Origin: Hyunsoonleella pacifica
GTDB lineage: Bacteria; Bacteroidota; Bacteroidia; Flavobacteriales; Flavobacteriaceae
DNA length: 64,000 nucleotides
Direction: 5' to 3'
Assembly (NCBI RefSeq): GCF_004310335.1
Contig: NZ_SIRS01000005.1
Span: 434,001 to 498,000, forward strand
In this document: positions 1-64,000 of the stretch, piece by piece
Position numbering within the stretch: position 1 is the stretch's first letter
Layout: each line of letters starts with the position of its first letter
Position numbers and translations under genes: made by a program
The notes under the pieces: generated by a model
What the model was told of the DNA's origin: nothing
The model's input: only the letters and a program-made list of their open reading frames with translations
The model's database searches: none

Positions 1-903
1 ACTAGCTAAAACAGGATCTAAAGTTTTATTATAAATACTTTTTCTTTCCGAAATATTTTCTTCAAGTTTATTATCGTATAAACGATAGAAATCTAGTTTT
101 ACAACTTTTTTAAAATGATTAGGGAGTGTACCTCTTAAAAAATCAGAATGCTCTAAACCAGCTTGTTCAATCAAATCTAAAGTACTTTCAGCATTTTTTT
201 TTATAATTATTTCAGCTTCAGAGACTTTTACTTTTAGAACTTGCTTTAACACTCTAAAATCTTCAAGCGTTTTATCTTCAAGTTTCTTAATATAAGGCAA
301 GTCATTTTCACTTAATAACAGTTTTGCTATTTTGTTAAAATCTAATGCAACATCCCAACTTTTATCATCATCAGCTTTTTCAATGGCAAAGTCTACCAAA
401 ATATTGGTAAGTTGCACATCCGTTCCTGCTTTATTTATTAGACTATCTACAGCTTCATTTAGTAATACATCTTGGTCTAATTCAACTTCAAAATTTAAGG
501 GCAACTTTAAATCGTAAGCAAAGGTTCTTATAATCCTATGTGTAAAACCATCTATAGTAGAAATATCAAAAGCTGCATAATTATGAATAATAGTATCTAA
601 AACTGTTTTTGATTTTTGGTAAAGTGCTTTTTCTGACAAGTCCAATGTTTGACATAAGTCATTAAACATTTCATTATCTGAAGTTTTTAAAATTGATTCA
701 TCTGAAAATACTTTCAATGTATCAATAATACGCCCTTTCATTTCAGCTACAGCTTTATTAGTAAAGGTAATTGCCAAAATACGTTTAAAAAGATCTTGGC
801 TTTTAGTTCCTAAAACTAATTTTAAGTAAGACTTTACAAGAGTATAGGTTTTACCGCTACCTGCTGAAGCATTGTAAATAGTAAAATCACTAGGTGTACT
901 CAT
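1..903 (-). CDS. UvrD/RecB-like superfamily I helicase, N-terminal part (gene runs off the window)
   Basis: The frame reads from an ATG at 901-903 down to base 1 with no stop, so 301 codons of a longer gene are present. Residues 12-19 are a Walker A loop (ASAGSGKT), and FTNKAVAEMK at 47-56 is helicase motif Ia, which is diagnostic of UvrD/RecB/AddA helicases. The N-terminus (FTIYNASAGSGKT) is typical of the Bacteroidetes RecB-like helicase that works in double-strand break processing, usually with a PD-(D/E)XK nuclease partner. Motifs III-VI and any nuclease domain lie outside the window. The gene is divergent from the dismutase gene. RecB/AddA type is a confident call; the exact complex is inferred. 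Confidence 0.85.
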   Translation of the reverse strand, partial: MSTPSDFTIYNASAGSGKTYTLVKSYLKLVLGTKSQDLFKRILAITFTNKAVAEMKGRIIDTLKVFSDESILKTSDNEMFNDLCQTLDLSEKALYQKSKTVLDTIIHNYAAFDISTIDGFTHRIIRTFAYDLKLPLNFEVELDQDVLLNEAVDSLINKAGTDVQLTNILVDFAIEKADDDKSWDVALDFNKIAKLLLSENDLPYIKKLEDKTLEDFRVLKQVLKVKVSEAEIIIKKNAESTLDLIEQAGLEHSDFLRGTLPNHFKKVVKLDFYRLYDNKLEENISERKSIYNKTLDPVLAS

Positions 904-982
904 ACTTAAAATTTGCTTACAAGATAAAAACTCTCAATGAGTTCATAACGATTTATTATTTTTAATTGATACCTTTTATGTC

Positions 983-990
983 TAACTTTG
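983..990 (+). promoter_or_regulatory. Putative -7 box (TAACTTTG) of the superoxide dismutase gene
   Basis: Matches the Bacteroidetes -7 consensus TAnnTTTG and would place the start of transcription about 30 bases before the sod ATG. A TTG lies at 966-968, but the 14-base spacing is shorter than the usual 17-23, so the -33 element is doubtful. Confidence 0.45.
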
Positions 991-1025
991 TTGAAATTAA
1001 ATAATAATATTTTAAATAAATAATT

Positions 1026-1634
1026 ATGGGTTTTGAATTACCAGAATTGGGCTACGCTTACGATGCGTTAGAACCACATATAGATGCGAGAACAATGGAA
1101 ATACACCATTCTAAACATCACGCAGGATATACAAGTAAATTAAATGCTGCCATTGAAGGTACTGACTTAGAAGGGAAATCTATTGAAGACATTCTTACTA
1201 ATTTAGATATGAGCAACGGAGCAGTTAGAAATAATGGAGGAGGATTTTACAATCATTCTTTGTTTTGGAGTGTTATGAATCCTAATGACGGTGGGTATCT
1301 TTCGGGAGATCTTAAAGATGCTATTGAAGAAGCTTTTGGATCTAAAGACGGCTTCCTAGATGCATTTTCTAAGGCTGCTGCAACTCAATTTGGATCAGGT
1401 TGGGCATGGTTGTGTGTTCAAAAAGGAGGTAAAGTAGAAATTTGCTCTACTGCAAACCAAGATAATCCTTTAATGCCAGGAATTGGCTGTGGCGGAACAC
1501 CTATTTTAGGTATTGATGTTTGGGAACATGCGTACTATTTAAACTACCAAAACCGTCGTCCAGATTACATTAAAGCATTTTTTAGTGTAATTAACTGGAA
1601 TGAGGTTGAAAGAAGATACGCTGAAGCAAAATAA
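1026..1634 (+). CDS. sodA: Superoxide dismutase, Mn-type by residues
   Basis: A cytoplasmic Fe/Mn superoxide dismutase of 202 residues, the usual length, which converts superoxide to hydrogen peroxide and oxygen. Metal ligands are visible: the N-terminal His in MEIHHSKHH, the His of NHSLFW, and Asp and His of DVWEHAYY. Two positions that separate metal preferences favour manganese: Gly in NNGGGFYNH, where Fe enzymes carry Gln, and Gln in TANQDNPLM, where Fe enzymes carry Ala or similar. Cambialistic use cannot be excluded. It is a single gene, divergent from the helicase, with a promoter box just upstream and a decayed dispersed repeat after its stop. Confidence 0.93.
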
Positions 1635-1689
1635 TTTGTACAAAATCTTAAGTCTAAAGCAAATTCAGAAATGGATTTGCTTTTTTTAT

Positions 1690-1825
1690 GGGCGTTACTC
1701 TCCTAAGGTCGGGTCTAGTTATTCTCTATACCTGGCAGCCAGCAGGCAGGTCTTTTGGTTTTGTAATTCCTATACAGGTAATCTACTATATTACAAAAAA
1801 GGATTTCTTGTAAGTTCTAGGCATT
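1690..1825 (+). repeat. Degenerate copy of the dispersed GGGCGTT element
   Basis: Begins GGGCGTTAC and continues with AAGGTCGGG, matching the head of the better copies at 11784, 20750 and 35750. It also keeps a TCTTTTG and AAAAAAGGATTTC pair resembling the second hairpin of the 11784 copy. It lies 56 bases after the sod stop in the same orientation as that gene. The open frame across it (1600-1827) overlaps the end of sod and looks like a chance frame. Confidence 0.5.
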
Positions 1826-1964
1826 AAAAAATAAAAAGATGCTGCTTCTATTTCTAGTGTACTAGTTTGCCAAAGTATTTTTAATTTGAAGCTGCTTTAC
1901 TATTTATAAAATGTAGAATTTAATACTAAAAAAGAGCTTCCCATTTTCATGAGCATGGAAAATG

Positions 1965-2037
1965 AAAAAGGTGAACTTTTTTAAGTTCACCTTTTTGCCC
2001 CAAATCTACCATAAACTTAACCTACTTATGTTATGGT
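1965..2037 (-). ncRNA. Candidate small RNA, copy B of a tandem pair
   Basis: Read on the minus strand, the element starts at 2037 with a stem (2030-2037 paired with 2008-2016, one bulged U, 13-base loop). An 11-base linker AGATTTGGGGC follows (1997-2007). It ends with a perfect 14-bp hairpin, 4-base loop, ending in a T tract (1965-1996). Five bases upstream is TATCTTTG (2042-2049), a perfect Bacteroidetes -7 box, preceded by TTG (2068-2070) at 18 bases. Promoter, body and terminator thus form a complete minimal unit. Copy A at 2207-2279 has the same length and layout. No expression evidence is available, and the family is not one I recognise. Confidence 0.55.
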
Positions 2038-2041
2038 GGTT

Positions 2042-2070
2042 CAAAGATATACTCCAGCTAGAGCTTACAA
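2042..2070 (-). promoter_or_regulatory. Consensus promoter of candidate small RNA copy B
   Basis: On the minus strand this reads TTG, 18 bases, TATCTTTG, fitting the Flavobacterium consensus TTG-N17-23-TAnnTTTG. The start of transcription is expected at about 2036-2037, the first base of the conserved element. Confidence 0.55.
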
Positions 2071-2206
2071 AAATATTTTGGCTGAACTGCTTATATATTG
2101 GCTTAAAAGAAATACTGTAAATAAATGCGGATGAATGGTATTACTAAACGATATAAAATTTGTAAATGCCTTATAATACAATTCTCTTTTCTTAAGAAAA
2201 ATGTAT

Positions 2207-2279
2207 AAAAAAAGGCGAACAGTTGTTCACCTTTTTTTGCCCCAAATCTACCATGAACTTAACCTACTTATGTTATGGT
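2207..2279 (-). ncRNA. Candidate small RNA, copy A of a tandem pair
   Basis: Same architecture and exactly the same 73-base length as copy B. The stem pairs 2272-2279 with 2250-2258 around an identical 13-base loop, with a bulged C where copy B has U. The linker 2239-2249 is identical. The terminator hairpin 2207-2238 differs in sequence, and its helix is unbroken only on the minus strand, where the odd pair is G-U; on the plus strand it would be a C-A mismatch. This supports minus-strand function. A near-consensus -7 box TAAATTGG (2284-2291) sits at the same 5-base distance, but no TTG is found upstream, so this copy may be weaker or depend on purF read-through. Confidence 0.5.
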
Positions 2280-2392
2280 AAGACCAATTTATATCTATTT
2301 AAGATAATCAGAATATTTATTAGATGAATTGCTCATTTATCAGACAAAACGCATCTTTTACGGTTTAACCGTAAGTAAATTATCGAATTGAA

Positions 2393-4291
2393 TTAATAAG
2401 CTCTTTCCTTATTGCCTTCATAAAAATTAATAAATGCTCGGTTTACCACTCTATTACCTCCATCAGTAGGATAATTACCTGTAAAATACCAGTCTCCCAA
2501 ATTGAGTGGACACGCCTTATGAAGGTTTTCAACAGGTTGAAACAATATTTTTACTTCAGCTTTTATTGAATCATCACTAAGCAACTCAGAAATCTTTAAA
2601 GAGACTTCTTCATCTGTAAACGGCGCATAGATTTCTTTTACATAATTCTGAACATTTTTATCTTCAAAATTTTCTTGAGCCTTACACTTATTATATACCT
2701 CTTCTACTAGATGATATTGACCTCGATCTTTCAACAAAGCTAATGCAGCTCTAAAGGCTACTAAATCTTCTAATCGAGCCATATCTATACCATAGCAATC
2801 AGGATAACGAATTTGTGGTGCAGACGAAACTACTACAATACGTTTTGGCTCTAAACGATCAAGCATTTTAAGGATACTCTTTTTTAGTGTAGTCCCTCGT
2901 ACAATACTATCATCTATTATTACCAAATTATCATTTGGTTTTATAACACCATAAGTTATATCGTAAACGTGTGCTACTAAATCATCTCGACTACTATCTT
3001 CAGTAATAAATGTTCTTAGTTTTACATCTTTAATTGCAATTTTTTCTACACGAATTCTTTCAGAAAGAATCTCGGTAACTTCGTCTGCAGAAATATTACG
3101 TCTTCCATTTAAAATGGTTGAAGTTTTTAATTTATTCAATTCAGATTCTGCAGTTTCAATCATACCAAAGAAAGATGTTTCGGCAGTATTTGGTATATAT
3201 GAGAATACAGAATTCTTTAAATCTCCATCAATAGCTTCCAATACTTTAGGCATTAATAATTTACCTAACATCTTACGCTCTTTGTAAATTTCAGCATCAC
3301 TTCCTCTTGAGAAATAAATACGTTCAAAAGAACATGCTTTTCTTTCAAGTGGCTCTAATATCTTTTTAATAGAAAAATCTCCCGATTTTTTAGTAATTAT
3401 GGCATGACCTGGAGGCAACTCGTTTACATCTTCAAACTTTACGTTAAATACAGTTTGAATTACAGGGCGTTCTGAAGCTACAACGATTACTTCATCATCA
3501 CTGTAATAATAACAAGGTCTTATACCAGCTGGATCTCGTAAAACAAATGAATCTCCATGCCCAATTAATCCTGCCATAGCATAACCTCCATCCCAGTTTT
3601 TCGCAGCACGTTTTAATATTTTAGAAACTTTTAGACGTTCTGCAATTAATGGAGAGGCTTGTTGTTTATTGTAACCCTCTTTTTTTAAGTCTTTGTATAT
3701 TTTACTTACAGCGTCATCTAAAAAATGACCTATTTTTTCCATTACCGTAATAGTATCGGTATACTCTTTAGGATGTTGACCTAGCTCTATTAAATTCTGG
3801 AAAAGCTCTTTTACATTAGTCATGTTAAAGTTTCCAGCCATAATTAGGTTACGGTGCATCCAGTTGTTTTGTCTTAAAAAAGGATGTACGCTTTCTACAC
3901 TGTTTTTTCCAAAAGTACCATAACGTACATGCCCCAAAAACAACTCACCTATATAGGGAATATTTTTCTTCTGAAGTGCTACATCCTCATTATATTCTGG
4001 ATGGTTTTCAAATTCAGTATTTATACGCTTATTTATCTGATCAAAAATATCCTGAATGGGTTGCTGTGCAATAGAACGCACTCTACTTATGTAACGTTGT
4101 CCTGGTTTAACATCCAGCTTAATACTTGCAAAACCAGCTCCATCTTGTCCACGGTTATGCTGTTTTTCCATCATCAGATACATTTTATTTACACCATAAA
4201 ATGCACTGCCGTATTTTTTTTTGTAAAATTCTAATGGCTTTTTAAGTCTAATGAGTGCAATTCCGCATTCATGTTTTAAAGCATCGCTCAT
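2393..4291 (-). CDS. purF: Amidophosphoribosyltransferase-like protein, long form
   Basis: 632 residues, longer than classical PurF (about 500). Cys9 in KHECGIAL is the likely N-terminal nucleophile after removal of a short propeptide, followed by RGQDGAG and GHVRYGTFG of the class II glutamine amidotransferase domain. The phosphoribosyltransferase half carries the PRPP loop VIIDDSIVRGTT (about residues 445-456). The classical reaction makes phosphoribosylamine from PRPP and glutamine, the first step of purine synthesis. AGNFNMTNV replaces the usual NGN motif, and about 130 extra residues suggest a diverged paralogue, so the exact role is less sure than the fold. It lies last in a minus-strand group containing purN, but a terminator precedes it. 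Confidence 0.82.
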   Translation of the reverse strand: MSDALKHECGIALIRLKKPLEFYKKKYGSAFYGVNKMYLMMEKQHNRGQDGAGFASIKLDVKPGQRYISRVRSIAQQPIQDIFDQINKRINTEFENHPEYNEDVALQKKNIPYIGELFLGHVRYGTFGKNSVESVHPFLRQNNWMHRNLIMAGNFNMTNVKELFQNLIELGQHPKEYTDTITVMEKIGHFLDDAVSKIYKDLKKEGYNKQQASPLIAERLKVSKILKRAAKNWDGGYAMAGLIGHGDSFVLRDPAGIRPCYYYSDDEVIVVASERPVIQTVFNVKFEDVNELPPGHAIITKKSGDFSIKKILEPLERKACSFERIYFSRGSDAEIYKERKMLGKLLMPKVLEAIDGDLKNSVFSYIPNTAETSFFGMIETAESELNKLKTSTILNGRRNISADEVTEILSERIRVEKIAIKDVKLRTFITEDSSRDDLVAHVYDITYGVIKPNDNLVIIDDSIVRGTTLKKSILKMLDRLEPKRIVVVSSAPQIRYPDCYGIDMARLEDLVAFRAALALLKDRGQYHLVEEVYNKCKAQENFEDKNVQNYVKEIYAPFTDEEVSLKISELLSDDSIKAEVKILFQPVENLHKACPLNLGDWYFTGNYPTDGGNRVVNRAFINFYEGNKERAY

Positions 4292-4341
4292 GTTTGTATT
4301 TGTTGTTTTATCTCGCTTTCGCGGAACTAATCAATATGTAA

Positions 4342-4368
4342 AACAAAAACACACTCGTTTAGAGTGTG
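4342..4368 (-). terminator. Intrinsic terminator between the PfkB kinase gene and purF
   Basis: A 7-bp perfect stem CACACTC/GAGTGTG with a 5-base loop (4350-4368) is followed on the minus strand by TTTTTGTTTT. It lies 5 bases after the kinase stop codon, so purF is probably transcribed separately or under attenuation. Confidence 0.65.
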
Positions 4369-4373
4369 CATTT

Positions 4374-5300
4374 TTATGTTAATTGTATTTCAAATTGCGT
4401 AAGCTGTTTAAATTGAAGCAAACGCTTTTCAACTTCTTTTCTAGATAAATGTTGCATACGCTCTGTACCAAATTTTTCCACACAAAATGATGCTAGGGTT
4501 GAGCCATATATTACTGCATTTTTCATATTCTCGAATGAAATATCTTTTGTTTTTGCCAGATATCCTGCAAATCCTCCTGCAAAAGTATCCCCTGCCCCTG
4601 TAGGATCAAAAACTTCTTCTAGTGGTAATGCTGGGGCACAAAACACATTATCATTATTAAATAATAATGCACCATGTTCTCCTTTTTTAATTACCACATA
4701 TTTTGGTCCCATTTCATGAATTTTTCTAGCGGCAACTACTAATGAGTATTCTCCGGTTAATTGCCTTGCTTCTTCATCATTTATAGTGATAACATCAATA
4801 CGCTTTATAACATTTAGTAAATCGTCTAGAGCACAATCCATCCAAAAATTCATAGTATCCAGAATGACCAACTTTGGTTTTACAGTCATTTGGTCTAAAA
4901 CACTAGCTTGTACAAGCGGATGCAAGTTACCTAACATAACTATATCGGCATCTACATAATTTTTTGGAACAACAGGATTAAAATCAGCCAACGTATTAAG
5001 CTCAGTAACTAAGGTGTCTCTAGAATTCATATCGTTATGATAACGACCACTCCAGAAAAATGTCTTACCGTCTTTTACTATCTCGATACCTGAGGTATCA
5101 AGTTTTTTGTTAGCTAGTAAATCTAAATATTCTTGAGGGAAATCGCCCCCTACAACAGAAACTAAGGTTGCATCAATATCAAAATGAGAAGCAGAAAGAC
5201 CTATAAAAGTAGCTGCTCCACCTAAAATTTTATCGGTTTTACCAAATGGTGTTTCTATGGCATCAAACGCTACCGTACCAACAATTACTAATTTGCTCAT
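4374..5300 (-). CDS. PfkB-family carbohydrate or nucleoside kinase
   Basis: 308 residues of the ribokinase/PfkB fold: the N-terminal GGAATFIGLSA segment and the C-terminal signature DPTGAGDTFAGGF (about 233-245), whose Asp is the catalytic base of the family. VVIKKGEHGALL is the usual nucleotide-site strand. The enzyme phosphorylates a sugar or nucleoside hydroxyl with ATP in the cytoplasm. The substrate cannot be read from the sequence. Its place between purN and purF suggests a nucleoside or ribose substrate, which is inference only. Followed at once by a terminator. Confidence 0.85.
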   Translation of the reverse strand: MSKLVIVGTVAFDAIETPFGKTDKILGGAATFIGLSASHFDIDATLVSVVGGDFPQEYLDLLANKKLDTSGIEIVKDGKTFFWSGRYHNDMNSRDTLVTELNTLADFNPVVPKNYVDADIVMLGNLHPLVQASVLDQMTVKPKLVILDTMNFWMDCALDDLLNVIKRIDVITINDEEARQLTGEYSLVVAARKIHEMGPKYVVIKKGEHGALLFNNDNVFCAPALPLEEVFDPTGAGDTFAGGFAGYLAKTKDISFENMKNAVIYGSTLASFCVEKFGTERMQHLSRKEVEKRLLQFKQLTQFEIQLT

Positions 5301-5379
5301 GAAGAGGACCTAATTTTGAATGCAAATATAAGTGTTTTGAAAACTTTTGCCACTAATATTAATTTAATCCTTAGGATTT

Positions 5380-5979
5380 TTAACTGCTACTGTTTTCTAA
5401 TTTTTTAAGATCTAAAAATGTAGAATAAGGCCCTTTAACCAATAATAAATTAGAAACAAAGGGCGGGATTTTACCTTCAGGGTTTAAATGTAACTGCTGA
5501 GTTACTTTTGTAGTATTACCTTCTGTTTCTAGTAACCAATGCCCCATTAGCGTTTTTATTCTCAATGTATTTTTACTTTTTCCTATTTCAGATGGTAATC
5601 CTTCTAGAATTAATTTAATCTTAGTTTCGCTTATTCTTTTTACTGTTAGTAAGGTAACAATATCTCTATTTTTAAGAGGCCATGGCAATTCTTTTTTTAC
5701 ATAAAACACATGTTCATTATCCCCTCTTTTTTTTATGTAATAACTTATTCCCGACTCTATCTTTGAATGATTGTATTCTGGAGCACTTAACAATTCGTTT
5801 AAAACGTGTTCTATTGAAGTATATAATATAGTTGTTGCTTTATATTCATCAAAGTTTGAATGAGGTGTATTGCGAACAAAAATTTTTATATTATTGGCAT
5901 CTTTTTTAAGTTTCCATTGTTCTTGTCCATAATGCAGAAATCCACAGAATAAGAAAATTAATAAAACAAATCTCTTCAT
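5380..5979 (-). CDS. Secreted START/SRPBCC-domain protein
   Basis: 199 residues. A signal peptide (MKRFVLLIFLFCGFLHYGQ) is followed by a START-like lipid-binding fold: WKLKKDANNIKIFVR at the front, KKELPWPLKNRDIV in the middle, and the LEGLPSEIGKSKNTLRIKT strands. Such flavobacterial proteins are predicted periplasmic or surface binders of hydrophobic ligands; the ligand is unknown. Same strand as its neighbours, 60 bases after the RNase H gene and 79 bases before the kinase gene. Confidence 0.75.
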   Translation of the reverse strand: MKRFVLLIFLFCGFLHYGQEQWKLKKDANNIKIFVRNTPHSNFDEYKATTILYTSIEHVLNELLSAPEYNHSKIESGISYYIKKRGDNEHVFYVKKELPWPLKNRDIVTLLTVKRISETKIKLILEGLPSEIGKSKNTLRIKTLMGHWLLETEGNTTKVTQQLHLNPEGKIPPFVSNLLLVKGPYSTFLDLKKLENSSS

Positions 5980-6039
5980 AACATTTTTTTTGAACTTTAG
6001 TTGCTATAAATGAAATTTCATTACAAGAATTAAAAAAAA

Positions 6040-6681
6040 TTATTTCCTCCCAAAATCTGCAGGTATTTCTCCCCAAGCTTTAGTTTCCCATTTTACAATT
6101 ACAGTATTGTAGGTATTATTTTTCAGCCAATCTACTGCACGATCTACTAACTCAAAAAGCTCTTTATTCTTGATATTTCGTGTCAATTTTGTATTGCATT
6201 TTTTTTTATTTACCCAGCTAATTGCTGTTTTAGAATCGGTATATATAATGCGATTACTACTTTTCTTTTTTAAAAATGCTAAGCCATGTACAATCGCTAA
6301 AAACTCGCCGATATTATTGGTTCCCTCTTCAAATGGCCCTTGAATAAAGAGCTGTTTTTTAGTTTTAGTATCAACACCACGGTACTCCATTTTTCCTGGA
6401 TTTCCTGATGATGCCGCATCAACAGCAATAGAATTATAATTAGGCTTACCTATTTTTTTAAGTTGTGCTTCAGAAAGTTCAGAAGTAAATTTTTTGTCCT
6501 TTCCTATATAATCTTTGTAATTACCTTTAAGTGCTTTTTTAGCAGCGTCAAATGTAGAAAAGGATTTATATTGTGCGCCTTTAAAGTTTGTTATTTGAGC
6601 TTTACAATCGTCCCAAGATTCAAAAACACCTGTTTTATGGCCTTTCCATACGGTATAGTATTTTTTCTTTTTTTTTGACAT
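6040..6681 (-). CDS. rnhA: Ribonuclease HI with N-terminal viroplasmin domain
   Basis: 213 residues. Residues 1-55 form a caulimovirus viroplasmin/RNase H1 N-terminal domain (YYTVWKGHKTGVFESWDDC), which binds RNA:DNA hybrids. The C-terminal RNase H domain shows the acidic residues in VDAASSGNPG, NNIGEFLAIVHGL, IIYTDSKTAISW and the final ADFGRK. It degrades RNA in RNA:DNA hybrids. The first acidic motif is VDAASSG rather than the YTDGAC of E. coli, which is usual for this subfamily. It lies 43 bases downstream of purN in the same direction. Confidence 0.9.
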   Translation of the reverse strand: MSKKKKKYYTVWKGHKTGVFESWDDCKAQITNFKGAQYKSFSTFDAAKKALKGNYKDYIGKDKKFTSELSEAQLKKIGKPNYNSIAVDAASSGNPGKMEYRGVDTKTKKQLFIQGPFEEGTNNIGEFLAIVHGLAFLKKKSSNRIIYTDSKTAISWVNKKKCNTKLTRNIKNKELFELVDRAVDWLKNNTYNTVIVKWETKAWGEIPADFGRK

Positions 6682-6724
6682 CTATTTCATCCCAAACTTA
6701 ATTAAGAATCTTTTAATTTAACAA

Positions 6725-7297
6725 CTATTTATCCTTAAGAAGAAGTGATTCAATTACCTTCGGGAAATGCTCCATCTCTAATTCATGTATTTTATCAGCT
6801 ACATCTTCAGCACTATCATTTTTAAAAACCTCACATTTTGCTTGAAAAATAATAGCACCTTCATCATAATTTTCATTTACATAATGAATTGTAATACCTG
6901 TTTCAGTCTCATTATTATCAACAACAGCATTATGTACATTCATCCCGTACATGCCTTTCCCTCCGTATTTAGGCAATAAAGCAGGATGTACATTAATAAC
7001 TTTATTAGGAAACGCATTAAGAATAAACTCAGGGAATTTCCAGAGAAATCCGGCTAAAACAATTAAATCTGGTTTTGATGCTTTTAAAACATTTAATACA
7101 TCATCAGTTTTAGAAAACGCTATTCTATTGAAAGACAAAGTACTAACTTTAAGTTTTTTGGCACGTTCTAAAACTTTGGCATGAGGATTGTTAGATAATA
7201 CTTGAATAACAGACGCATTATCGCTGTTGTGAAAAAACTTAATTAGATTTTCAGCATTACTTCCACTACCGGACGCAAAAATTACAATACGTTTCAT
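6725..7297 (-). CDS. purN: Phosphoribosylglycinamide formyltransferase
   Basis: 190 residues, normal length. Phosphate-binding ASGSGSNAENL (9-19) and the catalytic block NVHPALLPKYGGKGMYG with HNAVV, followed by ETGITIHYVNENYDEG, give the Asn-His-Asp triad. It transfers a formyl group from 10-formyl-THF to glycinamide ribonucleotide in purine synthesis. First gene of the minus-strand group and divergent from acpP across 184 bases, the same acpP-purN arrangement found in many flavobacteria. Confidence 0.95.
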   Translation of the reverse strand: MKRIVIFASGSGSNAENLIKFFHNSDNASVIQVLSNNPHAKVLERAKKLKVSTLSFNRIAFSKTDDVLNVLKASKPDLIVLAGFLWKFPEFILNAFPNKVINVHPALLPKYGGKGMYGMNVHNAVVDNNETETGITIHYVNENYDEGAIIFQAKCEVFKNDSAEDVADKIHELEMEHFPKVIESLLLKDK

Positions 7298-7441
7298 TTA
7301 CAGACTATAGTGTTAAAATTGTTCAAACAAAAAAAAGAATAATTATTAACAATTAGTAGGCAATTCACAATTACTTCAACGTAATTTTGTAAATTACAGA
7401 CACATTTTTTTTGCAAAACTATGTATTACAATAAAGTTTTT

Positions 7442-7449
7442 TATTTTTG
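7442..7449 (+). promoter_or_regulatory. Putative -7 box (TATTTTTG) of the acpP operon
   Basis: Matches TAnnTTTG 33 bases before the acpP start. No TTG is seen at the usual distance upstream; the nearest, at 7411, is 28 bases away. Confidence 0.45.
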
Positions 7450-7481
7450 CCAACTAATTAAACCTTTAAAATTAAAAGATT

Positions 7482-7715
7482 ATGTCAGACATTGCATCAA
7501 GAGTAAAAGCAATAATCGTAGATAAGTTAGGTGTAGATGAGAATGAAGTTGTTGCAGAAGCAAGCTTCACTAACGATCTAGGAGCGGACTCTTTAGACAC
7601 TGTAGAATTAATTATGGAATTCGAAAAAGAATTCGATATTCAAATACCAGACGATCAAGCTGAAAATATTGCAACAGTTGGTCAAGCTATTTCTTATATA
7701 GAAGAAGCAAAATAA
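7482..7715 (+). CDS. acpP: Acyl carrier protein
   Basis: 77 residues, highly acidic, with Ser37 in [16 protein letters not shown] as the phosphopantetheine attachment site. It carries the growing acyl chain in type II fatty acid synthesis in the cytoplasm. It is followed after 13 bases by fabF, giving the standard acpP-fabF-rnc order. An A-rich leader replaces a Shine-Dalgarno sequence, as usual in Bacteroidetes. Confidence 0.98.
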
Positions 7716-7728
7716 GCAAAACATTTTT

Positions 7729-8979
7729 ATGGAAATAAAGCGCGTTGTAGTTACAGGACTAGGAGCTTTAACACCAATAGGCAATACCAAAGATGAATAC
7801 TGGGACGGCCTTATTAATGGTAAAAGTGGTGCTGCGCCTATTACATATTATGATACAGAGAAGTTTAAAACAAAATTCGCTTGCGAATTAAAAGACTTCA
7901 ACGTAACCGATTTTATTCATCGGAAAGAGTCTCGCAAGATGGATAAGTTTGCACAATATGCAATGGTAGCCTCAGATGAAGCTATAGCAGATGCTAAACT
8001 TAACATTGATGAACTTAATAAATTGCGTGTAGGTGTAATATGGGGAGCAGGAATTGGTGGACTTGAAACATTTCAGCAAGAAGTATTGAACTTTGCTGAA
8101 GGAGATGGTACACCTAGGTTTAACCCGTTCTTTATTCCAAAAATGATAGCAGATATAGCACCTGCTAATATCTCCATAAAGTATGGTTTTATGGGGCCTA
8201 ATTATACAACGGTTTCTGCATGTGCATCTTCAGCAAATGCATTATTTGATGCTTTAAACATGATACGTTTAGGGCACTGTGATGTAATTGTAACAGGAGG
8301 TAGTGAAGCAGCCGTAACTATTGCTGGTATGGGTGGTTTTAATGCAATGCATGCTTTATCTACTAGAAATGAAAGTCCAGAAACAGCATCTCGCCCTTTT
8401 GATGGTACAAGAGATGGTTTTGTTCTTGGCGAAGGTGCTGGTGCACTAATTCTAGAAGAATACGAGCATGCCAAAGCAAGAGGCGCAAAAATATATGCTG
8501 AAGTAGCTGGAGGTGGATTATCTTCAGATGCACATCATATGACAGCCCCACATCCAGAAGGTGTTGGCGTAGTTGAAGTCATGAAAAATTGTTTAGATAA
8601 TGCAGGATTAAAACCTGAAGATGTAGATCATATAAACACACATGGTACTTCAACTCCATTAGGCGATGTAGCTGAGTTAAAAGCTATTTCCAAAGTATTT
8701 GGAAATCACGCTAAAAACATAAATATTAATTCAACCAAATCTATGACAGGACATCTTTTAGGTGCAGCTGGGGCTATTGAAGCCATTGCCAGTATTCTTT
8801 CCATAGAAAATGGCATTGTTCCTCCAACTATAAATCACACTACAGTTGATGAGAACATCGATTCAGAATTAAATTTAACACTTAATAAGGCTCAAAAAAG
8901 AGATGTTAAAGTTGCAATGAGTAACACCTTTGGATTTGGCGGACACAACGCTTGTGTGTTATTCAAGAAAATAGATTAA
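7729..8979 (+). CDS. fabF: 3-oxoacyl-[acyl-carrier-protein] synthase II
   Basis: 416 residues, full length. The Cys-His-His catalytic set is visible: Cys165 in VSACASSANA, His in NTHGTSTPLGD (about 304) and His in KSMTGHLLGAAG (about 340). It condenses malonyl-ACP with acyl-ACP in chain elongation. It lies between acpP and rnc with short gaps, so co-transcription is very likely. Confidence 0.97.
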   Translation: MEIKRVVVTGLGALTPIGNTKDEYWDGLINGKSGAAPITYYDTEKFKTKFACELKDFNVTDFIHRKESRKMDKFAQYAMVASDEAIADAKLNIDELNKLRVGVIWGAGIGGLETFQQEVLNFAEGDGTPRFNPFFIPKMIADIAPANISIKYGFMGPNYTTVSACASSANALFDALNMIRLGHCDVIVTGGSEAAVTIAGMGGFNAMHALSTRNESPETASRPFDGTRDGFVLGEGAGALILEEYEHAKARGAKIYAEVAGGGLSSDAHHMTAPHPEGVGVVEVMKNCLDNAGLKPEDVDHINTHGTSTPLGDVAELKAISKVFGNHAKNININSTKSMTGHLLGAAGAIEAIASILSIENGIVPPTINHTTVDENIDSELNLTLNKAQKRDVKVAMSNTFGFGGHNACVLFKKID

Positions 8980-8986
8980 ATCCCGA

Positions 8987-9727
8987 ATGACATTCATTCG
9001 TAACATACTAAATTCCCGTTCCAAGAGAAGCGGGAATTTTTTTATGCAATTACATAAAATTTTAGGTTATAAACCTAAAAAAATGCAGGTGTTTCAAAAA
9101 GCTTTTACTCACCGCTCTATGAATTTAAAAGATGATAATGGAAATCCTTTAAATTACGAGCGACTAGAATTTTTAGGAGATGCTATGCTAAGTGCAGTAA
9201 TTGCATCACATTTATTTCAAGAAGTACCAAGTGGAGACGAGGGATACCTTACCAAAATGCGTTCTAAAGTGGTAAGCAGAGAGCATTTAAACGAATTAGG
9301 TAGAGAACTCAACCTTATTGATTTAGTCGAAAGCAAAATTCCGTCAGGGCAATTTGGAGACAATATACACGGCAATCTTTTTGAAGCTTTGGTTGGTGCT
9401 ATCTTTTTAGATAAAGGCTATAAACAATGTGAAAAGTTTATATACAAGCGTATAATTTCTCCTCACGTAGATATTGAACAATTAGAAGGTAAAGTAATAA
9501 GCTATAAAAGCCTATTGATAGAATGGTGCCAAAAAGAAAAGAAAACCTTCAATTACAATGTTTATGAAGACACAGGCAATGATGATGTAAGACATTTTTC
9601 TGTTAAATTATCCATTGGCGATAAAATCGTAGCCAAAGCCAGAGCCACTTCAAAGAAAAAAGCTGAAGAAAAAGCATCAAAACGTGCTTTTTTTGCGTTT
9701 CAAAATAAGATGTCTAGGATGATTTAG
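8987..9727 (+). CDS. rnc: Ribonuclease III
   Basis: 246 residues. The nuclease signature NYERLEFLGDAML and the second acidic cluster NLFEALVGAIFLDKGY are followed by a double-stranded RNA-binding domain (about 165-240). It cuts double-stranded RNA in rRNA and mRNA maturation. The start at 8987 is preferred because the N-terminal pattern IRNILNSRS...GNFF resembles flavobacterial homologues as I recall them. An alternative ATG at 9044 would exclude that segment. The ATG at 8987 lies in a small hairpin (8984-9000), and codons 9-19 form a perfect terminator-like hairpin (see findings). Confidence 0.93.
   Translation: MTFIRNILNSRSKRSGNFFMQLHKILGYKPKKMQVFQKAFTHRSMNLKDDNGNPLNYERLEFLGDAMLSAVIASHLFQEVPSGDEGYLTKMRSKVVSREHLNELGRELNLIDLVESKIPSGQFGDNIHGNLFEALVGAIFLDKGYKQCEKFIYKRIISPHVDIEQLEGKVISYKSLLIEWCQKEKKTFNYNVYEDTGNDDVRHFSVKLSIGDKIVAKARATSKKKAEEKASKRAFFAFQNKMSRMI
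9011..9043 (+). terminator. Terminator-like hairpin within the start of rnc
   Basis: Stem 9011-9018 (AATTCCCG) with 9031-9038 (CGGGAATT), extendable by TTC/GAA with one bulged G, then seven T residues ending at 9043. By shape it is a standard intrinsic terminator. If rnc starts at 8987 it is coding (NSRSKRSGNFF) and may act as an attenuator or an RNase III self-cleavage site. If rnc starts at 9044 it would end the fab transcript. Confidence 0.55.
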
Positions 9728-9841
9728 TTTTATCTTGCCAGAACTACAACGTTTGAGTGTGTTTTTAGCGTTAAGAAATCATAAATCCTTTTACATCTAA
9801 GTATTTTAAACACTATATTTACAGCGCTAATAAGTCAGGTT

Positions 9842-10327
9842 ATGGCAGTACACAAACTTATATTAGATAATGTTTTCGAGGATGTGTCTTGCACTTTAAT
9901 TGCCGTACATTGTGCAATTGAAGATTTTAGGTTAGCCTATCTTTTAAATAAATATTTAGATATTTCTTTAACTAGAAAACCTCAAGATTTAGATTTTGAC
10001 AAAGGCATCACGAGGTATTCGGTTTTTGAGTATGAAGACACCAAAAAACTAGTAACATGGAATTTGGTATCAAATATTTGTAAAATAGAAACAGACTCTA
10101 CTATAGAAAAACAATCGTTATTTAATGTGCATCATAAAGTAATTAAAACCTATAATTTAATACCAGAATATGGTAAAGTAAATTACTTTTTAAAAATTGA
10201 TAACGAGTTTAGTAATAGTAAAGAAAAACAAATAATAAATAACCTCCTTAAGATTCCCCAAATAGCAATGGCTTATAACGTAGATTTAAGTACATTGAAA
10301 TCTAAGGACAATTTAATTTTTGATTAA
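9842..10327 (+). CDS. IPExxxVDY family protein
   Basis: 161 residues. The N-terminal segment (HKLILDNVFEDVSCTLIAVHC) and the placement directly before pyruvate kinase match the flavobacterial family named for its IPExxxVDY motif. The C-terminal block here reads IPQIAMAYNVD, so the family motif is only approximate. No signal peptide or membrane segment. Function unknown. Its stop codon is followed immediately by the pyk ATG, so the two are almost certainly translated from one mRNA; a link to pyruvate kinase control is speculation. Confidence 0.8.
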   Translation: MAVHKLILDNVFEDVSCTLIAVHCAIEDFRLAYLLNKYLDISLTRKPQDLDFDKGITRYSVFEYEDTKKLVTWNLVSNICKIETDSTIEKQSLFNVHHKVIKTYNLIPEYGKVNYFLKIDNEFSNSKEKQIINNLLKIPQIAMAYNVDLSTLKSKDNLIFD

Positions 10328-11770
10328 ATGGGATTAAGAAAAAAAACTAAAATAGTAGCAACATTAGGACCAGCAACCAGTACAAAAGAAGTGCTAAAAG
10401 GCATGATGGAAGAAGGTGCTAATGTTTTTAGAATAAACTTTTCACACGCAAACTACGATGATGTAAAAGAGCGTATTACTATGATTCGCGAACTAAACGA
10501 AGAGTTTGGTTACAACGTAGCAATTTTGGCCGATTTACAAGGTCCAAAACTACGTGTAGGTGTGATGAAAGAAGAAGTAGAAGTAAAACCTGAAGATGAA
10601 ATTATTTTTGAAACAGGAGAACGCTTTGAAGGCACAAAAGAACGTGTATACATGACCTATGATAGGTTTCCTCAAGACGCAAAACCAGGAGAACGTATAC
10701 TTTTAGACGATGGCAAATTAATTTTTGAAGTTGTCTCAACAGATAAGAAAACACAAGTAAAAGCAAAGGTAATTCAAGGAGGCCCTTTAAAATCTAAAAA
10801 AGGGGTAAATCTCCCTAACACCAATATCTCACAACCAGCATTAACAGAAAAAGATATTGAAGATGCTATTTTCGCTATTAGCCAAAATGTAGATTGGATA
10901 GCGCTTTCCTTTGTACGTCATGCAGAAGATTTAATGCAACTTCGTGATTTAATAAATGAACACTCCGATTATAAGATTCCAATAGTAGCAAAAATTGAAA
11001 AACCAGAAGCTGTTGAAAACATAGATAAAATAGTAACACAGTGTGATGGTATTATGGTAGCTCGTGGAGATTTAGGAGTTGAAGTTCCTGCCGAAGAAGT
11101 GCCACTTATTCAAAAGCAATTGGTATTACGCGCCAAAAAAGCAAGAATACCTGTAATTATTGCAACACAAATGATGGAAACCATGATTTCCAGTTTAACC
11201 CCAACAAGAGCAGAAGTAAACGATGTTGCAAACTCTGTAATGGATGGGGCAGATGCCGTAATGCTATCAGGAGAAACATCCGTTGGCCAATATCCAATTC
11301 AGGTTATTAAGCAAATGAGCGATATTTTAAAAAGCGTAGAAGGCTCTCCGTTAATCAAAGTACCAGAAATGCCTCCGCATATCCGTACCAATCGCTACAT
11401 CACAAAATCTATATGTTACCATGCCGCAACTATGGCTAACGAAATTGATGCAAAAGCCATTTCTACATTAACCAATAGTGGTTATACGGCATTTCAAATT
11501 TCAGCTTGGCGTCCATCCTGTCACATTTTAGTATTCACATCAAATAAACGTATTTTAACACGTTTAAGTCTCTTATGGGGTGTTCGCGCTTTCTATTACG
11601 ATAGATTTGTAAGCACTGATGATACTATTGAAGATGTAAATGCCATCGCTTGTAAAATGGGTTATTTAGATGTTGGCGACATGCTTATTAGTTTAGCTGC
11701 AATGCCAATACAAGACAAAGGAATGGTAAACACATTAAGAGTTACTGAAATTGAAACATGTAGCTTTTAA
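10328..11770 (+). CDS. pyk: Pyruvate kinase
   Basis: 480 residues, full length. KTKIVATLGPATS at the N-terminus, INFSHANYDD, the barrel signature IPIVAKIEKPEAVENID with the catalytic Lys, GDLGVEVPAEEVP, IATQMMETMI and MLSGETSVGQYP are all intact, followed by the C-terminal domain. It makes ATP and pyruvate from phosphoenolpyruvate and ADP. The gene abuts the IPExxxVDY gene with no gap. A dispersed GGGCGTT repeat starts 14 bases after its stop and may form its 3' end. Confidence 0.97.
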   Translation: MGLRKKTKIVATLGPATSTKEVLKGMMEEGANVFRINFSHANYDDVKERITMIRELNEEFGYNVAILADLQGPKLRVGVMKEEVEVKPEDEIIFETGERFEGTKERVYMTYDRFPQDAKPGERILLDDGKLIFEVVSTDKKTQVKAKVIQGGPLKSKKGVNLPNTNISQPALTEKDIEDAIFAISQNVDWIALSFVRHAEDLMQLRDLINEHSDYKIPIVAKIEKPEAVENIDKIVTQCDGIMVARGDLGVEVPAEEVPLIQKQLVLRAKKARIPVIIATQMMETMISSLTPTRAEVNDVANSVMDGADAVMLSGETSVGQYPIQVIKQMSDILKSVEGSPLIKVPEMPPHIRTNRYITKSICYHAATMANEIDAKAISTLTNSGYTAFQISAWRPSCHILVFTSNKRILTRLSLLWGVRAFYYDRFVSTDDTIEDVNAIACKMGYLDVGDMLISLAAMPIQDKGMVNTLRVTEIETCSF

Positions 11771-11783
11771 AAACTAATAATTT

Positions 11784-11888
11784 GGGCGTTACCCTGCGGG
11801 TCGCGCTTTCCACTGTATCTTTTATACACCAAATGCTGCTTAAAGCAGCATTTGGTGTATAAAAGGATGCCGTTACAATCGCTAACGC
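11784..11888 (+). repeat. Dispersed GGGCGTT element, best-preserved two-hairpin copy
   Basis: The head GGGCGTTACCCTGCGGGTCG contains a small CCC/GGG hairpin. A 22-bp perfect inverted repeat follows (11820-11841 with 11843-11864, one-base centre), then GGAT...CCGTT...ATCGCTAACGC. It lies directly after pyk in the same direction. Related heads occur at 1690, 20750 and 35750. Elements of this style are, to my knowledge, scattered in flavobacterial genomes; the long second hairpin could end transcription or protect mRNA 3' ends. Confidence 0.75.
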
Positions 11889-12026
11889 AATACTTGCCAA
11901 CTTTTAGTTACCCCTTTTCTTTTTGTGTATTTACCTACTAAACCTTTAAAGTAAACCTAAGATTTTACAGTTTTATTCTAAATTTTGATTTGGATTTAAG
12001 TATTTTTTAAAAAAATTTAAACCTCA

Positions 12027-12054
12027 GGCAACCATTTTTAAACCATTTGCGTCT
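12027..12054 (+). promoter_or_regulatory. Candidate ECF-type promoter of the sigma factor gene
   Basis: GGCAACC (12027-12033), 16 bases, CGTCT (12050-12054), 18 bases before the sigma-factor ATG. An AAC-type -35 and CGTC-type -10 at 16-17 bases is the general shape of ECF sigma promoters, so self-activation is likely. No TAnnTTTG box is present here. Confidence 0.55.
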
Positions 12055-12072
12055 TTATAAATAGAAAGCAAA

Positions 12073-12648
12073 ATGAAATCTTTTTTGAAAGTAATACAAC
12101 TGCATAAAAATGAAGACGCTTTAATCAAAAAAGCGATAAAGCATAACCGTGAAGCACAACATATACTATTTAATATGCATGCTCCAAAAATGTTAAGCAT
12201 TTGTAGATACTACATTAAAGATATTCAACAAGCTGAAGAAGCAATGCTTAATGGATTTTTTAAAGTTTTTAAAAATTTAAAAACCTATAAAGGCGAAGGC
12301 GCTTTTGAAGGATGGATACGACGTATCATGATACGAGAGTCTATTTCATATTTAAGACAAAAAAAAAGACTTGAATTTATTACAGATGAAGATGTAAGTA
12401 CTAATGCATACAGTGACACTATTCAAACTGATTTAGAAGTTAACGATATTCAAAAATTAATAGACCATTTACCCGAAGGGTACCGAATGGTATTTGTAAT
12501 GTATGCCATCGAAGGATACAAACATCAAGAGATATCTGAACTTTTAAACATCAGCGAAGGCACATCAAAATCACAACTATTTAAAGCACGAAAGATGCTT
12601 CAAGAACAAATAAAGATATTAAATAAAACAAGCTATGGCTCCAATTAA
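12073..12648 (+). CDS. ECF RNA polymerase sigma factor
   Basis: 191 residues with sigma region 2 (about 25-95: ILFNMHAPKMLSICRYYI, then GWIRRIMIRESISYLRQKKR) and region 4 (about 125-180: LPEGYRMVFVMYAIEGYKHQEIS with the helix-turn-helix EISELLNISEGTSKSQLFKAR). It directs RNA polymerase to a small regulon. Its last 14 bases overlap the next gene, a membrane protein likely to be its anti-sigma factor, and an outer-membrane protein gene follows. This order suggests an envelope-sensing unit. Confidence 0.93.
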   Translation: MKSFLKVIQLHKNEDALIKKAIKHNREAQHILFNMHAPKMLSICRYYIKDIQQAEEAMLNGFFKVFKNLKTYKGEGAFEGWIRRIMIRESISYLRQKKRLEFITDEDVSTNAYSDTIQTDLEVNDIQKLIDHLPEGYRMVFVMYAIEGYKHQEISELLNISEGTSKSQLFKARKMLQEQIKILNKTSYGSN

Positions 12649-13384
12649 TTTTGAAAACGACTTTAAAGAAAAGCTAGATAAGCGTACTATAGCACCATCT
12701 GAAAATGCATGGAACACATTAGCAGAACGTTTAGATACAGAAGAAAAAACAGCTAACAATAAAGGCTTTTGGTGGGTAGGAATTGCTGCAAGCATAGTTG
12801 GGATTTTGTTTATAGCAACACAATTTTTCAGTAATGATGTAGAGGTAAATATACCAGAAGTAGTTAATACTGAAGAAACAGTAGAACATCCAGAAAAAAC
12901 CATAGTTACTAAACCCAATTCAGAAGTAGCAATTGAAAACTCTGATAAGGAAAATAATGATAAAGAAGGTAATAATCCAATTCTAAATAAAACTGAAAAA
13001 TACCAAGAAGCATCTTCGACACATATAGCACAAGAACAAACAACACAAACTATAAATAAGGAAAGAGATATAGAAGAACACAAAAGTATTGAAGCAGTCT
13101 CATTTGAAACTAAAAAAGCACAAGAAGTCGCTGATGTTATTTTCTCACTAAGCGAAAAAGAATCTGGTATTTCCGATGCATCTATTGATTCGCTTTTAAA
13201 AGCAGCGCAACGTGATATTCTTTTAAGTAGGATGAAGAACAAAGATCAAATTTCTATTGATGCAGCATTATTACTCCAAGAAGTAGAATTTGAGTTGGAT
13301 GAATCTTTCAGGGAAAAAGTATTTAAAGCCTTTAAAAGTAGCTATGGTTCTATAAAAACAGCCATTGCGCAACGTAACGATTAG
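12635..13384 (+). CDS. Membrane-anchored anti-sigma-factor-like protein
   Basis: 249 residues. The N-terminal cytoplasmic part (about 1-44) contains the typical NAWNTLAERLD segment seen in flavobacterial anti-sigma-like proteins. One membrane helix follows (about 46-66: WWVGIAASIVGILFIATQFF), then a long Glu/Asn/Thr-rich periplasmic stalk and a C-terminal helical part rich in Lys and Glu. Its start overlaps the sigma gene by 14 bases, implying coupled translation in fixed ratio. Anti-sigma function is inferred from topology and position; no zinc-type HxxxCxxC motif is present. Confidence 0.7.
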   Translation: MAPINFENDFKEKLDKRTIAPSENAWNTLAERLDTEEKTANNKGFWWVGIAASIVGILFIATQFFSNDVEVNIPEVVNTEETVEHPEKTIVTKPNSEVAIENSDKENNDKEGNNPILNKTEKYQEASSTHIAQEQTTQTINKERDIEEHKSIEAVSFETKKAQEVADVIFSLSEKESGISDASIDSLLKAAQRDILLSRMKNKDQISIDAALLLQEVEFELDESFREKVFKAFKSSYGSIKTAIAQRND

Positions 13385-13413
13385 TAAATTCCTTTAGAAA
13401 AAGGAATTTACTA
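13382..13413 (+). promoter_or_regulatory. 14-bp perfect hairpin covering the anti-sigma stop codon
   Basis: TAGTAAATTCCTTT (13382-13395), a 4-base loop, and its exact complement (13400-13413). No T tract follows, so it is not a classical terminator. It may be an RNA-processing or mRNA-stability site that sets the level of the following outer-membrane gene relative to the sigma pair. Confidence 0.5.
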
Positions 13414-13493
13414 AAACAATTAAATCATCAATCACTAAATATTATAATCATCATCAGCTGTTGAAGTTATTTCAACACAAAAAACGAACAGTT

Positions 13494-14579
13494 ATGCAAA
13501 CAATTACAAAGTATTTTATACTAATTATTTTAAGCTTATGTGTGCAACTCATCACTGCACAAGATAGCATTCCTAAAACAGTAAATAACGCTGAAATACA
13601 AAAGCTAAAAGAAACTATAAAAAAGGTTGAAGCCGAAGAAAAAGCACTTCTAAAATCTGAAGTAGAAGCTATTGATGTGCGATTAAAAAATGGGGAAATT
13701 ACTCAAGAGGAAGCTCAAAATCTTAAAATGGAAATGGCAAAAAAACGAGCTTTAAATATTGAAAATCGTACTGCAATTTTAACTAATAAAATTGCTTTAT
13801 TAGAACGAAATGAAAAAGGATATGGTACTGATGAAGATGAAGAGGTAGATTATATAAGAATAGGTTCTAATGATGAAGATTTAAGTTGGATTTATATAGG
13901 AAAAAAGAAAAACGACAAACCAAAGCATAGAAAATACGATAGACGTACTAAAAGTGATTTTGTTCTAGCTTTTGGCCTTAATAATGCACTTATAGATGGA
14001 CAAAGTTTTGATGATACGCCCTATAAGATTGGAGGTTCTCGTTTTTTCGAAATGGGTTGGGCATGGAAGTATCGCTTATTTAAAAACTCAAACTTTGTGC
14101 GTTTTAAATATGGAGTATCCTTGCACATTAACGGCTTAAAACCTAATGATAATCAGTATTTTGTGAAAAATGGTAATCAAACCATGCTAGAGGAATTTCC
14201 AGAAAGCTTAAGAAAATCTAAATTAACAATAACCAACTTAGTTTTTCCCATGCATTTTGAATTTGGATCATCAAAAAAAATTGAAAAAGAAACCTATTTT
14301 AGATACTCAACAAAAAGAAAATTTAAAATAGGCGTAGGCGGTTATGCAGGATTTAATATTGGTACACGTCAAAAATTAAAATACGATTTGGATGGAGAAC
14401 GCATAAAAGACAAACAAAAGCGAGGTCTAAATACAACCGACCTAGTTTATGGACTTAGCACTTATGTAGCTTTTGGAGATACCGCACTATACCTTAAATA
14501 CGACTTATCTCCTATTTTCAAAAACCAAATCATAGATCAAAACAACATATCTCTAGGCGTACGCTTTGATATGGATTAA
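13494..14579 (+). CDS. Outer-membrane beta-barrel-like protein with coiled-coil N-terminus
   Basis: The ATG at 13494 is chosen because it begins a clear signal peptide (MQTITKYFILIILSLCVQLITAQ); an upstream TTG at 13461 would add 11 charged residues before it. The mature protein has a Lys/Glu-rich coiled-coil region (about 30-110), an acidic segment, then alternating aromatic strands (GSRFFEMGWAWKYRLF, FVRFKYGVSLHING, GVGGYAGFNIGTRQK) like a small outer-membrane barrel ending in FDMD. Third gene of the ECF unit and probably part of its output or sensing circuit. Function unknown. Confidence 0.75.
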   Translation: MQTITKYFILIILSLCVQLITAQDSIPKTVNNAEIQKLKETIKKVEAEEKALLKSEVEAIDVRLKNGEITQEEAQNLKMEMAKKRALNIENRTAILTNKIALLERNEKGYGTDEDEEVDYIRIGSNDEDLSWIYIGKKKNDKPKHRKYDRRTKSDFVLAFGLNNALIDGQSFDDTPYKIGGSRFFEMGWAWKYRLFKNSNFVRFKYGVSLHINGLKPNDNQYFVKNGNQTMLEEFPESLRKSKLTITNLVFPMHFEFGSSKKIEKETYFRYSTKRKFKIGVGGYAGFNIGTRQKLKYDLDGERIKDKQKRGLNTTDLVYGLSTYVAFGDTALYLKYDLSPIFKNQIIDQNNISLGVRFDMD

Positions 14580-14599
14580 GTGCTAGTTAATTAGTTACC

Positions 14600-14625
14600 A
14601 AAAACCACCTAACGGTGGTTTTTTT
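14600..14625 (+). terminator. Intrinsic terminator of the ECF unit
   Basis: Stem AAAAACCACC (14600-14609) with GGTGGTTTTT (14614-14623), 4-base loop, and a T run to 14625. Because the outer stem is A/T it can work in both directions, serving also the convergent dinB. Confidence 0.85.
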
Positions 14626-14652
14626 ATTTATCTCATCTAACAAAATCAGACT

Positions 14653-15753
14653 CTAAAATTCAAACTTCAACTGTACACTTACACTTTTCTTAGCTTTAGG
14701 TTTTTCTCTTTTTTCAGTATTTAGATTAGATAAAGAGATACCTAATAACCTAACAGAATTTTTAAGTGTTTCTTGGTACAGTAAATCTTTAGCAGTTTCT
14801 AAAATAACACTCTTATCACTTATAAAATAAGGTAAAGTCTTACTTCTAGTTTGCAACGTAAAATCGCTATATTTTATCTTTAATGTTACTGTTTTTCCTG
14901 CTACATTACTTTTAGATAGTCTACGAGAAACCTCTTCAGCAATATGCTTTAGTTTTTCTAGCATAAAAACTTCAGAAGATAGATTTTCACTAAAGGTACG
15001 TTCTGCAGCTAAACTTTTTCTAGTACGATGTGGTTTTACTTTACTGTTATGAATCCCTCGTACGATATAATAATAGTAAGCACCAGACTTACCAAAATTG
15101 TCTTCTAAATATTCTAAAGATTTCTGCTTTAAATCCATACCAGTAAAAATGCCTTTTTGATACATTTTCTCAGCAGTCACTTTTCCAACACCATAAAATT
15201 TTCTAATATCTAGTTGTTCCAAAAAATCTAAAACTTCCTCTGGATTTACCGTTTTTTGTCCGTTAGGTTTATTGTAATCACTAGCAACTTTAGCGATAAA
15301 CTTATTAATGGAAATTCCTGCGGAGGCCGTCAAGCCCACTTCATTAAAAATACGCTCCCGAATTTCTTTGGCGATTAGAGATGCACTGGGAGTTCCCTTT
15401 TTATTTTGTGTTACATCAAGGTAGGCCTCGTCTAAAGATAGAGGTTCAACCAAATCAGTATAATCATAAAAAATAGCTCTTATTCTTTTAGAAATTTCAG
15501 AATAGCGCTCAAAACGAGGCCTTACAAAAATTAAATCAGGGCATAATTTAGCAGCAAGAGTTCCTGCCATAGCACTCTTAACTCCAAACTTTCTAGCCTC
15601 ATAACTCGCAGCACTTACAACACCTCGTTTTCCGCCACCACCAACCGCAATAGCTTTACCCTTAAGTTCTGGGTTATCCATCTGTTCTACAGACGCATAA
15701 AATGCATCCATATCTACATGAATTATTTTTCGAATTGGTAAATCGGCAGACAT
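14653..15753 (-). CDS. dinB: DNA polymerase IV (Y family)
   Basis: 366 residues. Catalytic motifs are intact: IIHVDMDAFYASVEQ at the N-terminus and LSLDEAYLDVT (about 101-111), followed by the helix-hairpin-helix thumb (LDIRKFYGVGKVTAEKMYQKG) and the little-finger domain. It ends in SVSVQLKFEF, where QLKFEF resembles a beta-clamp-binding motif. It performs translesion, error-prone synthesis. Single gene, convergent with the ECF unit and divergent from the CYTH gene. Confidence 0.95.
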   Translation of the reverse strand: MSADLPIRKIIHVDMDAFYASVEQMDNPELKGKAIAVGGGGKRGVVSAASYEARKFGVKSAMAGTLAAKLCPDLIFVRPRFERYSEISKRIRAIFYDYTDLVEPLSLDEAYLDVTQNKKGTPSASLIAKEIRERIFNEVGLTASAGISINKFIAKVASDYNKPNGQKTVNPEEVLDFLEQLDIRKFYGVGKVTAEKMYQKGIFTGMDLKQKSLEYLEDNFGKSGAYYYYIVRGIHNSKVKPHRTRKSLAAERTFSENLSSEVFMLEKLKHIAEEVSRRLSKSNVAGKTVTLKIKYSDFTLQTRSKTLPYFISDKSVILETAKDLLYQETLKNSVRLLGISLSNLNTEKREKPKAKKSVSVQLKFEF

Positions 15754-15867
15754 ACAACAAAATTATGCTAATTTTGAGAAACCAAACTACAAAGCCCAAA
15801 ATCCTAAGGCAAAGAAAAAATACTGTTTTTGGAATTTAGTGATTGAATTTTGGAATTTTTTAGAATT

Positions 15868-16341
15868 ATGATAGAAATAGAACGAAAATTCTTGGTAACT
15901 TCAACAAAATATAGAGATGAAGCAAAAACTAAAACAAGAATAATTCAAGGTTTTTTAAATACAGATAAAGAAAGAACTGTTCGTGTGAGACTAAAAGGAG
16001 AAAACGGATTTTTAACAATAAAAGGAAAATCATCTAAAGATGGATTATCTAGATTTGAGTGGGAAAAAGAAATATCTAAAACCGAAGCTGAAGCTTTGCT
16101 AAAGCTTTGTGTGCCAACAATTATTGATAAAATACGTTATGAGATTATGCTAGGACAGCATATTTTTGAAGTAGATGAATTCTTTGGAGACAATGAAGGT
16201 TTGGTAATTGCCGAAGTAGAATTAACGTCTAAAAATGAAGCCATAAAAAAACCCAATTGGTTAGGAGAAGAAGTTACTGGGCAAATAAAATATTATAATT
16301 CGCAATTAAGTAAACAACCCTATAAAACTTGGTCATCATGA
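15868..16341 (+). CDS. CYTH-domain protein (triphosphate tunnel metalloenzyme)
   Basis: 157 residues from the ATG at 15868, chosen because the family begins MIEIERKFLV; a TTG at 15850 would add six residues. The ExExK signature (EIERK) at residues 3-7 and the tunnel strands RTVRVRLKGENGFLTIKGKS, FEWEKEIS and HIFEVDEFFGDNEGLVIAEVEL fit inorganic triphosphatase/adenylate-cyclase-like CYTH proteins. Small single-domain members usually hydrolyse triphosphate. Its stop overlaps the next start as ATGA. Confidence 0.9.
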   Translation: MIEIERKFLVTSTKYRDEAKTKTRIIQGFLNTDKERTVRVRLKGENGFLTIKGKSSKDGLSRFEWEKEISKTEAEALLKLCVPTIIDKIRYEIMLGQHIFEVDEFFGDNEGLVIAEVELTSKNEAIKKPNWLGEEVTGQIKYYNSQLSKQPYKTWSS

Positions 16342-16901
16342 AAAAAACCACAATCACTTACGTTATCTTATTTCTAATAATTTTAAGTTGTAAAGATGTA
16401 ACAAGTACATCAACTACTGAAACAAATGAAACCTCCAATAACGTTGAAGAAATTGTTGAGGATGTAAACGTAGTAGAGACAAAAACTACCGAAATTATTG
16501 AAGCCCCAAAAAAGACTGCAAAACAGATAAAAGAGGAACTTACAGCCAAAGGTTACAAGATTTTTTATGATATAGATCCTGTAAAAAAAGACACTTTTTT
16601 AATGCAGCAATACTATTTGGCATTTCTAAAAAAGGGGCCTATAAGGGGGCAAAATGAAGAGGAATCCGCAGCTTTACAAAAAGAACACTTGGCACATTTA
16701 ACTAAAATGTATGAGCTTGGATATGCAGATGTCTCTGGACCTCTAGGAGATAATGGTGATATTCGTGGTGTGACCATTTATAATGTGCCAACTTTAAAAA
16801 TGGCTGATAGTTTAGCCAATTCAGATCCTATGGTAAAAGCAGGACGTTTAGAAATTGAACTGCATCCTTGGTGGGCTGCTAAAGGGTTTGGGTTACGGTA
16901 A
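16338..16901 (+). CDS. Lipoprotein with YCII-like domain
   Basis: 187 residues from the ATG at 16338, which overlaps the CYTH stop. The lipoprotein signal peptide (MKKTTITYVILFLIILSC) puts Cys18 as the lipidated residue. After a Thr/Glu-rich linker, residues about 85-187 resemble the YCII fold: YYLAFLKKGP, KEHLAHLTKMYELGYADVSGPLG, and LANSDPMVKAGRLEIELHPWW. Related cytoplasmic proteins are small enzymes or dehydrochlorinase-like folds; an exported lipid-anchored version is unusual. Function unknown. Its stop is one base from the convergent pbpC stop. Confidence 0.75.
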   Translation: MKKTTITYVILFLIILSCKDVTSTSTTETNETSNNVEEIVEDVNVVETKTTEIIEAPKKTAKQIKEELTAKGYKIFYDIDPVKKDTFLMQQYYLAFLKKGPIRGQNEEESAALQKEHLAHLTKMYELGYADVSGPLGDNGDIRGVTIYNVPTLKMADSLANSDPMVKAGRLEIELHPWWAAKGFGLR

Positions 16902-16902
16902 T

Positions 16903-19254
16903 TTAATTAGAAATCTCTATATACCGCTTCGTCTCATTTCCAAATTCATCTAGGACTGTAATAACGTGTTTCCCTGCTTTTGGTTGTATCCCTAATTCAT
17001 GAATATCTGTAGTACTCCCTATAAATGTCTCGTCAACATACCAAAACACTGTGCTTTCAGGTTTAGAATGTGCTATTTTTAGAATTAAATCGTTCGTCTC
17101 TCCATCAAAATCTTTGGGTAAAAAAATGGTATTATTAGCTTTAGGATAAATAAATTCAATTGAAATAGATGCGTCTCTTAAACAATCCTCTCGAAATTTT
17201 GGCAAGGATTTGTAAAACGGATTTTTTGTTTTGTAATAATATGCCATAAGTGGAGGTAATACAAACCACGATTTATGAACCATATTAGAGATATCTTCAC
17301 AAGACGAATTTACTTGATAGGTTTCGCTACGATCCAAATGAATTAATTGATGAAACGGACAAGGTTTTGTTTTTAATCCGCTTATTTGAATGTACTTGTC
17401 TTCTACAACATCGCAATCTGGAGAAGCACGATAGCCACTTAATTTACAAATGGAAACCTCTTGCATTTCATCAAAAGGTGTTGCAAACCAATCGCTGTTG
17501 GGCAAAACATCAAATACATCAAAAAGTATGGGTGCAGCAGCCTGAACACCAACCAATCCTGGACGCCCTTCGCCATCTGCATTTCCTACCCAAACGCCAA
17601 CTACATAATCTTTAGTTGTACCAATAGCCCAAGCATCACGAAACCCAAAACTAGTACCTGTTTTCCAGGCTATTTGTTTAGAACTATCAAAAAACTCCCA
17701 ACTTTCATCACTTTCAGGTCTGTTTACTTCTTTTAAACTTTCATAGGTCAAATAAATAGAAGCTGCATCAAAAAGTGTTTTATCTTTAATTTTCTTACCA
17801 AAATCAACAGTTTCAGAAGCCAAAAGTGTAGGCTCACAAAATTCATTTTCAAAATATTCACTAGAGCTTTCAGTAAAATGATTTAATGAAGAAGACATAG
17901 CCGCATAACTTTTACATAAATCCCATAAATTGCTCTCAGCACCTCCTAAAACAAGTGATAAACCATAATGGTTTGCTGTATATTTTAAATCCTTAAGCTT
18001 TAATTGTTTCAAATAATGATGAAATCTATCCAAGCCAAACTCCTGTAATAGCCTCACAGCAGGAACATTTAAAGATTTAGATAAAGCTTTGCTAGCTGGA
18101 ATTGCGCCATCATAGGTTTTATTATAATTCTCAGGATTGTAATTTCCAAACTGTGTAGGAACATCTGCTACTAAAGTATGAGGTAGCATATCGCCACTAT
18201 CCAACATTGCCGCGTATAAAAAAGGCTTTAAAATACTACCTGTACTACGCGGTTTATCAATAATGTCTACTTGGTTTTGATGTGCCTTATCGGTAGGAGT
18301 GTTGCCTACATAAGCCAAAACCTTACGCGTGTGCACATCTAAAACTAACACTGCCGCATTATAAATTTCATTTTGACTCAACTGATTATAATGCATTTTT
18401 ACAATGTAGTTTGTTTGTTCCTGCAAATGCTTATCAATACTAGTTTTTACAAATTTCCCATGATTATCTTGCGCTATTTTTTGCAATAAATGTGGAGCAA
18501 TTTGAGGTAAGGGATATGGTTTTTGAGGTAATGTTTCGGCAAGAGATAAATCGTAAGTCAATGTGTCTATTATCCCATTGCTCAAAAGCTTTTTTAACAA
18601 CCGGTTACGCTTTTCCAATAAACGCTTTTGCCGTTTCCCAGGATAAATTAAACTTGGGGCATTGGGTAACACCGCTAAAGTAGCACTTTCTGCCCAAGAC
18701 AACTCATACGGACTTCTATTGAAATATCGCCACGATGCCGCATCTAGCCCTACAACATTACCACCAAATGGTGCATTACTCGCATAATAACTTAAAATAG
18801 TGGCTTTGGATTCGCGCCATTCTAATCGTGTTGCTAAAATCAACTCCTTAAACTTCTCTAAATACGTGCGCTGTTGTCCTTTTCGCGATAATCTAATAAC
18901 CTGTTGTGTTAGCGTACTGCCACCACGTTTTATACCATTAGATTTTAAATTCTGTCGCAAAGCCTTAAAAATCGAAACAGGATTAAACCCAGGATGATTA
19001 TAAAAATAGGCATCCTCAAACTGAATAATACAAGCCTTAAATTTCTCAGGAACCGAATCATTATACGGAAATCGCCATTGCCCATCTCCTGCAATTTGTG
19101 CACCCAACAAATCGTTTGTTGCACTTGTAATTACTGTAGCCGTCGGGTCTTTAAACAATTGCTTTGGCAAGCAAAAATAATAAGCTAATAATAGGATGGC
19201 TAAGATTGAAAATCTAAGCTTTCTTTTTTTTATGTAGCCTACTATATTGCTCAT
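16903..19254 (-). CDS. pbpC: Penicillin-binding protein 1C
   Basis: 783 residues. After one N-terminal membrane helix (about 14-30) comes a GT51 glycosyltransferase domain with catalytic Glu in EDAYFYNHPG (about 76) and GGSTLTQQVIRL. The transpeptidase domain has SILK (Ser about 339, in STGSILKPF), SKSLN (about 389) and KTGTS (about 533). The C-terminal 80 residues form the PBP1C-specific BiPBP_C domain (STVFWYVDETFIGST). It polymerises peptidoglycan in the periplasm. In many bacteria pbpC follows an alpha-2-macroglobulin gene; here that gene is on the same strand 2.9 kb upstream, with other genes between. Confidence 0.95.
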   Translation of the reverse strand: MSNIVGYIKKRKLRFSILAILLLAYYFCLPKQLFKDPTATVITSATNDLLGAQIAGDGQWRFPYNDSVPEKFKACIIQFEDAYFYNHPGFNPVSIFKALRQNLKSNGIKRGGSTLTQQVIRLSRKGQQRTYLEKFKELILATRLEWRESKATILSYYASNAPFGGNVVGLDAASWRYFNRSPYELSWAESATLAVLPNAPSLIYPGKRQKRLLEKRNRLLKKLLSNGIIDTLTYDLSLAETLPQKPYPLPQIAPHLLQKIAQDNHGKFVKTSIDKHLQEQTNYIVKMHYNQLSQNEIYNAAVLVLDVHTRKVLAYVGNTPTDKAHQNQVDIIDKPRSTGSILKPFLYAAMLDSGDMLPHTLVADVPTQFGNYNPENYNKTYDGAIPASKALSKSLNVPAVRLLQEFGLDRFHHYLKQLKLKDLKYTANHYGLSLVLGGAESNLWDLCKSYAAMSSSLNHFTESSSEYFENEFCEPTLLASETVDFGKKIKDKTLFDAASIYLTYESLKEVNRPESDESWEFFDSSKQIAWKTGTSFGFRDAWAIGTTKDYVVGVWVGNADGEGRPGLVGVQAAAPILFDVFDVLPNSDWFATPFDEMQEVSICKLSGYRASPDCDVVEDKYIQISGLKTKPCPFHQLIHLDRSETYQVNSSCEDISNMVHKSWFVLPPLMAYYYKTKNPFYKSLPKFREDCLRDASISIEFIYPKANNTIFLPKDFDGETNDLILKIAHSKPESTVFWYVDETFIGSTTDIHELGIQPKAGKHVITVLDEFGNETKRYIEISN

Positions 19255-19340
19255 ATAAGGTATCTACTCACTAAAATAAGTATTTGGATGTATTTTAAGA
19301 TAAGTTTATGAGATTAGATTTCGAAGTTTCTTTACAATTA

Positions 19341-19355
19341 ACAGATTAAATCTGT
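19341..19355. promoter_or_regulatory. Perfect 7-1-7 inverted repeat between two divergent genes
   Basis: ACAGATTAAATCTGT lies in the 158-base space between pbpC (minus) and the secreted protein gene at 19413 (plus). It could be a dimeric regulator site or mere chance in AT-rich DNA. Confidence 0.25.
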
Positions 19356-19412
19356 AACAAATTATCAATTACATTTACATACAAATAAACTTACATCAAT
19401 CAATACAAAATC

Positions 19413-20741
19413 ATGCAATTAGTTTTGTCAAAAACTACAAAAACAACAGCAATTCTGCTATTTTTTTTATGCTTTTTAAATGTAGAGGCGCAATTAGGCT
19501 TTTGTAAAGGAAATACAGGTGATCCTATTTTTACAGAAGATTTTGGCAGTGGTATTGGTAATGTAAAACTTCCATTTGGAACAACCACATATAAGTTTAC
19601 AAAAAACAGACCAAAAGATGGCTGTTATGTAGTTTCAAACACGCATAAACATTTTAATTGGTATAAGCTTCAGGATCATACTACTGGAGATAAAAACGGG
19701 AGAATGCTTATTGTTAATGCTGGTTACGAACCAGGTGAGTTTTTTAGAGTACCCGTTTCTGGGCTTTGTGAAAACACATCCTATGAATTTTCATCATGGA
19801 TAGTAAATCTAACCAGAGAGTACACAAAAGCATGTGGTCGCGGTATCCCTATTGACGTTACTTTTGAAATATGGAATAAATCAAATAAAACACTACTTGC
19901 TAGTGGAAGTACAGGAGCAATATATGGAGGAAATACTCCAACATGGTTGCAATATGCACTAGTATTTCAAACTAGGCCTAATGAAACATCAGTCATTTTA
20001 AAAATTAGAAATAATGGAAAAGGTGGTTGTGGCAACGATTTAGCACTGGATGATATTGAATTTAAACCATGTGGAGATAACGTAATAATTGAAGATAGAA
20101 ATAACAAAAAGCATATTTCTGTTAACAAAAGTTATTTGCCATTTTCAACCACTTTAACGTTAAAGCCAGATTATACTGTTTTTTCCAGTCACTTTTACCA
20201 ATGGCAAACGAGTAAAGATGGCAAAAATTGGGAGGATATTCTAGGTGCCAAAAAGGAAACTTATAAAATACCTGCTACAAGCTCTAAAGTATTTTACAGG
20301 GCAAAAGTTGCCGAAAATGCGCAAAATTTAAATAATGCTTTGTGTTATTCGTATTCAGATTTTTATGAAATACGTATTTCAAAAGAAAAACCTATAGTAT
20401 TAAAAAGACCTGAAGTTAAAACAATAACCAACTTAGTAAAAAAGGGATTAGCTGGAGTAAACATAGCTATAGAAGTGCCAAAAATAACTCGCATGTATAT
20501 TGATAGAAAAAGACTTGCCAAAACCTACAAAACTGTTATTATTGTAAAAAACGGATATAAGATTCTCACAGATAAAGTATGGATAGATGGCGCTGTAGGC
20601 AAGTATGTTCAAACCACAGAAACGGTAATAAAACAAGGACACGCCCTAGGCGATACGGTTATAAACGAAACCTTATATTACAAATCTGTCTATGGTTATA
20701 ACTGTATAAAAAGAACGTATACTGTTAAGACTAAACTTTAG
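19413..20741 (+). CDS. Secreted protein of unknown function
   Basis: 442 residues. A signal peptide (about 1-26, ending NVEAQ) leads to a mature N-terminus, LGFCKGNTGDPIFTEDFG, typical of large flavobacterial surface proteins. Residues about 30-220 look like a jelly-roll carbohydrate-binding or adhesin module (NTSYEFSSWIVN, GNDLALDDIEFKPCG), followed by an Ig-like segment (HFYQWQTSKDGKNWEDI) and a 100-residue C-terminal part. No T9SS sorting tail is evident, although the N-terminal module is common in T9SS cargo, so it may be a shortened relative. Plus strand, inserted between pbpC and the macroglobulin gene; a dispersed repeat starts 9 bases after its stop. Confidence 0.65.
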   Translation: MQLVLSKTTKTTAILLFFLCFLNVEAQLGFCKGNTGDPIFTEDFGSGIGNVKLPFGTTTYKFTKNRPKDGCYVVSNTHKHFNWYKLQDHTTGDKNGRMLIVNAGYEPGEFFRVPVSGLCENTSYEFSSWIVNLTREYTKACGRGIPIDVTFEIWNKSNKTLLASGSTGAIYGGNTPTWLQYALVFQTRPNETSVILKIRNNGKGGCGNDLALDDIEFKPCGDNVIIEDRNNKKHISVNKSYLPFSTTLTLKPDYTVFSSHFYQWQTSKDGKNWEDILGAKKETYKIPATSSKVFYRAKVAENAQNLNNALCYSYSDFYEIRISKEKPIVLKRPEVKTITNLVKKGLAGVNIAIEVPKITRMYIDRKRLAKTYKTVIIVKNGYKILTDKVWIDGAVGKYVQTTETVIKQGHALGDTVINETLYYKSVYGYNCIKRTYTVKTKL

Positions 20742-21077
20742 GTATTTTAGGGCGTTCCCCGCAAGGGGTCGGGCTTTCACTAGTCGCTCCCTCCTGCATC
20801 GGGGATTTCAAACATGCCGTTCATCCCGATAGCTATCGGTACTAACGCGGGTGCGTTTGCCAAAATAATTCTAAAATTCAGGGGCTACTATTTTTTGGGG
20901 TTTCGTTTAATGTTCAGTGTAAGAAATATAGTATAAGAAATAAGCCAAATATAATATTTTACTTTTTTGTTGAAAATGCCAAATTTTATATTTGGCAACG
21001 TTATAAACAAACACAGACCTTTCGGAAAGCTTAAACCGCCCTATGTTTTTTATACTTCTTGTTAGTCACTGGCTTTT
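20742..21077. other. 336-base region without a gene
   Basis: The first 130 bases are the dispersed repeat; the rest is AT-rich. A partial inverted pair around 20945-20997 (GCCAAAT...ATTTGGC) could form a hairpin. No protein or known RNA gene is seen. Confidence 0.5.
20750..20872 (+). repeat. Dispersed GGGCGTT element
   Basis: Head GGGCGTTCCCCGCAAGGGG, then TCGGGCTTTCACTAGTCGCTC, identical over this stretch to the copy at 35750 apart from one base in the head. The tail has CCGTTCATCCCGATAGCTATCGG (hairpin CCGATAGCTATCGG) and TAACGCGGG...TTTGCCA. It lies 9 bases after the secreted-protein stop, same orientation. Confidence 0.75.
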
Positions 21078-21479
21078 TTATTCATTTTTCAGTTTGATTT
21101 CTGAACAATCAATTTCGGAACCAAGTAATTTTTCTTTCCAGTTGGAATCATAAACCTCTGTCATATATCCGTCAATAACATTATTATAGTCATTTATTTT
21201 GGACACTAAACTTTCCGTAATCTCACATCCAGTTATTTGGTAAATTTGAAGTCCGTATTTTTTTCTTATTTCATTTTTGCATCTATGATTGTTAGGCTCT
21301 CCATACTCTAACCAATACATTTTTGAGTTATTGTGAATGTCATTTATTGCAGATCCTTTTGATATTTCTTGACCTTCAGGAAGTTTTATAGTCTGTTCAT
21401 TACAACTATAAATTAAGAATAATATGAAAAGTAACAAAACTTCGAATTTATGCAAAGACTTTTTATTCAATAATGTCAT
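21078..21479 (-). CDS. Small lipoprotein of unknown function
   Basis: 133 residues from the ATG at 21479; an ATG two codons earlier (21485) is also possible. A lipoprotein signal (LLLFILFLIYSC) is followed by a polar domain with two further Cys residues (HRCKNEIRKKYG, TGCEITES) that could form a disulfide. Not recognised as a known family. It overlaps the end of the upstream 197-residue gene by 17 bases, so the two are probably co-transcribed. Together they form an accessory pair between pbpC and the macroglobulin gene. Confidence 0.55.
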   Translation of the reverse strand: MTLLNKKSLHKFEVLLLFILFLIYSCNEQTIKLPEGQEISKGSAINDIHNNSKMYWLEYGEPNNHRCKNEIRKKYGLQIYQITGCEITESLVSKINDYNNVIDGYMTEVYDSNWKEKLLGSEIDCSEIKLKNE

Positions 21480-22056
21480 ATCCAATTTCTTTTATTCCAA
21501 GAAAATCCTGTTTAGACTTTCTTTCATTGAGTAATCCACTTTCTTTAAGTTCAGTCAATAGTTTTTTCAACTTTTTAATTCTCGGTTTTTGATTCAGCAA
21601 CCATGTTTGGTCAGATACAGGTGCTCCATTTAGTTTCATCAAGTTTATTGGTGTAATCACTATTTTCTTGTCCGAATTTTTAAGTTCAATTACCAGTTTT
21701 TCTAATAATTTAGATGTCAATTCTCTTGGGTAAATTCTGCTGACATTCGTGTATTTTTTCCAATCAGGAACAGTTTTCGATTCTTCTATTTCCAATTCCG
21801 CTCTATCATCAAATTTCAAAAGTCCATCTAACAAATCATCATCCTCTATATTAAATACTTCAGAACAAGGTTCTTTAGGTTTAACTCCAACAACAATTAG
21901 TTGTCCTAATCTAAAGTCAGGGTTAGCTCTCCAAATCCGTTCAAGCTCATTCAGTATTTTCGGAATTCGATTTTTATCTCTCACTTTCTTTTGAGTTTGT
22001 GTTTTTAGCTTATGCCTAAACCATGAATATACGACGTTTCTATAACTTACATCCAA
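21463..22056 (-). CDS. Conserved hypothetical protein with RIPxxLxxLxxIWxxNPDxRLGQLI segment
   Basis: 197 residues, soluble. The segment RIPKILNELERIWRANPDFR followed by LGQLIV (about residues 27-52) is a motif I recall from small hypothetical proteins across many bacteria. The rest has an acidic region (FNIEDDDLLDGLL) and a helical C-terminus (NQKPRIKKLKKLLTELKESG). No catalytic motif seen. Such proteins often accompany accessory or immunity-like genes, but nothing here proves that. Same strand as, and upstream of, the small lipoprotein. Confidence 0.5.
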   Translation of the reverse strand: MDVSYRNVVYSWFRHKLKTQTQKKVRDKNRIPKILNELERIWRANPDFRLGQLIVVGVKPKEPCSEVFNIEDDDLLDGLLKFDDRAELEIEESKTVPDWKKYTNVSRIYPRELTSKLLEKLVIELKNSDKKIVITPINLMKLNGAPVSDQTWLLNQKPRIKKLKKLLTELKESGLLNERKSKQDFLGIKEIGYDIIE

Positions 22057-22123
22057 AGTTAAACGAGTTTATAATTTTTTTTCACAAAATCAAGCTAACC
22101 AATAGTATAATATTCTGGATAAG

Positions 22124-22166
22124 ATTCCTGCTTTACTGAAACAAGTTCAGCACAAGTCGCAGGAAT
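22124..22166. repeat. Palindromic ATTCCTGC...GCAGGAAT repeat
   Basis: Outer 8-bp perfect arms (22124-22131 and 22159-22166) enclose an inner CTGAA/TTCAG stem. It lies 3 bases downstream of the macroglobulin stop. A shorter relative with the same ATTCCTG/CAGGAAT arms is at 56825-56844. Short palindromes of this kind are common dispersed intergenic repeats; it may also serve as transcript end for the macroglobulin gene. Confidence 0.6.
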
Positions 22167-22169
22167 TTA

Positions 22170-25100
22170 TCACTTCTCAACCACAACCCATTTCCCTTTA
22201 GTCCTAACTAAAAATTCATCATCATACATCGCTTCAGCTTGTATACCAGGTAAATAATAGGTGCCCAAATACGAGGCATTCAGCATTACATTAAAGGTTT
22301 TTGTGCTGTGTTTTCCTTTTTTGGGTAAATCAAAATAAAAGTACACACGGTCGTCTCTAATATCGGTATGTCTTGCGGCACTTGTGGTGTTGCTACCAAA
22401 GGCTGTAAAACGGGTATTTACGATTTCCCAACCCGATGGAAAAATTTGGGTTAAGGCGACATCATTCACATTACTGTTTTTTAAATTGCTTACACTCACA
22501 GTAGCTACAAAATCTTGCCCTTGCATTAATTTAGATATATCAATAGTATTGCCTTGTAGGTCTTTGTATTGTACTGATACGCTTAATCCACGCTGTTCCG
22601 CTAATTCTTTACCTAATGGTAATTTACCAGAGTTTAATACACGAACATAAACTACATTGTCTTTAGTGTTTTTCAACGTTAAAGTATTCATGCCATCAAC
22701 ACTATTAAGCTTACGCTGTGCTATCGCATTTTTAGTATCGATACGTTCCGTTTTTCCGTTAATGGTATAGTTGAGCTTTAACGCTTTTCCGCCATTAGCA
22801 TTAACTAGTTTCGCCATAGCCAACAAACTGTAAGCTGTGGTTTGTGTACTCATCCAACGGTTGCTAGATAAATCTTTTGCAATCGTTTCAGCTAATTCTC
22901 GGGTTTTGTTGTTTTTAGTCAACACCATAGTTTCTAAAGCCATGGCACGATTTCTATCTACAGAGCCATAAGTGTAATAATTATAGCGTTGTGGTTTAAA
23001 ATTAATATTTGCCAATTGCGAAATCGCATCGCTCGCTTCCTTTTGTCCTGCCAAAGCATAGGCCGCTGCTAAACGCCATTTAGCTTCGTTGGATATTTCA
23101 CTGAATTCGCGTAAACGGTTCATACTTGCTAAATCAGGACTGCCTGCCAAGGCCAAAGTATACAACCTATAAGCCTGAGCTAAATCAGAATTATAGTGTC
23201 TGTAACTCGGGCGCCAATTTCTAGCCGTTTGTTTTTGGTATTTCAGCCAATTACTCTTAAAAGTCAATGGCAAAACGTAACCTTTCTTTTCGGCTTCAAT
23301 CATAAAATGTCCAGCGTAACTTGTGCCCCAATCATTGGCTCTAGCTTCTCCAATCCAATAGCTTAAACCACCATGTGCTCTTTGAAAATGCCCAAGACTC
23401 TTAATGCCTTTTTCAACATTATCTTTAATTTTTTTCTTCTTATCAAACGTTAGATCAAAAATATCTTCAAGAAACAATTGCGGAAATACACTTGATGTAG
23501 TTTGCTCCACACATCCATGAGGATAGCGAATTAAATATTCCAAACGTCTTGTGAAATCCATTGGAGGCAATGTGGAAAATTCAACAGTTGCCAAATTTGT
23601 GCCTGCTACACCAAAGGTTGAAAACTCTAAAGTTTCAGACCCATTTGCCGTGAGTGTTTTATCAATAGATTTTGAAGTAATAGGATTGGTATTTACCACA
23701 TCCAATTCTACTTTATATCTAGAGGTTTCGCCATGTCCAGTGGCAATTACCTCAACCGAATTAATACCCTTGGCTTTACTTACATCCAATTCAAAATATG
23801 CCATTTGCTCATCAGGTTTCTCAAAACTCAAAGTTTGTTTAGCGTTACCAACAACCGAAATACCATTACTTAATTTTAAACTAATATTGACGTTTTTTAC
23901 TTTGGGTTCCATGGCGAAAACTGTAACAGGTAGGGTTACCTTTTCGCCAGGGCTTAACTTCCGCGGCAACGTTGCCAGTACCATTAAAGGTTTTTTTACA
24001 GGAACTGTTTTATCTGTACTTCCGTAAGCTTCATTTGTGTTGTTTCCAGCCACAACCATGGTGCGCACTGAACCAATATAATTAGGCAGTTTTATTTGGT
24101 GGGTTTTTGTTTTTCCAGCATCCAATTTAAAAGGGCCTAAATAAGTAACTACTGGTTTAAATCGGTTTGCTTTTTTGTTTTTGCCACCTGCTGCATTGCC
24201 ATCTCCACCAATAGCAAACACTTGATCTATACTTCCAGAGTATGCACCAATTATATCATCAAAAACATCCCAAGTTTTTACGCCTAAAGCTTCTCTTTTG
24301 TAGAATTCTCTCCAAGCATTTGGAGTTTTAAATCGTGTTAAATCCAATAAACCTTCTTCTACCATAGCAATGGTATAGGTCATGGGTTTATTATCTTTTT
24401 CAGAAACTTTAACTTCAAAGGTTTGCTCTGGTTTTAGTTTTTCGGGCATTTGTATTTCGGGGTGCAGTTTGGTACTTGGGTTTTCCACCATAATCGGAAT
24501 CACGCCATACAAACGAATGGGCAAATCATTCGCTGTAATCGCATGTGGTTGTAACAGTGAAATATTCACAAATATATTGGGTGCCATTTCTTTAGTAATT
24601 GAAATATCCACTACTGTCTCTCCTTTTGCCGTTTTTACCCATTTATAATCTAATACTTCAGTGCCATTTTCAATGCTTACCAAAGCACGCCCTTCACTGC
24701 CTGAAGCAAAAGTAACCTTAGCTGTTTCTCCAACGTTATAATTTTCCTTATCAGCAGAGAACACCAACATTTTTGCAGCCTCTTTATCACGAGACGGTGT
24801 TTTTTGCCACCAGTTTTTATAAAAATATGCGGTACGTCCTGTGGCGTGACCACTTACGGGATCTACCACTCGTATCAAATAGCGTCCGCGGTCTTCATCA
24901 GGAATTTTTATATTGAAATTTGCTTTACCATTAGCATCAGTAGTCACTTTTAGAGATTTATAGGGTCTATGATAACGGTTAGATACATAACTGGCTAAAT
25001 CATCGTATGATGAATTCCACCACCAGCGCCATTCTACTTTATAAATTTTAACCTCAAGATTGTTGCGTTTTACTGGTTTAGAATTTTCATCAACTACAAC

Positions 25101-27740
25101 GACATCAAAAGTTTGATTTTCATCTGTAAAAAAAGAACCGTAGGCATTGTCTTTAGGCGAACGCAATCCCACAAACGAACTATAAGGTGCATATTTTTTT
25201 CTAAAGGCATCCATGGAAAAATCGCCACCATTTTCAAAGGCTCTAACCAAAAATTGAACGTTTAACATCCCTGGAGCATTCTTCCCTATATTAAGTTTTT
25301 TATTGATTGTAGCTACTCCTTCTTCATTCACTTTTCCTTCAAACACAGTAACTTCTTCTGTTTGGAATTTCCGAGTTGGATCGTTAAACGTGTAGTTTTT
25401 ATAATTCTCAAAAGCCGTATATGCTGAACTGAACTTTGCCTTAACTTCAGCTTTTAAATTCTTTCCTGGAGCTCCATGTAACCATGTTACATCTAAATCG
25501 CCCTTAAGAGATTTAGTGCTTGAAAGGATCTCATCATCAAAATCAATTTTAATTTTTAGGCGGTTTGGTTTAACGGTTTCCATTTTAAGCGTTTTATTAA
25601 ACGTAGCACCACCAACTGAAACTTTCGCGTTATAATTACCTGTTTTATCTTCGGTAGAGGTTAGTACTGTAAAGGTGTAGAAGTTATTAAGGTTATCTGC
25701 TGTTACATTTTTGTACACTAGTTTTCCATTAGGGTCTGTCAACTCTAATTTCACAGGATGCCGCTTTGGAAGTGGGTTAGCATTATCATTCAACATAAAA
25801 GTTAAATGTAAGGTGTCTCCAGGACGCCATACACCACGTTCGCCATACAAATAGCCTTTTAATCCGCGTTGCAAACGATGACCAGATACATCAAACTTAC
25901 TTAGTGATAATGAATTCCCGTCTTGTAGCTTTACATAAGTGGTATTATTGCCTTTTGAAACTATCGCGAAATTAGCATGTTTATCCGCATCAATAGTGGT
26001 TAACCCTACATCATCAGTGGTTCTACTTGCTAGTTCTTGCTGCTGAAAATTGTAGAGTGTTACTTTAGCATTCGCTTCCGGTTCTGTATTTAAAATATTA
26101 GTTACTGCAAAGTAATAAGAATTATTACCTCCTCGTTTTGCAATAACACCAAGGTTTGATGCTAATACATTTTGTGATACAATTTTACGTTCGTTGTAAT
26201 AGGCATCATGACATGGGTTTTGCTCTTCGCGCCAGTTATAGCTGTAATTTTTATAACGATACAACAAATTATCCCAGTACATTTCCTCACGAAGCTCTTC
26301 ATCTCCTGAGGCTAAATCATCTTCATTTTCCTCGTAGTAATCTTCCTCGTAATAGTCGTTATAATCATCATTATCAGAATTAGATATACCCGCATTGGCT
26401 TCACAATCGTATAAAGAATAATGGCGTTCGTAACTTAGTTCAATACGATAAATAGCACCTGCATCTGCCTGAAAAAACTCAGATAAATCGATGCTATAGG
26501 CTTTCCATTTTCCAGTGTTTTCAGAAGGAGTTTGTAGCTGAATGGTTTGTTTTGCAATACGCCTTCCTACTTTTTTAATATCGTATCGGTTATTGCTATT
26601 TAGGTTATTGTCCTGTAAAAATTGAAGTACATTGTCTTCAAATATTTTAATCACACGAACATCAACAGCACTTAAATTGACTGCTTCAAAATTGAATTTT
26701 AACTCTTGGGAATTTGGCAGAATAGTACCATTGCTTATCAATCTTACCTGTGGTTTTAAATCTTCAAAAGCAATTGTTTCAGAGAAAGGCGTTTTCAATT
26801 TATAACCTTCGTCATTTTTGATGCCTTGAAACACATCCACTTGAATATTGCCCACTAATTTGCTGTCAGGATATATCTTAAGCAGGTTCCCTTCAACTAT
26901 AAACCTTGGGTTTTTTACCTTTTGAATGGACACCAATCCATCAAAATTTTGCTGTTTTTTAAGAGGATCTGAAAAGTTAATGGATAAGAATTGCTCGGGC
27001 GACTGCGTTACTTCGGTATCTACTATGGTAAAGTTATTTTTACCTGGAATTAAAACTGTGTTTTCACCTTTATTCCCTGCTTTAATAGAGCTTCCATTCC
27101 ATTTTACTAAAACTTTACTGTCTTCAACTAATCGATTAATACTATCAATTTTAAATTCGAAATACTTAGAACTGGTATTCAATTCATTAAAGACAATATT
27201 TAGCTTTTTACCATTTTGTGATGCTTCAACTAAGGTTTTTGCATCTTCAATAGAAATAATATCAGCAGATTTTATAACACCTTCCAAATATTGCCATGCT
27301 TTGCTGTAGGATTGCAAACTATTGGTAACTACATTAAAACTAGGGGTTATGGTTTTAAACTGAAACGTGTAATTCTCAAAACCGTCAGGTATATTATTAT
27401 AAATATCTTTTAGTTTAACGGTAACGGTATATTCGGTATCAGGCTCTAAATACTCATCTGGTGTTAATAGTAAAGTGTGTTTATTGGTAACGGTTAATTT
27501 ACCTTCCACATGTGGTGTTATGGAAACAATGTTATTGGTTATTTCCTGCCCCATTTCCCAACCTTCTACATCATGCGCTAAATTAATTTGAATAGGATTT
27601 GCTACCGAAGTCATTCCAGAAGTGGTATAACTTACGTAATCCCGGAATTTAAAGATATTATCTGTTTCTACTACTTTCTTTTTACAGGATATAGCTAACG
27701 CAATTACCATTACGACAGCAAAGAGCTTTTTTAATGACAT
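22170..27740 (-). CDS. Alpha-2-macroglobulin family lipoprotein with thioester motif
   Basis: 1856 residues. A lipoprotein signal (MSLKKLFAVVMVIALAISC) anchors it in the envelope. Then come an Ig-like N-terminal domain, multiple macroglobulin beta domains (for example RGLKGYLYGERGVWRPGDTL around 630-650) and the thioester domain with HGCVEQTT, Cys1410. An alpha/alpha toroid and receptor-like C-terminal domain follow. Bacterial family members trap attacking proteases in the periplasm, working with PBP1C for envelope repair. An acidic Asp/Glu/Tyr-rich loop (about 445-480) is an odd insertion. The CxEQ motif is intact, so trapping is likely to be covalent. Confidence 0.93.
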   Translation of the reverse strand: MSLKKLFAVVMVIALAISCKKKVVETDNIFKFRDYVSYTTSGMTSVANPIQINLAHDVEGWEMGQEITNNIVSITPHVEGKLTVTNKHTLLLTPDEYLEPDTEYTVTVKLKDIYNNIPDGFENYTFQFKTITPSFNVVTNSLQSYSKAWQYLEGVIKSADIISIEDAKTLVEASQNGKKLNIVFNELNTSSKYFEFKIDSINRLVEDSKVLVKWNGSSIKAGNKGENTVLIPGKNNFTIVDTEVTQSPEQFLSINFSDPLKKQQNFDGLVSIQKVKNPRFIVEGNLLKIYPDSKLVGNIQVDVFQGIKNDEGYKLKTPFSETIAFEDLKPQVRLISNGTILPNSQELKFNFEAVNLSAVDVRVIKIFEDNVLQFLQDNNLNSNNRYDIKKVGRRIAKQTIQLQTPSENTGKWKAYSIDLSEFFQADAGAIYRIELSYERHYSLYDCEANAGISNSDNDDYNDYYEEDYYEENEDDLASGDEELREEMYWDNLLYRYKNYSYNWREEQNPCHDAYYNERKIVSQNVLASNLGVIAKRGGNNSYYFAVTNILNTEPEANAKVTLYNFQQQELASRTTDDVGLTTIDADKHANFAIVSKGNNTTYVKLQDGNSLSLSKFDVSGHRLQRGLKGYLYGERGVWRPGDTLHLTFMLNDNANPLPKRHPVKLELTDPNGKLVYKNVTADNLNNFYTFTVLTSTEDKTGNYNAKVSVGGATFNKTLKMETVKPNRLKIKIDFDDEILSSTKSLKGDLDVTWLHGAPGKNLKAEVKAKFSSAYTAFENYKNYTFNDPTRKFQTEEVTVFEGKVNEEGVATINKKLNIGKNAPGMLNVQFLVRAFENGGDFSMDAFRKKYAPYSSFVGLRSPKDNAYGSFFTDENQTFDVVVVDENSKPVKRNNLEVKIYKVEWRWWWNSSYDDLASYVSNRYHRPYKSLKVTTDANGKANFNIKIPDEDRGRYLIRVVDPVSGHATGRTAYFYKNWWQKTPSRDKEAAKMLVFSADKENYNVGETAKVTFASGSEGRALVSIENGTEVLDYKWVKTAKGETVVDISITKEMAPNIFVNISLLQPHAITANDLPIRLYGVIPIMVENPSTKLHPEIQMPEKLKPEQTFEVKVSEKDNKPMTYTIAMVEEGLLDLTRFKTPNAWREFYKREALGVKTWDVFDDIIGAYSGSIDQVFAIGGDGNAAGGKNKKANRFKPVVTYLGPFKLDAGKTKTHQIKLPNYIGSVRTMVVAGNNTNEAYGSTDKTVPVKKPLMVLATLPRKLSPGEKVTLPVTVFAMEPKVKNVNISLKLSNGISVVGNAKQTLSFEKPDEQMAYFELDVSKAKGINSVEVIATGHGETSRYKVELDVVNTNPITSKSIDKTLTANGSETLEFSTFGVAGTNLATVEFSTLPPMDFTRRLEYLIRYPHGCVEQTTSSVFPQLFLEDIFDLTFDKKKKIKDNVEKGIKSLGHFQRAHGGLSYWIGEARANDWGTSYAGHFMIEAEKKGYVLPLTFKSNWLKYQKQTARNWRPSYRHYNSDLAQAYRLYTLALAGSPDLASMNRLREFSEISNEAKWRLAAAYALAGQKEASDAISQLANINFKPQRYNYYTYGSVDRNRAMALETMVLTKNNKTRELAETIAKDLSSNRWMSTQTTAYSLLAMAKLVNANGGKALKLNYTINGKTERIDTKNAIAQRKLNSVDGMNTLTLKNTKDNVVYVRVLNSGKLPLGKELAEQRGLSVSVQYKDLQGNTIDISKLMQGQDFVATVSVSNLKNSNVNDVALTQIFPSGWEIVNTRFTAFGSNTTSAARHTDIRDDRVYFYFDLPKKGKHSTKTFNVMLNASYLGTYYLPGIQAEAMYDDEFLVRTKGKWVVVEK

Positions 27741-28019
27741 AAAGTTTGAAGATTTAGAATGAACAAATTACTGAAAAAACGAAAGCGTAGGTAGAATCTC
27801 GTTAATTTAATTACGTTGAAGTTTTAAGGTTTAGCCTTGTGAGAAATGTTAAATAACTCTTAAGGTTTTAGATGTTAAAAATTAACGTATTGCAGCTTTC
27901 TCAATCAAGAATCATCGATAATCGGGTATTTTTAATGTGTTTTCATCGAATTTTTAATCTTTCTAAGTCTGAAAATAGTCTATCAGCGTATATTTCACAT
28001 ACCCAAATTTACCTATATT

Positions 28020-28529
28020 ATGAAAGTCTTTTTTTCTAAAACCTACATTTTACTTGTTTGCATTTCATTTTTAATGATTTCTGTTTCATGTTCAAAAGAA
28101 GAAGAACTAACTGAAGAGGAAGCTATTGCCATAGCAGAAGTGCTTTCTGTTGCAGACGAAATATTACAATTAGTTAATGACCATAGACTAAGTATTGGCG
28201 AAAACCCATTACAAATAAATGATTTAGCGACTACTTTGGCAAATGAACATACAGAATATATGATTGCCCAGAATGATATTAGTCATGATGATTTCGATCA
28301 ACGTTCTGATCGTTTAATTGCTGAAGAAAATGCATCACGAACAGGCGAGAATGTAGCTTATGGTCAACGTTCTGCACAACAAGTGATGACCGCTTGGTTA
28401 AATAGTTCTGGACATAGAAAAAATATTGAAGGCGACTTTACACATATTGGCATTGGCGTTATCAAAAACGATGCTGGTGTGTATTATTTTACTCAGATAT
28501 TTTTAAAGAAGCGCAATACTAATACTTAA
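28020..28529 (+). CDS. CAP-domain (SCP/PR1-like) lipoprotein
   Basis: 169 residues. The lipoprotein signal ends at MISVSC (Cys24). The CAP domain covers about 50-165: ILQLVNDHRLSIGENPLQ, ANEHTEYMIAQNDISHDDF, GENVAYGQRSAQQVMTAWLNSSGHRKNI and FTHIGIGVIKNDAGVYYFTQIF. The four conserved CAP residues (His in NEHTEYM, Glu in GENVA, His in GHRKN and the His at SHDDF) can be seen. Bacterial CAP proteins are secreted, of unclear enzymatic role. Convergent with the peptidase gene; no terminator is obvious in the 44-base gap. Confidence 0.9.
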   Translation: MKVFFSKTYILLVCISFLMISVSCSKEEELTEEEAIAIAEVLSVADEILQLVNDHRLSIGENPLQINDLATTLANEHTEYMIAQNDISHDDFDQRSDRLIAEENASRTGENVAYGQRSAQQVMTAWLNSSGHRKNIEGDFTHIGIGVIKNDAGVYYFTQIFLKKRNTNT

Positions 28530-28573
28530 CATTAAGCATTTTAAAGAAATAACTATACTGCTAAAAAGGATAT

Positions 28574-29623
28574 TTAGTTTGCAAACATCCCAACATACAA
28601 TTCGCCTTTATCATCCATTGTAGCACGAAACATACCGGGTGTGTTAAACTCCATAACCATATTACCATTATAATCTACAGCAATAATACCACCGTTACCC
28701 TTGCCGTCGCCTACACTTGGTAATTTATTTTGAATAACTTCCTTTGCTGCATCCTCTAAATTAAGGCCTTTATATTCCATAAGAGCAGAAATATCATAAG
28801 CTACCATACCACGGATAAAATACTCGCCCCAACCGGTACTAGAAACAGCACACGTATTATTATTAGCATAGGTACCTGCACCAATAATAGGAGAATCTCC
28901 AATACGCCCCCAGCGTTTGTTAGTCATTCCTCCAGTTGAGGTTCCTGCAGCTAAATTGCCATGTTTATCTAAAGCAGCGCAACCCACTGTTCCAAATTTT
29001 GAGTTTTGAATATCGGTATCATAAAACGAAGCCACTTTTTTATTTTCAAAGGCTTTTACACGCTCTAACGCTTTCATACTTTTTTCAGTATAAAAATAAG
29101 AGGGAGCTACAATGTCTAAACCTTCTTCCTTTGCAAATGTTTCTGCACCTTCTCTTGCTAGCATAACGTGTGGTGAGTTTTCCATAATTACTCTAGCCAA
29201 ATTAATTGGATTCTTTACTATTTTGGTTCCTGCCGACGCTCCCGCATTTAAGGTATTACCATCCATAATTGAAGCATCATGCTCACAAGTGCCTTCATTC
29301 GTAAAAACACCACCTTTACCTGAGTTAAAAAGAGGAGAATCCTCTAAAATATTTATGGTTTTTTGAACAGCATCTATACTTGAACCACCGTCTTTCAATA
29401 TATTGTAACCAACCCGAATAGCTTCTTCAAGCTTTAAACGATACTCTTCTTCTTTTTCTTTTGATATATTATCTTTTCTTATGTAACCCGCTCCACCATG
29501 TATCACAATGGAGAACGCTGCTTTATTAGATGTATTTACTATTGGTTCTTGATTAGATTTAACCTCATTTTTACATGAATATAGGGTAATAACTATGACA
29601 ATAATAGCTGTGATTTTTTTCAT
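28574..29623 (-). CDS. Isoaspartyl peptidase / plant-type L-asparaginase (Ntn hydrolase)
   Basis: 349 residues. A lipoprotein-like signal (MKKITAIIVIVITLYSC) places it in the envelope. The alpha subunit begins at FSIVIHGGAGYI and contains NSGKGGVFTNEG. The autocleavage site is in SKFGTVGCAALDKHGN, where Thr becomes the nucleophile of the beta subunit, followed by TSTGGMTNKRWGRIGDSPIIGAGTYA for substrate binding. It hydrolyses isoaspartyl dipeptides and asparagine. Family members are often cytoplasmic; an exported form suggests a role in peptide scavenging or protein repair outside the cytoplasm (inference). Confidence 0.93.
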   Translation of the reverse strand: MKKITAIIVIVITLYSCKNEVKSNQEPIVNTSNKAAFSIVIHGGAGYIRKDNISKEKEEEYRLKLEEAIRVGYNILKDGGSSIDAVQKTINILEDSPLFNSGKGGVFTNEGTCEHDASIMDGNTLNAGASAGTKIVKNPINLARVIMENSPHVMLAREGAETFAKEEGLDIVAPSYFYTEKSMKALERVKAFENKKVASFYDTDIQNSKFGTVGCAALDKHGNLAAGTSTGGMTNKRWGRIGDSPIIGAGTYANNNTCAVSSTGWGEYFIRGMVAYDISALMEYKGLNLEDAAKEVIQNKLPSVGDGKGNGGIIAVDYNGNMVMEFNTPGMFRATMDDKGELYVGMFAN

Positions 29624-29743
29624 GATATGCTTAAATTTTGGCAGTTAAAATTACTAATTTTATCATTAACAAATTTCAACAAAAACAACATTTTATTAGT
29701 ATATTCGCAAATAATTTTATCATATTTAATAAATCAATAATTA

Positions 29744-31297
29744 ATGAATAAAATAGCGACTGATTTTGGTATAGATAAGGCACTAGAAATTTTGGCTGTA
29801 AAACCTATTAACAAAGGCACATCTACGGGATCAAACAATTTTTCTAATGGAGATAGTATTGAAAGTTATTCACCAGTAGATGGACAACTTATTGGAAAAG
29901 TAAAAACCACTACAAAAGAAGATTATGAGCAAGTGATGGATGCTGCAACTTCAGCATTTAAAACTTGGAGAACTATGCCAGCACCTCAACGTGGAGAAAT
30001 TGTGCGTCAGTTTGGAGATAAATTGCGAGAGAAAAAAGAAGCTTTAGGCAAATTGGTGTCTTATGAAATGGGGAAAAGCTATCAAGAAGGTTTAGGCGAA
30101 GTACAAGAAATGATTGATATCTGCGATTTTGCTGTGGGATTATCACGTCAGTTACATGGTTTAACGATGCATTCTGAACGACCGGGACATCGTATGTACG
30201 AGCAATACCATCCATTAGGTATTGTAGGTATTATTTCTGCTTTTAATTTTCCAGTAGCTGTTTGGTCTTGGAATACAGCTTTAGCATGGATTTGCGGTGA
30301 TGTTTGTGTATGGAAACCTTCTGAAAAAACACCTTTATGTGGCATTGCTTGTCAAAATATAGCAGCTGAAGTTTTCGCTAAAAACAACTTACCCGAAGGT
30401 ATTTCGTGCTTGGTTAATGGCGATTATAAAGTAGGCGAATTTATGACAAAGGACTCAAGAACTCCATTAATTTCAGCAACAGGATCTACTAGAATGGGTA
30501 AAATTGTTGCCCAAGAAGTGGCAGGCCGTTTAGGAAAATCACTATTAGAATTAGGAGGTAATAACGCAATTATCGTAACTCCTGATGCTGATATAAAAAT
30601 GACAGTAATAGGTGCTGTTTTTGGTGCTGTTGGTACTGCAGGACAGCGCTGTACATCAACCCGTCGTTTAATTATTCATGAATCGGTTTATGATAAAGTG
30701 AAAAATGCCGTTGTTGACGCCTATAAACAATTACGTATTGGAAATCCTTTAGATGAGAACAATCATGTAGGCCCTTTAATAGATACTGATGCGGTAAACA
30801 TGTATAATGACGCTTTAGAAAAAGTGGTTAAAGAAGGTGGAAATATTGTAGTAGATGGTGATGTTCTTTCAGGAGAGGGTTACGAAAGTGGTTGTTATGT
30901 AAAACCAGCCATAGCAGAAGCAAAACCAGGATTTGAAATTGTACAACACGAGACATTCGCTCCTGTATTGTATTTGTTAAAATATTCAGGGGATGTTGAA
31001 AATGCCATCGAGATTCAAAATAATGTAGCTCAAGGTTTATCTTCTGCAATAATGACAAATAATTTACGCGAAGCTGAACGTTTTTTATCACATGCAGGCT
31101 CCGATTGCGGGATTGCTAACGTAAACATTGGTACCTCTGGAGCTGAAATAGGTGGTGCTTTTGGAGGCGAAAAAGATACTGGTGGCGGACGAGAATCTGG
31201 TTCTGATGCTTGGAAAATTTATATGCGTAGGCAGACTAATACCATAAATTATACTACAGATTTACCTTTGGCACAGGGTATAAAGTTTGATTTGTAA
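29744..31297 (+). CDS. Aldehyde dehydrogenase, ALDH7 (aminoadipate-semialdehyde) type
   Basis: 517 residues, full length. Cofactor and catalytic motifs are present: SAFNFPVAVWSWN, KPSEKTPLCG, SATGSTRMGK, the Glu loop LLELGGNNAIIV and the catalytic Cys in GTAGQRCTSTRRLI (about 305). GQRCTSTRR and the long N-terminal extension (GIDKALEILAV) are typical of the ALDH7/AmaB group, which oxidises aminoadipate semialdehyde in lysine breakdown. Substrate assignment is from family resemblance. Single gene, divergent from the peptidase. Confidence 0.88.
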   Translation: MNKIATDFGIDKALEILAVKPINKGTSTGSNNFSNGDSIESYSPVDGQLIGKVKTTTKEDYEQVMDAATSAFKTWRTMPAPQRGEIVRQFGDKLREKKEALGKLVSYEMGKSYQEGLGEVQEMIDICDFAVGLSRQLHGLTMHSERPGHRMYEQYHPLGIVGIISAFNFPVAVWSWNTALAWICGDVCVWKPSEKTPLCGIACQNIAAEVFAKNNLPEGISCLVNGDYKVGEFMTKDSRTPLISATGSTRMGKIVAQEVAGRLGKSLLELGGNNAIIVTPDADIKMTVIGAVFGAVGTAGQRCTSTRRLIIHESVYDKVKNAVVDAYKQLRIGNPLDENNHVGPLIDTDAVNMYNDALEKVVKEGGNIVVDGDVLSGEGYESGCYVKPAIAEAKPGFEIVQHETFAPVLYLLKYSGDVENAIEIQNNVAQGLSSAIMTNNLREAERFLSHAGSDCGIANVNIGTSGAEIGGAFGGEKDTGGGRESGSDAWKIYMRRQTNTINYTTDLPLAQGIKFDL

Positions 31298-31354
31298 TTC
31301 CAATAAAATATTAACAAATGTTAATTTTGTGACTTTTTTTTGAATTGTGTTTCT

Positions 31355-31362
31355 TAAATTTG
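31355..31362 (+). promoter_or_regulatory. Putative -7 box (TAAATTTG) of the OmpA-like gene
   Basis: Matches TAnnTTTG about 60 bases before the ATG at 31423. The nearest upstream TTG (31327-31329) is 25 bases away, slightly beyond the usual spacing. Confidence 0.4.
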
Positions 31363-31422
31363 AGATGTAAGGTGTTATTTATAAGACACTTAATTTTAAT
31401 AATAATTAAACACTAACCAAAA

Positions 31423-32352
31423 ATGAGTAAAAAACTTTCCTATATCTTTGGGATAGGGCTCACCATTGTAATCGGTACTATTTTGTATATCTTTTTTTGT
31501 TGCAAGGCATGTTGTGATGATAATGGATGTAAACATGATAAGGACACTGGTGTAGTATCTCCCGAAGTTAAGTCCGCGACCCAGAATGCGTTTACCATTA
31601 GCGATCCTGATGGCGATTTTAAACTGAAATTAAATGAAAACTTCAATTTTAAAACATCCAATTTTTCAATTTTAGAACCCGTTTCGGCAAAAGTTGAAGA
31701 AGGTATTGTAAAACTAAAAGACTATTTAGTTGGAAATCCACTTAAAGATGTGAAGATTACAGGGCTTTACAAAAGTGATGAGACAAATAATTCAGTATAT
31801 CCAAATTTAGGTTTAGCACGTGCTAACGCTGTAAAAAACTATTTGGTATTACATGGGGTTCCATCAAAACAAATTGACACCTATGGTAAATTGGAAGATG
31901 ATATTGTTCCTGACGAAACAGGTACTTTATTTGGCCCTGTTAATTTTGAAATGTTAACCATGGATGATTCGTATAAGGCTTCCTTAGAAGCTTTGGAAAA
32001 GGCTTGCGATGCCGTTAGAGATAACCCTTTAGTACTTCATTTTAAAACAGGAAAAGCAGCTATAAGTTTAACACCCGAACAACGCCAAAAAATGGCTGAC
32101 ATATCACATTGTGTTGATAAACTAGGTGTGAAAGTACTAGTTGTAGGGCATACCGATAATACTGGAAATGCATCAAACAATCTTACGCTAGGGCAGAAGC
32201 GAGCAGATTTCGCTAAAAGCTATTTAATTACAAATGGCATCTTAAAGGGCAATATAGAGACCTCTTCAAAAGGACAATCAGAACCAATTGCAGATAATGC
32301 TACCGAAGAAGGAAAAGCTCAAAATAGACGAACAGTAATAACCATTAATTAA
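31423..32352 (+). CDS. Membrane protein with two OmpA-like domains
   Basis: 309 residues. One N-terminal membrane helix (about 5-26) is followed by a Cys-rich juxtamembrane patch (CCKACCDDNGCKHD). A first, diverged OmpA-like domain lies at about 60-165 (KDVKITGLYKSDETNN, LGLARANAVKNYLVLHGV). The second, canonical one at about 200-309 has VLVVGHTDNTGNASNN, LGQKRADFAKSYL and AQNRRTVI, the peptidoglycan-binding loop. It probably binds the cell wall from the inner membrane side. Followed 20 bases later by a small membrane protein; the two form a unit. Confidence 0.88.
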   Translation: MSKKLSYIFGIGLTIVIGTILYIFFCCKACCDDNGCKHDKDTGVVSPEVKSATQNAFTISDPDGDFKLKLNENFNFKTSNFSILEPVSAKVEEGIVKLKDYLVGNPLKDVKITGLYKSDETNNSVYPNLGLARANAVKNYLVLHGVPSKQIDTYGKLEDDIVPDETGTLFGPVNFEMLTMDDSYKASLEALEKACDAVRDNPLVLHFKTGKAAISLTPEQRQKMADISHCVDKLGVKVLVVGHTDNTGNASNNLTLGQKRADFAKSYLITNGILKGNIETSSKGQSEPIADNATEEGKAQNRRTVITIN

Positions 32353-32372
32353 AAATTTAAAACATATAGATT

Positions 32373-32924
32373 ATGACTTTTTTAGCAATACATATACCAT
32401 GCTGGCTTATCCCAATTTTAGTAGGACTTATTTCGGCAATTTTAGGGTACTTATTAGGAAAACTCTCAGGAGGTGGATCTAATAATAACAACTGTGAAGA
32501 CAGACTTGTAAAATTGCAAGCTGAATTAGATGCATGCAAATCAAGTAAATTATCTTTGGAAGGCGATTTAAAATCAACTAAAGCATCTTTAGCATCATCT
32601 CTTACAGCTGCAACAGCAACTTTAATTCCGTTTGATGCAGCCGCTGCAAAGGCTGTTTTTGGTAAGAAGATTAAAGAAAATGACTTAACGATTGTAGAAG
32701 GTATCGGACCAAAAATTCAAGAGTTATTTCACAACCACGATGTAAAAACGTGGAAAGCTTTATCAGAATGCACGGTAGATAAGTGTCAAAGTGTATTGGA
32801 TTCTGGAGGGGAACGTTTTAAAATGCATAAACCAGGTACATGGCCAAAACAAGCACAACTAGCTTACGAAGGCAAATGGCAAGAACTTTTAAAATGGCAA
32901 GACGAATTGGATGGAGGTAAATAA
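32373..32924 (+). CDS. Small membrane protein with helix-hairpin-helix domain
   Basis: 183 residues. A membrane helix at about 8-31 (CWLIPILVGLISAILGYLLG) is followed by a coiled coil (about 42-75) and a C-terminal helix-hairpin-helix domain: LTIVEGIGPKIQELFHNHDVKTWKALSE, like the DNA- or protein-binding HhH modules near ribosomal protein L21-type fusions. The role is unknown. Position after the double-OmpA gene suggests a joint envelope function. A strong terminator follows. Confidence 0.8.
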   Translation: MTFLAIHIPCWLIPILVGLISAILGYLLGKLSGGGSNNNNCEDRLVKLQAELDACKSSKLSLEGDLKSTKASLASSLTAATATLIPFDAAAAKAVFGKKIKENDLTIVEGIGPKIQELFHNHDVKTWKALSECTVDKCQSVLDSGGERFKMHKPGTWPKQAQLAYEGKWQELLKWQDELDGGK

Positions 32925-32948
32925 ACCACCAAAAAATTAAATCTAAAG

Positions 32949-32982
32949 AAAACCGTTTCATAGTTATGCAACGGTTTTTTTT
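32949..32982 (+). terminator. Intrinsic terminator of the OmpA/HhH pair
   Basis: Stem AAAACCGTT (32949-32957) with AACGGTTTT (32970-32978), 12-base loop, and eight T residues (32975-32982). It lies 25 bases after the HhH gene. Confidence 0.85.
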
Positions 32983-33050
32983 GTATTTTAAATAAAAATT
33001 AAACCTTTTTAAGTTATTGTAGTCAAACAACTTAGAAAGTCGCTTTTGTT

Positions 33051-34442
33051 ATGAAAACAAGTTATATTCAACATTTATACAGGCGTATTGGTTTTGGAAT
33101 ATTACCTTCAACACTTCAAACTATATCTCCAAAAAGTAAAGCACAAATAGTAGATGATCTCATTAAAGCATCTAAAAACACTACTAAATTGGAAGTTGAT
33201 ATTTCTGAAATCAAAGATATCTTTGGAGGTATGATGATGAGTGGCTCAAAATTAGATGCCGATACGCGACGAAAAATTCAGAAAATAAGTAGAAAGAAAC
33301 AACTGGAACTTAATGTATCTTGGATAAACCGTTTAGCAAATTCATCAGAAGTACTTCGCGAAAAAATGACACTATTCTGGGCAAATCATTTTGTGTGTGA
33401 AGACAATAGTATCGTTTACATTCAACAATTCAATAATACTTTAAGACAGTATGCTTTAGGTAATTTTGGGGATTTTGTAAAAGCTATTTCTAAAGAAGCA
33501 GCAATGACAAAATATTTAAATACCAAGCAAAATAGAAAGCAAAAACCCAATGAAAATTTTGCCAGAGAATTGATGGAGTTATTTACTTTAGGAGAAGGGC
33601 ATTATACAGAACAAGACATTAAGGAAAGTGCTAGAGCTTTTACAGGTTACAGCCACAATCTACGTGGAGACTTTTTATTTAGAAAACGACAACACGACTA
33701 CACTGATAAAACATTCTTCGGAAAAACAGGAAATTTTAATGGAGAAGATATCATCGACATCATTTTAGAAGAGCGCCAGTGTGCAAAATACATTTGTACC
33801 AAAATATATCGCTACTTTGTAAATGATATTATAGATGAGAACCATATTAATGCTATGACAGATGTGTTTTATAAAGATTATAGCATAGAACATTTAATGC
33901 GTTTCGTTTTAACATCTAACTGGTTTTACGACGATAAAAATATAGGATCAAAAATAAAGTCCCCAGTAGAGTTTTTGGTTGGATTGAAACATACAGTACC
34001 AGTAACATTCAAAAACGAAAAACAAGTTCTGCAAATTCAACGTTTATTAGGACAAATCTTATTGGACCCACCTAATGTGGCAGGCTGGAAAGGTGGCAGA
34101 AACTGGATAGACAGTAATACCATCATACTCCGCTTAAAATTACCATCTTTATTACTCAATAACGCTTACATTTCAAATGTTAAAAACGGAAATGATGATG
34201 CGATGATAGATATTAAAAAGCAGCAATTCAAGAAAAAATATGGTAAACGTTTTAATACGGTGACCAATTGGGATTATTTTAAAAAGCACTATAAAGAAGT
34301 AGCATTGCAAGATATAAATACCCATATCTTGGCGTGCCCATTAAGTGAAGATGCAAAAACCTATTTGCAATCTTTACAAAAAGTATCAAAGCAAGAATAT
34401 TGCATACAATTGATGTCGTTGCCTGAATATCAAATGTGTTAA
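33051..34442 (+). CDS. DUF1800 family protein
   Basis: 463 residues. Family hallmarks: an N-terminal helical region (IQHLYRRIGFGILPSTLQ), REKMTLFWANHFVCE, NFARELMELFTLGEGHYTEQDIKESARAFTG and LLDPPNVAGWKGGRNWI. DUF1800 proteins are almost always encoded next to DUF1501 proteins, as here. The biochemical role is unknown; exported enzyme-like complexes are suspected. No clear signal peptide on this one, so it may travel with its partner. Confidence 0.9.
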   Translation: MKTSYIQHLYRRIGFGILPSTLQTISPKSKAQIVDDLIKASKNTTKLEVDISEIKDIFGGMMMSGSKLDADTRRKIQKISRKKQLELNVSWINRLANSSEVLREKMTLFWANHFVCEDNSIVYIQQFNNTLRQYALGNFGDFVKAISKEAAMTKYLNTKQNRKQKPNENFARELMELFTLGEGHYTEQDIKESARAFTGYSHNLRGDFLFRKRQHDYTDKTFFGKTGNFNGEDIIDIILEERQCAKYICTKIYRYFVNDIIDENHINAMTDVFYKDYSIEHLMRFVLTSNWFYDDKNIGSKIKSPVEFLVGLKHTVPVTFKNEKQVLQIQRLLGQILLDPPNVAGWKGGRNWIDSNTIILRLKLPSLLLNNAYISNVKNGNDDAMIDIKKQQFKKKYGKRFNTVTNWDYFKKHYKEVALQDINTHILACPLSEDAKTYLQSLQKVSKQEYCIQLMSLPEYQMC

Positions 34443-34492
34443 TGATCAAAAATTCGCCAATATGGAGCATTGGAGTATCAGTTGAAATTGTC

Positions 34493-34512
34493 ATTCTCGA
34501 GAATTCGAGAAT
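34493..34512. repeat. Perfect hairpin in the DUF1800-DUF1501 spacer
   Basis: ATTCTCGA, loop GAAT, TCGAGAAT: 8-bp stem in the middle of a 108-base spacer. No T tract, so not a classical terminator. It may stabilise or process the joint mRNA. Confidence 0.45.
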
Positions 34513-34550
34513 CTAAAAAGAGGATTTTGCGTTAGAAAAATTATTTATTT

Positions 34551-35741
34551 ATGGACAGAAGAAAATTTTTAAAACAATCGTCTTTAGCTAGTAGCTTATT
34601 TTTTGTACCTAGTTTCGTTAAAGCCTTTGAGGAAGTAGCAAGTAGTAAGTTAGGATACAAACGCTTAGTAATTATACAATTATCAGGCGGCAACGATGGT
34701 TTAAACACAGTTGTACCCTTTAGAAACGATTTATATTATAAAGAACGCCCAACTTTAGGATTAGCGCAAAACGATATTATAAAACTCAATGATGAGGTAG
34801 GTTTAAATGCCAGTTTAGCACCTTTAAAACGACTTTATGATAAAGGCTATGTTTCCATTATAAATAATGTGGGCTATCCAAACCCTATCCGGTCACATTT
34901 TAGGTCTATGGATATTTGGCAGACTGCTTCAGACTCTAATCAATACTCACAAAATGGGTGGATAGGGCGTTATTTAGATAATTACGGACAAAACCCCCAC
35001 AGTGCTATAGAGATAGATGATAGTTTATCACTTGCTATGAAAGGCGAAAACACAAACGCCATAGCTACTAAAGACCCTAAAATCATGTATAACCTATCAA
35101 AAGGGCCTTATTTAAAAAACATCAATAAACATTTAGCAGACAAACATTTAAGCGAACATAATTTGGGCTATTTGTATAAGTCTATGATTGCCGCAGAATC
35201 TTCAGCTAAATATATTTACGAAACCTCAAAAACAGTTACAAGCAAAAAAGAATATCCAAAGAGCAAGTTTGGCAAACAAATGAAAACCACAGCGCAATTC
35301 ATCAATTCGCATTTACAAACTAAGGTATATTATACCTCCCTTGGTGGTTTCGACACACACGTTAATCAAAAAGCTACCCAAAAGCGCTTGCTAAATATGT
35401 ATGCACAAAGTATAGAAGCATTTGTGGAAGATTTAAAAGCCAATAACACCTTTAAGGATACTTTAATTTTAACCTTTTCAGAGTTTGGGCGTCGTGTTAA
35501 ACAAAACGCTAGTGTAGGCACTGACCATGGTACAGCAAATAACGTTTTTATTATTGGGGAAAACTTAAAAAAGCAAGGGCTTTACAATAATATGGCTAAC
35601 CTTAGTGATTTAGATGAAAACGGCGATTTAAAATTCGAAATAGACTTTAGAACCATCTACGCTACAGTTTTAGACAAATGGCTTGAGGTAGATGACAAAA
35701 AAGTACTCAGCTCATCCTTTAATCAGCTAGAGTTTATATAA
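34551..35741 (+). CDS. DUF1501 family protein with twin-arginine signal
   Basis: 396 residues. The N-terminus MDRRKFLKQSSLASSLFF is a twin-arginine export signal, so a folded, perhaps metal-containing, protein is exported. The DUF1501 core shows IQLSGGNDGLNTVVPF, SHFRSMDIWQTAS, LGGFDTHVNQ, TFSEFGRRVKQNASVGTDHGTA. These Asp/His/Ser features resemble alkaline-phosphatase/sulfatase-fold enzymes. The substrate is unknown. Paired with DUF1800 upstream; a dispersed repeat starts 9 bases after the stop. Confidence 0.92.
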   Translation: MDRRKFLKQSSLASSLFFVPSFVKAFEEVASSKLGYKRLVIIQLSGGNDGLNTVVPFRNDLYYKERPTLGLAQNDIIKLNDEVGLNASLAPLKRLYDKGYVSIINNVGYPNPIRSHFRSMDIWQTASDSNQYSQNGWIGRYLDNYGQNPHSAIEIDDSLSLAMKGENTNAIATKDPKIMYNLSKGPYLKNINKHLADKHLSEHNLGYLYKSMIAAESSAKYIYETSKTVTSKKEYPKSKFGKQMKTTAQFINSHLQTKVYYTSLGGFDTHVNQKATQKRLLNMYAQSIEAFVEDLKANNTFKDTLILTFSEFGRRVKQNASVGTDHGTANNVFIIGENLKKQGLYNNMANLSDLDENGDLKFEIDFRTIYATVLDKWLEVDDKKVLSSSFNQLEFI

Positions 35742-35749
35742 AATAATTT

Positions 35750-35841
35750 GGGCGTTACCCGCAAGGGGTCGGGCTTTCACTAGTCGCTCTCTGTGAGGAG
35801 CTCCAACATACCGTTCAATCCCTAACTTGAGGCATGTTTGC
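35750..35841 (+). repeat. Dispersed GGGCGTT element
   Basis: Head GGGCGTTACCCGCAAGGGG, then TCGGGCTTTCACTAGTCGCTC as in the 20750 copy, then a variable middle with GGAGCTCC, and the tail CCGTTCAATCCCTAAC...TTTGCTA. It begins 9 bases after the DUF1501 stop in the same orientation. Confidence 0.75.
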
Positions 35842-35908
35842 TAATTTTATTTTTCTACCTAAAATAATTTTGTTTTACTAAATTTTAAAAAGTGTTGCGT
35901 ATTCTTTT

Positions 35909-36376
35909 TTATTTTGTAGTTATTAATAATACATTTCCGCTATAATGATTACATAAATTTAATTTATGCATTTCTTTGTCATTCATAAGTTCAATGTGTT
36001 TAATAGCATTTGGATTAATTCTAATATCTTCTTTTAAACGGCCATGAATTAAAAGTCCGTCAATTATTACCAAATTTATTTTGTCCCAATCTTTTCGAAT
36101 ATGGTATAAACTATCTATACTTAAATCTTTAATCTTAAACAACTCTTTTGGAATCAATCGTTTGATATTCAAAATTTTATCTCTTTTATTAATTTTAATA
36201 TTTTCAATATTTCCTTTGTCTAAAAAAACCATAGGGAAATATATTTCTTCGTTATCTAAAAAAGTTTTATAATCTGCAAAAGTCTTTTTCAAAATTTTAT
36301 TTCTATCATATTTTATATTACGTGTTGCACAACTAACCGAGAAAAATAGCATAAGTAAAAGTAGAAATAGTCTCAT
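35909..36376 (-). CDS. Small lipoprotein resembling a TonB-receptor plug core
   Basis: 155 residues from the ATG at 36376, preferred over 36394 because a -7 box overlaps the earlier ATG. Signal peptide MRLFLLLLMLFFSVSC. The C-terminal part echoes the SusC/TonB plug pattern: INLVIIDGLLIHG (plug: YVIDGVPI), INPNAIKHIELMNDKE (IESIEVLKDA) and a final SGNVLLITTK (GVILITTK). No barrel follows, so it is not a receptor. Function unknown. Confidence 0.65.
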   Translation of the reverse strand: MRLFLLLLMLFFSVSCATRNIKYDRNKILKKTFADYKTFLDNEEIYFPMVFLDKGNIENIKINKRDKILNIKRLIPKELFKIKDLSIDSLYHIRKDWDKINLVIIDGLLIHGRLKEDIRINPNAIKHIELMNDKEMHKLNLCNHYSGNVLLITTK

Positions 36377-36391
36377 CTTATTGGTTTTGAT

Positions 36392-36399
36392 CAAAAATA
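36392..36399 (-). promoter_or_regulatory. Putative -7 box (TATTTTTG) of the plug-like lipoprotein gene
   Basis: On the minus strand this matches TAnnTTTG and would start transcription at about 36386, ten bases before the ATG at 36376. No TTG is found at the usual distance. Confidence 0.4.
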
Positions 36400-36848
36400 T
36401 TTCAATTCGATTTTTTATAAAAGTGATAATGAGTGAATGATACTATTTGTTTAGTTAAATAGATCCTTAAATGGTGCTCAATGTTTCGAGGATATGAGTC
36501 GTTTTAATAGTTTATATAAAATGTTACCGTTTTTCTGGTAAAATCAATACATTTTAAACTAGGTTACTAACCCAGTCTTGACTGGTTAAGTATATAATCA
36601 ATTATTCAGATATGCTGAGTAAAACACATAAAAAATTGAAATTTATTTATCTATAGAATACGGAGGAAATGTTTACTAGTCTATTTCTTTTAATATGCTT
36701 TGTGAAATTTTGGAAAGTTAGTTTATTAGTTTAACAATAAATGGTGTAAAATTTTACCTTGTTAGAACATAGTAAACTAAGAACCCACTATGGTTTTCAA
36801 AAACAGTAAACAACAAGTAATTACTTACAAATATTAGTTGTGTAGTAA
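36395..36848. other. 454-base AT-rich region without a gene
   Basis: Only weak features: a short imperfect hairpin at 36569-36587 (AACCCAGTC/GACTGGTT). No open frame of credible quality and no RNA gene is recognised. Confidence 0.5.
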
Positions 36849-37982
36849 TTATTTAAACTGATATATTTTTAAAGTTTCATCATTTTCATTAACCGCTAAA
36901 ATATCTCCTTTATCATTTAAAACAACATCTTTTCCTATTAAATCATCCCCTATTTGTTTCCATATGTTATTTTTCAATTCATATGTTCTAACTATTTTCC
37001 CTCCAAGAATAGATGAAGCTGTTGAAATGATATTACCCTGATAATTAACACTTATTTTTCTACCTAAACCAACACCTTCTTGTCCTATAATTTCATTTCC
37101 AATAGGCTTTAATTCATTATTAATTATTTGAAATAATTTTAATTTTCCATTTTTATTTCCTTCTTCATTATTGTAATCAGGATATCCTACTAAAAGGTAT
37201 TCTCCATTACCACTTAAAGCAGTACTAATACCATCGTATTTGCCCAATTCTTCGGTTTTGTAAGAAAGCATTTTTTTTAATGAATTTTCATTTATTTCGT
37301 AAATATTAATTGTATAATGTAAACTATTGTCTTTGCGGTCGTAAGAATTAAATGCTACTATTTTTCCATCACTTGAAAGATTTAAGTAGTTTCCAGAAAT
37401 TCTAGTTTGCTTATTTATTGGTATTAGTGTATCCATTTTTTGCCAATACCCATCTCTTTCTTTATAGATAGCAAGTTCATCATAAAATTCTTGGCTTTCT
37501 TTATGAAGTTCTGAACTTGTTTGAGATATAGCGATTAAATTCCCTTCTTTATTTGTTTTGATAAGCCCACCATATAGACTATGTTTTTTATTTTCAATTA
37601 TTTCATGCTGTTCTATCCAGTTATTTTTAGAGTTTTCTAAAATCTTTATGCTTCCTTTATTATTTAAATCATCTTTGTTGTTAGATATAAAAATTTTATT
37701 ATCACTAATAGTTATATCTTCAAAGAATTTATCTGCATTTATATTTTTACCTATTTGTATCCATTGTTCATTTTGCAACTCTAAAACTTGTACCATCTTA
37801 CTAATTCCTTTGTGATAAATAGCTATTCTATTTCCTTCAGAATTCATATCGTAAATATCTACACTTGCTTTATATGTAGGATTACTATCATCGGTAATTT
37901 CATTACCAATTTGCTCCCAATTTTTAGAGTCAGTGTTACAACTAATAAAAAGTAAAAGAAAGCTGAGTTTTATTATTTTCAT
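36849..37982 (-). CDS. Lipoprotein with repeated beta-propeller-like segments
   Basis: 377 residues. Lipoprotein signal MKIIKLSFLLLFISC. The body repeats a W-x-x-I-G-x-x-I unit: NWEQIGNEI, QWIQIGKNI, ELKPIGNEIIG, IWKQIGDDLIG, between strands such as LSSDGKIVAFNSYD and LSGNGEYLLVGYPDYN. This is like the propeller repeats found in many flavobacterial surface proteins. Probably a binding scaffold on the cell surface; ligand unknown. Single gene with AT-rich flanks, looks accessory. Confidence 0.65.
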   Translation of the reverse strand: MKIIKLSFLLLFISCNTDSKNWEQIGNEITDDSNPTYKASVDIYDMNSEGNRIAIYHKGISKMVQVLELQNEQWIQIGKNINADKFFEDITISDNKIFISNNKDDLNNKGSIKILENSKNNWIEQHEIIENKKHSLYGGLIKTNKEGNLIAISQTSSELHKESQEFYDELAIYKERDGYWQKMDTLIPINKQTRISGNYLNLSSDGKIVAFNSYDRKDNSLHYTINIYEINENSLKKMLSYKTEELGKYDGISTALSGNGEYLLVGYPDYNNEEGNKNGKLKLFQIINNELKPIGNEIIGQEGVGLGRKISVNYQGNIISTASSILGGKIVRTYELKNNIWKQIGDDLIGKDVVLNDKGDILAVNENDETLKIYQFK

Positions 37983-38044
37983 TGATTTTTATTTTATTAC
38001 ACAATGATGAGTGTAGTTTAGTGAGGAGTTCTAAAAGATTCAAC

Positions 38045-38052
38045 CAAATATA
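38045..38052 (-). promoter_or_regulatory. Putative -7 box (TATATTTG) upstream of the propeller lipoprotein
   Basis: Minus-strand match to TAnnTTTG, about 60 bases before the ATG at 37982. No -33 TTG in range. Confidence 0.35.
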
Positions 38053-38153
38053 GCCTAAAATTTTTCGGATATGTTGGGAAAATCATATAAAAAACTTGGC
38101 ACTCTATTTTTGATTTTGAGGAAAAGATTTTGATTAAATGATCTAATGCAAGA

Positions 38154-38603
38154 CTAGTTTAAGTTACGCTTCATTACAAAAAAGCGTTTTAATAAGCTAC
38201 TCGCTTCTTCTTCTAAAACTCCACCCTCCATAGTTGTTTTAGGGTGTAATTTGGTTTTTAAATTAATACAGCCACGCTCCAAGTCTCTAGCACCATAAAC
38301 AACCTTAGAAATTTGGCTCCAATACAACGCTCCAGCACACATTTGGCAAGGTTCCAGCGTCACATAAAGTGTACATCCTTTTAAATATTTACCACCCAAA
38401 AAATTAGCAGCAGCAGTAATGGCTTGCATTTCAGCATGGGCAGTTACATCATTTAATTGCTCAGTTAAATTATGTCCTCTTGCTATAACCTTGTTATCTA
38501 TTACAATAACAGCACCTACAGGAATTTCTCCCTTTTCAAAAGCTATTTCAGCTTCATTTAAGGCTTTCTTCATAAAGTAAGTATCATCAAAAGGTTCTAT
38601 CAT
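38154..38603 (-). CDS. tadA: tRNA-specific adenosine deaminase-type nucleoside deaminase
   Basis: 149 residues. Zinc site HAEMQAI (catalytic Glu) and PCQMCAGAL, with the leading FMKKALNEAEIAFEKGEIPVGAVIV pattern of TadA. It converts the wobble adenosine of arginine tRNA to inosine. Divergent from dxs, with only 39 bases between the start codons. Confidence 0.93.
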   Translation of the reverse strand: MIEPFDDTYFMKKALNEAEIAFEKGEIPVGAVIVIDNKVIARGHNLTEQLNDVTAHAEMQAITAAANFLGGKYLKGCTLYVTLEPCQMCAGALYWSQISKVVYGARDLERGCINLKTKLHPKTTMEGGVLEEEASSLLKRFFVMKRNLN

Positions 38604-38605
38604 AA

Positions 38606-38638
38606 TTGCTAAAATACAAATTCATTCTTGTACTTTTG
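38606..38638 (+). promoter_or_regulatory. Consensus promoter overlapping the dxs start region
   Basis: TTG (38606-38608), 22 bases, TACTTTTG (38631-38638): full match to TTG-N17-23-TAnnTTTG. Transcription would begin at about 38643-38645, at or within the proposed GTG start codon of dxs, implying a leaderless or nearly leaderless mRNA. Confidence 0.55.
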
Positions 38639-38642
38639 TCAT

Positions 38643-40397
38643 GTGCAAAATTCTGTTTTAAATAACATAAATTCTCCAAAAGAGCTACGTCTTTTAAACC
38701 CAAAAGACTTACCTATACTTGCACAAGAACTACGTGAATTTATCATCAATATTGTAGCTACAAAAGAAGGGCATCTAGGCGCTAGTTTAGGCGTTGTAGA
38801 ACTTACCATTGCTTTACATTATGTTTTTAATACTCCAGAAGACGTATTGTTGTGGGACGTAGGGCATCAGGCTTATGGGCATAAAATTCTAACTGAACGA
38901 AAAGATAGTTTTCATACTAACAGACAATTAGGAGGCATTAGTGGCTTTCCAAAACGAAGTGAAAGCAAATACGATACTTTTGGAGTTGGACATTCCTCCA
39001 CTTCTATTTCAGCAGCTTTAGGGATGGCAATTGCCTCAAAATTAAAAGGAGAAGACAAACATCATATAGCAGTAATAGGAGACGCTTCTATTGCAAGTGG
39101 TATGGCATTTGAAGGCTTAAATCATGCTGGAGTTACTGATGCTAATTTATTAGTTATTTTAAATGATAATGCTATTGGTATAGACCCAAGTGTTGGAGCT
39201 TTAAAACAATATTTAACCAACGTAAAAAAAGGCACGCAAAAAAGAAATAATATCATTGAAGCCTTAAATTTTGATTATTCAGGACCAATTGACGGCCATG
39301 ATTTAAGTAAAATCGTCTTTGAACTAAAACGTTTAAAAACCGTTAAAGGTCCTAAGTTATTGCATATTATTACTACTAAAGGTAAAGGTTTAAAACAGGC
39401 AGAAGCAGACCAAGTAAAGTACCATGCGCCAGGTAAATTTGATGCTAAAACAGGAGATTTAGCTATAAAACCTAATAAAATACAACCACCAAAGTATCAA
39501 GATGTATTTGGTCATACTATTGTAGAATTAGCTAAAACTAATAAGAATATAGTAGGAATAACTCCTGCGATGCCAACAGGAAGTTCATTAAAATATATGA
39601 TGAACGAAATCCCTGAACGTGCTTTTGATGTGGGTATTGCAGAACAACATGCTGTAACTCTTGCTGCGGGCATGGCAACACAAGGATTAATTCCGTTTTG
39701 TAATATTTACTCCACGTTTTTACAACGTGCTTATGATCAAATTATTCATGATGTAGCATTACAAAAACTACCTGTTATTTTTTGTTTAGATCGTGCCGGT
39801 TTGGTAGGAGAAGATGGCGCTACTCATCATGGTATTTTTGATATTTCTTATTTAAGATGCATCCCAAACTTAATTATTTTTGCGCCTAGAAACGAAATAG
39901 AATTACGAAACATAATGTACACCGCGCAATTAGGTTTAAAACTGCCAATTGCCATTCGTTATCCTCGTGGACGTGGGGTAACTATAGATTGGAGACAGCC
40001 TTTTACAAAACTAGAAATCGGTAAAGGAGTACAATTAAAACGAGGTAAACAACTCTCCATTTTAAGTATTGGAGCTATTGCTAAAAACGTAACCAAAGCT
40101 ATTATAGATTTAGACGTTTCTCATTACGACATGCGTTTTATTAAACCTTTGGATGAAAATTTATTGCATCCCATTTTTAAAACTAATGATACTATTGTTA
40201 CCATTGAAAACAATGCTACTAAAGGTGGTTTTGGTACAACTATTTTAGAATTTGCTACAATGAATAACTATAAGAATACTATTAAAACCTTAGGCATTCC
40301 TGATAAGTTTATAGAGCATGGTAGCGTAGAACAATTACTTAACTTAGTTGGGTTAGACGTTGAAAGCTTAAAAAAAACGTTTAGAAATCTTATATAA
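38643..40397 (+). CDS. dxs: 1-deoxy-D-xylulose-5-phosphate synthase
   Basis: 584 residues from a GTG at 38643, the first plausible start (VQNSVLNNINSPKELRLL); a TTG at 38628 would lie inside the promoter box. Thiamine-diphosphate motif GDASIASGMAFEGLNHAG...LNDNAIGI and the transketolase central block GLVGEDGATHHGIFDISYLR are intact. It makes DXP from pyruvate and glyceraldehyde 3-phosphate, the first step of the MEP isoprenoid pathway. Slightly shorter than E. coli Dxs (620), as common in the phylum. Confidence 0.94.
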   Translation: MQNSVLNNINSPKELRLLNPKDLPILAQELREFIINIVATKEGHLGASLGVVELTIALHYVFNTPEDVLLWDVGHQAYGHKILTERKDSFHTNRQLGGISGFPKRSESKYDTFGVGHSSTSISAALGMAIASKLKGEDKHHIAVIGDASIASGMAFEGLNHAGVTDANLLVILNDNAIGIDPSVGALKQYLTNVKKGTQKRNNIIEALNFDYSGPIDGHDLSKIVFELKRLKTVKGPKLLHIITTKGKGLKQAEADQVKYHAPGKFDAKTGDLAIKPNKIQPPKYQDVFGHTIVELAKTNKNIVGITPAMPTGSSLKYMMNEIPERAFDVGIAEQHAVTLAAGMATQGLIPFCNIYSTFLQRAYDQIIHDVALQKLPVIFCLDRAGLVGEDGATHHGIFDISYLRCIPNLIIFAPRNEIELRNIMYTAQLGLKLPIAIRYPRGRGVTIDWRQPFTKLEIGKGVQLKRGKQLSILSIGAIAKNVTKAIIDLDVSHYDMRFIKPLDENLLHPIFKTNDTIVTIENNATKGGFGTTILEFATMNNYKNTIKTLGIPDKFIEHGSVEQLLNLVGLDVESLKKTFRNLI

Positions 40398-40430
40398 TAA
40401 TTGAGATGCTTGTTGTTTTTAAGCGTCTAT

Positions 40431-40787
40431 TTAATCTATATACTCTGTTTCTAAAAAGTAATTTACAATTGCTTCTTTCATAAGAACTGATTGTTCTCCT
40501 GCTTTTAAAAAGGGAAGTGCTTCAAGCGTTTTGTAATGAGGCCAACCATCATCATCTACAAAATCAAGTTCATAATAACCATAAGGCGTGAGAAGTTTGC
40601 ATATAGCAATATGCATTAAATCTAGTTTTTGATCTTTTTTAAAGCTTCGGTTTAATTGTCCAAGTTCCTGCACACCTATAAGGTAAATTACAGCATCTAA
40701 ATCTAGAGTGTCACCATCAGCAAATTGGTTGGATAGCTTTTTAACTACCAACTCCCAGCGTTCTTTTAACTTTTCGTCTCTAGACAT
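40431..40787 (-). CDS. Conserved hypothetical protein (flavobacterial)
   Basis: 118 residues, soluble, acidic. Distinct blocks: DLDAVIYLIGVQELGQLNR, HIAICKLLTPYGYYELDFVDDDGWPHY and AGEQSVLMKEAIVNYFLE. I recognise this only as a conserved hypothetical type in the family; no motif gives a function. Convergent with dxs, divergent from the CvpA gene. Confidence 0.7.
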   Translation of the reverse strand: MSRDEKLKERWELVVKKLSNQFADGDTLDLDAVIYLIGVQELGQLNRSFKKDQKLDLMHIAICKLLTPYGYYELDFVDDDGWPHYKTLEALPFLKAGEQSVLMKEAIVNYFLETEYID

Positions 40788-40836
40788 AATTTTTATTAAG
40801 TTACAAAGTTAGTAAACCTAGATATTAGTATTATTC

Positions 40837-40844
40837 TATTTTTG
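40837..40844 (+). promoter_or_regulatory. Putative -7 box (TATTTTTG) of the CvpA-family gene
   Basis: Matches TAnnTTTG and lies 14 bases before the ATG, so the leader would be under ten bases. No TTG at the usual distance. Confidence 0.4.
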
Positions 40845-40858
40845 TTTAAATTTAGCGT

Positions 40859-41380
40859 ATGGCAGTAATAGATATTATTCTTGGGGCACTTCTTTTATTT
40901 GGTATAATTCGTGGGCTAATGAAAGGCCTTTTTGTTGAAGTAGCATCTCTTGCTGCATTAGTTCTAGGTGTTTATGGCGCTATTCATTTCAGCAATTTCG
41001 CAGCAGATTTTTTAATGGAAAAGGTCTCATGGGATGAGAAATATATTAATATTGTTGCTTTTGCAATTACTTTTGTTATTATCGTTTTAGCCATAGCGCT
41101 TGCAGGAAAAGCTTTAACAAAATTGGCAAATTTTGCAGCTTTAGGAGTTATAAATAAAGTATTAGGTGCTGTTTTTGGAGGGTTGAAAATAGGATTAATA
41201 TTAAGCGTAATACTTATGGTTTTTGATGGTTTAAATAAAACTATTCCTTTTGCTAGTAGCGAAGATTTAGAAAATTCCATTTTATACAATCCAGTAAAAT
41301 CTTTAGCACCGACAATTTTCCCCAATATCCTCAATAAGGAAGAAGACTCAGATAATAATAACGAAAACAAGTCTGTTTAG
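40859..41380 (+). CDS. CvpA-family membrane protein
   Basis: 173 residues with four predicted membrane helices (about 3-20, 27-45, 62-85, 100-125). The start DIILGALLLFGIIRGLMKGLFVEVASLAALVLG fits the CvpA family, with the small-residue-rich first hairpin (IRGLMKGLFVE). Related proteins affect colicin V export and envelope stress; the direct activity is unknown. Acidic Asn-rich tail (EEDSDNNNENK). Single gene. Confidence 0.88.
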   Translation: MAVIDIILGALLLFGIIRGLMKGLFVEVASLAALVLGVYGAIHFSNFAADFLMEKVSWDEKYINIVAFAITFVIIVLAIALAGKALTKLANFAALGVINKVLGAVFGGLKIGLILSVILMVFDGLNKTIPFASSEDLENSILYNPVKSLAPTIFPNILNKEEDSDNNNENKSV

Positions 41381-41707
41381 CATTACTCTATCCATTTAAC
41401 AGTTGGCTTTATAAAATTTATCTTTTCTTATTTTTCTCAAAAAAGCTGAACTTAAACAGGTCTATACTTTCTATTTCTAACTAAATCAACTTTAGAGAAT
41501 ATTCAGTTTAACATTAGCTTTAGCCAACTCATTTACAGTACTTATACTTCTTTATCAATACTTCTATTTCAACAAAAAACACTAATAACATTTGATTAGT
41601 CTAATTTTCAATTCATAAAAATAATTTATGCTTCTGATAAAAAGTTTAAATAAAAATATATGGATTAGTTAAAATACTTTTGCCCCGAATTAAAAACAAC
41701 TTACCGC
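41381..41707. other. 327-base region without a gene
   Basis: AT-rich. Contains the candidate -7 box of the downstream bicarbonate transporter at 41675 but no other feature I can support. Confidence 0.5.
41675..41682 (+). promoter_or_regulatory. Putative -7 box (TACTTTTG) of the SbtA-like gene
   Basis: Matches TAnnTTTG 25 bases before the ATG at 41708. No TTG in the usual window upstream. Confidence 0.45.
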
Positions 41708-42670
41708 ATGAATGTAGATGTACTAATTAGTAATTTAACTAACCCAGTATTACTCTTTTTTATCTTAGGAATACTAGCTACTTGTTTAAAAAGTGATTTA
41801 AAAATTCCTGAAAATTCATCAAAATTTATCTCACTATATCTACTTTTTGCTATTGGTTTTAAAGGTGGACAAGAACTATCGCATAGTGAATTCAATTCTG
41901 AAATTTTGTTTTCCATAATTTTTGCTGTACTGCTATCCAGTATTGTCCCTATTTATACTTTTTTCGCTCTAAAGAAAAAAGTAGGTGTGCCTAATGCTGG
42001 TGCCATTGCTGCAGCTTATGGATCAGTTAGTGCAGTTACTTTTGTTACTGCTGTTTCTTTTTTAGAAAATCAAGGCATTTCGTTTGGAGGACACATGGTT
42101 GCCATTATGGCTATTATGGAGTCTCCTGCCATTATAGTTGGGGTAATTTTAATTATGCTTTATGATGCCAATAAGCAAACCGATAAGTCCATAGGTTCGT
42201 TGATAAAACATTCGCTAACTGGGGGTAGTGTTTTAATGCTTGTTGGAAGTTTAGCAATAGGGCTTATAGCAGATGCTAATCAAGCAAGAGGGATAGAACC
42301 TTTTACCACAGATATTTTTAAAGGGTTTTTATCCTTATTTCTTTTAGAAATGGGAATGGTTACTGCAAAACGGATTAAAGGATTTAAAAAATATGGATTC
42401 TTCTTATTTGCATTTGGAATTTTAATACCATTAATTAACGGCTTAATTGTAGCTTATTTAAGTGGATTTATAACTGAAAGCTCTGGCAACAGATTGTTAT
42501 TTGCCATTCTAGGGGCTGGCGCTTCATATATTGCTGTTCCAGCTACTATGAAATTAGCAGAACCTAGAGCTGATGCTGGTATTTATATACCTATGGCTTT
42601 GGGTATAACATTTCCATTTAATATCACTTTAGGTATGCCAATCTACTATGCTTTTATCCAAATGGTATAG
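41708..42670 (+). CDS. SbtA-like sodium-dependent bicarbonate transporter
   Basis: 320 residues, about ten membrane helices in two inverted halves. SbtA family blocks are visible: PVLLFFILGILATCLKSDL, YLLFAIGFKGGQEL, AAAYGSVSAVTFVTAVSFL, AIMESPAIIVGVIL, FLLEMGMVTAKR, GAGASYIAVPATMKLAEP. Cyanobacterial SbtA brings in bicarbonate with sodium. Gene neighbours are a carbonic anhydrase and a SulP transporter, converging on the same intergenic terminator, which supports inorganic-carbon supply, probably for anaplerotic carboxylation in this heterotroph. No SbtB-like regulator gene follows. Confidence 0.9.
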   Translation: MNVDVLISNLTNPVLLFFILGILATCLKSDLKIPENSSKFISLYLLFAIGFKGGQELSHSEFNSEILFSIIFAVLLSSIVPIYTFFALKKKVGVPNAGAIAAAYGSVSAVTFVTAVSFLENQGISFGGHMVAIMAIMESPAIIVGVILIMLYDANKQTDKSIGSLIKHSLTGGSVLMLVGSLAIGLIADANQARGIEPFTTDIFKGFLSLFLLEMGMVTAKRIKGFKKYGFFLFAFGILIPLINGLIVAYLSGFITESSGNRLLFAILGAGASYIAVPATMKLAEPRADAGIYIPMALGITFPFNITLGMPIYYAFIQMV

Positions 42671-42693
42671 TAGTTTTTATAACTAAAAATTAA

Positions 42694-42720
42694 AAAGCCA
42701 CCTTATTTTGGTGGCTTTGT
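42694..42720. terminator. Bidirectional terminator between the SbtA-like and carbonic anhydrase genes
   Basis: Stem AAAGCCACC (42694-42702) with GGTGGCTTT (42710-42718), 7-base loop, in a convergent gap. The A/T flanks suit both strands. Confidence 0.75.
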
Positions 42721-42742
42721 GTTTTGTGATGATTGTTATATG

Positions 42743-43384
42743 CTAATCTAGATCTAAAGTAAAAATATCATCTAAATGTTGCGCACTATCCATTGATACT
42801 TTTAAATCGTGAATAATTCCATCTTTTAAACCATATACCCAACCATGAACCTCTAATTCTCGACCATCTTTCCATGCTTGTTGTACAATAGATGTTTTAG
42901 CCAAGTCATAAACTTGAGCTTTTACATTTAATTCTACTAGTCTATCAAAACGCTTTTTATCATCATCTATTTTTTTAAGCTCTGTTTTGTTATCCTTATA
43001 TACCTCTTTAATATTTCTTATCCATTTGTTTATCAACCCAAGAGATTTATTCTGCATTGCAGCAGCTACTCCTCCACAACCATAATGTCCGCAAACAATA
43101 ACATGTTTAACGCCTAAATGATTTACTGCATAATCTAAAACACTTAACATATTCATATCAGTATGCACAACCATATTGGCTATATTTCTATGAACAAATA
43201 ACTCTCCTGGATGAGTTCCTGTAATTTCATTGGCAGGTACCCTACTATCTGCACATCCTATCCATAGTACAGGTGGTTTTTGACCTTTAGATAATTCTTT
43301 AAAATAGCCTTTATCTTTTTTGGTCATTTCTTCGACCCATTCTTTATTATTGGCTAATAATTGATTATAATATGTGTTTTTCAT
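42743..43384 (-). CDS. Beta-class carbonic anhydrase
   Basis: 213 residues. Zinc ligands: Cys in IGCADSRVPAN (with the Asp-Arg pair), and His and Cys in VCGHYGCGGVAAAM. HRNIANMV is the usual active-site segment. It interconverts carbon dioxide and bicarbonate in the cytoplasm. Directly downstream of the SulP transporter gene (44-base gap, same strand), so bicarbonate import and conversion are likely expressed together. Confidence 0.95.
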   Translation of the reverse strand: MKNTYYNQLLANNKEWVEEMTKKDKGYFKELSKGQKPPVLWIGCADSRVPANEITGTHPGELFVHRNIANMVVHTDMNMLSVLDYAVNHLGVKHVIVCGHYGCGGVAAAMQNKSLGLINKWIRNIKEVYKDNKTELKKIDDDKKRFDRLVELNVKAQVYDLAKTSIVQQAWKDGRELEVHGWVYGLKDGIIHDLKVSMDSAQHLDDIFTLDLD

Positions 43385-43428
43385 GATTTAAATTTTTAAT
43401 TTTTTTATAAGAATATATGTTTTAAAAG

Positions 43429-45021
43429 CTATAGTTTAGGCTTAACAAGTTTAAAGAAATCTATATAGCTTTCAGGATTTTCCACAACACCACGCTCTGA
43501 TACCAACTTAATATCTATGTTTCGTTCTTTTGCCTTAAAAGCAAAATCTTCTAGAATCTCTATAATATCATTATCTAAATATCTAGTTTTTCTAACATCT
43601 AGTTCTAAAAATGAATTTGGAGGTAGATTATCTAATTCCTTTAATATAGCACCCTTGTTAAAAAATGTTACTTCTTCTGCTAAGGTCATTTTTATTTTAC
43701 CATCATCCACATCTTCGCCTTCTTTGTGTAAAAAGTGAGAGTTTTGAAAACTCTTTATTAATATTACAATTACACCTATAGCTAAACCTAACCCTATCCC
43801 TAGTAATAAATCACCTGTGATTACCATGGGTAAAACGGTTGCTATGAAAGGTAACCATTGTTTCCAACCTAAACTAAACATTTTCTTAAATGTAGAGGGC
43901 TTTGCTAATTTAAACCCCACAATAAATAACACTGCAGCTAAAACTGCTAATGGAATCTTATTTAATAACTTAGGAATTAAAATAATGGATATTAGTAAAA
44001 AGAATCCATGGATGATTGCAGACATTTTAGATCTACCTCCCGATTGAATATTAGCCGAACTTCTTACAATTACCTGTGTAATAGGTAGTCCTCCAATCAT
44101 ACCAGATATAATATTCCCTGTGCCTTGTGCAAATAGTTCTCTATTAGTTGGTGTTACATTTTTATGAGGATCTAATTTATCTGTAGCCTCAACACAAAGT
44201 AAAGTTTCTAATGATGCTACTAAAGCAATTGTAAAACCTGTTAACCAAATTTCTGGTTTAGTAATAACCGAAAAATTGGGGAAACTAAATTGCCCTTTAA
44301 AACTATCAAAACTATCAGGAACTGGGACAGAAACCAATTGGCTTTCAACAAGCCCTATAGAGCCTTCTTTAGTAAAAAGATAAAACAATATGCCTACCAC
44401 AACTGCAACCAATGGCCCTTGAACTAACTGAAATATCTTACCCTTTTTAGAAAGTACATTAGACCATAAAAGTAAAATAGCTATAGATATAACACCTATC
44501 ACTGTTGCGCCAACACTTATATTTCCACTTAAAAGCGCATTTATGTCATTTAACAGTCCAGATAATAAATTATCCCACTCAACTTTAAGAAAATCGATAT
44601 TCCCTTCAACATTTTTATCCATTCCAAAAAAGAAACTTATCTGTTTTAGAATGATAATAATACCAATACCTGTTAACATCCCTTTTATTACGGAAGATGG
44701 GAAGAAGTAGCCGATAATGCCCAATCTTAAAATACCAAACAAAAGTTGAATAACACCTCCTATAACTACGGCTAGCAAAAAATTTTCATAGCCTAAAGAC
44801 GTTATTGCTGCTAAAACTATTGCTGCTAAACCTGCCGCAGGTCCACTTACACCAATATTAGAGCCACTTATAGCTCCAACTACTATACCGCCAACTATTC
44901 CTGCTATGAGACCTGAAAACAGTGGAGCTCCACTAGCTAAAGCTATACCTAAACACAAAGGTAACGCAACAAAAAACACAACTATACTAGCTGGTATATC
45001 ACTTTTTAAATATTTAAACAT
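43429..45021 (-). CDS. SulP-family anion transporter (possible bicarbonate carrier)
   Basis: 530 residues: about 11-12 membrane helices (GIALASGAPLFSGLIAGIVGG, GPAAGLAAIVLAAI, GLPITQVIVRSSANIQSG) and a C-terminal STAS domain (about 440-530: LELDVRKTRYLDNDIIEIL). SulP carriers move sulfate or bicarbonate (BicA type). The carbonic anhydrase directly downstream argues for bicarbonate; sulfate cannot be excluded by sequence. It pairs functionally with the SbtA-like carrier across the convergent gap. Confidence 0.9.
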   Translation of the reverse strand: MFKYLKSDIPASIVVFFVALPLCLGIALASGAPLFSGLIAGIVGGIVVGAISGSNIGVSGPAAGLAAIVLAAITSLGYENFLLAVVIGGVIQLLFGILRLGIIGYFFPSSVIKGMLTGIGIIIILKQISFFFGMDKNVEGNIDFLKVEWDNLLSGLLNDINALLSGNISVGATVIGVISIAILLLWSNVLSKKGKIFQLVQGPLVAVVVGILFYLFTKEGSIGLVESQLVSVPVPDSFDSFKGQFSFPNFSVITKPEIWLTGFTIALVASLETLLCVEATDKLDPHKNVTPTNRELFAQGTGNIISGMIGGLPITQVIVRSSANIQSGGRSKMSAIIHGFFLLISIILIPKLLNKIPLAVLAAVLFIVGFKLAKPSTFKKMFSLGWKQWLPFIATVLPMVITGDLLLGIGLGLAIGVIVILIKSFQNSHFLHKEGEDVDDGKIKMTLAEEVTFFNKGAILKELDNLPPNSFLELDVRKTRYLDNDIIEILEDFAFKAKERNIDIKLVSERGVVENPESYIDFFKLVKPKL

Positions 45022-45092
45022 GTAAATAATAATTTAAAATCATAGCCTAAAAAAGCTATTGATTTTATTTGAAAAAAAATAGTTTGAGATTA

Positions 45093-45401
45093 TTAAGAAA
45101 CAGAAACCATCTTTGGAGGTGGAAAAGACAATTCTATATGAGGTTTTTGGTATGATTTTAAATAGTAATGTAAATTAGACTCTTTAAAATCTTTATCTGT
45201 AATTTTAATAGAAGCTTTTACTAAAAAAGAAACAAATTCTTTATCTATATTTTTTTCTTGACTTTTATCTTTCTCTTCTTCTGATGTATTGTAGAATATT
45301 GAAACATCGGTTGAATCGTCTAAAACAATAATTACCGTAGGCATCACTATAATCAATATAAATATTGATGATAAAATTATAGCTAATCCGTTTTTAAACA
45401 T
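45093..45401 (-). CDS. Small membrane protein of unknown function upstream of the SulP gene
   Basis: 102 residues. One N-terminal membrane helix (about 5-27, IILSSIFILIIVMPTVIIVL), then an acidic/Lys stretch (EEEKDKSQEKNIDKE) and a C-terminal tail with FPPPK. Not recognised. Same strand and 71 bases upstream of the SulP gene, so it may belong to the carbon-uptake unit. Confidence 0.55.
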   Translation of the reverse strand: MFKNGLAIILSSIFILIIVMPTVIIVLDDSTDVSIFYNTSEEEKDKSQEKNIDKEFVSFLVKASIKITDKDFKESNLHYYLKSYQKPHIELSFPPPKMVSVS

Positions 45402-45453
45402 TTCCTTTTTATATTTAATCAGAAATTAAATATAAACATATTTTCTTAAGCTT

Positions 45454-46215
45454 TTAAAACTCTTTTAAGATTTTTATGTCCTCAGAAGGTATCCATCCTG
45501 TTTTACCATCTAGAAGTTTTATTTTTTTCCAATTCTTTACAGAGTCTAGTATTTGAACTTTGGTGCCTTCGTGTAATCTAAAGGATTCTTCACTTCTTAA
45601 GTTTGGCTCTGTTTTTATCTGAGACTCTTGAGCAAATACAATAGCTGGATTATCTTTTTTATCTAATTCGTATTTATTAAAGGCTAAAGCCAGTGCTATG
45701 CACAATGACACTAGACATAGTATACTAGAAATAAACGTTATACGCTTTTTAACTGATACGTACGAAAAATAATAAAGTAAAACTAAAATAACATACACAA
45801 AGGCTAAAGCTACTGCTATTTTAGCCCAAGTATCAAAGCTAAATGTATTTGTTACATTTTTTATCAACTTTGAAAAACCTACTTCGGGTACATAATCAAT
45901 AGCATCGATAGTCATATTATTAGCATAGGACAAATTGTTTTTTATATCTTCATCTTCTGGTTTTAAACGTAATGCTTTTTCAAAATAATAAATACTAGGT
46001 GCAATATTATTAAGCTTATAATGAGCACTTCCCAAGTTATAATACAATTCTGGAGAGTGTGTTTCTGTTTCTAAAATAGCCATATACTTATCAATAGCTT
46101 CAGCATACTTTCCTTCATTATACAACGTATTGCCTTCTTCAAAAAGCGTATTATTTTGAGCTTCAATTTTAATAAAACAAAGCAAAACAATTAATATGTA
46201 TACAAGATTTTTCAT
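45454..46215 (-). CDS. batE: BatE: TPR and SH3-like membrane protein
   Basis: 253 residues. Signal peptide (about 1-19), two to three TPR units (about 22-100: ALFEEGNTLYNEGKYAEAIDKY-type pattern, then ELYYNLGSAHYKLNN), two membrane helices (about 135-180), and a C-terminal bacterial SH3 domain (RLHEGTKVQILDSVKNWKKIKLLD, GWIPSEDI). Last gene of the Bat operon; its start is one base after the BatD stop. The Bat (aerotolerance) complex is thought to guard the periplasm against stress. Confidence 0.85.
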   Translation of the reverse strand: MKNLVYILIVLLCFIKIEAQNNTLFEEGNTLYNEGKYAEAIDKYMAILETETHSPELYYNLGSAHYKLNNIAPSIYYFEKALRLKPEDEDIKNNLSYANNMTIDAIDYVPEVGFSKLIKNVTNTFSFDTWAKIAVALAFVYVILVLLYYFSYVSVKKRITFISSILCLVSLCIALALAFNKYELDKKDNPAIVFAQESQIKTEPNLRSEESFRLHEGTKVQILDSVKNWKKIKLLDGKTGWIPSEDIKILKEF

Positions 46216-46216
46216 C

Positions 46217-47995
46217 TTAATTTGCTTGTTTATCTATTAAAGAAATCGTTTTTGCTGCCTTTTCATAATCTTCTTGCATTGTTACGTTTGTAATTGGCGT
46301 ATAACGTGCTAATTCACAGTTTTCAAAAATGGCAATAAAATCATTTATCACATCAGTTTCAACGTTGCGTTCTAATAATAATCTTTGTATTCTATCCTTA
46401 CTTAATTCGCTAGTTTCAATGCGTAGTTTCGACTTAAGATAGTTATGCAATGCTTTTTCTAATGCTTCATAAAACGCCTCTTTTTTACCTAATTCCTTTT
46501 TCGCTCCTTTTAAATACTTTCTTGCTAATTTATCTGCACGTCTAATTTTATTTCCTGCAATATCTGCATCACGCGTTGCTTTCTTTCTTCTAATTACAAT
46601 AGCAAGAGGAATCGCTAAAAATGGCCCAAACAACAAACTCCAAAACAATTTAGTTTTAAAAAAATAATTTTTCTGTTTAGGTATTAAATCCGTTTTGGTC
46701 TTTATAAAAGCGAATTGATTACTAGTTGTTTTAATTTGCTGTTTAACAACGTTATTAGAAGTATTTGATGCTTGAGATGAATTGTTTGTTGGTCCATCTA
46801 GAACATTTATTATAATTTCATCAGAGGATAAACGTTTGTAACTTTCAGTTTTTAAATCAAAATATGAAAATGAAATACTAGGAATTGGATATTTCCCTTT
46901 ATACTGAGGTACAACAGTATAATTATCTGATATACTGCCTTGCATTCCTCTGGTTGTAGTGCTTACATTTTCCTTATGTTCTGGCTCATAAACCTCTAAA
47001 GAACTTGGTAAGTTCATCTTTGGTAAATTGAATAGCTTTAGATTGCCTTTTCCTCTTACCTCAACCTTTGCCTGTAAGGATTCTGTAGCATCCAATTCTG
47101 TTTTCGATGTCGTTACTTTAAGACTAAAGTCGCCAACAGCACCACTAAAATCTGCAGGTTTACCTTGTTGGGGTAATGGCTTTACATTAATAACTCTATT
47201 ACCTGCTGAAACCGTTCTATTTACCCTACTCATTAAGCGACTTCCAAAAATATCACGTCGGTTAGTTGGTACTTGAACAGATACATTTAAGGTTAACGGT
47301 TCTATATTAAGTTTTCCTGTTCGTTGTGGGTATAATACTGTTTTTCGTAATACCAAATAACGATAATCTTCGCCTTTGTAGGTTCCATTTTGTACCCGCT
47401 GACCTTGGGTATCTATATTCTGGCTCCAAAAATCATCATATCTAGGAATATCTATTTCCTTCCAATTGTCAACCCCAGTAGTAGGTGCTACATAAAGTTT
47501 ATAAACTACAGTTATGGCTTCATTTAAATAAGGACTAGAATTAGAAACTTCTGCAACTAAGTGAATATTATTTGAAGCAATATAACTAGGATCGTTGGGG
47601 TTTTTAGGCTTGTCTATTGCTGCAGTTATTTCTACTTTAATTGGTGTTGTTTTATAGGTTTCTCCTTCAATCTCTATTGTAGCTTGCCCAATATTAAATG
47701 TACCGCGTTGTTTTGGCGCTAAAAAATAACTGTATGTTTTCTTATAAGTACGAACACCATTTATCCAGGAGTTACTTACTGATTGATTTGGACCTCCAAT
47801 TACTGTAAATCCATTAAAATTTGGAGGATTAAAATTGTCTCCATCCTTATCCATCTGAAAATCTATACGTAAGCGCTCGTTTATACCAAGTTTCTTCTTA
47901 CTTACCTTAGCTTCAAATTTAACTTGAGCTACTATAAAACTTGAAACTAGCAGTAGTAAAACTAATGATATGTGTTTTTTATACTTCATAATCAT
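46217..47995 (-). CDS. batD: BatD: oxygen-tolerance (aerotolerance) protein
   Basis: 592 residues. Signal peptide ending SSFIVAQ; a second ATG at 47989 would remove two residues. Several Ig-like beta domains (VKFEAKVSKKKLGINERLRI; YLNEAITVVYKLYV; ATESLQAKVEVRGKGNLKLF) are followed by one membrane helix (about 445-465) and a cytoplasmic helical tail (LARKYLKGAKKELG). This is the standard BatD plan, a large periplasmic scaffold. Tightly packed between BatC and BatE genes. Confidence 0.9.
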   Translation of the reverse strand: MIMKYKKHISLVLLLLVSSFIVAQVKFEAKVSKKKLGINERLRIDFQMDKDGDNFNPPNFNGFTVIGGPNQSVSNSWINGVRTYKKTYSYFLAPKQRGTFNIGQATIEIEGETYKTTPIKVEITAAIDKPKNPNDPSYIASNNIHLVAEVSNSSPYLNEAITVVYKLYVAPTTGVDNWKEIDIPRYDDFWSQNIDTQGQRVQNGTYKGEDYRYLVLRKTVLYPQRTGKLNIEPLTLNVSVQVPTNRRDIFGSRLMSRVNRTVSAGNRVINVKPLPQQGKPADFSGAVGDFSLKVTTSKTELDATESLQAKVEVRGKGNLKLFNLPKMNLPSSLEVYEPEHKENVSTTTRGMQGSISDNYTVVPQYKGKYPIPSISFSYFDLKTESYKRLSSDEIIINVLDGPTNNSSQASNTSNNVVKQQIKTTSNQFAFIKTKTDLIPKQKNYFFKTKLFWSLLFGPFLAIPLAIVIRRKKATRDADIAGNKIRRADKLARKYLKGAKKELGKKEAFYEALEKALHNYLKSKLRIETSELSKDRIQRLLLERNVETDVINDFIAIFENCELARYTPITNVTMQEDYEKAAKTISLIDKQAN

Positions 47996-48035
47996 AATTA
48001 CGTTTTCAGATTTACGATTTACAGGCTTACTTAAA

Positions 48036-48063
48036 TCTACAATCGTAATTCATGATTCGTAAT
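48036..48063. repeat. Four phased heptamers in the batC-batD spacer
   Basis: TCTACAA, TCGTAAT, TCATGAT, TCGTAAT follow one another without gaps on the plus strand. The rest of the 72-base spacer has similar AATCGTAA-type words. Confidence 0.45.
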
Positions 48064-48067
48064 TCTT

Positions 48068-48907
48068 TTACCAATCTTTTTCTGTTTTTATTTTAATACC
48101 CTTTTGCTTTTCAGCATTCATTTTTTCCTGAACCTTTTGTTCTTGATTATTCATAGCTTCTAGCAGACTTTTAATTTGCTGAGGAGACAACTGCCCAGGT
48201 TTAGGCTGTGGCTTTTTCTTATCTTCTTTTTCTTCATCCCCCTTTTTATTTTCATCCTTTTTGTCTTCAGGCTTTTTTTCGTCTTTTTTATCTTCTTCGT
48301 CTTTTCCGTCTTCCTTCTTATCTTCTTTATCGTCTCCTTCTTTGTTATCCTGATTATCTTTATTCTTATCGTCTTTATTTTCTTTTTCTTCGTCCTTTTT
48401 ATCTTCGCTATTATCCTTGTCGTCTTTGTTTTCGTCGTCTTTATTTTCCTCTTCTTGTTGTTTTGCACATTCTTTAGCTAAAGCCAAATTGTAACGTGTT
48501 TCATCGTCAGAAGGATTATTTCTCAAAGCGTTTTTGTAAGCGTCAACAGCTTCTTTACACTTTTTGTTTTTCATAAGTACATTACCCATATTATGAAATG
48601 CCTTATGCTTAGCGTCTTTTGAAGTAGCTAGCTTTACTGTTTGCTGGTGACGGTATAAAGCTTCTTCAAAGTTTCCTTTTTCATAATAGGAATTACCTAA
48701 ATTATATAAACCTGCTATATTATTTGATTGTTTTGATAAGGCTTTTCTATATTCCATTTCAGCAGCAACAAAATCTTCGCTTACCAATTCATTAGCTTCA
48801 TAAACGTAATTATTAGCCTTTTTCTCAGCCAATAATCGCTCTTTGTCCTCCTGCGAAAATCCAAGAAGAGAAATACATGATATAATTAATATGACTAGCT
48901 TTTTCAT
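48068..48907 (-). CDS. batC: BatC: TPR protein with charged low-complexity region
   Basis: 279 residues. Signal peptide (about 1-18, ending LLGFSQ), TPR units at about 40-150 (IAGLYNLGNSYYEKGNFEEALYRHQ; AFHNMGNVLMKNKKCKEAVDAYKNAL), then about 90 residues made almost wholly of Lys, Glu, Asp and Asn. A conserved tail follows (PGQLSPQQIKSLLEAMNNQEQKVQEKMNAE). The tail pattern PQQIKSLLEAMNNQE is typical of BatC. Lies between BatB and BatD. Confidence 0.88.
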   Translation of the reverse strand: MKKLVILIISCISLLGFSQEDKERLLAEKKANNYVYEANELVSEDFVAAEMEYRKALSKQSNNIAGLYNLGNSYYEKGNFEEALYRHQQTVKLATSKDAKHKAFHNMGNVLMKNKKCKEAVDAYKNALRNNPSDDETRYNLALAKECAKQQEEENKDDENKDDKDNSEDKKDEEKENKDDKNKDNQDNKEGDDKEDKKEDGKDEEDKKDEKKPEDKKDENKKGDEEKEDKKKPQPKPGQLSPQQIKSLLEAMNNQEQKVQEKMNAEKQKGIKIKTEKDW

Positions 48908-48969
48908 AATTACTATTTTACTTGCTCTTTCTAAATTATAAAACCCTGTTTTTTATGGCGTTAAAAAAA

Positions 48970-50007
48970 TTATAAATTCTCGTTGAACAGATTTAGTTTT
49001 TTCAACCATGCTGTTTTTCGTTCCAACAAAAATATGTCTAGTAATAAAAAGAATATTCCAAACCCTAAAAACCATTGAAATTGATCTTTAAAATCCGCAA
49101 ATTGTTTTGCTTCAAACTCGGTTTTATCCATTTTATTTAAAATTTCTCTTATACTTTCAACCACATCGTTTGTGATTTTTCCATTAATGTAAGCCCCATC
49201 TGCTTCAGAAGCTATACTTCTTAACGTGTCTTCATTCAATTTTGTAATAACCGTCTCGCCTTGACTATCTTTTTTATAACTTACAGTTACACCATTTCGT
49301 TTTAATGGTATAGGCTTACCTTTCACATCTCCAACCCCTATAGTAAAAATGCGAATACCTTCTTCATTAGCGTCCTCAGCTATATCAACTGCTGCTTCGC
49401 TATGATCTTCTCCATCTGAAATAATGATAAGCACTCTATTAGTTTGCTCTTCATCATCAAAATAAGTTGTAGCTAATTTTATAGCCTCATTAATTGCTGT
49501 CCCTTGTGAAGACAACATATCTGTATTCATGTTATTTAGAAACATTTTTGCAGAAGCATAATCTGTAGTAATAGGCAACTGCGGAAATGCTTTTCCTGCA
49601 TAGGCTATAATACCAACACGGTCGCTAGCCAAATTATTTATAATTTGAGTTACCAATTGTTTTGCTTTTTCTAGACGGTTAGGCGCAATATCCTCAGCTA
49701 ACATACTTTTAGAGACGTCCACGGCAAATACAATATCTACACCTTCACGCTTTACAGTTTCTAACTTTGTTCCTATTTTAGGATTTACCATAGCTATGGT
49801 TAAACATAGAAAAGCGAGGCATAAAAAAATGATTTTTAATACGGATTTAAAAACAGATTTATCTGGGCTAAGCTTTCTTAATAACTCCTTATCTGCAAAT
49901 TGTTTCTGCTTTTTATACTTCCAAAATTGGAGCACCAAAAAGAATACGACAACTACAGGGATGATTCCCAATGCCCAAAACCATATTTTTTCATCTATTT
50001 GATACAT
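48970..50007 (-). CDS. batB: BatB: von Willebrand factor A membrane protein
   Basis: 345 residues. Two N-terminal membrane helices (about 8-27, 58-75), a VWA domain (about 88-290) with the metal site DVSKSMLAED and TNRVLIIISDGEDHSEAA, and a C-terminal helix. VWA domains bind partner proteins through a metal ion; BatB acts with BatA in the Bat complex. 59 bases downstream of the BatA gene. Confidence 0.92.
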   Translation of the reverse strand: MYQIDEKIWFWALGIIPVVVVFFLVLQFWKYKKQKQFADKELLRKLSPDKSVFKSVLKIIFLCLAFLCLTIAMVNPKIGTKLETVKREGVDIVFAVDVSKSMLAEDIAPNRLEKAKQLVTQIINNLASDRVGIIAYAGKAFPQLPITTDYASAKMFLNNMNTDMLSSQGTAINEAIKLATTYFDDEEQTNRVLIIISDGEDHSEAAVDIAEDANEEGIRIFTIGVGDVKGKPIPLKRNGVTVSYKKDSQGETVITKLNEDTLRSIASEADGAYINGKITNDVVESIREILNKMDKTEFEAKQFADFKDQFQWFLGFGIFFLLLDIFLLERKTAWLKKLNLFNENL

Positions 50008-50066
50008 CTCTTCGTATTCAGTTTACAATGGCAGTAATAGCTCTACCACCCATCTTCAAAATATTA

Positions 50067-51074
50067 TTACACAAAACTTCTAAAAACAGTAAATCTTAGT
50101 AGCAATTCTAATAGTAATAGAAACCCAGCTAGCAATACTAGCGGACGGTATTTTTCCTCGTAATTATAAAACTTAAACTCTTCTATTTCTGTTTTTTCTA
50201 GTTTATTTATTTCTTTATAAATTTCCTCTAACTTCTTATTATTAGTAGCTCTAAAATACTTACCGCCTGTAGCTTCTGCTATTTCGTTTAACAATTCTTC
50301 GTCTATTTCAACTTGAATTCTTCCATATTGAAATCTACCTGTTCTAGAATCTATAGCTACTGGAGATAACGCCATACCATTTGTACCAAGACCAATAGTA
50401 TAGGTTTTTATACCATATTCAACTGCTAATTCACTTGCTGTTCGTGGATCGATAAAACCTGTATTATTTACACCGTCTGTCAATAAAATGATAACTTTAC
50501 TTTGTGCCTTGCTATCTTTTAATCGATTAACCGAAGTAGCTAAACCCATCCCTATTGCGGTTCCTCCTTCTATAATCGTATTATATTTTATACTTTTTAA
50601 TGAGCGCAACACTATGCCTTTATCACTTGTAATCGGTGTTTTTGTATAACTCTCTCCAGCATACTCTACCAGCCCGATACGATCATTAGGGCGTCCCTTG
50701 ATAAATTCGGATGCTACATCTTTTAATGCTTCTAATCTGTTAGGCTTTAAATCTTTTGCTAACATACTAGCAGAAACATCAATAGCCATAACAATATCTA
50801 TACCTTGTGTAGTTTTAGTTTTGCTAGATACATCAACAGATTGTGGTCGCGCCAAAGCCGTAATTAATAAAGCTAATGCTAAAAGACGAAAAACAAAAAG
50901 GATATGCCTTAGTTTTGGCAACCATGAGTTAGTAATTTTAAACCCTTTTAAACTTGATATTTTTAGTTCTGCGGTTTGCTTTTTGTTTTTAAAAATATAC
51001 CAGATTATAGCTACTGGTAATAATAACAGCAACCAAAACAATTCTTTATTTAAAAACTGAATTCCTTCTAACAT
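50067..51074 (-). CDS. batA: BatA: von Willebrand factor A membrane protein
   Basis: 335 residues. N-terminal helices (about 10-26 and 58-76), a VWA domain (about 90-285) with DVSASMLAKDLKPNRLEAL and KVIILLTDGVNNTGF, and a C-terminal membrane helix. The metal-site DxSxS is intact. Its ATG overlaps the stop of the upstream 553-residue gene (TAATG), so translation is coupled. Confidence 0.92.
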   Translation of the reverse strand: MLEGIQFLNKELFWLLLLLPVAIIWYIFKNKKQTAELKISSLKGFKITNSWLPKLRHILFVFRLLALALLITALARPQSVDVSSKTKTTQGIDIVMAIDVSASMLAKDLKPNRLEALKDVASEFIKGRPNDRIGLVEYAGESYTKTPITSDKGIVLRSLKSIKYNTIIEGGTAIGMGLATSVNRLKDSKAQSKVIILLTDGVNNTGFIDPRTASELAVEYGIKTYTIGLGTNGMALSPVAIDSRTGRFQYGRIQVEIDEELLNEIAEATGGKYFRATNNKKLEEIYKEINKLEKTEIEEFKFYNYEEKYRPLVLLAGFLLLLELLLRFTVFRSFV

Positions 51075-52735
51075 TATTTCTCTTCAGTTTTAAGTTCAAC
51101 TGAATTTAAGATACGCTCTTCAATCTTATCGGCATAAATATCTTCTTCTTCAGTAGTAATAACAATTTGCTGAAAAACATTATCAACATTGAATAACAAA
51201 ATCGTATACTCTCCTTTTTGCTTCTTCCCTTCGACTAAAGTTGGAAAATCGCCTGTGCCATGAATTTTTAAGCCTTCTGCTCCATTTGGAGTGGTAAACT
51301 TATCTTTTTTTACTAGCATGTTTTCTATACCCTGCTGTTCTATCATCTTTATGCTCTGCTCAGCAATTTTCTCTAGTTCAATTTTATTCTTGCCTAGATT
51401 TTTAATCTTGGTTGTGATAACATAAACATGAAATCCTTCTAGGATACTACCATAACCAAACATTGTCATGTCTACCTGTTGCTTAGCTTCTTCAGGAACT
51501 GGCGCAGGCATTCGTTTTAGAACTTTAGGTGTAGCAATTGTTACTGGCGGCACACCGTATTGACTTGTTACCCACTCGCCTTCTAATAATTCTTTACTTT
51601 CATGGCCAATAATAGTATCCTTAACGTAATTAAACCCATACTTTAAAGAAAATCCTGTTACAGCAGCCAGCAATAAAAACAGACTAATACCTACAGTTAA
51701 CCAAACTTTTTTACGCTTCTTTTTACGTTCTTGTTCCTCTCTATACTTTTCGTCCAAAAGCTTTTCTTCTTCAGTAGGTTCAGGTAATACCTCTTTTACA
51801 TGATCTATTTCTGCATCAATGGTTTTTCTGTCTAACTCTGCCAAAGCTACATCTGGTGCAGATTTTGCAAATTTTACCAAATCTGCTCGTCTCAAAATAC
51901 TTTCCAGATTCTTAATAGTTTCTGTACTTAAGTCAATTTGGTTCCCGTCTTTTAATAATCGTAATTTATAAATCAACTCATCTGTTGTGCTTTCCAAAGA
52001 ATGATCGTATACTTTCTCATCTAAATACTTTCTGATTATTAATGTTAACTCAGAGTAGTACTCTTTTAATTCTTGATGTTCTAAATAATGTGTTTCATCT
52101 AGTTTTTGCAATGCCAATTTAGCACGATCATATGGTGGCAATAAAGCGATTTTTTCTTCTTCTGTTAATGGCTTTTGCCTCCAAATAAACCACCAAAGCA
52201 TAGCTGCAATTATACCTATAACTAAAAGTGTAATTAATAAATATTTCCACCAGTTACCGCCTTTTTTATTTACTTCAATAATTGGTTTTATATCATACAA
52301 TCCTTGCTTTGTAGTATCAACAACAATATTATTTACCTCAACCTTAAGAGAATCTGTAAAAACTGTTTTTTGACCTATTATAATTTTTTGACGTGGTATT
52401 GTATATGCTCCAGAATCAAATTGTGTTAAGCCATATTTTTTTATGAGGTTAAACTTATCTGCATTCTTAATAGTATCTATTGGGTAAGATTCTATCATCT
52501 CAAGAGGCGTAAAAGTTTGTCCTTCAGGAAACACTACAAGGTTGGTTGTATCAGTTTCAACTTGAATTTTATAGGTAATCTGCGCTCCTATTTTTATAGA
52601 AGTAGAATCAATTGACGAAGTGACTTGAGAGAAACTAAAAAATGATAAAAAACAGAAAACCAAAGAAAAGACAACCGAAGACGGTGGACCGAATACAGTA
52701 CGTTTTGCTTTTATAAATCGTAATTTGTTATTCAT
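51074..52735 (-). CDS. BatD-like membrane protein of the Bat operon (553 residues)
   Basis: N-terminal signal helix (about 18-37, SSVVFSLVFCFLSFFSFSQ), one beta domain (about 38-140), a membrane helix (about 163-185: WKYLLITLLVIGIIAAMLWW), a cytoplasmic helical region with a Lys/Arg-rich stretch (REEQERKKKRKK), a second membrane helix (about 345-365), and a C-terminal domain of about 180 residues. The C-terminal part (TMFGYGSILEGFHVYVITTKIKNLGKN, then lipid-like repeats) is not recognised. Position between DUF58 and BatA makes it a Bat component common in flavobacteria. Confidence 0.75.
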   Translation of the reverse strand: MNNKLRFIKAKRTVFGPPSSVVFSLVFCFLSFFSFSQVTSSIDSTSIKIGAQITYKIQVETDTTNLVVFPEGQTFTPLEMIESYPIDTIKNADKFNLIKKYGLTQFDSGAYTIPRQKIIIGQKTVFTDSLKVEVNNIVVDTTKQGLYDIKPIIEVNKKGGNWWKYLLITLLVIGIIAAMLWWFIWRQKPLTEEEKIALLPPYDRAKLALQKLDETHYLEHQELKEYYSELTLIIRKYLDEKVYDHSLESTTDELIYKLRLLKDGNQIDLSTETIKNLESILRRADLVKFAKSAPDVALAELDRKTIDAEIDHVKEVLPEPTEEEKLLDEKYREEQERKKKRKKVWLTVGISLFLLLAAVTGFSLKYGFNYVKDTIIGHESKELLEGEWVTSQYGVPPVTIATPKVLKRMPAPVPEEAKQQVDMTMFGYGSILEGFHVYVITTKIKNLGKNKIELEKIAEQSIKMIEQQGIENMLVKKDKFTTPNGAEGLKIHGTGDFPTLVEGKKQKGEYTILLFNVDNVFQQIVITTEEEDIYADKIEERILNSVELKTEEK

Positions 52736-52742
52736 AAATTCT

Positions 52743-53609
52743 TTATCCTCTTCTTTTAAAATAACCCAATAGTTTTTTTACGTAGCTTTCATCTACACGA
52801 CAATCTATTGTTCCTGCTCCTGACCGTGAGAATGTTTCTTTATAATAGTTTACTTTATCTCTATAAAACCTCGAATAGTTTTGTCGTACTTTCTTAGACG
52901 TAGTATTAACCAACATTAACTCTCCTGTTTCTTCATCTTGCATTTGTACTACTCCAAGATTTGGAATGTCTTCTTCTCGTTTATCATAAATTCGGATGCC
53001 AGTTACATCGTGTTTACTAGACACAATTTTCATAGTACGTTCATAATCGTCTGCAATAAAATCAGAAAGCACAAATACAATGGCTTTTTTCTTCATTACA
53101 TTGGTTAAAAATTTCAATGCTTCGGCAATATTAGTTTGTTTACTCTCTGGCTCAAATTCTATCAACTCTCTTATAATACGAAGTACATGTGAGCGTCCTT
53201 TCTTTGGCGGGATATACAACTCTATCTGATCTGAAAATAAAATTAAACCTATTTTATCATTATTCTGAGTAGCTGAAAATGCTAGTGTTGCTGCAATTTC
53301 AGTAACTATTTCATTTTTAAATTGTTGCTGAGTACCAAATAATTCAGAACCCGAAATATCCACCATTAGCATCATAGTAAGTTCGCGCTCTTCTTCAAAC
53401 ACTTTTACATAAGGCTCATTGTATCTTGCTGTAACATTCCAATCTATACTCCTTACATCATCTCCAAATTGATATTGACGAACCTCGCTAAAAGTCATAC
53501 CACGCCCCTTAAAGGTAGAATGGTATTCTCCTCCAAAAATATGATCAGACAACCGCCGTGTCTTGATCTCAATTTTGCGTACTTTTTTTAGTAATTCTTT
53601 AGTATCCAT
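52743..53609 (-). CDS. DUF58 family protein of the Bat operon
   Basis: 288 residues, no membrane helix. The DUF58 core SDHIFGGEYHSTFKGRGMTFSEVRQY, DDVRSIDWNVTARYNEPYVKVFEEERELTMML is followed by a VWA-like half (DISGSELFGTQQQFKN, AIVFVLSDFIADDYE). DUF58 proteins are the usual partners of MoxR ATPases. 7 bases upstream of the 553-residue gene and 109 bases after moxR. Confidence 0.92.
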   Translation of the reverse strand: MDTKELLKKVRKIEIKTRRLSDHIFGGEYHSTFKGRGMTFSEVRQYQFGDDVRSIDWNVTARYNEPYVKVFEEERELTMMLMVDISGSELFGTQQQFKNEIVTEIAATLAFSATQNNDKIGLILFSDQIELYIPPKKGRSHVLRIIRELIEFEPESKQTNIAEALKFLTNVMKKKAIVFVLSDFIADDYERTMKIVSSKHDVTGIRIYDKREEDIPNLGVVQMQDEETGELMLVNTTSKKVRQNYSRFYRDKVNYYKETFSRSGAGTIDCRVDESYVKKLLGYFKRRG

Positions 53610-53611
53610 CT

Positions 53612-53646
53612 TTTCAGTTTGCAGTGTTCAGTATGCAGTTAGCAGT
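53612..53646. repeat. Array of five NNNCAGT heptamers between moxR and the DUF58 gene
   Basis: TTTCAGT, TTGCAGT, GTTCAGT, ATGCAGT, TAGCAGT run without gaps. Further CAGT words continue to about 53706 with looser spacing. On the mRNA strand these read ACTGNNN. Confidence 0.7.
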
Positions 53647-53718
53647 CCTAAATTAGCATTCAGTATAAGTTTTCAGTGGATTGAATACTGAAGACAAAGA
53701 CTGAATAATGCCGACTAT

Positions 53719-54723
53719 TTATGGTACCTCTATTTCGTTTACAATTTTGTTGATGATATCTTCTGAAGTTACGTTTTCAGCTTCTGCTTCATAGGTAATT
53801 CCTATTCTATGACGAAGTACATCATGAACCACAGCACGAACATCCTCTGGAATAACATAACCTCTACGCTTAATAAAGGCATAGCACTTCGCTGCAGTTG
53901 CTAAATTAATACTTCCACGAGGCGAAGCTCCAAAAGAAATTAATGGTTTTAAATCGGTAAGTCTATATTTTTCTGGGTAGCGCGTAGCAAATATGATATC
54001 TAAAATATATTTCTCAATCTTCTCATCCATGTACACCTCTCTTACTACTTCTTGAGCCGTTAATATCTGTTTTAGAGACACTACTGGGTTTACTTTTTCA
54101 AAGGCACCTTTCAAATTGGCACGAATAATCATTTGTTCTTCGTCCAGTTTGGGATAATCAATTACAGTTTTCAGCATAAAACGGTCAACTTGCGCTTCTG
54201 GTAACGGATAAGTTCCTTCTTGCTCTACTGGGTTTTGTGTTGCCATTACTAAAAATGGCTTATCTAATGTAAAAGTTTCATCTCCAATAGTAACTTGCTT
54301 TTCCTGCATAGCTTCTAATAAGGCTGATTGTACTTTCGCTGGTGCACGGTTTATCTCGTCTGCCAAAACAAAGTTTGCGAAAATTGGTCCTTTTTTAATA
54401 GAGAAATCGTTCTCCTTCATATTGTAAATTAGAGTACCTGTAACATCAGCAGGTAATAAATCTGGTGTAAACTGTATTCTACTAAAACTACCATCCACAG
54501 CTTGAGAAAGGGTGTTAATAGCCAAAGTCTTTGCTAATCCTGGCACACCTTCTAATAAAATATGACCGCGACCTAAAAGCCCTATAAGCAAACGTTCTAC
54601 CATGTGCTTTTGCCCAACAATAACTTTATTCATTTCTAAAGTCAGCAAATCAACAAATGCACTTTCCTTTTCTATCTTCTCGTTAATAGACTTAATATCA
54701 ATTGTACTCGTTTCTTTCATCAT
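53719..54723 (-). CDS. MoxR-family AAA+ ATPase
   Basis: 334 residues; the first of two adjacent ATG codons is used. Walker A GVPGLAKT (about 59-66), Walker B LADEINRAP, sensor ATQNPVEQEGTYPLPEAQVDRF, and a C-terminal lid. MoxR ATPases act as chaperones that activate partners bearing VWA domains. First gene of the Bat operon (moxR, DUF58, 553-residue protein, batA, batB, batC, batD, batE). Confidence 0.94.
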   Translation of the reverse strand: MMKETSTIDIKSINEKIEKESAFVDLLTLEMNKVIVGQKHMVERLLIGLLGRGHILLEGVPGLAKTLAINTLSQAVDGSFSRIQFTPDLLPADVTGTLIYNMKENDFSIKKGPIFANFVLADEINRAPAKVQSALLEAMQEKQVTIGDETFTLDKPFLVMATQNPVEQEGTYPLPEAQVDRFMLKTVIDYPKLDEEQMIIRANLKGAFEKVNPVVSLKQILTAQEVVREVYMDEKIEKYILDIIFATRYPEKYRLTDLKPLISFGASPRGSINLATAAKCYAFIKRRGYVIPEDVRAVVHDVLRHRIGITYEAEAENVTSEDIINKIVNEIEVP

Positions 54724-54962
54724 TTTTAAGTTTTAAACTCTACTTCTATGCTATTTTTTAGCGGAATGCAAATTGTTAAAATTTTTATTTTAATTCTGTT
54801 AAAAATAGGTTAAAAAAAATGGTAAAATAGGATGAATCCTGACTTTAACCAATTATTATGATAAGTTTATCTTAAATAAAATTATATCGTGAATAACTAT
54901 TAATTAATTCTTTTTACTCGGATTTGTTTTACTTGTATTTTAGAGACAATTAAACTATTAAA

Positions 54963-55715
54963 ATGAAGAAAACAGCTTTTATTACTGGCGCTACTAGCGG
55001 TATTGGGGAAGCCACAGCTTACGAATTTGCTAAACACGGTATCAGATTAGTACTTTGTGGTAGGAGATTAAACAGACTAAACACCATAAAAGAAGCCTTA
55101 GAACGATTAACCGATGTACATATTTTAAATTTTGATGTGCGTAATAGAGCTGAAACTTTAAATGCAATAAGTACACTCCCTGAAGATTTTAAACAGATTG
55201 ATATTCTTATAAATAATGCTGGAAACGCCCATGGCTTAGACCCTATTCAAGAAGGTAACTTAGATGATTGGGATGCCATGATGGATATAAATGTAAAGGG
55301 ATTGCTCTATGTGAGTAAAGCGATAATCCCACAGATGACAGCCAGAAAATCTGGGCACATTATTAATATAGGATCATCTGCAGGTAAGGAAGTGTACCCA
55401 AAAGGGAATGTATATTGCGGCAGTAAACACGCTGTTTTAGCAATTACGGAAGGTATGCGAGTAGATTTAAATCCGTTTGGAATAAAAGTAGGAGCTGTAA
55501 ATCCAGGACTGGTAGAAACTGAATTTTCTCAAGTACGATTTAAAGGTAAGAAACAAGCTGATAGTGTATACACTGGCTTTAAAGCTTTGCAAGCAAAAGA
55601 TGTAGCTGAAGTAATTTATTTTGCTGTATCGAGACCTCCACATGTTAACATAGCAGATGTTTTGATGTTTTGTACGGCACAGGCTAATAGTGTAACGGTT
55701 AAAAAAGAGTTTTAA
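54963..55715 (+). CDS. Short-chain dehydrogenase/reductase, YdfG-like
   Basis: 250 residues. TGATSGIGEATA (NAD(P) loop, 9-20), LCGRRLNRL (Arg suggests NADP), NNAGNAHG, and the active site Ser of IGSSAGKE with YCGSKHAV (Tyr-Lys). The pattern resembles YdfG, an NADP-dependent serine/3-hydroxy acid dehydrogenase. Its stop is followed immediately by the ATG of the SIR2-like gene. Confidence 0.9.
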   Translation: MKKTAFITGATSGIGEATAYEFAKHGIRLVLCGRRLNRLNTIKEALERLTDVHILNFDVRNRAETLNAISTLPEDFKQIDILINNAGNAHGLDPIQEGNLDDWDAMMDINVKGLLYVSKAIIPQMTARKSGHIINIGSSAGKEVYPKGNVYCGSKHAVLAITEGMRVDLNPFGIKVGAVNPGLVETEFSQVRFKGKKQADSVYTGFKALQAKDVAEVIYFAVSRPPHVNIADVLMFCTAQANSVTVKKEF

Positions 55716-56816
55716 ATGGCTAAAAATATCACGTATTTACTTGGAGCTGGCGCAAGTTTTAATGCTTTACCTTTGGTTGAAGATATACCTAGACGACTTG
55801 AAGGTTTCTCATACGCATTCCATATAAACAATTTTGATCATACAATTAAACATCAACAAAAATCAAATATAGCCGAACAACACTTATTTAGGTTTAAGAC
55901 AATTGACGAACAAAAGATAGAGTTCGAAAAGATTAAAAACTTTCACAGAGATATTCTTTGGTTAAAAGATGAATCTCGCAATCATACCAGTATTGATACT
56001 TTTGCCAAAAAGCTATACCTACAAGAAAATACTAGTGATTTAAAGAAACTAAAGTATATTTTGTCATGTTTTTTTATATATGAACAGACTTATTATTTTG
56101 ATAATAGATATGACAGTTTTTTTGCCTCAATATTAGAAAGTCTCACTGAAATACCTAATAATTTAAAAGTTTTATCTTGGAATTGTGACTCACAATTAGA
56201 AATAGCTTTTAGTAGATTCTCTAACACAACCATTAAAGAAAGTAGAGAAATTTTAAATATTTTTTCAAAGGGGAATAAGGTTGATTCTTCGAAAACAAAT
56301 CTTGTTGATGAGCTAAACATCTTTAAAATTAATGGAACCACAAGTATATTAGATAAGGAAAGTAAAAACTATAATTTGATTCTGGATTATAACATTGACA
56401 AAGTTAAACTTGTTTCAAGTTTTTTAGAGATTTATGGTAGTAGAACATTGTTTTCAACTCATGAACCTAATATGTCTTTTGCTTGGGAAAATTTTTATGA
56501 AGAATTGAAATTTTATAGTAATCTTCGAGATTCTATTGTAAATACAGATATACTAATAGTTATAGGGTATTCATTTCCATTCTTCAATAGAAAAATTGAT
56601 AAATTCATTTTGGATTCAATGGACAATTTGAAAAAGATATATGTGCAGGATCCATATAATGCTGAAGAAGTAATCGAAAAAATAAAAGAATTAAAACCAT
56701 GGCAAGAACAAGCCTCATCCTTTAATGGCTCAAGTCTAGAGACAACAACAGTGAACAAAATACAATTTAAACCTATAAAATTTGATAAACAATTTTTTAT
56801 ACCAATAGAATTTTAA
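55716..56816 (+). CDS. SIR2-like domain protein (candidate NAD-handling protein)
   Basis: 366 residues. TYLLGAGASFNALPLV (GAGAS, residues 10-14) is the NAD-binding start; VLSWNCDSQLEIAF (about 151-164) sits where SIR2-like proteins have TxNYDxLxE; KINGT (about 203-207) replaces the usual HG motif; TDILIVIGYSFPFFNRKIDK (about 276-295) is the GFS-type end. Together these fit the SIR2-like family used as NAD-degrading effectors in phage defence. The HG motif is NG here, so catalysis is uncertain. It abuts the SDR gene without a gap and precedes an AlbA_2-type gene. A defence role is inference. Confidence 0.65.
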   Translation: MAKNITYLLGAGASFNALPLVEDIPRRLEGFSYAFHINNFDHTIKHQQKSNIAEQHLFRFKTIDEQKIEFEKIKNFHRDILWLKDESRNHTSIDTFAKKLYLQENTSDLKKLKYILSCFFIYEQTYYFDNRYDSFFASILESLTEIPNNLKVLSWNCDSQLEIAFSRFSNTTIKESREILNIFSKGNKVDSSKTNLVDELNIFKINGTTSILDKESKNYNLILDYNIDKVKLVSSFLEIYGSRTLFSTHEPNMSFAWENFYEELKFYSNLRDSIVNTDILIVIGYSFPFFNRKIDKFILDSMDNLKKIYVQDPYNAEEVIEKIKELKPWQEQASSFNGSSLETTTVNKIQFKPIKFDKQFFIPIEF

Positions 56817-56824
56817 AAATAAGA

Positions 56825-56844
56825 TTCCTGCCTCCCCAGGAATG
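56825..56844. repeat. Short ATTCCTG...CAGGAAT palindrome
   Basis: 7-bp arms around CCTCCC, followed by GACAG, like widespread intergenic repeats of the type GATTCCTGCC...CAGGAATGAC. It covers the upstream ATG (56842) of the next gene, which argues for the ATG at 56851 as the true start. Confidence 0.55.
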
Positions 56845-56850
56845 ACAGCT

Positions 56851-57984
56851 ATGATCAACAAACGCCTTCTAATAAAACACCTTTTAGCTCATAATGATGA
56901 AAACAGTTTTTATGATAAAAAACGAAAAATAGACATCAGCCATAAAGAAGGTAAAGCTAAGTTTTTAAAACATATTTGTGCATTATCCAATAGTAACCCA
57001 AAAAACAATTCATACATCGTTATTGGTGTTGAAGATGAGGATAACAAAATTATTGGTGTAGACTTTTTTGATGATAGTAAAATTCAAAATCTTATTAATG
57101 CGTATTTAACTCATCCTCCTATTGTACAATATGAGAATATTCCTTTCCCTCATTTACCAGATGATAAAGTAATAGGTTTAGTAACTATTAGACCTACAGG
57201 TATACTAACCTCTTTGCGAAAAAATATATGGAAATATTATGGTGGTGCTGTATTTTTTAGAGATGGGAGTATGAGCATGCCCAAGGTATTTGAAAGCGAT
57301 ATTAAGGATGTGAATTCTAAAATTGTAGAAGCGATTGAAATAAATGCGCAAAACAATATAGAACATACTTTGGATGGCGTAATGGATTTTATGAATACCC
57401 GTAAAGACTTTAATGCCCAATACAAAGTGTTTAAAGAATATTTTGTGGTATGTTGGGCAGGACAAAAAAAGACTATTAAAAATGAAAAATTTTACTCAAG
57501 AGTAGATATTGAATTGATAAATGAACAGGTTCGTTTGTTTTTTTCTGCACTAGATGAAGTTTCTATAAAAATAACCGAGAACACATTTGAAATTATAGAG
57601 TTTGTTAATTTAGGATTCCAAAAAAGTTATAAGTATTATCCACTAGAAGAAACCATTATTAATTTTCAAGATAATGCTAACTATAATATTGAAACCAAAT
57701 TACTATTTGAGCCACCTCAATTTAATAAAAAAACATTACATCATATTTACAACACAAATAATGCGCTTTTAGAAAAATTAAAAAAAGGATTACGTTTAAC
57801 TGAAACCGAAACTTTGGATCTAAACAGTCTTCCTTCTACATATTTAATTTGTTATCTAAATGATTTTGAAGATGCTATTGATAGATTACAAGAGGTAAAA
57901 CCTTATTTAAAAACACAAAATAAAGACACCTATTTGCTATATAAAGAAGCCATGCGAATTTTAAGAAAAGTGAAGTACAATTAA
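56851..57984 (+). CDS. AlbA_2/Schlafen-type DNA-binding domain protein
   Basis: 377 residues from the ATG at 56851 (MINKRLLIKHLLAHNDENSF); an earlier ATG at 56842 falls in a repeat. The N-terminal part (about 5-140) matches the AlbA_2 domain: HKEGKAKFLKHICALSNSNP, SYIVIGVEDEDNKIIGVDFFDDSKIQNLI, PDDKVIGLVTIRPTG, GAVFFRDGSMS. The C-terminal 230 residues are helical, ending LLYKEAMRILRKVKYN. I recall this as a conserved flavobacterial gene often next to the SDR gene; here the SIR2-like gene lies between. Function unknown. Confidence 0.75.
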   Translation: MINKRLLIKHLLAHNDENSFYDKKRKIDISHKEGKAKFLKHICALSNSNPKNNSYIVIGVEDEDNKIIGVDFFDDSKIQNLINAYLTHPPIVQYENIPFPHLPDDKVIGLVTIRPTGILTSLRKNIWKYYGGAVFFRDGSMSMPKVFESDIKDVNSKIVEAIEINAQNNIEHTLDGVMDFMNTRKDFNAQYKVFKEYFVVCWAGQKKTIKNEKFYSRVDIELINEQVRLFFSALDEVSIKITENTFEIIEFVNLGFQKSYKYYPLEETIINFQDNANYNIETKLLFEPPQFNKKTLHHIYNTNNALLEKLKKGLRLTETETLDLNSLPSTYLICYLNDFEDAIDRLQEVKPYLKTQNKDTYLLYKEAMRILRKVKYN

Positions 57985-58046
57985 CATTTGTTAATAAATT
58001 TAACTCTAACTTAACATAAAACTGTCTCAAAACATAAAAAAAGCAG

Positions 58047-58118
58047 TACATTTGCACTGCTATTAATCATTTAATCAAACCTTGTGCTCCAAATCGAAAC
58101 AGAGTATCAAGGTTTTTT
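58047..58118 (+). ncRNA. Possible small transcript or detached terminator
   Basis: TACATTTG (58047-58054) matches the -7 box. It is followed by a hairpin with AACCTTG/CAAGGTT arms (58078-58084, 58108-58114), inner TGCTC/GAGTA pairs, and a T run to 58118. This could be a roughly 55-base RNA, or only the terminator of the AlbA_2 gene. The box lies inside GCAGT/ACTGC arms, and no TTG is upstream. Confidence 0.3.
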
Positions 58119-58178
58119 CTTTATTAAGGTCCAATTATTTTTGTAAATATTAGAGTGTAGATATAATTAAATACCCAA

Positions 58179-58514
58179 TTACTTCTTCAGTTCTAACTTC
58201 TCAGCAAAATAATCGCAAAAATCTTTCATTGTAGCCGTCATTTTTTCATCTTGTGTTGCCCGATTAAATGTATTAGCCATAGCTACAAGAGTTTGATGGA
58301 AAAATATTTTCATATCATCAACCGGCATATCTTTAGTCCATAAATCGATACGTAGCATTTCTTTGGCTTTATCATCCCAAACAGATAGCATCATTGCTTT
58401 TGCTTCAGCATTAGTTATACCTCCATCTTGTGCAGTCCAAAATAGCTTTTCTGGCACACGATTTTCATCTAGTTCAACATTCAACTCTATCTTTGATTGT
58501 ATTGTTTTTGCCAT
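58179..58514 (-). CDS. gldC: Gliding motility protein GldC
   Basis: 111 residues, soluble. Characteristic text: SKIELNVELDENRVPEKLFWTAQDGG, MLSVWDDKAKEMLRIDLWTKDMPVDDM, HQTLVAMANTFNRATQDEKM. GldC supports gliding in flavobacteria, though loss only weakens it. The start overlaps the gldB stop by one base. Confidence 0.95.
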   Translation of the reverse strand: MAKTIQSKIELNVELDENRVPEKLFWTAQDGGITNAEAKAMMLSVWDDKAKEMLRIDLWTKDMPVDDMKIFFHQTLVAMANTFNRATQDEKMTATMKDFCDYFAEKLELKK

Positions 58515-59476
58515 TATTTACGTGGTTTAAACTTAGAATTATTAAAAATATCCTGTGGTTGTGTTTGCAGCATTTTCTTTAAAGAAATAGTATTGTTTTT
58601 CATATATGCTCTTACTATTTGCCAGCCTATGTACTGACCAATACGTCCAGGAGAATTAGTATCTATTTCTTCTAAATAAAATTTACTAAAAGGAGCGGAA
58701 TTTATAAATCTATTCGGCAACTTACCATCAGTGCTATAAAGTAACTCTCGCTCTACAAAATAACGCCAAATATAATGTTCATTTGTTCTCGCCCAATCTA
58801 GCTCTTCATTTGTATATCCAATGCGTTGAGCTTCTGTTTTGTTTGGCACCATTACATCTTTAAAATAAAGCTGCTTTCCAAAATAAATCATTTCACTCAA
58901 TAAGGTTTTTCTCTGAGGCTGATATATATACCTTTTTGAATACTCCTTAGCCATATCTACTACAATCAAATCATCCTGAAAATCACGTTTTATAAAATTC
59001 TGAATACCTTCGTAGAAATAATGTTCTTTTCCTAAATATGTATCCAGAGCTATTAGCGCAATAGTATCAGTAATAATTACCTTATTTCTGTAATCTACAT
59101 TTGAAGTTGTTGTAATAATGCGCGGTGGTTTAAATTCAGGAAAATAATATTTTAAATGATTAAATAAAGTTTCTATCTCAAGTTCAATATCATCAAGTCT
59201 TTGAAATTTTTCTCCTATTTCCCTTACTAATTCTTGTTGCAGCGTATCATTCATTTTGGTTATCCAAAACGAATCTTCATACTTCCCTGAAAACATAAAC
59301 GGATAAGCTTGCTTTATTTTAGGCAAATCACTCTCTTTAGCATTTCCGAAAAATTGATCAAAACGCTCAACAGCAATATCAATATTTATATCGGCAATGG
59401 CCTTTTCTTGTTTGTTTTCATCCTTACATGAAAATATAAGAATAGTAACAAAAACAGCAAACAATATATTTTTCAT
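58514..59476 (-). CDS. gldB: Gliding motility lipoprotein GldB
   Basis: 320 residues. The lipoprotein signal (MKNILFAVFVTILIFSC) gives Cys17. The body includes VERFDQFFG, FPEFKPPRIITTTSNVDYRN, IALDTYLGKEHYFYEGIQNF, EMIYFGKQLYFKDVMVPNK and IGQYIGWQIVRAYMKNN, the GldB pattern (with a remote DUF2268-like peptidase look). GldB is required for gliding. Divergent from nadE, as in other flavobacteria (gldC-gldB next to nadE). Confidence 0.95.
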   Translation of the reverse strand: MKNILFAVFVTILIFSCKDENKQEKAIADINIDIAVERFDQFFGNAKESDLPKIKQAYPFMFSGKYEDSFWITKMNDTLQQELVREIGEKFQRLDDIELEIETLFNHLKYYFPEFKPPRIITTTSNVDYRNKVIITDTIALIALDTYLGKEHYFYEGIQNFIKRDFQDDLIVVDMAKEYSKRYIYQPQRKTLLSEMIYFGKQLYFKDVMVPNKTEAQRIGYTNEELDWARTNEHYIWRYFVERELLYSTDGKLPNRFINSAPFSKFYLEEIDTNSPGRIGQYIGWQIVRAYMKNNTISLKKMLQTQPQDIFNNSKFKPRK

Positions 59477-59520
59477 AAAAATCTAAACGCTCTAAATTTT
59501 TATAAATTGAGAGTATAGGT

Positions 59521-59528
59521 TATTTTTG
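59521..59528 (+). promoter_or_regulatory. Putative -7 box (TATTTTTG) of nadE
   Basis: Matches TAnnTTTG 40 bases before the ATG at 59568. The nearest TTG (59507) is only 11 bases upstream, so the -33 element is not clear. Confidence 0.4.
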
Positions 59529-59567
59529 TTTGCAAAGGTAGTATTATCATATTTAATTTCCCCTGCT

Positions 59568-60356
59568 ATGCAAACAGAAAAAGTTGTAAATCATATTGTA
59601 AACTGGTTAAAAGAATACGCTACAAATGCTGGTGTTAATGGTTTTGTAGTTGGTATTTCTGGAGGTATTGACTCTGCTGTTACTTCAACTCTTGTTGCAA
59701 AAACTGGTTTAAAAGTGTTATGTATTGAAATGCCTATTCATCAAGCCACAAGTCATGTTTCCCGAGCCCATGAACACATAGCTCAACTTAAAAAACGTTT
59801 TAATAATGTTGATGATACACGTGCTGACTTAACTCCTGTTTTTGAAGAGTTTAAAACCGAAGTGCATCTAGACGGAGACCAAACTACAGTTGATATGGCT
59901 TTAGCGAACACTAGAGCTCGTTTACGAATGACAACACTTTACTACTATGCGGGTTTATACGGTTTATTAGTAGCTGGCACTGGTAATAAAGTTGAAGATT
60001 TTGGTGTTGGTTTCTATACTAAATATGGAGATGGTGGTGTAGATTTAAGTCCGATTGCTGATTTATTAAAATCTCAAGTATACCAACTTGGCAAGTTTTT
60101 AAAAGTGCCAGATACTATTATTAATGCTGCACCAAGTGATGGTTTGTTTGGTGATGCTAGAAGTGACGAAGACCAAATAGGTGCTTCTTATCCTGAATTA
60201 GAATGGGCTATGAAAATGGATGATGAAGGAAAAACTGAAAGCAATTTTTCGGGTCGAGAAAAAGAAGTTTTTAAAATATACAAGCGCTATAATACTAATA
60301 ATAAGCATAAGATGATTCCTATTCCTATTTGCGAAATCCCTAGTGATTTAATGTAA
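59568..60356 (+). CDS. nadE: NAD synthetase, ammonia-dependent
   Basis: 262 residues from the ATG at 59568, the usual family length; a TTG at 59526 would lie in the promoter box. ATP pyrophosphatase loop GISGGIDSAVT, then GTGNKVEDFGVGFYTKYGDGGVDLSPI and KSQVYQLGKFL. It amidates nicotinate adenine dinucleotide to NAD. No glutaminase domain. Confidence 0.95.
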   Translation: MQTEKVVNHIVNWLKEYATNAGVNGFVVGISGGIDSAVTSTLVAKTGLKVLCIEMPIHQATSHVSRAHEHIAQLKKRFNNVDDTRADLTPVFEEFKTEVHLDGDQTTVDMALANTRARLRMTTLYYYAGLYGLLVAGTGNKVEDFGVGFYTKYGDGGVDLSPIADLLKSQVYQLGKFLKVPDTIINAAPSDGLFGDARSDEDQIGASYPELEWAMKMDDEGKTESNFSGREKEVFKIYKRYNTNNKHKMIPIPICEIPSDLM

Positions 60357-60359
60357 GTG

Positions 60360-60391
60360 TTGTAATATCAATATTTTTTTTAGTATTTTTG
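60360..60391 (+). promoter_or_regulatory. Consensus promoter and structured leader start of the response regulator gene
   Basis: TTG (60360-60362), 21 bases, TATTTTTG (60384-60391): full consensus. Transcription would begin near 60397, giving a leader of about 73 bases with a GGG/CCC mini-hairpin (around 60398-60410) and a perfect 7-bp hairpin GCTATGA/TCATAGC (around 60420-60452). Confidence 0.6.
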
Positions 60392-60469
60392 TGCATTGGG
60401 GCATATTCCCTAACCTTACGCTATGATTCTCTCAAAAAAAAACCGTCATAGCTAATAAAACCCTAAGAT

Positions 60470-61096
60470 ATGATTAAATTATTGATAGCGGACCCTCATC
60501 CTATTATCAGAAAAGGACTTGAGCATTTGTTTTCCGCTTCTTCTGACATTGAAATTGTTGGGAGTGTTGACAACGGCGAAGCCGTATTAGAATTTCTGAA
60601 AAAGGAATCAGTTGATGTACTTCTCTCTGAAATTGATTTACCTAAACTTAATGGATTAACTGTTTTAAGACATTTAAAATCTGACTTCCCTGACATTAAA
60701 GCATTAATGCTTAGTGCACAGCCAGAAAATGTTTATGGTTTTAACTCCATTAAAGCAGGTGCTTCTGGTTACATTTCAAAAAATGAAAATGTAATTACCA
60801 TAAATGAAGCTGTAACAAAAGTACATAATGGAGGGATTCATTTAAGTAACGAACTAACTCAAGAGTTAGCTTTTGGTACTAGAACAAACAAAAACGGTAG
60901 GTTCTTTAAAAAACTATCCACTAGAGAAACAGAAGTTTTAAAACTTTTGGCTATTGGAAAGAAAAACAAAGAAGTTTCTAAAGAATTAAACATTAACGAG
61001 AAAACAGTAAGTACTTACAAAGCTCGTTTAATGAAAAAGCTGAAAGTTGACAACTTAGTAGATTTAGTAAATCAGGCTAAGTTTTTAGACTTATAG
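60470..61096 (+). CDS. NarL/FixJ-type response regulator with atypical receiver
   Basis: 208 residues: receiver (1-118) and LuxR-type helix-turn-helix (about 140-205: KKLSTRETEVLKLLAIGKKNKEVSKELNINEKTVSTYKARLMKK). The receiver departs from the rule: the acidic pair is Asp8-Pro9 (ADPHP) and the phospho-acceptor position is Glu54 (SEIDLP), while Ser82 and Lys104 are kept. Glu can mimic phosphate, so activity may be constitutive or controlled by other means. Its end overlaps the dnaG end by 6 bases. Confidence 0.9.
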   Translation: MIKLLIADPHPIIRKGLEHLFSASSDIEIVGSVDNGEAVLEFLKKESVDVLLSEIDLPKLNGLTVLRHLKSDFPDIKALMLSAQPENVYGFNSIKAGASGYISKNENVITINEAVTKVHNGGIHLSNELTQELAFGTRTNKNGRFFKKLSTRETEVLKLLAIGKKNKEVSKELNINEKTVSTYKARLMKKLKVDNLVDLVNQAKFLDL

Positions 61097-63049
61097 TACA
61101 CGATTAAGTTTTCTAGATAACAACATTTTTAAACTAGAATACTCTTTAACTTCTTCGAGCACAGATTTGTTTATTTCAGATTTGTGCTCGATTGTTTTTT
61201 GCTGAAACTCAACCACTTTTTGTTCTATTAAAAAACAACGTAAACTTAGAATAGTTTCTGCAACTAATTGGGCAACTGTTTGTGTTTTTTCTTTAGGGAA
61301 AATATTTTTACGATGCCAATCGCTCAAACTATAACGCTCATCTTCCATTAAGATATTGGTTATCTCGTTTGCCATAGAAGCATCAACGGTATTAATAAAA
61401 GTTTTAAGTTCAAATTCTGGACTTTGATTTAATTTATCAATAATTGTATAATACAAATGCTTAAACTGTGGATTAGAGAATTCCATTTCGTCTTCTTGTA
61501 AGTCTAAATAAATTTTCTCAAAGACTTTTGCTTTCTGAATTACAGGCTCTAAAAGTAATTCGCCTTCCTCTGTTTCTTTTAGTACTAAATCCTCAAAATC
61601 CTCTGTTCTATCTCCATAAAGTAATAGCACTTCTATTATTTTTCGTTCTAATAGATATTGAACATCAACTTTTTTAATGGGCTGCTGATGTTTTATTACT
61701 TCAAAACTTTTTTGCTCTTGTTGAAATTTTTTGGTTTCGGTATCTCGTTCCTTTTGGTTGATTTGAGCTAAAGTAGTAAATAGCACTTCTTCGCTAATGT
61801 CCATAATGCGCGCACATTCTTGAACATAAACCTCCTTTTTAATTGTATCTGGTATTTTAGATATGCTATTTACAATATCTCTAATAGTCTCCGCCTTTTT
61901 AATAGGATCTGATTTAGCATCCTCATATAAAATAGAAGCCTTAAACTGAATGAAGTCTTTAGCATTTTCCTCAAGATATAGTGTTAATTCTTCAAGTGTA
62001 TTCTGCTTTGCAAAGCTATCTGGATCCTCTCCTTCAGGAAACGTACATACTTTTACGTTCATGCCCTGCTCCAAAATTAAATCAATACCCCGAAGCGATG
62101 CACGCATTCCTGCTGCATCTCCATCAAAAAGCACAGTAATATTTTTGGTTAGGCGATTTATTAAGCGGATTTGTTCTGAAGTTAATGCTGTCCCAGAAGA
62201 AGATACCACATTTTCTATTCCTGCTTGATGAAATTGGATGACATCGGTATACCCTTCAACCAAGTAACAATTATCTTCTTTTGCAATTTTTTGCTTAGCA
62301 TCATAAATACCATAAAGCACTTTGCTTTTATGATAAACAAGACTTTCTGGAGAATTTAAATATTTTGCAGCTTTTTTATCATTCACTAAAATACGACCGC
62401 CAAACCCTAAAATACGGCCGCTCATACTCTTTATAGGAAACATGACACGCCCCTTAAAACGATCAAATTGTTTTTCTCCCTTTACAATGCTAAGTCCTGT
62501 TTTTTCTAAAAATTCTAATTGATAGCCTTTTTTTAATGCTTCGTCTGTAAAGGCTTGCCATTCATCAAGCGAATAACCTAAGTCAAATTTCTTTATAGTC
62601 TCTTCGGTAAAACCACGCTCTTTAAAATAGCTTAAACCAATAGATTTTCCTTGATCTGTCTTATGTAATATCTTTTGAAAATAGGTGTTTGCAAACTCGT
62701 TAACCAAATACAAACTTTCCCGTTCATTAGCAGCTTCTTTTTGTTCGTTACTCTGTTCGATTTCCTCTATGTCAATATTATACTTTTTTGCAAGGTACTT
62801 TATAGCTTCTGGATAAGTAAAATGTTCATGCTCCATTAAAAAAGCAACAACATTCCCTCCTTTGCCTGTACTAAAGTCTTTCCAAATCTGTTTTACAGGA
62901 GACACCATAAAACTTGGAGTGCGTTCATCACTAAACGGACTCAAACCTTTATAGTTGCTCCCTGCTTTTTTTAGCTGCACAAAATCTCCAATAACCTCTT
63001 CTACTCGAGCGGTTTCAAATACTTGATCTATGGAATGTGCTGCTATCAA
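61091..63049 (-). CDS. dnaG: DNA primase
   Basis: 652 residues. N-terminal CHC2-fold domain (about 1-100), TOPRIM core with VEGYTDVIQFHQAG and VLFDGDAAG, and a helicase-binding C-terminal domain. It lays down RNA primers at the fork. The four zinc ligands of the N-terminal finger are all replaced: Ser37, Ser40, Asp58 and Thr61 stand where Cys, His, Cys and Cys occur in E. coli (SPFS and DFST), yet the surrounding frame (TPSFMVSPVKQIWKDF, GGNVVAFLMEHEHFTY) is intact, so the fold is kept without zinc. Confidence 0.95.
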   Translation of the reverse strand: MIAAHSIDQVFETARVEEVIGDFVQLKKAGSNYKGLSPFSDERTPSFMVSPVKQIWKDFSTGKGGNVVAFLMEHEHFTYPEAIKYLAKKYNIDIEEIEQSNEQKEAANERESLYLVNEFANTYFQKILHKTDQGKSIGLSYFKERGFTEETIKKFDLGYSLDEWQAFTDEALKKGYQLEFLEKTGLSIVKGEKQFDRFKGRVMFPIKSMSGRILGFGGRILVNDKKAAKYLNSPESLVYHKSKVLYGIYDAKQKIAKEDNCYLVEGYTDVIQFHQAGIENVVSSSGTALTSEQIRLINRLTKNITVLFDGDAAGMRASLRGIDLILEQGMNVKVCTFPEGEDPDSFAKQNTLEELTLYLEENAKDFIQFKASILYEDAKSDPIKKAETIRDIVNSISKIPDTIKKEVYVQECARIMDISEEVLFTTLAQINQKERDTETKKFQQEQKSFEVIKHQQPIKKVDVQYLLERKIIEVLLLYGDRTEDFEDLVLKETEEGELLLEPVIQKAKVFEKIYLDLQEDEMEFSNPQFKHLYYTIIDKLNQSPEFELKTFINTVDASMANEITNILMEDERYSLSDWHRKNIFPKEKTQTVAQLVAETILSLRCFLIEQKVVEFQQKTIEHKSEINKSVLEEVKEYSSLKMLLSRKLNRVL

Positions 63050-63156
63050 ATTTTTAAATTTATAGGAAATGTAAATGTACTACTAAAGTATTGATTTTTG
63101 AAATTTGACTCTACAAGAAAAAAGAAGCATTCTTAAGGTAAAAGTATTTTTAATAC

Positions 63157-64000
63157 TTACCCCTTAACATCCAATGCATCCCTCAAAGCATTACCAATAA
63201 GCATAAATGCCATAACCAAAGTCATGATACAGAGTCCTGGTATCATTGCTAAATAGGGTTTTCCTAGAATAATATAATTATAGTGATCTTTTATCATTGC
63301 ACCCCAACTTGCCATTGGTGGTTGTGCACCTATGCCTAAAAAGCTTAATCCGCTTTCAATCAAAATAGCGGCAGCAAAATTTGCAGCAGAAATCACAATA
63401 ATTGGAGCCATAATATTAGGTAAAATATGCTTAGTAATAATTCTATAATCGTTGTAACCCAAAGCTTTTGCTGCAGTTACATATTGCATTTCTTTGGTGC
63501 TAATTATTTGCCCTCTTACTACTCTGGCTACCTCAACCCACATGGTTAACCCCACCGCTATAAACACTTGCCAGAAGCCTTTTCCTAAAGCTAGAGTTAT
63601 CGCAATAACCAATAATAGTGTTGGGATAGACCAGGTTACATTAATTATCCACATCACAATAGCATCTATCCTACCTCCAAAATAACCTGCTAGACTCCCC
63701 ATTATAACACCAATAATTAATGAGATAAACACCGCTACAAAGCCTATGAAAAAAGAAATTCTTGCGCCTACTAAAATCCTACTTAATAAATCCCGACCAT
63801 ATTTATCTGTACCAAAAAGAAATGTTTTTTCTTTAATAAACGTTTTAACCTCCGCATTGGGAAAATTTGATAGTGGGATTACTTTTTCAACACCTTTTAA
63901 TCCGTCTGAGGCATATTCTATATAGGACAGATTACTATCTATGATACTATACTCAGATATCGGCACTTCAGTATCTGTATTTTTAATACCAAAGAATAAT
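63157..64000 (-). CDS. ABC transporter permease, OppC/DppC type (5' part missing)
   Basis: The frame is open to the window end; about 281 codons are present and the first membrane helix is missing. Four or more membrane helices and the permease signature KALGYNDYRIITKHILPNIMAPIIV (EAA loop) are visible, with FGTDKYGRDLLSRILVGARISF, typical of OppC/DppC subunits for peptides or nickel. The partner OppB-like and ATPase genes are not in the window. Confidence 0.88.
   Translation of the reverse strand, partial: LFFGIKNTDTEVPISEYSIIDSNLSYIEYASDGLKGVEKVIPLSNFPNAEVKTFIKEKTFLFGTDKYGRDLLSRILVGARISFFIGFVAVFISLIIGVIMGSLAGYFGGRIDAIVMWIINVTWSIPTLLLVIAITLALGKGFWQVFIAVGLTMWVEVARVVRGQIISTKEMQYVTAAKALGYNDYRIITKHILPNIMAPIIVISAANFAAAILIESGLSFLGIGAQPPMASWGAMIKDHYNYIILGKPYLAMIPGLCIMTLVMAFMLIGNALRDALDVKG

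Follow-up and report, generated by a model that had tools for sequence, protein, structure and literature searches.

To our knowledge, post-transcriptional control in flavobacteria has been little explored, and we know of no representatives of the usual RNA chaperones in the Bacteroidota. Among better described systems, tisB/IstR-1 is a trans-encoded type I toxin-antitoxin pair, and in AgrA/RNAIII and VirR/VR-RNA, response regulators of the LytTR type or of a repeat-binding type activate regulatory RNAs through pairs of direct repeats that are spaced by about two turns of the helix. The FopS/GibS sRNAs of Bacteroides (RF04319) are described, in the accessible part of their source, as multicopy RNAs of ~65-70 nt that carry intrinsic terminators and pair at translation starts, with FopS encoded at dispersed loci and pairing with SusC-type targets through a single-stranded 5' seed (PMC11697453). 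Similarly, the available portion of a study of F. psychrophilum reports 85 newly described RNAs, of which Rfp18, the one studied, is conserved in the genus, expressed in F. columnare and predicted to pair with metalloprotease mRNAs via its third stem-loop (PMC9723704).

The locus described here lies in a 64,000-nt stretch of the Hyunsoonleella pacifica genome (the window; G000:C30:434001-498000), where two tandem units are located between genes for a PurF-like protein and SodA. Comparison of genomes alone yields an sRNA family, a specific target with a pairing prediction at the level of single bases, a constrained family of small proteins and a promoter element common to both genes. It is likely that the units encode a multicopy trans-acting antisense RNA that blocks translation of the small protein, with both genes under the control of one activator.

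The sRNA units and their family

Re-reading of the sequence agreed with the original prediction of two 73-nt units on the minus strand at 1965-2037 and 2207-2279, and with the order of parts proposed for both (stem, 13-nt loop, linker AGATTTGGGGC and terminator). The loop and linker, described as identical in the two copies, each occur exactly twice in the window. The 13-base loop is present, although an inner 3-bp UAA/UUA stem can form within it. The units, their parts and their neighbours are as follows.

2393..4291, minus strand: conserved upstream neighbour of the array, which we take to be purF; Pfam finds only glutamine-amidotransferase domains
2207..2279, minus strand: first copy of the sRNA unit, proximal to purF; stem formed by 2279-2272 and 2258-2250; covariance model score 98.8 bits
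2259..2271, minus strand: loop ATAAGTAGGTTAA, first copy, complementary to TTAACCTACTTAT(G) of the target
2239..2249, minus strand: linker AGATTTGGGGC, first copy, predicted to pair with CCCCAAATCTA of the target 5'UTR
2207..2238, minus strand: intrinsic terminator with a G-U pair, first copy
1965..2037, minus strand: second copy of the sRNA unit, proximal to sodA; stem formed by 2037-2030 and 2016-2008; covariance model score 87.6 bits
2017..2029, minus strand: loop, second copy
1997..2007, minus strand: linker, second copy
1965..1996, minus strand: intrinsic terminator, second copy
1026..1634, plus strand: sodA, conserved convergent neighbour of the array, from locus comparison and Pfam

Each unit would be transcribed independently, from its own promoter, as an RNA of ~73 nt with a 5' hairpin, a G-rich single-stranded linker and an intrinsic terminator; the 5' end is predicted at the start of ACCAUAAC and the length at 70-80 nt. 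A small ORF inside the sRNA (AUGGUAGAUUUGGGG...) was considered and dismissed by eye, as its frame is unlike between the copies and enters the terminator. Across the 4.13-Mb genome, a 32-nt core occurs in two places, both exact (reversed control, 0), and no further core match was found with up to 3 mismatches.

When the search was extended to 299 Flavobacteriaceae genomes, a pattern for the 31-nt core (at most 3 mismatches) was found in 154, and its reversed control in none. An alignment of 55 copies from 30 loci and the window, from which one match without a terminator (L009) was omitted, was used to build a covariance model for the family. This search, which had been proposed together with the original prediction, places the RNA in 239 of the 299 genomes at E<=1e-6, and in 212 of 249 if only the better assemblies are counted. 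In searches of 148 genomes sampled from the order and 345 from the phylum, only Flavobacteriaceae gave matches above 60 bits. Arrays within the family score 60 bits or more, except for that of one Flavobacterium genome (G749; 45.2 bits), while the matches listed outside the family reached at most 41.0 bits (order) and 36.8 bits (phylum). Occurrence outside Flavobacteriaceae was rejected for all 13 loci inspected (L054-L066), which are without the core and resemble generic terminators.

Homologues do not drift like neutral sequence: the core is kept in 31 of 31 family loci from the covariance model, and the terminator co-varies. In the terminator helix of the 55 copies, 100% of cells are paired, 6 of 12 pairs are changed on both sides, and 20 cells are compensatory as compared to 1.8 in shuffles. 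The 5' helix, with 92% of its cells paired, is nearly invariant and shows no two-sided change, and covariation therefore tells little about it. The core of ~31 nt hardly varies, a conservation that is inflated by the gathering of most copies with core patterns. Among 180 non-redundant copies, the loop is more informative than the 5' arm (positions -14 to -7). This contrast is favoured by the same way of collecting copies, and would be expected if loop, 3' arm and linker form the functional strand and the 5' arm serves as its cage.

The minus-strand folds of both units are stable (z -4.6 each relative to dinucleotide shuffles, none of 200 of which was as stable). However, the plus strands fold well too (z -4.1 and -5.9), and fold energy alone therefore cannot choose the strand. 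The minus strand is taken to be the RNA strand because of the G-U pairs in the fully paired terminators, on which the first reading had also relied; at one terminator pair, U-A is found in 36 copies, U-G in 18 and C-G in 1. With a predicted promoter, a conserved seed and a terminator with compensatory changes, the units appear to be base-pairing sRNAs with intrinsic termination.

When identical copies are counted once, there are 352 unique copies in 167 loci, with 1-6 per locus. purF is beside the array in 56 of 58 loci of one set and in 65 of 71 of a second set of named records, and sodA in 50 and 60 of these, respectively; the neighbour counts leave out 40 further loci (L161-L200). The sRNA is common in Flavobacterium. 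No exact match that would indicate viral carriage was found in viral_contigs. Flavobacterium sp. HJJ (L053, L123) has five near-identical tandem units with a period of ~242 bp, which is a recent array expansion. Additionally, a Flavobacterium-type unit occurs in a record titled as a Lentimicrobium MAG (L105), which is probably a mis-binned contig.

Predicted pairing with the translation start of a small-protein mRNA

When eight genomes were searched for the complement of the linker, the matches included not only the sRNA genes but also, in two genera, sites immediately upstream of a short ORF (12 loci were read). A longer complement pattern, applied to 15 genomes, together with 17 retrieved regions gave orthologues in ten genomes, including that of H. 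pacifica itself, where CCCCAAATCTATCATAAACTTAA (G000:C23:683899-683921) precedes the ORF MATNLPEQPTKKESKFKETLSEQIRFVKGFLYLTKKIFML.

G000:C23:683933-684055: target ORF MATNLPEQPTKKESKFKETLSEQIRFVKGFLYLTKKIFML, 40 aa, on a contig other than that of the window

The proteins are 26-50 aa long. A profile of ten peptides detects them in 127 of the 299 genomes, in 88 of these at E<=1e-6; only two of the 127 have more than one match. Neither Pfam nor NCBIfam has a match for the two members tested, and comparison of the profile with solved structures gave two matches (E 0.3 and 0.76) that are not meaningful. In the body of the gene, pS is 0.683 and pN/pS is 0.15 (205 sequence pairs, which are not independent), which argues that the gene encodes a real protein under purifying selection. 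Its extreme C-terminus is conserved. The gene lies tail-to-tail with an ABC transporter ATPase gene in H. pacifica, and such a gene adjoins the target in 39 of 40 loci with strong matches (31 of 32 genomes).

The sRNA is present in all 88 genomes with a strong target match (P=4e-11 under independence, with relatedness ignored) and in 37 of 39 with a weak one; of the two exceptions, one has a match that holds a stop (G181) and the other is a genome that is 76% complete (G293). Conversely, a strong target match is lacking in 151 of the 239 genomes that carry the sRNA. In Flavobacterium, no target was found by the protein profile (one genome, G127), by DNA patterns (two, eight and ten genomes) or in the 20 regions read (21 of 36 non-sRNA places). 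The sRNA may thus have other targets, or the gene may have diverged beyond the reach of the profile.

Duplex energies were calculated between the 5' 44 nt of the sRNA and positions -70 to +40 of the target for 100 candidate loci, of which 96 could be located and 87 were unique. The mean over the 87 targets is -38.5 kcal/mol versus -20.0 in shuffles; 78 targets beat 50 of 50 shuffles, and in 70 the most stable duplex spans the start codon. In comparison, 49 window ORFs of >150 codons gave a mean of -17.7 kcal/mol and a mean z of -0.3, with 2 beating all shuffles. The target of H. pacifica itself reaches -42.6 kcal/mol (z -9.5), and in another genome (G219) a perfect 31-nt complement lies just upstream of the target ORF. 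The opening of the sRNA hairpin has a computed cost of ~5.9 kcal/mol. Among the weaker protein matches (L308-L346, mostly of the C-terminal part only), 27 of 36 beat all shuffles, and all nine of the 87 targets that are equalled by at least one shuffle fall in this set. The strong set is not fully independent, since complementarity itself led to 10 of the 87 targets, and since the profile takes in the codons of a second site (see below). It had been proposed that the G-rich linker acts as a pairing seed. Pairing of the linker is supported, but the match is far longer than a seed, with linker, 3' arm and loop all complementary to one mRNA through its start codon.

At least one linker complement occurs in 68 of the 87 mRNAs (shuffles, 8%), and at least two in 30 (mononucleotide shuffles, 0.1%), with up to four sites per mRNA. 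At site 2, around Asn-Leu-Pro-Glu, pS falls to 0.116, about six-fold below its value in the body of the gene, and Leu is encoded by CTA in 50 of 51 genes, as compared to 95 of 470 Leu codons outside the site. Constraint is also seen in the codons that precede site 2 (pS 0.140), which adjoin the start-codon duplex or fall within it. Bacterial genes are often constrained near their starts for other reasons, and start-region constraints of other kinds could add to this low value. Compensatory changes between sRNA and target could not be observed, as the sRNA is too invariant. Overall, the complementarity to the translation start appears to be conserved beyond chance, as is expected of an antisense regulator.

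The exact 31-mer without a terminator (L009) was considered as a broken copy of the sRNA, but is the UTR of the target instead. A match upstream of an ffh-like gene of H. pacifica (L224) precedes the likely start site and was judged to be due to chance. At another locus (L229; G034:C5:605), sRNA-complementary CCCCAAATCTACCATCACTTAACT is located just before a terminator-like hairpin, which follows a gene whose end resembles a T9SS sorting signal.

In the proposed mechanism, a duplex of up to ~44 nt would form between the sRNA and the 5'UTR and start codon of this one conserved small-protein mRNA, and in many genomes the sRNA would also pair with a second site in codons ~3-10. Pairing would occlude the start codon and thereby block translation initiation. 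The 1-6 tandem sRNA copies would confront one mRNA with up to four sites, and this multiplicity of sites is a suggested reason for the tandem arrangement.

A common double upstream box and a second RNA

The two units are preceded by the following promoter elements.

2284..2291, minus strand: -7 box TAAATTGG, first copy; family consensus TATATTTG
2312..2353, minus strand: double upstream activator-type box, first copy; two repeats ~20 bp apart; PWM score 20.5
2042..2049, minus strand: -7 box TATCTTTG, second copy
2070..2111, minus strand: double upstream activator-type box, second copy; PWM score 25.2, the top-scoring site in the window

The promoter originally proposed consisted of a TTG, 18 spacer bases and a downstream box. 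Among the 180 non-redundant copies (<70% upstream identity), the box is strongly conserved at -7 (TAnnTTTG), but the TTG is not, and the region at -33 is merely T-rich. The five-base gap given for the second copy needs correction, as 4 bases lie between TATCTTTG and the unit at 1965-2037. Upstream, the consensus has two boxes, TTT.A.C and TT.A.C, ~20 bp apart. The next non-overlapping double-box site in the window scores 12.6.

The same double box is found at the target gene. A matrix made from sRNA promoters only gives target promoters an average score of 15.3, versus 3.8 for shuffles; 72 of 87 target promoters, and 0 of 49 window ORFs, beat all 40 shuffles. Because both genes carry the box, one activator probably turns on the repressor and its target together. 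The arrangement would be an incoherent feed-forward and formally resembles a trans-encoded type I toxin-antitoxin pair. The spacing of 20 bp recalls the sites of LytTR regulators such as AgrA and AlgR, and the activator is plausibly of this type.

In 12 genomes, the box consensus matched 36 places, target genes among them, versus 4 for the reversed pattern (19 loci read). One match, with 3 mismatches, is upstream of a response-regulator gene (Pfam LytTR and Response_reg; L427, G044:C8:122856-122887); this gene is only a lead to a candidate autoregulated activator of the circuit. In three genera, the double box is upstream of similar secreted proteins that appear by eye to be leucine-rich-repeat proteins (L412, L405, L422). 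At three other loci (L400, L419, L425), it adjoins an opposite-strand gene resembling pdxH by eye, with no clear downstream gene.

The formal resemblance raises the question of whether the locus is a family-wide type I-like toxin-antitoxin module, in which a membrane-active peptide would be held in check by the sRNA array as antitoxin. The peptide is short and ends in a K/R-rich amphipathic or hydrophobic segment, with a charge of +6 in one 29-aa form; the predicted antisense pairing is at the start codon, and strong target matches are never found without the sRNA. However, another of the four peptides computed has a charge of -1, and a strongly hydrophobic stretch of 18 residues is absent from all four. 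Moreover, the single match in nearly all genomes and the synteny with the ABC ATPase gene make the target resemble the core genome rather than a mobile element, and the conserved extreme C-terminus suggests a specific partner. A toxin-antitoxin module is rather unlikely as compared to a multicopy antisense RNA that represses the small-protein gene.

A second conserved RNA of ~150 nt, with the same double box and a terminator, was seen at L408:1500-1760 (G000:C1, near 7575-7760, box at 7575). It occurs in six genomes (L408 and its orthologues L417, L413, L414, L406 and L410) and carries CCC(C/T)AAATCTA, a motif whose C-to-T variants are still able to pair with the linker. It contains no ATG ORF of 28 or more codons, and no Rfam match was obtained in the three loci tested (L408, L414, L406). 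This RNA may be a decoy, or sponge, of the sRNA. A tentative extension of the antisense reading, which we would put forward only as a possibility, is a three-RNA switch of the Flavobacteriaceae: a regulator, possibly LytTR and autoregulated, would drive the sRNA array at purF-sodA, the small-protein mRNA beside a peptide-type ABC transporter, and the ~150-nt sponge RNA that frees the target. The small protein would then perhaps act on membranes or in signalling.

Alternatively, the small mRNA could itself serve mainly as a decoy that titrates the sRNA, whose main targets would be other mRNAs reached through the G-rich linker and loop. Repeated linker-complementary sites per mRNA, the conservation of the sRNA in Flavobacterium where a target was not detected, and the second RNA with its linker complement and box would all fit such a role, as would a possible lipoprotein target with AAAACTTAACCTATGG at its start. 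The latter (L418; G000:C1:193421), a lipoprotein-like gene with an upstream double box whose start matches the sRNA loop, was rejected, as its duplex is weak (-19.3 kcal/mol). Strong amino-acid constraint of the ORF outside the sites is not expected of a decoy, and the duplex is placed on the start codon in most targets, rather than anywhere in the UTR. Titration as the main role is thus quite unlikely, and repression of the small-protein mRNA by the sRNA is the preferred reading.

Comparison with described regulatory RNAs

In an Rfam scan, the second check proposed for the units, neither reaches the gathering score of any Rfam 15 family. The best sub-threshold matches, STnc40 and FopS, are far under the cut-off. 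With homologues that keep the core and scores below every Rfam threshold, the description of the units as an undescribed small RNA is supported. Elsewhere in the window, a Flavo-1 RNA (RF01705) is found at 11795-11893 on the minus strand (55.3 bits). A full-text literature search for the core sequence returned no paper that concerns the sRNA by its title, and among the open-licence papers listed, as judged from titles and the beginnings of abstracts, no description of the sRNA, its target or the circuit was found.

The sRNA could nevertheless have been published under another name, for instance as one of the 85 Rfp RNAs of F. psychrophilum, and an anonymous listing among the RNAs of that study is possible (PMC9723704). 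The number of RNAs newly described there, the genus-wide conservation of Rfp18 and the frequency of the purF-sodA sRNA in Flavobacterium are compatible with this. However, each purF-sodA unit has only two stem-loops and its predicted target is another one, whereas Rfp18, in the available part of its description, is predicted to pair via a third stem-loop, and F. psychrophilum was not identified among the named records of the matches listed. Prior publication under an Rfp name is accordingly improbable. Kinship with FopS/GibS, as a flavobacterial branch that also pairs at start codons, is rejected as extremely improbable: the FopS model aligns to 2204-2263, with UUCAUGGU..AGAUUU in common, but at 21.4 bits against a cut-off of 56 (RF04319), 555 of 5000 shuffles equal the common stretch, none of 21 relatives attains the cut-off, and the single-stranded 5' seed followed by a terminator that the accessible text gives for FopS has no counterpart here, the 5' helix being paired in 92% of cells (55 copies) and forming a hairpin in both window copies.

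The purF-sodA sRNA, as a predicted antisense repressor, can thus be set beside four described systems. Like Rfp18, it is a conserved flavobacterial sRNA with a strong predicted structure; its small-protein target and two stem-loops set it apart from Rfp18 as described in the available text (PMC9723704). It shares with FopS/GibS, as far as the accessible source describes them, the character of multicopy, terminator-ended sRNAs of Bacteroidota that pair (here by prediction) at the translation start, but differs from FopS in its 5' hairpin, its tandem array at one syntenic locus and its near-full-length complementarity to one small-protein mRNA (PMC11697453). To the extent that its source is available, FopS is a functional analogue without significant sequence kinship.

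With tisB/IstR-1, the likeness, which is here drawn from sequence, lies in an antisense sRNA, long pairing at the 5' region of a short-peptide mRNA and presumably separate transcription, in contrast to which the present target is core-like and in conserved synteny, the sRNA is present in 1-6 tandem copies and both genes have a common promoter box. Finally, as in AgrA/RNAIII and VirR/VR-RNA, paired direct repeats lie upstream of a regulatory RNA, although the regulator here is a candidate, with the LytTR gene at L427 as the lead.
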